From Gammaproteobacteria bacterium (GTDB taxonomy: Bacteria; Pseudomonadota; Gammaproteobacteria; Steroidobacterales; Steroidobacteraceae), in contig JADLDF010000182.1 in the NCBI GenBank assembly GCA_020846815.1, positions 1 to 7,129 on the forward strand: a DNA stretch of 7,129 nucleotides, read 5' to 3'. The notes under the pieces are model-generated. The model was not told the origin of the DNA. It made no database searches and worked only from the letters and a program-made list of their open reading frames with translations. Positions 1 through 7,129 of this stretch are shown here, piece by piece. The position numbers and the translations under genes are program-made. How positions within the stretch are numbered: position 1 is the stretch's first letter; each line of letters begins with the position of its first letter.

Positions 1-565
1 ACGCACGCTGCTCGATGCGCTGGTGCACGCGCCGCTGGTGCTGCCGCCGGTCGTCGTCGGCTACGTGCTGCTGCTGACCTTCGGCATCCAGGGCCCGGTG
101 GGCCGCTGGCTCGAGGCGAGCTTCGGCACGCGGCTGGTGTTCACTTCCGCCGGCGCTTCGCTCGCGGCCGGCGTCATGGCGTTTCCGATCATGGTGCGCA
201 CGGTACGGCTGTCGATCGAGGCCATCGATCCGGGCCTCGAGCTCGCCGCGCGCTCGCTCGGCGCCGGGCGTCTCGACCGGTTCTGCTCGGTGACGCTGCC
301 GCTGGCGCTGCCCGGCGTGATCGCCGCAGGCATAGTCGGCTTCGCCGCCTGCCTCGGCGAATTCGGCGCCGTGATCACCTTCGCGGCCAGCGTGCCGGGC
401 GAGACGCAGACACTGCCGCTGGCGATCTACGGCGCGCTGCAGACGCCGGGCGGCGAAGCCGTGGCGCTGCGGCTCGCGCTGCTGTCGCTGGCGATCGCGC
501 TCGGCGCGCTGCTGCTCGCCGACTGGCTGGGACGCCGCGCGCGGCGCTGGAGCGCGCGGCCATGA
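1..565 (+). CDS. modB: Molybdate ABC transporter permease ModB, 5'-truncated by window edge
   Basis: Inner-membrane permease of the high-affinity molybdate importer; it forms the channel that receives molybdate from periplasmic ModA and is driven by ModC. The frame is open from base 2 with no real start inside the window, so about 187 residues are visible; full ModB is usually 220-230, leaving roughly 40 N-terminal residues outside. The first visible stretch, with the LPLVLPPVV-like pattern (here APLVLPPVVVGY), is typical of ModB. The cytoplasmic EAA loop that docks on the ATPase is clear (ELAARSLGAG, then a conserved LP and a GEFG turn). Several hydrophobic helices follow, ending in an Arg-rich tail. 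Its TGA stop (563-565) overlaps the ModC ATG, so the two are translationally coupled. Sulfate or tungstate permeases are close relatives, but the ModC partner with a Mop-like domain favours molybdate. Confidence 0.93.
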   Translation, partial: RTLLDALVHAPLVLPPVVVGYVLLLTFGIQGPVGRWLEASFGTRLVFTSAGASLAAGVMAFPIMVRTVRLSIEAIDPGLELAARSLGAGRLDRFCSVTLPLALPGVIAAGIVGFAACLGEFGAVITFAASVPGETQTLPLAIYGALQTPGGEAVALRLALLSLAIALGALLLADWLGRRARRWSARP

Positions 566-1668
566 TCGAATTCGACGCCGGCGTCGCGCGCGACGCATTC
601 CGCGTCGACGCGCGCTTCGCCGCGCCGGCCGCGGCCACGACGGCGCTGTTCGGCGCCTCCGGGGCGGGCAAATCCACGCTGCTCGCGCTGCTCGCGGGTG
701 CGCTGCGGCCCGACCGCGGCAGCATCCGCATCGACGGCGAAGTCGTGGCCGACGCCGCGACCGGCCGCCACCTGCCGCTCGAGAAGCGGCGCATCGCCTG
801 GGTGTTCCAGGACGGCCGGCTGTTCCCGCACCTCACGGTCGCACGGAATCTCGATTACGGTCTCGCGCGGCTGCCGCGCGGCGCCGCGCGGCGCTTCGCA
901 CGCGAACGCGTGATCGAGGTACTCGACGTCGGCGCGCTGCTCGGACGCTGGCCGCGGGATCTGTCGGGCGGCGAGCGCCAGCGCGTCGCGATCGGTCGCG
1001 CGCTGCTCGCCCAGCCGCGGCTGCTGCTGCTCGACGAGCCGCTGGCCTCGCTCGATGCGCCGCGCCGCCTCGAGATCCTCGGCTTCCTCGAGCGCGCGCG
1101 CGGCGAATTCCCGCTGTCGATGGTCTACGTCACGCACTCGCTGGCCGAGGTGCTGCGCATCGCCGATCGCATGGTGCTGCTCGAGCGCGGCCGGGTCGTC
1201 GGCGAAGGCCCGCCGGCCGAGCTCGCCGGACGGCTGGACACGCCGCTGCTCGCCGCGCGCGCCGACGCCGGCGCGCTGCTGCAGACGCGGCTCGCCGGAC
1301 ATGAGCCCGACGGCTCGGCATCCTGGCTCGAGTTCGGCGAAGGCCGGCTGCTCGCGCCGCGGCTCGCTGCCGCGGCCGGCACGCCGGTGCGCGCTTACGT
1401 GCTCGCGAGCGAGGTCATGCTCGCCACCGAGCGTCCGCACGGGCTCTCGGTCCGCAACGTGCTACCCGCGACCGTGCGCCGGGTCGCCGCGAGGCCCGAT
1501 GCGACCGAGCTCGTCGAGCTCGACTGCTGCGGCCAGCGGCTGCTCGCCGCGGTCAGTCGCGGCGCCGTGCTCGAGCTGCGCCTCGAAGCGGGCCGCGAGG
1601 TGTTCGCCTTGGTGAAGACCGTGGCGATCGATGCGCCGGCGGGCGGCCGCATGCTGCTGGAGCACTGA
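562..1668 (+). CDS. modC: Molybdate ABC transporter ATP-binding protein ModC
   Basis: Cytoplasmic ATPase that powers molybdate import through ModB. The 368 residues match the usual ModC length (about 350-370). Visible motifs: Walker A GASGAGKST (31-39), Q-loop Q83 in VFQDGRLFPH, signature LSGGE (134-138), Walker B LLLLDEP with D158/E159, D-loop SLD (163-165) and switch H192 in YVTHS. After about residue 225 comes the regulatory domain. Residues about 294-360 (SVRNVLPATV, then a LVELDC strand and ALVKTVAI) form a TOBE/Mop-type domain, which in this family binds molybdate and gives feedback inhibition. The ATG start sits in an ATGA overlap with the modB stop, which fixes the start and indicates one transcript. 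It is the last gene of the mod operon here and converges on the oxidase operon. It looks intact. A sulfate or other importer ATPase is less likely given the ModB neighbour. Confidence 0.95.
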   Translation: MIEFDAGVARDAFRVDARFAAPAAATTALFGASGAGKSTLLALLAGALRPDRGSIRIDGEVVADAATGRHLPLEKRRIAWVFQDGRLFPHLTVARNLDYGLARLPRGAARRFARERVIEVLDVGALLGRWPRDLSGGERQRVAIGRALLAQPRLLLLDEPLASLDAPRRLEILGFLERARGEFPLSMVYVTHSLAEVLRIADRMVLLERGRVVGEGPPAELAGRLDTPLLAARADAGALLQTRLAGHEPDGSASWLEFGEGRLLAPRLAAAAGTPVRAYVLASEVMLATERPHGLSVRNVLPATVRRVAARPDATELVELDCCGQRLLAAVSRGAVLELRLEAGREVFALVKTVAIDAPAGGRMLLEH

Positions 1669-1800
1669 TGCGGCTCGCGGCGTAGGTCAGCGCCGCCCCC
1701 TTGGAGACCAGCCAGGTCATCGTGAATCGCCAGGGGTTGGCAAACGACCTGCCTTGCCCCGGGGTTCCTTGCTGCATGGCGTCGCGCGCGATTCGCGGCT
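1669..1800. other. Convergent intergenic region between modC and the oxidase operon
   Basis: These 132 bases lie between two converging stop codons (TGA of modC and TAG of the cytochrome b fusion), so transcription from both sides should end here. A weak inverted repeat is visible: GGCAA at 1739-1743 pairs with TTGCC at 1754-1758 around a 10-base loop, extendable by two G-C pairs across a small bulge, followed by a CCCCGGGG palindrome (1757-1764). There is no clear T-run on either side, so I do not call an intrinsic terminator. On the minus strand one frame stays open from ATG 1777 into modC antisense (74 codons), but it has no ribosome binding site and half of it is modC shadow. I see no RNA gene. 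Confidence 0.5.
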
Positions 1801-3720
1801 CTAAGGCTCGGGGCTGCGCACGGGCTGTGGCTGCGCCGTCGTGAACACATCCGTGAAACAGGCGTCCTCGCTGAGCCCCTGCGCAAGGAAGGCCGGCACC
1901 GCACTCGACACCATCTGCACGGAGCCGCAGACGTAGACCTCGTGGCCCTTCAGGTCCGGGAAGTCCTCGAGTATGGCCGTATCCACGTGGCCGGTGCGCC
2001 CCTTCCACTCGGCCGAGGTTTCCCGCGAGAGCACCGGAATGAAAGTGAAGTTGTCGTGTTCGCGCTGCCAGCGCTCGCATTCCTGCTCCATGTAGAGGTC
2101 GCTGCGGTGACGCACGCCCCAATAGAGCCGCATCGGCCGCCGGATGCCGCGGTGGAAGGCATCCTCGACGATGCTCTTGAGGGGCGCGAACCCGGTGGAC
2201 GTGGCGACGAGCAGGATCGGCCTCTCGCCCGGGTGCAGCGTGAAGCGGCCGAAAGGGCCTTCGATCCGCAGGGTGTCGCCGACCTTCAGGGAGGTGAATA
2301 CGCGCGGCGAGAACGCCCCGCCCGGAACGAGCTTGATGTGCAGCTCGATCAGTGCGTTGTCGTGCGGTGCGTTGGCGAACGAATAGGCGCGCGCCTGCCC
2401 GTCCTCGAGCAGGATGTTGATGTACTGGCCGGCGCCGAACTCGATGCGCTCGCCGCCCGGCAGCGACAGCATGATCAGCATGACGTCGTCACTGAGCAGG
2501 CGCATGCTCTCGACGCGCGCCTCGCGCTGCAGGATGGGCGCCACGCCGCCCGGATCGATGGACTCCACGTCCACTTCGATCGCGACGTCGTTGAGCGCCG
2601 TCGCACAGCACATCAGCGTCTTGCCTTGCGCCCGCATGGCATCGGTCAATGCCGCGGGCTGATACATGCCGTGGTCGACCTCGCCCTGCAGCACGCTGCA
2701 GACGCAGACCTGGCAACCGCCGTTGCGGCATTCGTAGGGCAGCGCGAGACCGGCCCGCAATCCGGCTTCGAGCAGCGTCTCGCCCGGCATCGCGGTGATC
2801 CGCCGCGGTCCGGGATGCACCTCAATGTGCATCTCCTGTCGCCTGGCGCCGCGGCGCAGGCGCAGCCATGGCAGCAGGGTGAGCAGCACGGAGATGCCGA
2901 TGGCCAGCGCCCAGGTCTCGCCCAGCGGCATCGAATAGATCAGGGGGAAGAACCCGAGATAGAACCAGTCCAGCGCGACCTCGCTCACCGCCGTGGCGAG
3001 ATCCGCAGGCCCGCCCTGGCTCAGCACGGGCTGCCACAGTGACATCAGCACCAGCATCGCCGTCAGCCCGATCGCGATCGGCCGTGGCGGCTGGGTGTTG
3101 GCCTTGGGCACCCGCTGGATGTGCACCCACATCAGCAGCAGCGTCAGCAACGGCGCGCCGATGTGCATGAAGACGAGCAGGGAGAAGAAGCGATCGTCGA
3201 CGCTCTCGGGGTAGATCACGTTGCGGATCAGGCTGCCGCCGAAGCCGGGCAGCCAGTCGAGCCACTCGAAGCTCGCGACGGTCACGAACTGGGCCAGCCG
3301 GTCCCACGGCAGCATGTAGCCGCCGATGCCGCTGACATAGACGAACCAGATCAGGGCGACGCCCGTGACCCACGCGAACCAGCGGAAGTCGCGCAGACGG
3401 TCGAAGGCGAAGCAGCGCAGCATGTGCACGAACATCAGCACCACCATGCCGTCGGAGGCATAGCGGTGCGCGCTGCGCATGATGCCGCCGGCGAAGCGCT
3501 GGCCGTGGGTCAGCGCCTCGACCGAGGCATAGGCGCCATTGACTGCGGTATCGAAGAATATGAACAGGTACAGGCCCGTGGCCGCCACGATCCAGAAGAG
3601 ATAGAAGAGGATGGCGCCGAGGTAATAGAGCGGATTGAGGCGATCACCGAAGGCCCGGTTGAAGACCGCTTCTGCATACATGAACAGCCAGCGGATGAAT
3701 CTCTGCAGTCCCCGGATCAT
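1801..3720 (-). CDS. Cytochrome b - 2Fe-2S ferredoxin - FAD/NAD(P)H reductase fusion protein
   Basis: A 639-residue three-module redox protein. Residues 1-290 are a cytochrome b/b6-type membrane domain: helix B carries H85 and H99, helix D carries H186 and H200, both pairs 14 apart as in bc1/b6f, so two b-hemes are expected. About six helices end at roughly residue 286 with an Arg-rich RLRRGARR, which by the positive-inside rule puts the rest in the cytoplasm. Residues about 297-385 are a plant-type ferredoxin (C331, C336, C339, then C371 or C372). Residues about 395-635 are a ferredoxin-NADP reductase-like module: FAD motif RAYS (444-447), GPFGRF (488-493), nucleotide motif ATSTGFAP (506-513) and CGS (598-600). 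The canonical Qo motif PEWY appears as LDWF (250-253). Likely role: electron transfer between NAD(P)H and membrane hemes or quinone; direction and acceptor are inferred. The start overlaps the upstream stop (ATGA). Last gene of the operon. Confidence 0.92.
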   Translation of the reverse strand: MIRGLQRFIRWLFMYAEAVFNRAFGDRLNPLYYLGAILFYLFWIVAATGLYLFIFFDTAVNGAYASVEALTHGQRFAGGIMRSAHRYASDGMVVLMFVHMLRCFAFDRLRDFRWFAWVTGVALIWFVYVSGIGGYMLPWDRLAQFVTVASFEWLDWLPGFGGSLIRNVIYPESVDDRFFSLLVFMHIGAPLLTLLLMWVHIQRVPKANTQPPRPIAIGLTAMLVLMSLWQPVLSQGGPADLATAVSEVALDWFYLGFFPLIYSMPLGETWALAIGISVLLTLLPWLRLRRGARRQEMHIEVHPGPRRITAMPGETLLEAGLRAGLALPYECRNGGCQVCVCSVLQGEVDHGMYQPAALTDAMRAQGKTLMCCATALNDVAIEVDVESIDPGGVAPILQREARVESMRLLSDDVMLIMLSLPGGERIEFGAGQYINILLEDGQARAYSFANAPHDNALIELHIKLVPGGAFSPRVFTSLKVGDTLRIEGPFGRFTLHPGERPILLVATSTGFAPLKSIVEDAFHRGIRRPMRLYWGVRHRSDLYMEQECERWQREHDNFTFIPVLSRETSAEWKGRTGHVDTAILEDFPDLKGHEVYVCGSVQMVSSAVPAFLAQGLSEDACFTDVFTTAQPQPVRSPEP

Positions 3721-5132
3721 TCGATCGCTCTCGACGCGCCGTCACCTCGCATCGAGCGTGCCACGACGACCACGAACAGCAGCCCGCCGATGATGGCGAT
3801 CAGGCCGCCGAGCCCCATGAGGCCCATGCCGATGACTTCAGGTGTGCTGCGCAGCACCTGCTCGGCACCGGCCACCTTGCGCTGCACACCATAGCCGCCC
3901 GACCAGACGAGACCGATGATGTGCAGCAGCTGACCCGAGCCGTAGAACACCGGCTGCCAGAAGGCGAGACGACCGTCCGGCGCCCGATAGCCCAGGCGCG
4001 GCAGCAGCAGGTAGACGAGGCCCATCAGCGCCAGCGTCACGCCGACGATGCAGCCGTGGTAGTGCGCCGGGATGCGCACGTTGTTGCCGCTGATCAGCGC
4101 TCCGATGACTCCGCCGGCGCCGAACAGCACGATGGAGGCCACCAGCGCCGCGCGCAGCGGCGGCGCAGCAGCATCCCGTGGTACACGGGTACTCAGCAGG
4201 CCGGCCACGACCGCGAGCGCGACCGGCACGATGGCGACGCCGCCGCCCAGCCGCATCGCCCAGGTATTGATGAGCCGGAATTCGACCGAGGTGACGCTGG
4301 CCGCGAGATAAGCGAGCGGAGTGGCGAATACGCTGACCAGCGCCAGCGCGAACAGCACCACGATCAGCCGCGGGCTGAGAGAGACGCGGACGCCCGTCGC
4401 GCGCGCGAGCCACAACCATCCGACCAGCATCAGGATCGTCCAGACGAACTGCAATGCGTGGCCGCCGCCCCAGAACAGGATCTCGAAGTAGGTCGTGGTA
4501 TCGAGCGAGCGCGGCACGAGCAGCAGCGATGCGCCGAAGGACAGCACGGCGACGGCGGCCGCCACCACGCTGGTATTGACGCCGAAGCGCAATGCTCCCT
4601 CCTCGGCGAGGCCAGGGCCCGTCGGCCGCGTGGCAATGAGGCCGCGCAGCACCAGCGCGGCGCTGCCCACTCCGAACACCGCGAGACCTGCCAGGAACAT
4701 CGGGCCGTCGACGACCGGGATGTAATTCGCCATGACGGGCGTGGCGTGGCCGGTGAACGGGGCCACCGACATCAAGGCGGTCCCCGCTGCACAAAGGCCG
4801 AGCGCGAGCCACGCCAGTCCCGGCGCTCGTTCCGAGCCGCTGATCGTCCAGAGCAGGCCCGCCAGGGAGGCCAGCCAGACCAGCACCGAAAGATCGACGT
4901 GCACGATCAGCGCGACGCGGAAGAAATCCGCGACGGGCAGCCATTGATTCAATTGCGGCGTGCGGGACAGCACCAGCAGGACCGCGAACACGCCCGAACC
5001 GGCGAGCGCGAGCAGACCGAGCCACAGCCAGCCCCGGGCGAGACGAGCGAGACCAGGCTGCACGACGAGATGTGCCGAAGCCGGATCGACGCCGACGACC
5101 GGGTCGGGAACGGAGACCAGGACGCGGCTCAT
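3717..5132 (-). CDS. Heme-copper oxidase-like membrane subunit lacking the CuB His-His pair
   Basis: A 471-residue protein with about 12 hydrophobic helices, the core fold of heme-copper oxidase subunit I. H78 (helix 2) and H359 (helix 10) match the low-spin heme ligands, and H357 in PAHYHG matches the high-spin heme ligand. H225 in FWGGGHALQF (helix 6) matches the first CuB ligand. The two adjacent CuB histidines expected near residues 270-285 are absent; the whole protein has only H21, H78, H129, H225, H357, H359 and H404, and no HH. The position four after H225, often the cross-linked Tyr in A- and B-family oxidases, is F229. Its C-terminal third aligns by eye with the true subunit I in this same operon (PAHYH versus PGHFH; LAFWQP versus LARLQP; GVQRK versus GVSRR), so the two are paralogs. 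It may carry hemes without reducing O2, acting in electron transfer, assembly or sensing. Both ends are set by ATGA overlaps. Confidence 0.85.
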   Translation of the reverse strand: MSRVLVSVPDPVVGVDPASAHLVVQPGLARLARGWLWLGLLALAGSGVFAVLLVLSRTPQLNQWLPVADFFRVALIVHVDLSVLVWLASLAGLLWTISGSERAPGLAWLALGLCAAGTALMSVAPFTGHATPVMANYIPVVDGPMFLAGLAVFGVGSAALVLRGLIATRPTGPGLAEEGALRFGVNTSVVAAAVAVLSFGASLLLVPRSLDTTTYFEILFWGGGHALQFVWTILMLVGWLWLARATGVRVSLSPRLIVVLFALALVSVFATPLAYLAASVTSVEFRLINTWAMRLGGGVAIVPVALAVVAGLLSTRVPRDAAAPPLRAALVASIVLFGAGGVIGALISGNNVRIPAHYHGCIVGVTLALMGLVYLLLPRLGYRAPDGRLAFWQPVFYGSGQLLHIIGLVWSGGYGVQRKVAGAEQVLRSTPEVIGMGLMGLGGLIAIIGGLLFVVVVARSMRGDGASRAIE

Positions 5133-5650
5133 CGGATGGTGATCGCGCCGCGCGCGGCCTCGAAGTCGATGACCAGGATCTGCGCCGGCCGCAGGTCCAC
5201 GGAGGTCGCGGCGCGGAAGTTGAAGTCCTCGATGCCGGCCCGGTCACGCAGCCGCACGGCGATGTCGTGGGGACCGGTGGTCGTCACCAGCCGGTGATAC
5301 AGCGTCGCACGGCCGTCGCGCGCGAGCCCCGAAGGCAGCGCCTCCTGCCGCAGCACCCGTCGTCCGTCCACGTCGACCTCGGCCACGAGCGGCGCACGCT
5401 CCCGCGGACAGTCCATCGGCACCCGCATGTTGGGCGGCAGTTTCGCCAGCTCTTCCGGCGTCCGCTGGGTGCATGCCTGTACCCGCTGGGGCTCGTGGAC
5501 GACGCTCAGCTTGATCAGCGCCTGATCGGGCCCGAGCTGGCGGTACGCCGGCCAGTTGGCAAACACGACGAGGACCGCGGCCAGCGCGGCATAGAGCACG
5601 ACCTGCCCGATCACGGACGTGGCGTCCAGTTTGTGGTGTTGTGGGGTCAT
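5129..5650 (-). CDS. Membrane-anchored protein of unknown function in oxidase operon
   Basis: A 173-residue protein that I cannot assign to a named family. After a short polar N-terminus (MTPQHHKLD) there is a single hydrophobic helix at about residues 13-31, with no obvious signal-peptidase site, so it is probably anchored with the remainder in the periplasm. The soluble part contains C60 and C81 flanking a Pro-rich segment (RTPEELAKLPPNMR), then a predicted beta-rich region ending in a strand-like ILVIDF. The two cysteines could form a disulfide or bind copper, but there is no CxxC or CxxxC motif. The frame stays open upstream to 5815; I chose the ATG at 5650 because it overlaps the SCO stop as ATGA and gives a sensible N-terminus, while the upstream extension is Arg-rich and lies over SCO coding sequence. 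Position between the SCO protein and the oxidase paralog suggests a role in oxidase assembly or as a small accessory subunit. Confidence 0.78.
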   Translation of the reverse strand: MTPQHHKLDATSVIGQVVLYAALAAVLVVFANWPAYRQLGPDQALIKLSVVHEPQRVQACTQRTPEELAKLPPNMRVPMDCPRERAPLVAEVDVDGRRVLRQEALPSGLARDGRATLYHRLVTTTGPHDIAVRLRDRAGIEDFNFRAATSVDLRPAQILVIDFEAARGAITIR

Positions 5651-6525
5651 GAGCGGAGGCTCAGCGCGGCACGACGCCGCAGAACCCGTGCGCTGCGCCG
5701 TTCTCTGATCGCGAACCACAGCATGGCCACGATGAACGTCAGACCGCCGGCGATCTCGATGTAGAGCGCGTAGCTCACGCGATACTTGCCGGTGGTCGAA
5801 TCGTAGACCGAGCACAGGATCCGCACTCGATCGAGCAGATCGGCGATTCCGGAAGAGTCCTGCAGCATGCGGCCGGCGATCAGGCGCCTGAGCGGCTCGC
5901 CGAGGGACTCTGCGGAAAATGCATCCCCGAGCACCTGTTGCCTGATGCGCCCCTCGGCATCGAGGATGCTCACCTGCAGCGTGTGATCGAAGCCGCTCGA
6001 CGTCGCAACGTAGCTGAACCCGAAATCACGGGCCAGCGCCTCGACGTCCTCGCTGCGCGGGCTCACGAACTCCCAGTTCGCGTCCCTGATGCGCCGCTGT
6101 GCGGCATAGCTGCGCAGCGCCGCCGGCGTGTCGGTCGGCTGATCGAAGCCGATGCTGAGCACCTGGAACTGGTCGCTGCCGAAGCGGTCGCGCATGGCGT
6201 CCACGGCATTGCGCAGCACCACGGTGCTGCTCGGACAGACCTCGAAGCAGCCGGTGTAGATGAAGTTCACCAGCAGCGGCTTGCCGCGGTAGTCCGACAG
6301 CCGCACTTCGCGATCGCGCCGGTCGCGCATCGGGAAGTCTCCCGGAACCCGGCCGACGGCGGAGCGGCTGGCCGCCAGCGCCGCCTCCCGGTCGAGACCC
6401 TTGCGATCGTAAGCCGATCCGGAATCGGCCTCGGCGCGCAGCACTGCCGGCAGCAGCAGCGCGATGACCATGATCAGCGCGCCGGTTTGCGGTCTTCCTC
6501 CGGTGCGGATCAGCTCAAGCCCCAT
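5647..6525 (-). CDS. SCO1/SenC-family copper chaperone with C-terminal membrane helix
   Basis: Thioredoxin-fold, membrane-bound, periplasm-facing protein that in this family delivers copper to, or reduces the thiols of, a cytochrome oxidase copper site. The copper-binding set is complete: C93 and C97 in YTGCFEVCP (CxxxC) and H181 in FDHTLQV. The N-terminus has basic residues, then a hydrophobic segment at about 16-29 and a possible cleavage after LRA. Unlike minimal SCO proteins it continues past the thioredoxin fold with a segment at about 236-250 (ILCSVYDSTTGKYR), a second helix at about 253-272 and an Arg-rich tail; 292 residues in all. The ATG at 6525 overlaps the oxidase gene end by 16 bp; ATG 6471 is an alternative but removes the basic n-region. 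Neither has a well-placed Shine-Dalgarno. The stop overlaps the next gene as ATGA. The adjacent oxidase subunit supports a CuA or CuB delivery role. Confidence 0.92.
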   Translation of the reverse strand: MGLELIRTGGRPQTGALIMVIALLLPAVLRAEADSGSAYDRKGLDREAALAASRSAVGRVPGDFPMRDRRDREVRLSDYRGKPLLVNFIYTGCFEVCPSSTVVLRNAVDAMRDRFGSDQFQVLSIGFDQPTDTPAALRSYAAQRRIRDANWEFVSPRSEDVEALARDFGFSYVATSSGFDHTLQVSILDAEGRIRQQVLGDAFSAESLGEPLRRLIAGRMLQDSSGIADLLDRVRILCSVYDSTTGKYRVSYALYIEIAGGLTFIVAMLWFAIRERRSARVLRRRAALSLRS

Positions 6526-7129
6526 ACGGTCGACAGGTACTTCCAGTTCACGAAGTAGTACAGGACGAATGCAACCAGGAAGACCATCGCCAACGCAAAC
6601 GTGCCCGGGGCCGCGAAGCCCTGAGAGCCGTAGCCCTGCGCGACCGCTGCGGGCGCCATGAGGGGCGTCGGCTCGCGGGCGACGCTCGCGGCGCCGCCTT
6701 CGACCCGCTTGCCCCAGAGCAGCGAGCCGACCGTCACGTAGACGTAGATGGCTCCACCCACGATCGCGGCAACCCCGGAAATGCCGACCAGACCCATCAT
6801 CAGATAGGCGGCACCGGGCCATTCATAGGCCATCGGCATGCCCGCGAAGGCCATGTCCCAATGCCGTCGCGACACACCCAGCGTGCCCGCGCCCATCATG
6901 ACGAGGCAGAAGAAGTACATCGAGAACCCGAACAGATAGGGTTGCAGCCGCGCCAGCCCGGGGTTGATCACCTCGCGCTTGAACAGCGTCGGGATCAGGT
7001 AATAGGTCAGCGCCATGAACGTGAGCGTCGTACCCACGACCACCGTGGCGTGGAAATGCCCCGGCACGTAGATCGTGTTGTGGATGATCATGTTGAGCTG
7101 CTCGGTGCCCATCATCACGCCCGAGATGC
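6510..7129 (-). CDS. B-family (ba3-like) cytochrome c oxidase subunit I, C-terminal part, cut by window edge
   Basis: Catalytic subunit I of a heme-copper oxidase; only the last 205 or so residues are in the window, and the frame is open to the right edge, so the start, the CuB ligands and the family-defining helix 6 lie outside. The motif HNTIYVPGHFH (histidine codons at 7056-7058 and 7050-7052) holds the high-spin and low-spin heme ligands of helix 10, and its VPGHFHxT form is typical of B-family oxidases. Helix 11 follows (LQPYLFGFS onward), then GVSRRHWDM, helix 12, a soluble linker, and one more hydrophobic helix (FALAMVFLVAFVLYYF). The extra C-terminal helix fits the 13-helix B-family plan. 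An NO reductase is less likely on the PGHFH pattern, but a NO-reductase-like variant cannot be excluded without helix 6. It reduces O2 and pumps protons in the inner membrane. The gene end overlaps the SCO start. Confidence 0.9.
   Translation of the reverse strand, partial: ISGVMMGTEQLNMIIHNTIYVPGHFHATVVVGTTLTFMALTYYLIPTLFKREVINPGLARLQPYLFGFSMYFFCLVMMGAGTLGVSRRHWDMAFAGMPMAYEWPGAAYLMMGLVGISGVAAIVGGAIYVYVTVGSLLWGKRVEGGAASVAREPTPLMAPAAVAQGYGSQGFAAPGTFALAMVFLVAFVLYYFVNWKYLSTVWGLS

Follow-up and report, generated by a model that had tools for sequence, protein, structure and literature searches.

A cytochrome b–ferredoxin–reductase fusion encoded with eNOR-type genes, a possible entry point for cytoplasmic electrons

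The stretch of DNA analysed here (the window) is 7,129 nucleotides long and comes from a Gammaproteobacteria bacterium of the Steroidobacteraceae. Its reverse strand (-) carries a gene cluster that opens with the C-terminal 205 aa of a heme-copper subunit I (6510..7127), cut by the window end. This is followed by a SCO1/SenC copper chaperone (5647..6525; the start is uncertain, with an ATG at 6525 or 6471), a 173 aa protein designated small4 (5129..5650), which has one N-terminal membrane helix and a beta-sandwich with two invariant Cys, and a 471 aa homologue of heme-copper oxidase subunit I with a COX1 match, designated HCO-like5 (3717..5132). The last gene (1801..3720) is a stop-free frame of 639 aa encoding a fusion of cytochrome b, [2Fe-2S] ferredoxin and FAD/NAD(P)H reductase. 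ATGA overlaps of 4 nt couple SCO to small4, small4 to HCO-like5, and HCO-like5 to the start of the fusion. Between subunit I and small4 the window has neither cyoE nor the cytb-FeS-FlpD gene described below, and loci L002, L004 and L005 are alike in this. On the forward strand (+), positions 1-1668 hold the molybdate ABC transporter gene modC (TIGR02142 above cut-off) and, by sight, an apparent ModB fragment; these genes converge on the fusion gene and are consistent with a nitrate-reducing host.

The four domains of the fusion, all on the (-) strand, each exceed their own Pfam cut-off: Cytochrome_B (3115..3645, aa 26-202, 3.4e-19), Fer2 of the plant-type [2Fe-2S] kind (2596..2820, aa 301-375, 2.2e-15), FAD_binding_6 (2242..2520, aa 401-493, 2.1e-16) and NAD_binding_1 (1903..2211, aa 504-606, 4.6e-23). 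PF00033 scores the cytochrome part at 69.8 bits against a cut-off of 27.2, and both His pairs that ligate heme in this family are present (H85/H186 and H99/H200). The original prediction had read cytochrome b, ferredoxin and reductase in a single unbroken frame and had named the domains to be looked for; every one of them was matched, and the His pairs and cysteines (C331, C336, C339, C371/C372) were found where it had placed them. Among 26 aligned fusion sequences H85, H99, H186, H200, C331, C336, C339 and C371 are invariant. As C372 is only nearly invariant in the same alignment, the fourth [2Fe-2S] ligand is more likely to be C371.

It had also been allowed that the fusion might be a sequencing artefact. 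Searches returned 3478 proteins passing E 1e-3, and among the matches listed, 120 of 120 homologues have the identical domain set. Genomic loci were taken for the best 80 of 295 confirmed relatives, and 79 of these 80 have no internal stop in the fusion. The sole exception is L017, where codon 402 of the matched stretch is a stop; L057 lies at the edge of its contig, and its fusion begins at residue 34. The shared domain set and the stop-free frames show that the fusion is a conserved protein family and no artefact.

The gene partners of the fusion were counted in the 60 of these 80 loci in which the DNA extends 9.7 kb or more upstream of the ferredoxin-reductase part. CuA subunit II, subunit I, SCO and small4 lie upstream of the fusion in 60/60 eligible loci and HCO-like5 in 59/60, being on the opposite strand in L059; a cytb-FeS-FlpD gene is found in 55/60 and cyoE in 51/60. 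The layout is CuA subunit II, heme-copper subunit I, (CyoE), SCO, (cytb-FeS-FlpD), small4 and HCO-like5, together with the fusion. The domains, the invariant ligands and the topology described below support the expected membrane NAD(P)H oxidoreductase carrying two b hemes, but the further claim that it is self-contained is made doubtful by the same partners accompanying it in all 60 eligible loci.

According to the text available from PMC8756737, eNOR is recognised by a Gln at the site of the catalytic Tyr and a cupredoxin subunit upstream. Aligned subunit I sequences of the relatives have the active-site motif HSSQQ in 63/65 rows, the remaining 2 being truncated, so that Gln replaces the catalytic Tyr in all 63 rows spanning the site. 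The A-H-H of the CuB pair is kept in 63/65 rows and the GHFH heme motif in 64/65. Subunit II, whose genes lie outside the window, keeps the C, E, C, H and M of the CuA motif and an upstream His in 59/59 rows, and it stands immediately upstream of subunit I in all 60 eligible loci. Judged by sequence, then, the subunit I of the relatives carries the published mark of the eNOR nitric oxide reductase. The fragment in the window is 92.7% identical to the subunit I of L002 and 85.4% identical to that of L005 over 205 aa, both of which read HSSQQ; it can be assigned to eNOR by homology, the diagnostic residue itself falling outside the window. An sNOR identity was rejected, since the relatives have Gln rather than the required Asn at the active site. 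The proximity to proteobacterial oxidase genes that the original prediction mentioned is real, but its meaning changes, since the neighbouring oxidase has an eNOR signature in the relatives.

The loci share with eNOR (ba3-a1, a B-family heme-copper enzyme) the CuA/cupredoxin subunit II directly upstream, the Gln site and SCO in the operon, and to eNOR as described in the portions at hand of the published accounts they add the fusion, small4, HCO-like5 and often cytb-FeS-FlpD. In the excerpted literature the ba3-a1 subtype was reported to be without the catalytic tyrosine (PMC6431628), and later to be an eNOR with cytochrome c-dependent NO reductase activity (PMC8879329). The nearest PDB relatives of subunit I are ba3-type cytochrome c oxidases. 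Its homologues on a Thermus plasmid and in Thermomicrobium read GHGAQQ. The Thermus thermophilus plasmid locus (L082) holds a core-only eNOR-like pair with GHGAQQ that is annotated as a cbb3-type oxidase; an Rrf2 regulator, a DUF542 protein and a gene annotated as nitrite reductase lie near it. In 25 loci the cluster has a CtaA (heme A synthase) family in its vicinity, named from one representative.

Most hosts of the fusion appear to be denitrifiers. A NirS-type cytochrome d1 domain (E ≤ 1e-80) was found in 40/49 fusion-bearing genomes as against 35/120 order relatives, an excess (Fisher p 5e-10) that is indicative, since different orders and incomplete genomes are pooled in the comparison. 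The comparison set consisted of 120 genomes from the order of one host, with that host included and any eNOR carriers retained, which likewise makes the p-value no more than indicative. NirK occurs in 10/49 hosts, and NirS or NirK in 46/49; the NirS and NirK searches found no NO-forming nitrite reductase in the other 3 of the 49 (G010, G020 and G038). As for other NO reductases, cNOR (E ≤ 1e-60) is present in 6/49 hosts and qNOR (E ≤ 1e-100) in 14/49, the union being 19/49. Of two cultivable hosts with the full cluster, Simplicispira hankyongi NY-02 also has a cNOR and Ramlibacter lithotrophicus RBP-1 a qNOR. At these cut-offs neither was found in 30/49, and 28 of these 30 carry nirS or nirK. 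Since cNOR and qNOR were not found in these 30, their principal NO reductase may be that of the cluster, with the caveat that some genomes are incomplete and that other NOR types exist. Genes for heme d1 were seen close to the cluster in some loci. Downstream of the cluster, UbiD/UbiX- and UbiT/U/V-like genes (O2-independent ubiquinone) were noted by sight in L073, L038, L040, L048 and others.

These data bear on the idea that the neighbouring enzyme is chiefly a high-affinity O2 reductase and that the fusion feeds O2 respiration or scavenging. The closeness of subunit I to ba3-type oxidases in the PDB and the CtaA family near 25 clusters would agree with this, as would sNOR, a related B-type enzyme for which the consulted part of PMC6967387 argues O2 reduction from transcription. 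However, Gln stands in place of the catalytic Tyr in all 63 rows spanning the site, which published tables, as far as they were available, treat as eNOR, and the hosts are mostly nitrite reducers. We regard this explanation as very improbable.

HCO-like5 differs from the subunit I encoded in the same cluster. The His of its helix II, that of helix VI and the H-x-H pair of helix X are kept in 46-47 of 47 rows (46/47 for the helix VI His), and 41/47 retain a lone His at L073 position 294, but the His-His pair of helix VII is found in 0/47. With the heme His kept and the helix VII pair absent, HCO-like5 should bind hemes but have no normal CuB. It was rejected as a catalytic heme-copper oxidase, for which three CuB His are required, and a role as a canonical O2 or NO reductase is unlikely given these residues. 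The protein (3717-5132 in the window) has no match in NCBIfam and no sequence match in the PDB; it seems to represent a separate, uncharacterised family associated with eNOR operons that have two cytochromes or bear the fusion. Small4 was modelled with confidence as a membrane-anchored beta-sandwich and matched no Pfam family. It is present in every non-truncated eNOR locus examined that has a cytochrome b module and in 0/8 of those without one. A sister of the fusion, cytb-FeS-FlpD, combines cytochrome b with 4Fe-4S dicluster motifs and an FlpD/MvhD, Hdr-like module (representative L073:6389-8041). Other Pseudomonadota genomes and a Defluviimonas plasmid have it in eNOR operons that lack the fusion.

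The distribution of these partners was followed in a separate draw of 398 Pseudomonadota genomes, 30 of which have an eNOR subunit I, including G001, the host that centred the draw. The regions of 20 of these 30 were taken, three plasmid loci were included as well, and three loci with short downstream DNA were set aside, leaving 20 loci; HCO-like5 was counted at 40% identity and over 300 aa. In eight of the 20 only the core is present, and cytb, small4 and HCO-like5 are all absent. Another ten have a single cytb-FeS-FlpD; small4 occurs in 10/10 of these and HCO-like5 in 0/10. L122 has the fusion together with every partner, and L140 (G250) has two cytb-FeS-FlpD genes, small4 and HCO-like5. In L140 the NAD(P)H fusion was seen to be absent from the available stretch, as in a natural module swap. 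Taken over the 20 loci, this distribution indicates that small4 accompanies cytochrome b, that HCO-like5 accompanies the fusion or a second cytb, and that one and the same cluster is served by two kinds of cytb, which differ in their cytoplasmic electron module. In a midpoint-rooted tree of 64 of 155 cytochrome b halves, the 32 sampled fusions all fall on one side of one branch (100/99). Going by gene content and sequence, the picture is one of apparently interchangeable cytoplasmic electron modules upon a common membrane part.

SCO in 60/60 eligible loci and the two invariant Cys of small4 also suit a different proposal, by analogy with CcoG: the fusion could be an assembly metalloreductase whose transmembrane hemes reduce periplasmic Cu(II), or disulfides, for the SCO that loads CuA/CuB of eNOR. 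CcoG, as presented in the available sections of PMC8267372, has two ferredoxin-like 4Fe-4S motifs and is reported to work in cbb3 assembly as a cupric reductase; 4Fe-4S dicluster motifs are likewise found in the sister cytb protein. CcoG and the fusion would have in common a membrane protein, an iron-sulfur electron module and, as a proposed role, assembly of a heme-copper oxidase. The same sections describe CcoG as facing the cytoplasm with no transmembrane di-heme, and mention neither a cytochrome b nor an NAD(P)H module; the fusion differs in these respects. Moreover, the fusion is missing from the 8 core-only eNOR loci, 6 of which have SCO within the locus, and an entire second HCO homologue with heme ligands would be a costly assembly factor. 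In our judgement this role is distinctly unlikely.

Hydropathy, with overlapping peaks merged, gives the fusion six membrane helices, A-F, at approximately residues 37-55, 88-109, 112-133, 181-199, 215-233 and 270-288. Helices E and F thus carry the cytochrome part on to aa ~288, where the chain leaves helix F, and the join to the soluble half lies after helix F, as had been anticipated. Stretches rich in Arg and Lys occur at 200-214 (the D-E loop) and beyond 288, and the loops 134-180 and 234-269 are acidic. By the positive-inside rule basic loops face the cytoplasm, and this charge bias would put the N-terminus and the ferredoxin-reductase part in the cytoplasm, beside the H99/H200 heme. From the bc1/b6f family we take H99/H200 to hold the bH-type heme on the cytoplasmic side and H85/H186 the bL-type heme on the periplasmic side. 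In the predicted structure the cytochrome half has low pLDDT.

The best PDB match of this half is cytochrome b6 (7.5e-20), and it shares with the N-terminal half of cytochrome b6/bc1 the di-heme core and the two His pairs. It differs in having two extra helices followed by ferredoxin and reductase, and in reading LDWF for PEWY; D251 and W252 of this motif are invariant in 26 aligned sequences. Its best NCBIfam match, ExtP, is far under the cut-off (101 of 290 bits). A PEWY motif and a complete C-terminal cytochrome b half, with helices G and H, are absent from the fusion, and a complete bc1/b6f-type quinol oxidase cytochrome b was rejected for these reasons.

The bc1/b6f cytochromes handle quinone, and this kinship favours the explanation that the fusion is a non-pumping NAD(P)H:quinone oxidoreductase, in which bH would reduce ubiquinone on the cytoplasmic side and eNOR would be fed via ordinary bc1 and cytochrome c. 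The CuA subunit of eNOR suits cytochrome c, and UbiT/U/V- and UbiD/UbiX-like genes were seen by sight beside some clusters. Against this stand LDWF in place of PEWY and the missing helices G/H, and no Rieske protein was seen among the conserved cluster families scanned, a survey of families run without a Rieske profile. The constant pairing with HCO-like5 and small4, both absent in 8/8 core-only eNOR loci, would also be left unexplained. We consider this explanation unlikely.

The second half of the fusion is closest in the PDB to GcoB (5ogx; 2.8e-50, and 1.9e-27 with Foldseek). It shares the Fer2, FAD and NAD(P)H modules with BenC/GcoB-type and NqrF reductases and has the BenC/MmoC-type domain order. 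Identity with the BenC equivalog was rejected, as NCBIfam NF040810 scored 185.9 bits with 430 required. Those reductases serve soluble oxygenases, P450 or Na+-NQR, whereas in the fusion the module is joined to a di-heme membrane cytochrome. GcoB/BenC-type reductases are NADH enzymes, and this kinship suggests a preference for NADH. NADPH oxidase (NOX) and STEAP reductases also run NAD(P)H–FAD–heme(s) across a membrane. The fusion resembles them only in how it would work, as its heme bundle (PF00033) is unrelated and it has an extra [2Fe-2S] domain.

Since the fusion gene sits with genes of an unusual NO reductase in many denitrifiers, it probably brings cytoplasmic electrons to that membrane system. 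It would not be unreasonable to hypothesise that the fusion is an electron-input arm linking cytoplasmic NAD(P)H, more likely NADH, to the eNOR-type cluster, a reading that we favour tentatively and hold to be plausible, if not quite probable. Hydride would enter the C-terminal FNR-like domain from NAD(P)H, and electrons would pass from FAD to the plant-type [2Fe-2S] cluster and heme bH, all on the cytoplasmic side, and then across the membrane to heme bL at the periplasmic side. From heme bL they may go to the co-encoded membrane partners, the heme-only HCO-like5 and the anchored small4, and from these to the CuA/heme-copper eNOR, where NO would be reduced to N2O. Such a route to NO reduction would bypass complex I and bc1. 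The order of cofactors and the cytoplasmic entry point follow from the domains and topology, and eNOR is proposed as the acceptor from the fixed gene partnership only. We infer both the direction of electron flow and its destination, taken to be eNOR and not quinone or, for assembly, Cu(II). The earlier suggestion that the protein might run in reverse to make reductant finds no support in the present analysis.

Several points count against an input arm. A CuA subunit is normally served by periplasmic cytochrome c and needs no cytb, and electron flow from cytoplasm to periplasm spends membrane potential. Some hosts also have cNOR or qNOR (19/49) or lack a detected NO-forming nitrite reductase (3/49), and eNOR/ba3-a1 is cytochrome c-dependent according to the part of PMC8879329 at hand. 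As 8/20 loci have eNOR but no cytb module, the Thermus one among them lying close to a gene annotated as nitrite reductase, the arm would be dispensable for NO reduction as such.

An extension of the input-arm reading, which we think rather unlikely, is that the cluster forms a single membrane super-assembly, supplied with electrons from NAD(P)H by the fusion and, in most hosts, from a ferredoxin/FlpD-linked pool by the sister, with the CuB-less HCO-like5 relaying them through the membrane to the CuA of eNOR. If true, NO could be respired with NADH and neither complex I nor bc1, and a catalytically silenced heme-copper subunit would have a new role.

The eNOR enzyme, cytochrome b and the reductase fold are already known; in the open-licence full-text literature we found no description of eNOR operons that include the fusion, its cytb-FeS-FlpD sister or the CuB-less homologue. 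Enzymes of the eNOR type produce N2O, a greenhouse gas. With a copper-less HCO homologue and a cytochrome b linked to NAD(P)H constantly present in one operon, a direct cytoplasmic route becomes testable. Together, the fusion and HCO-like5 are a marker by which such eNOR operons can be recognised. In the source annotation, genes of such operons carry labels such as 'FAD-binding oxidoreductase' or 'cbb3-type cytochrome c oxidase subunit I'.
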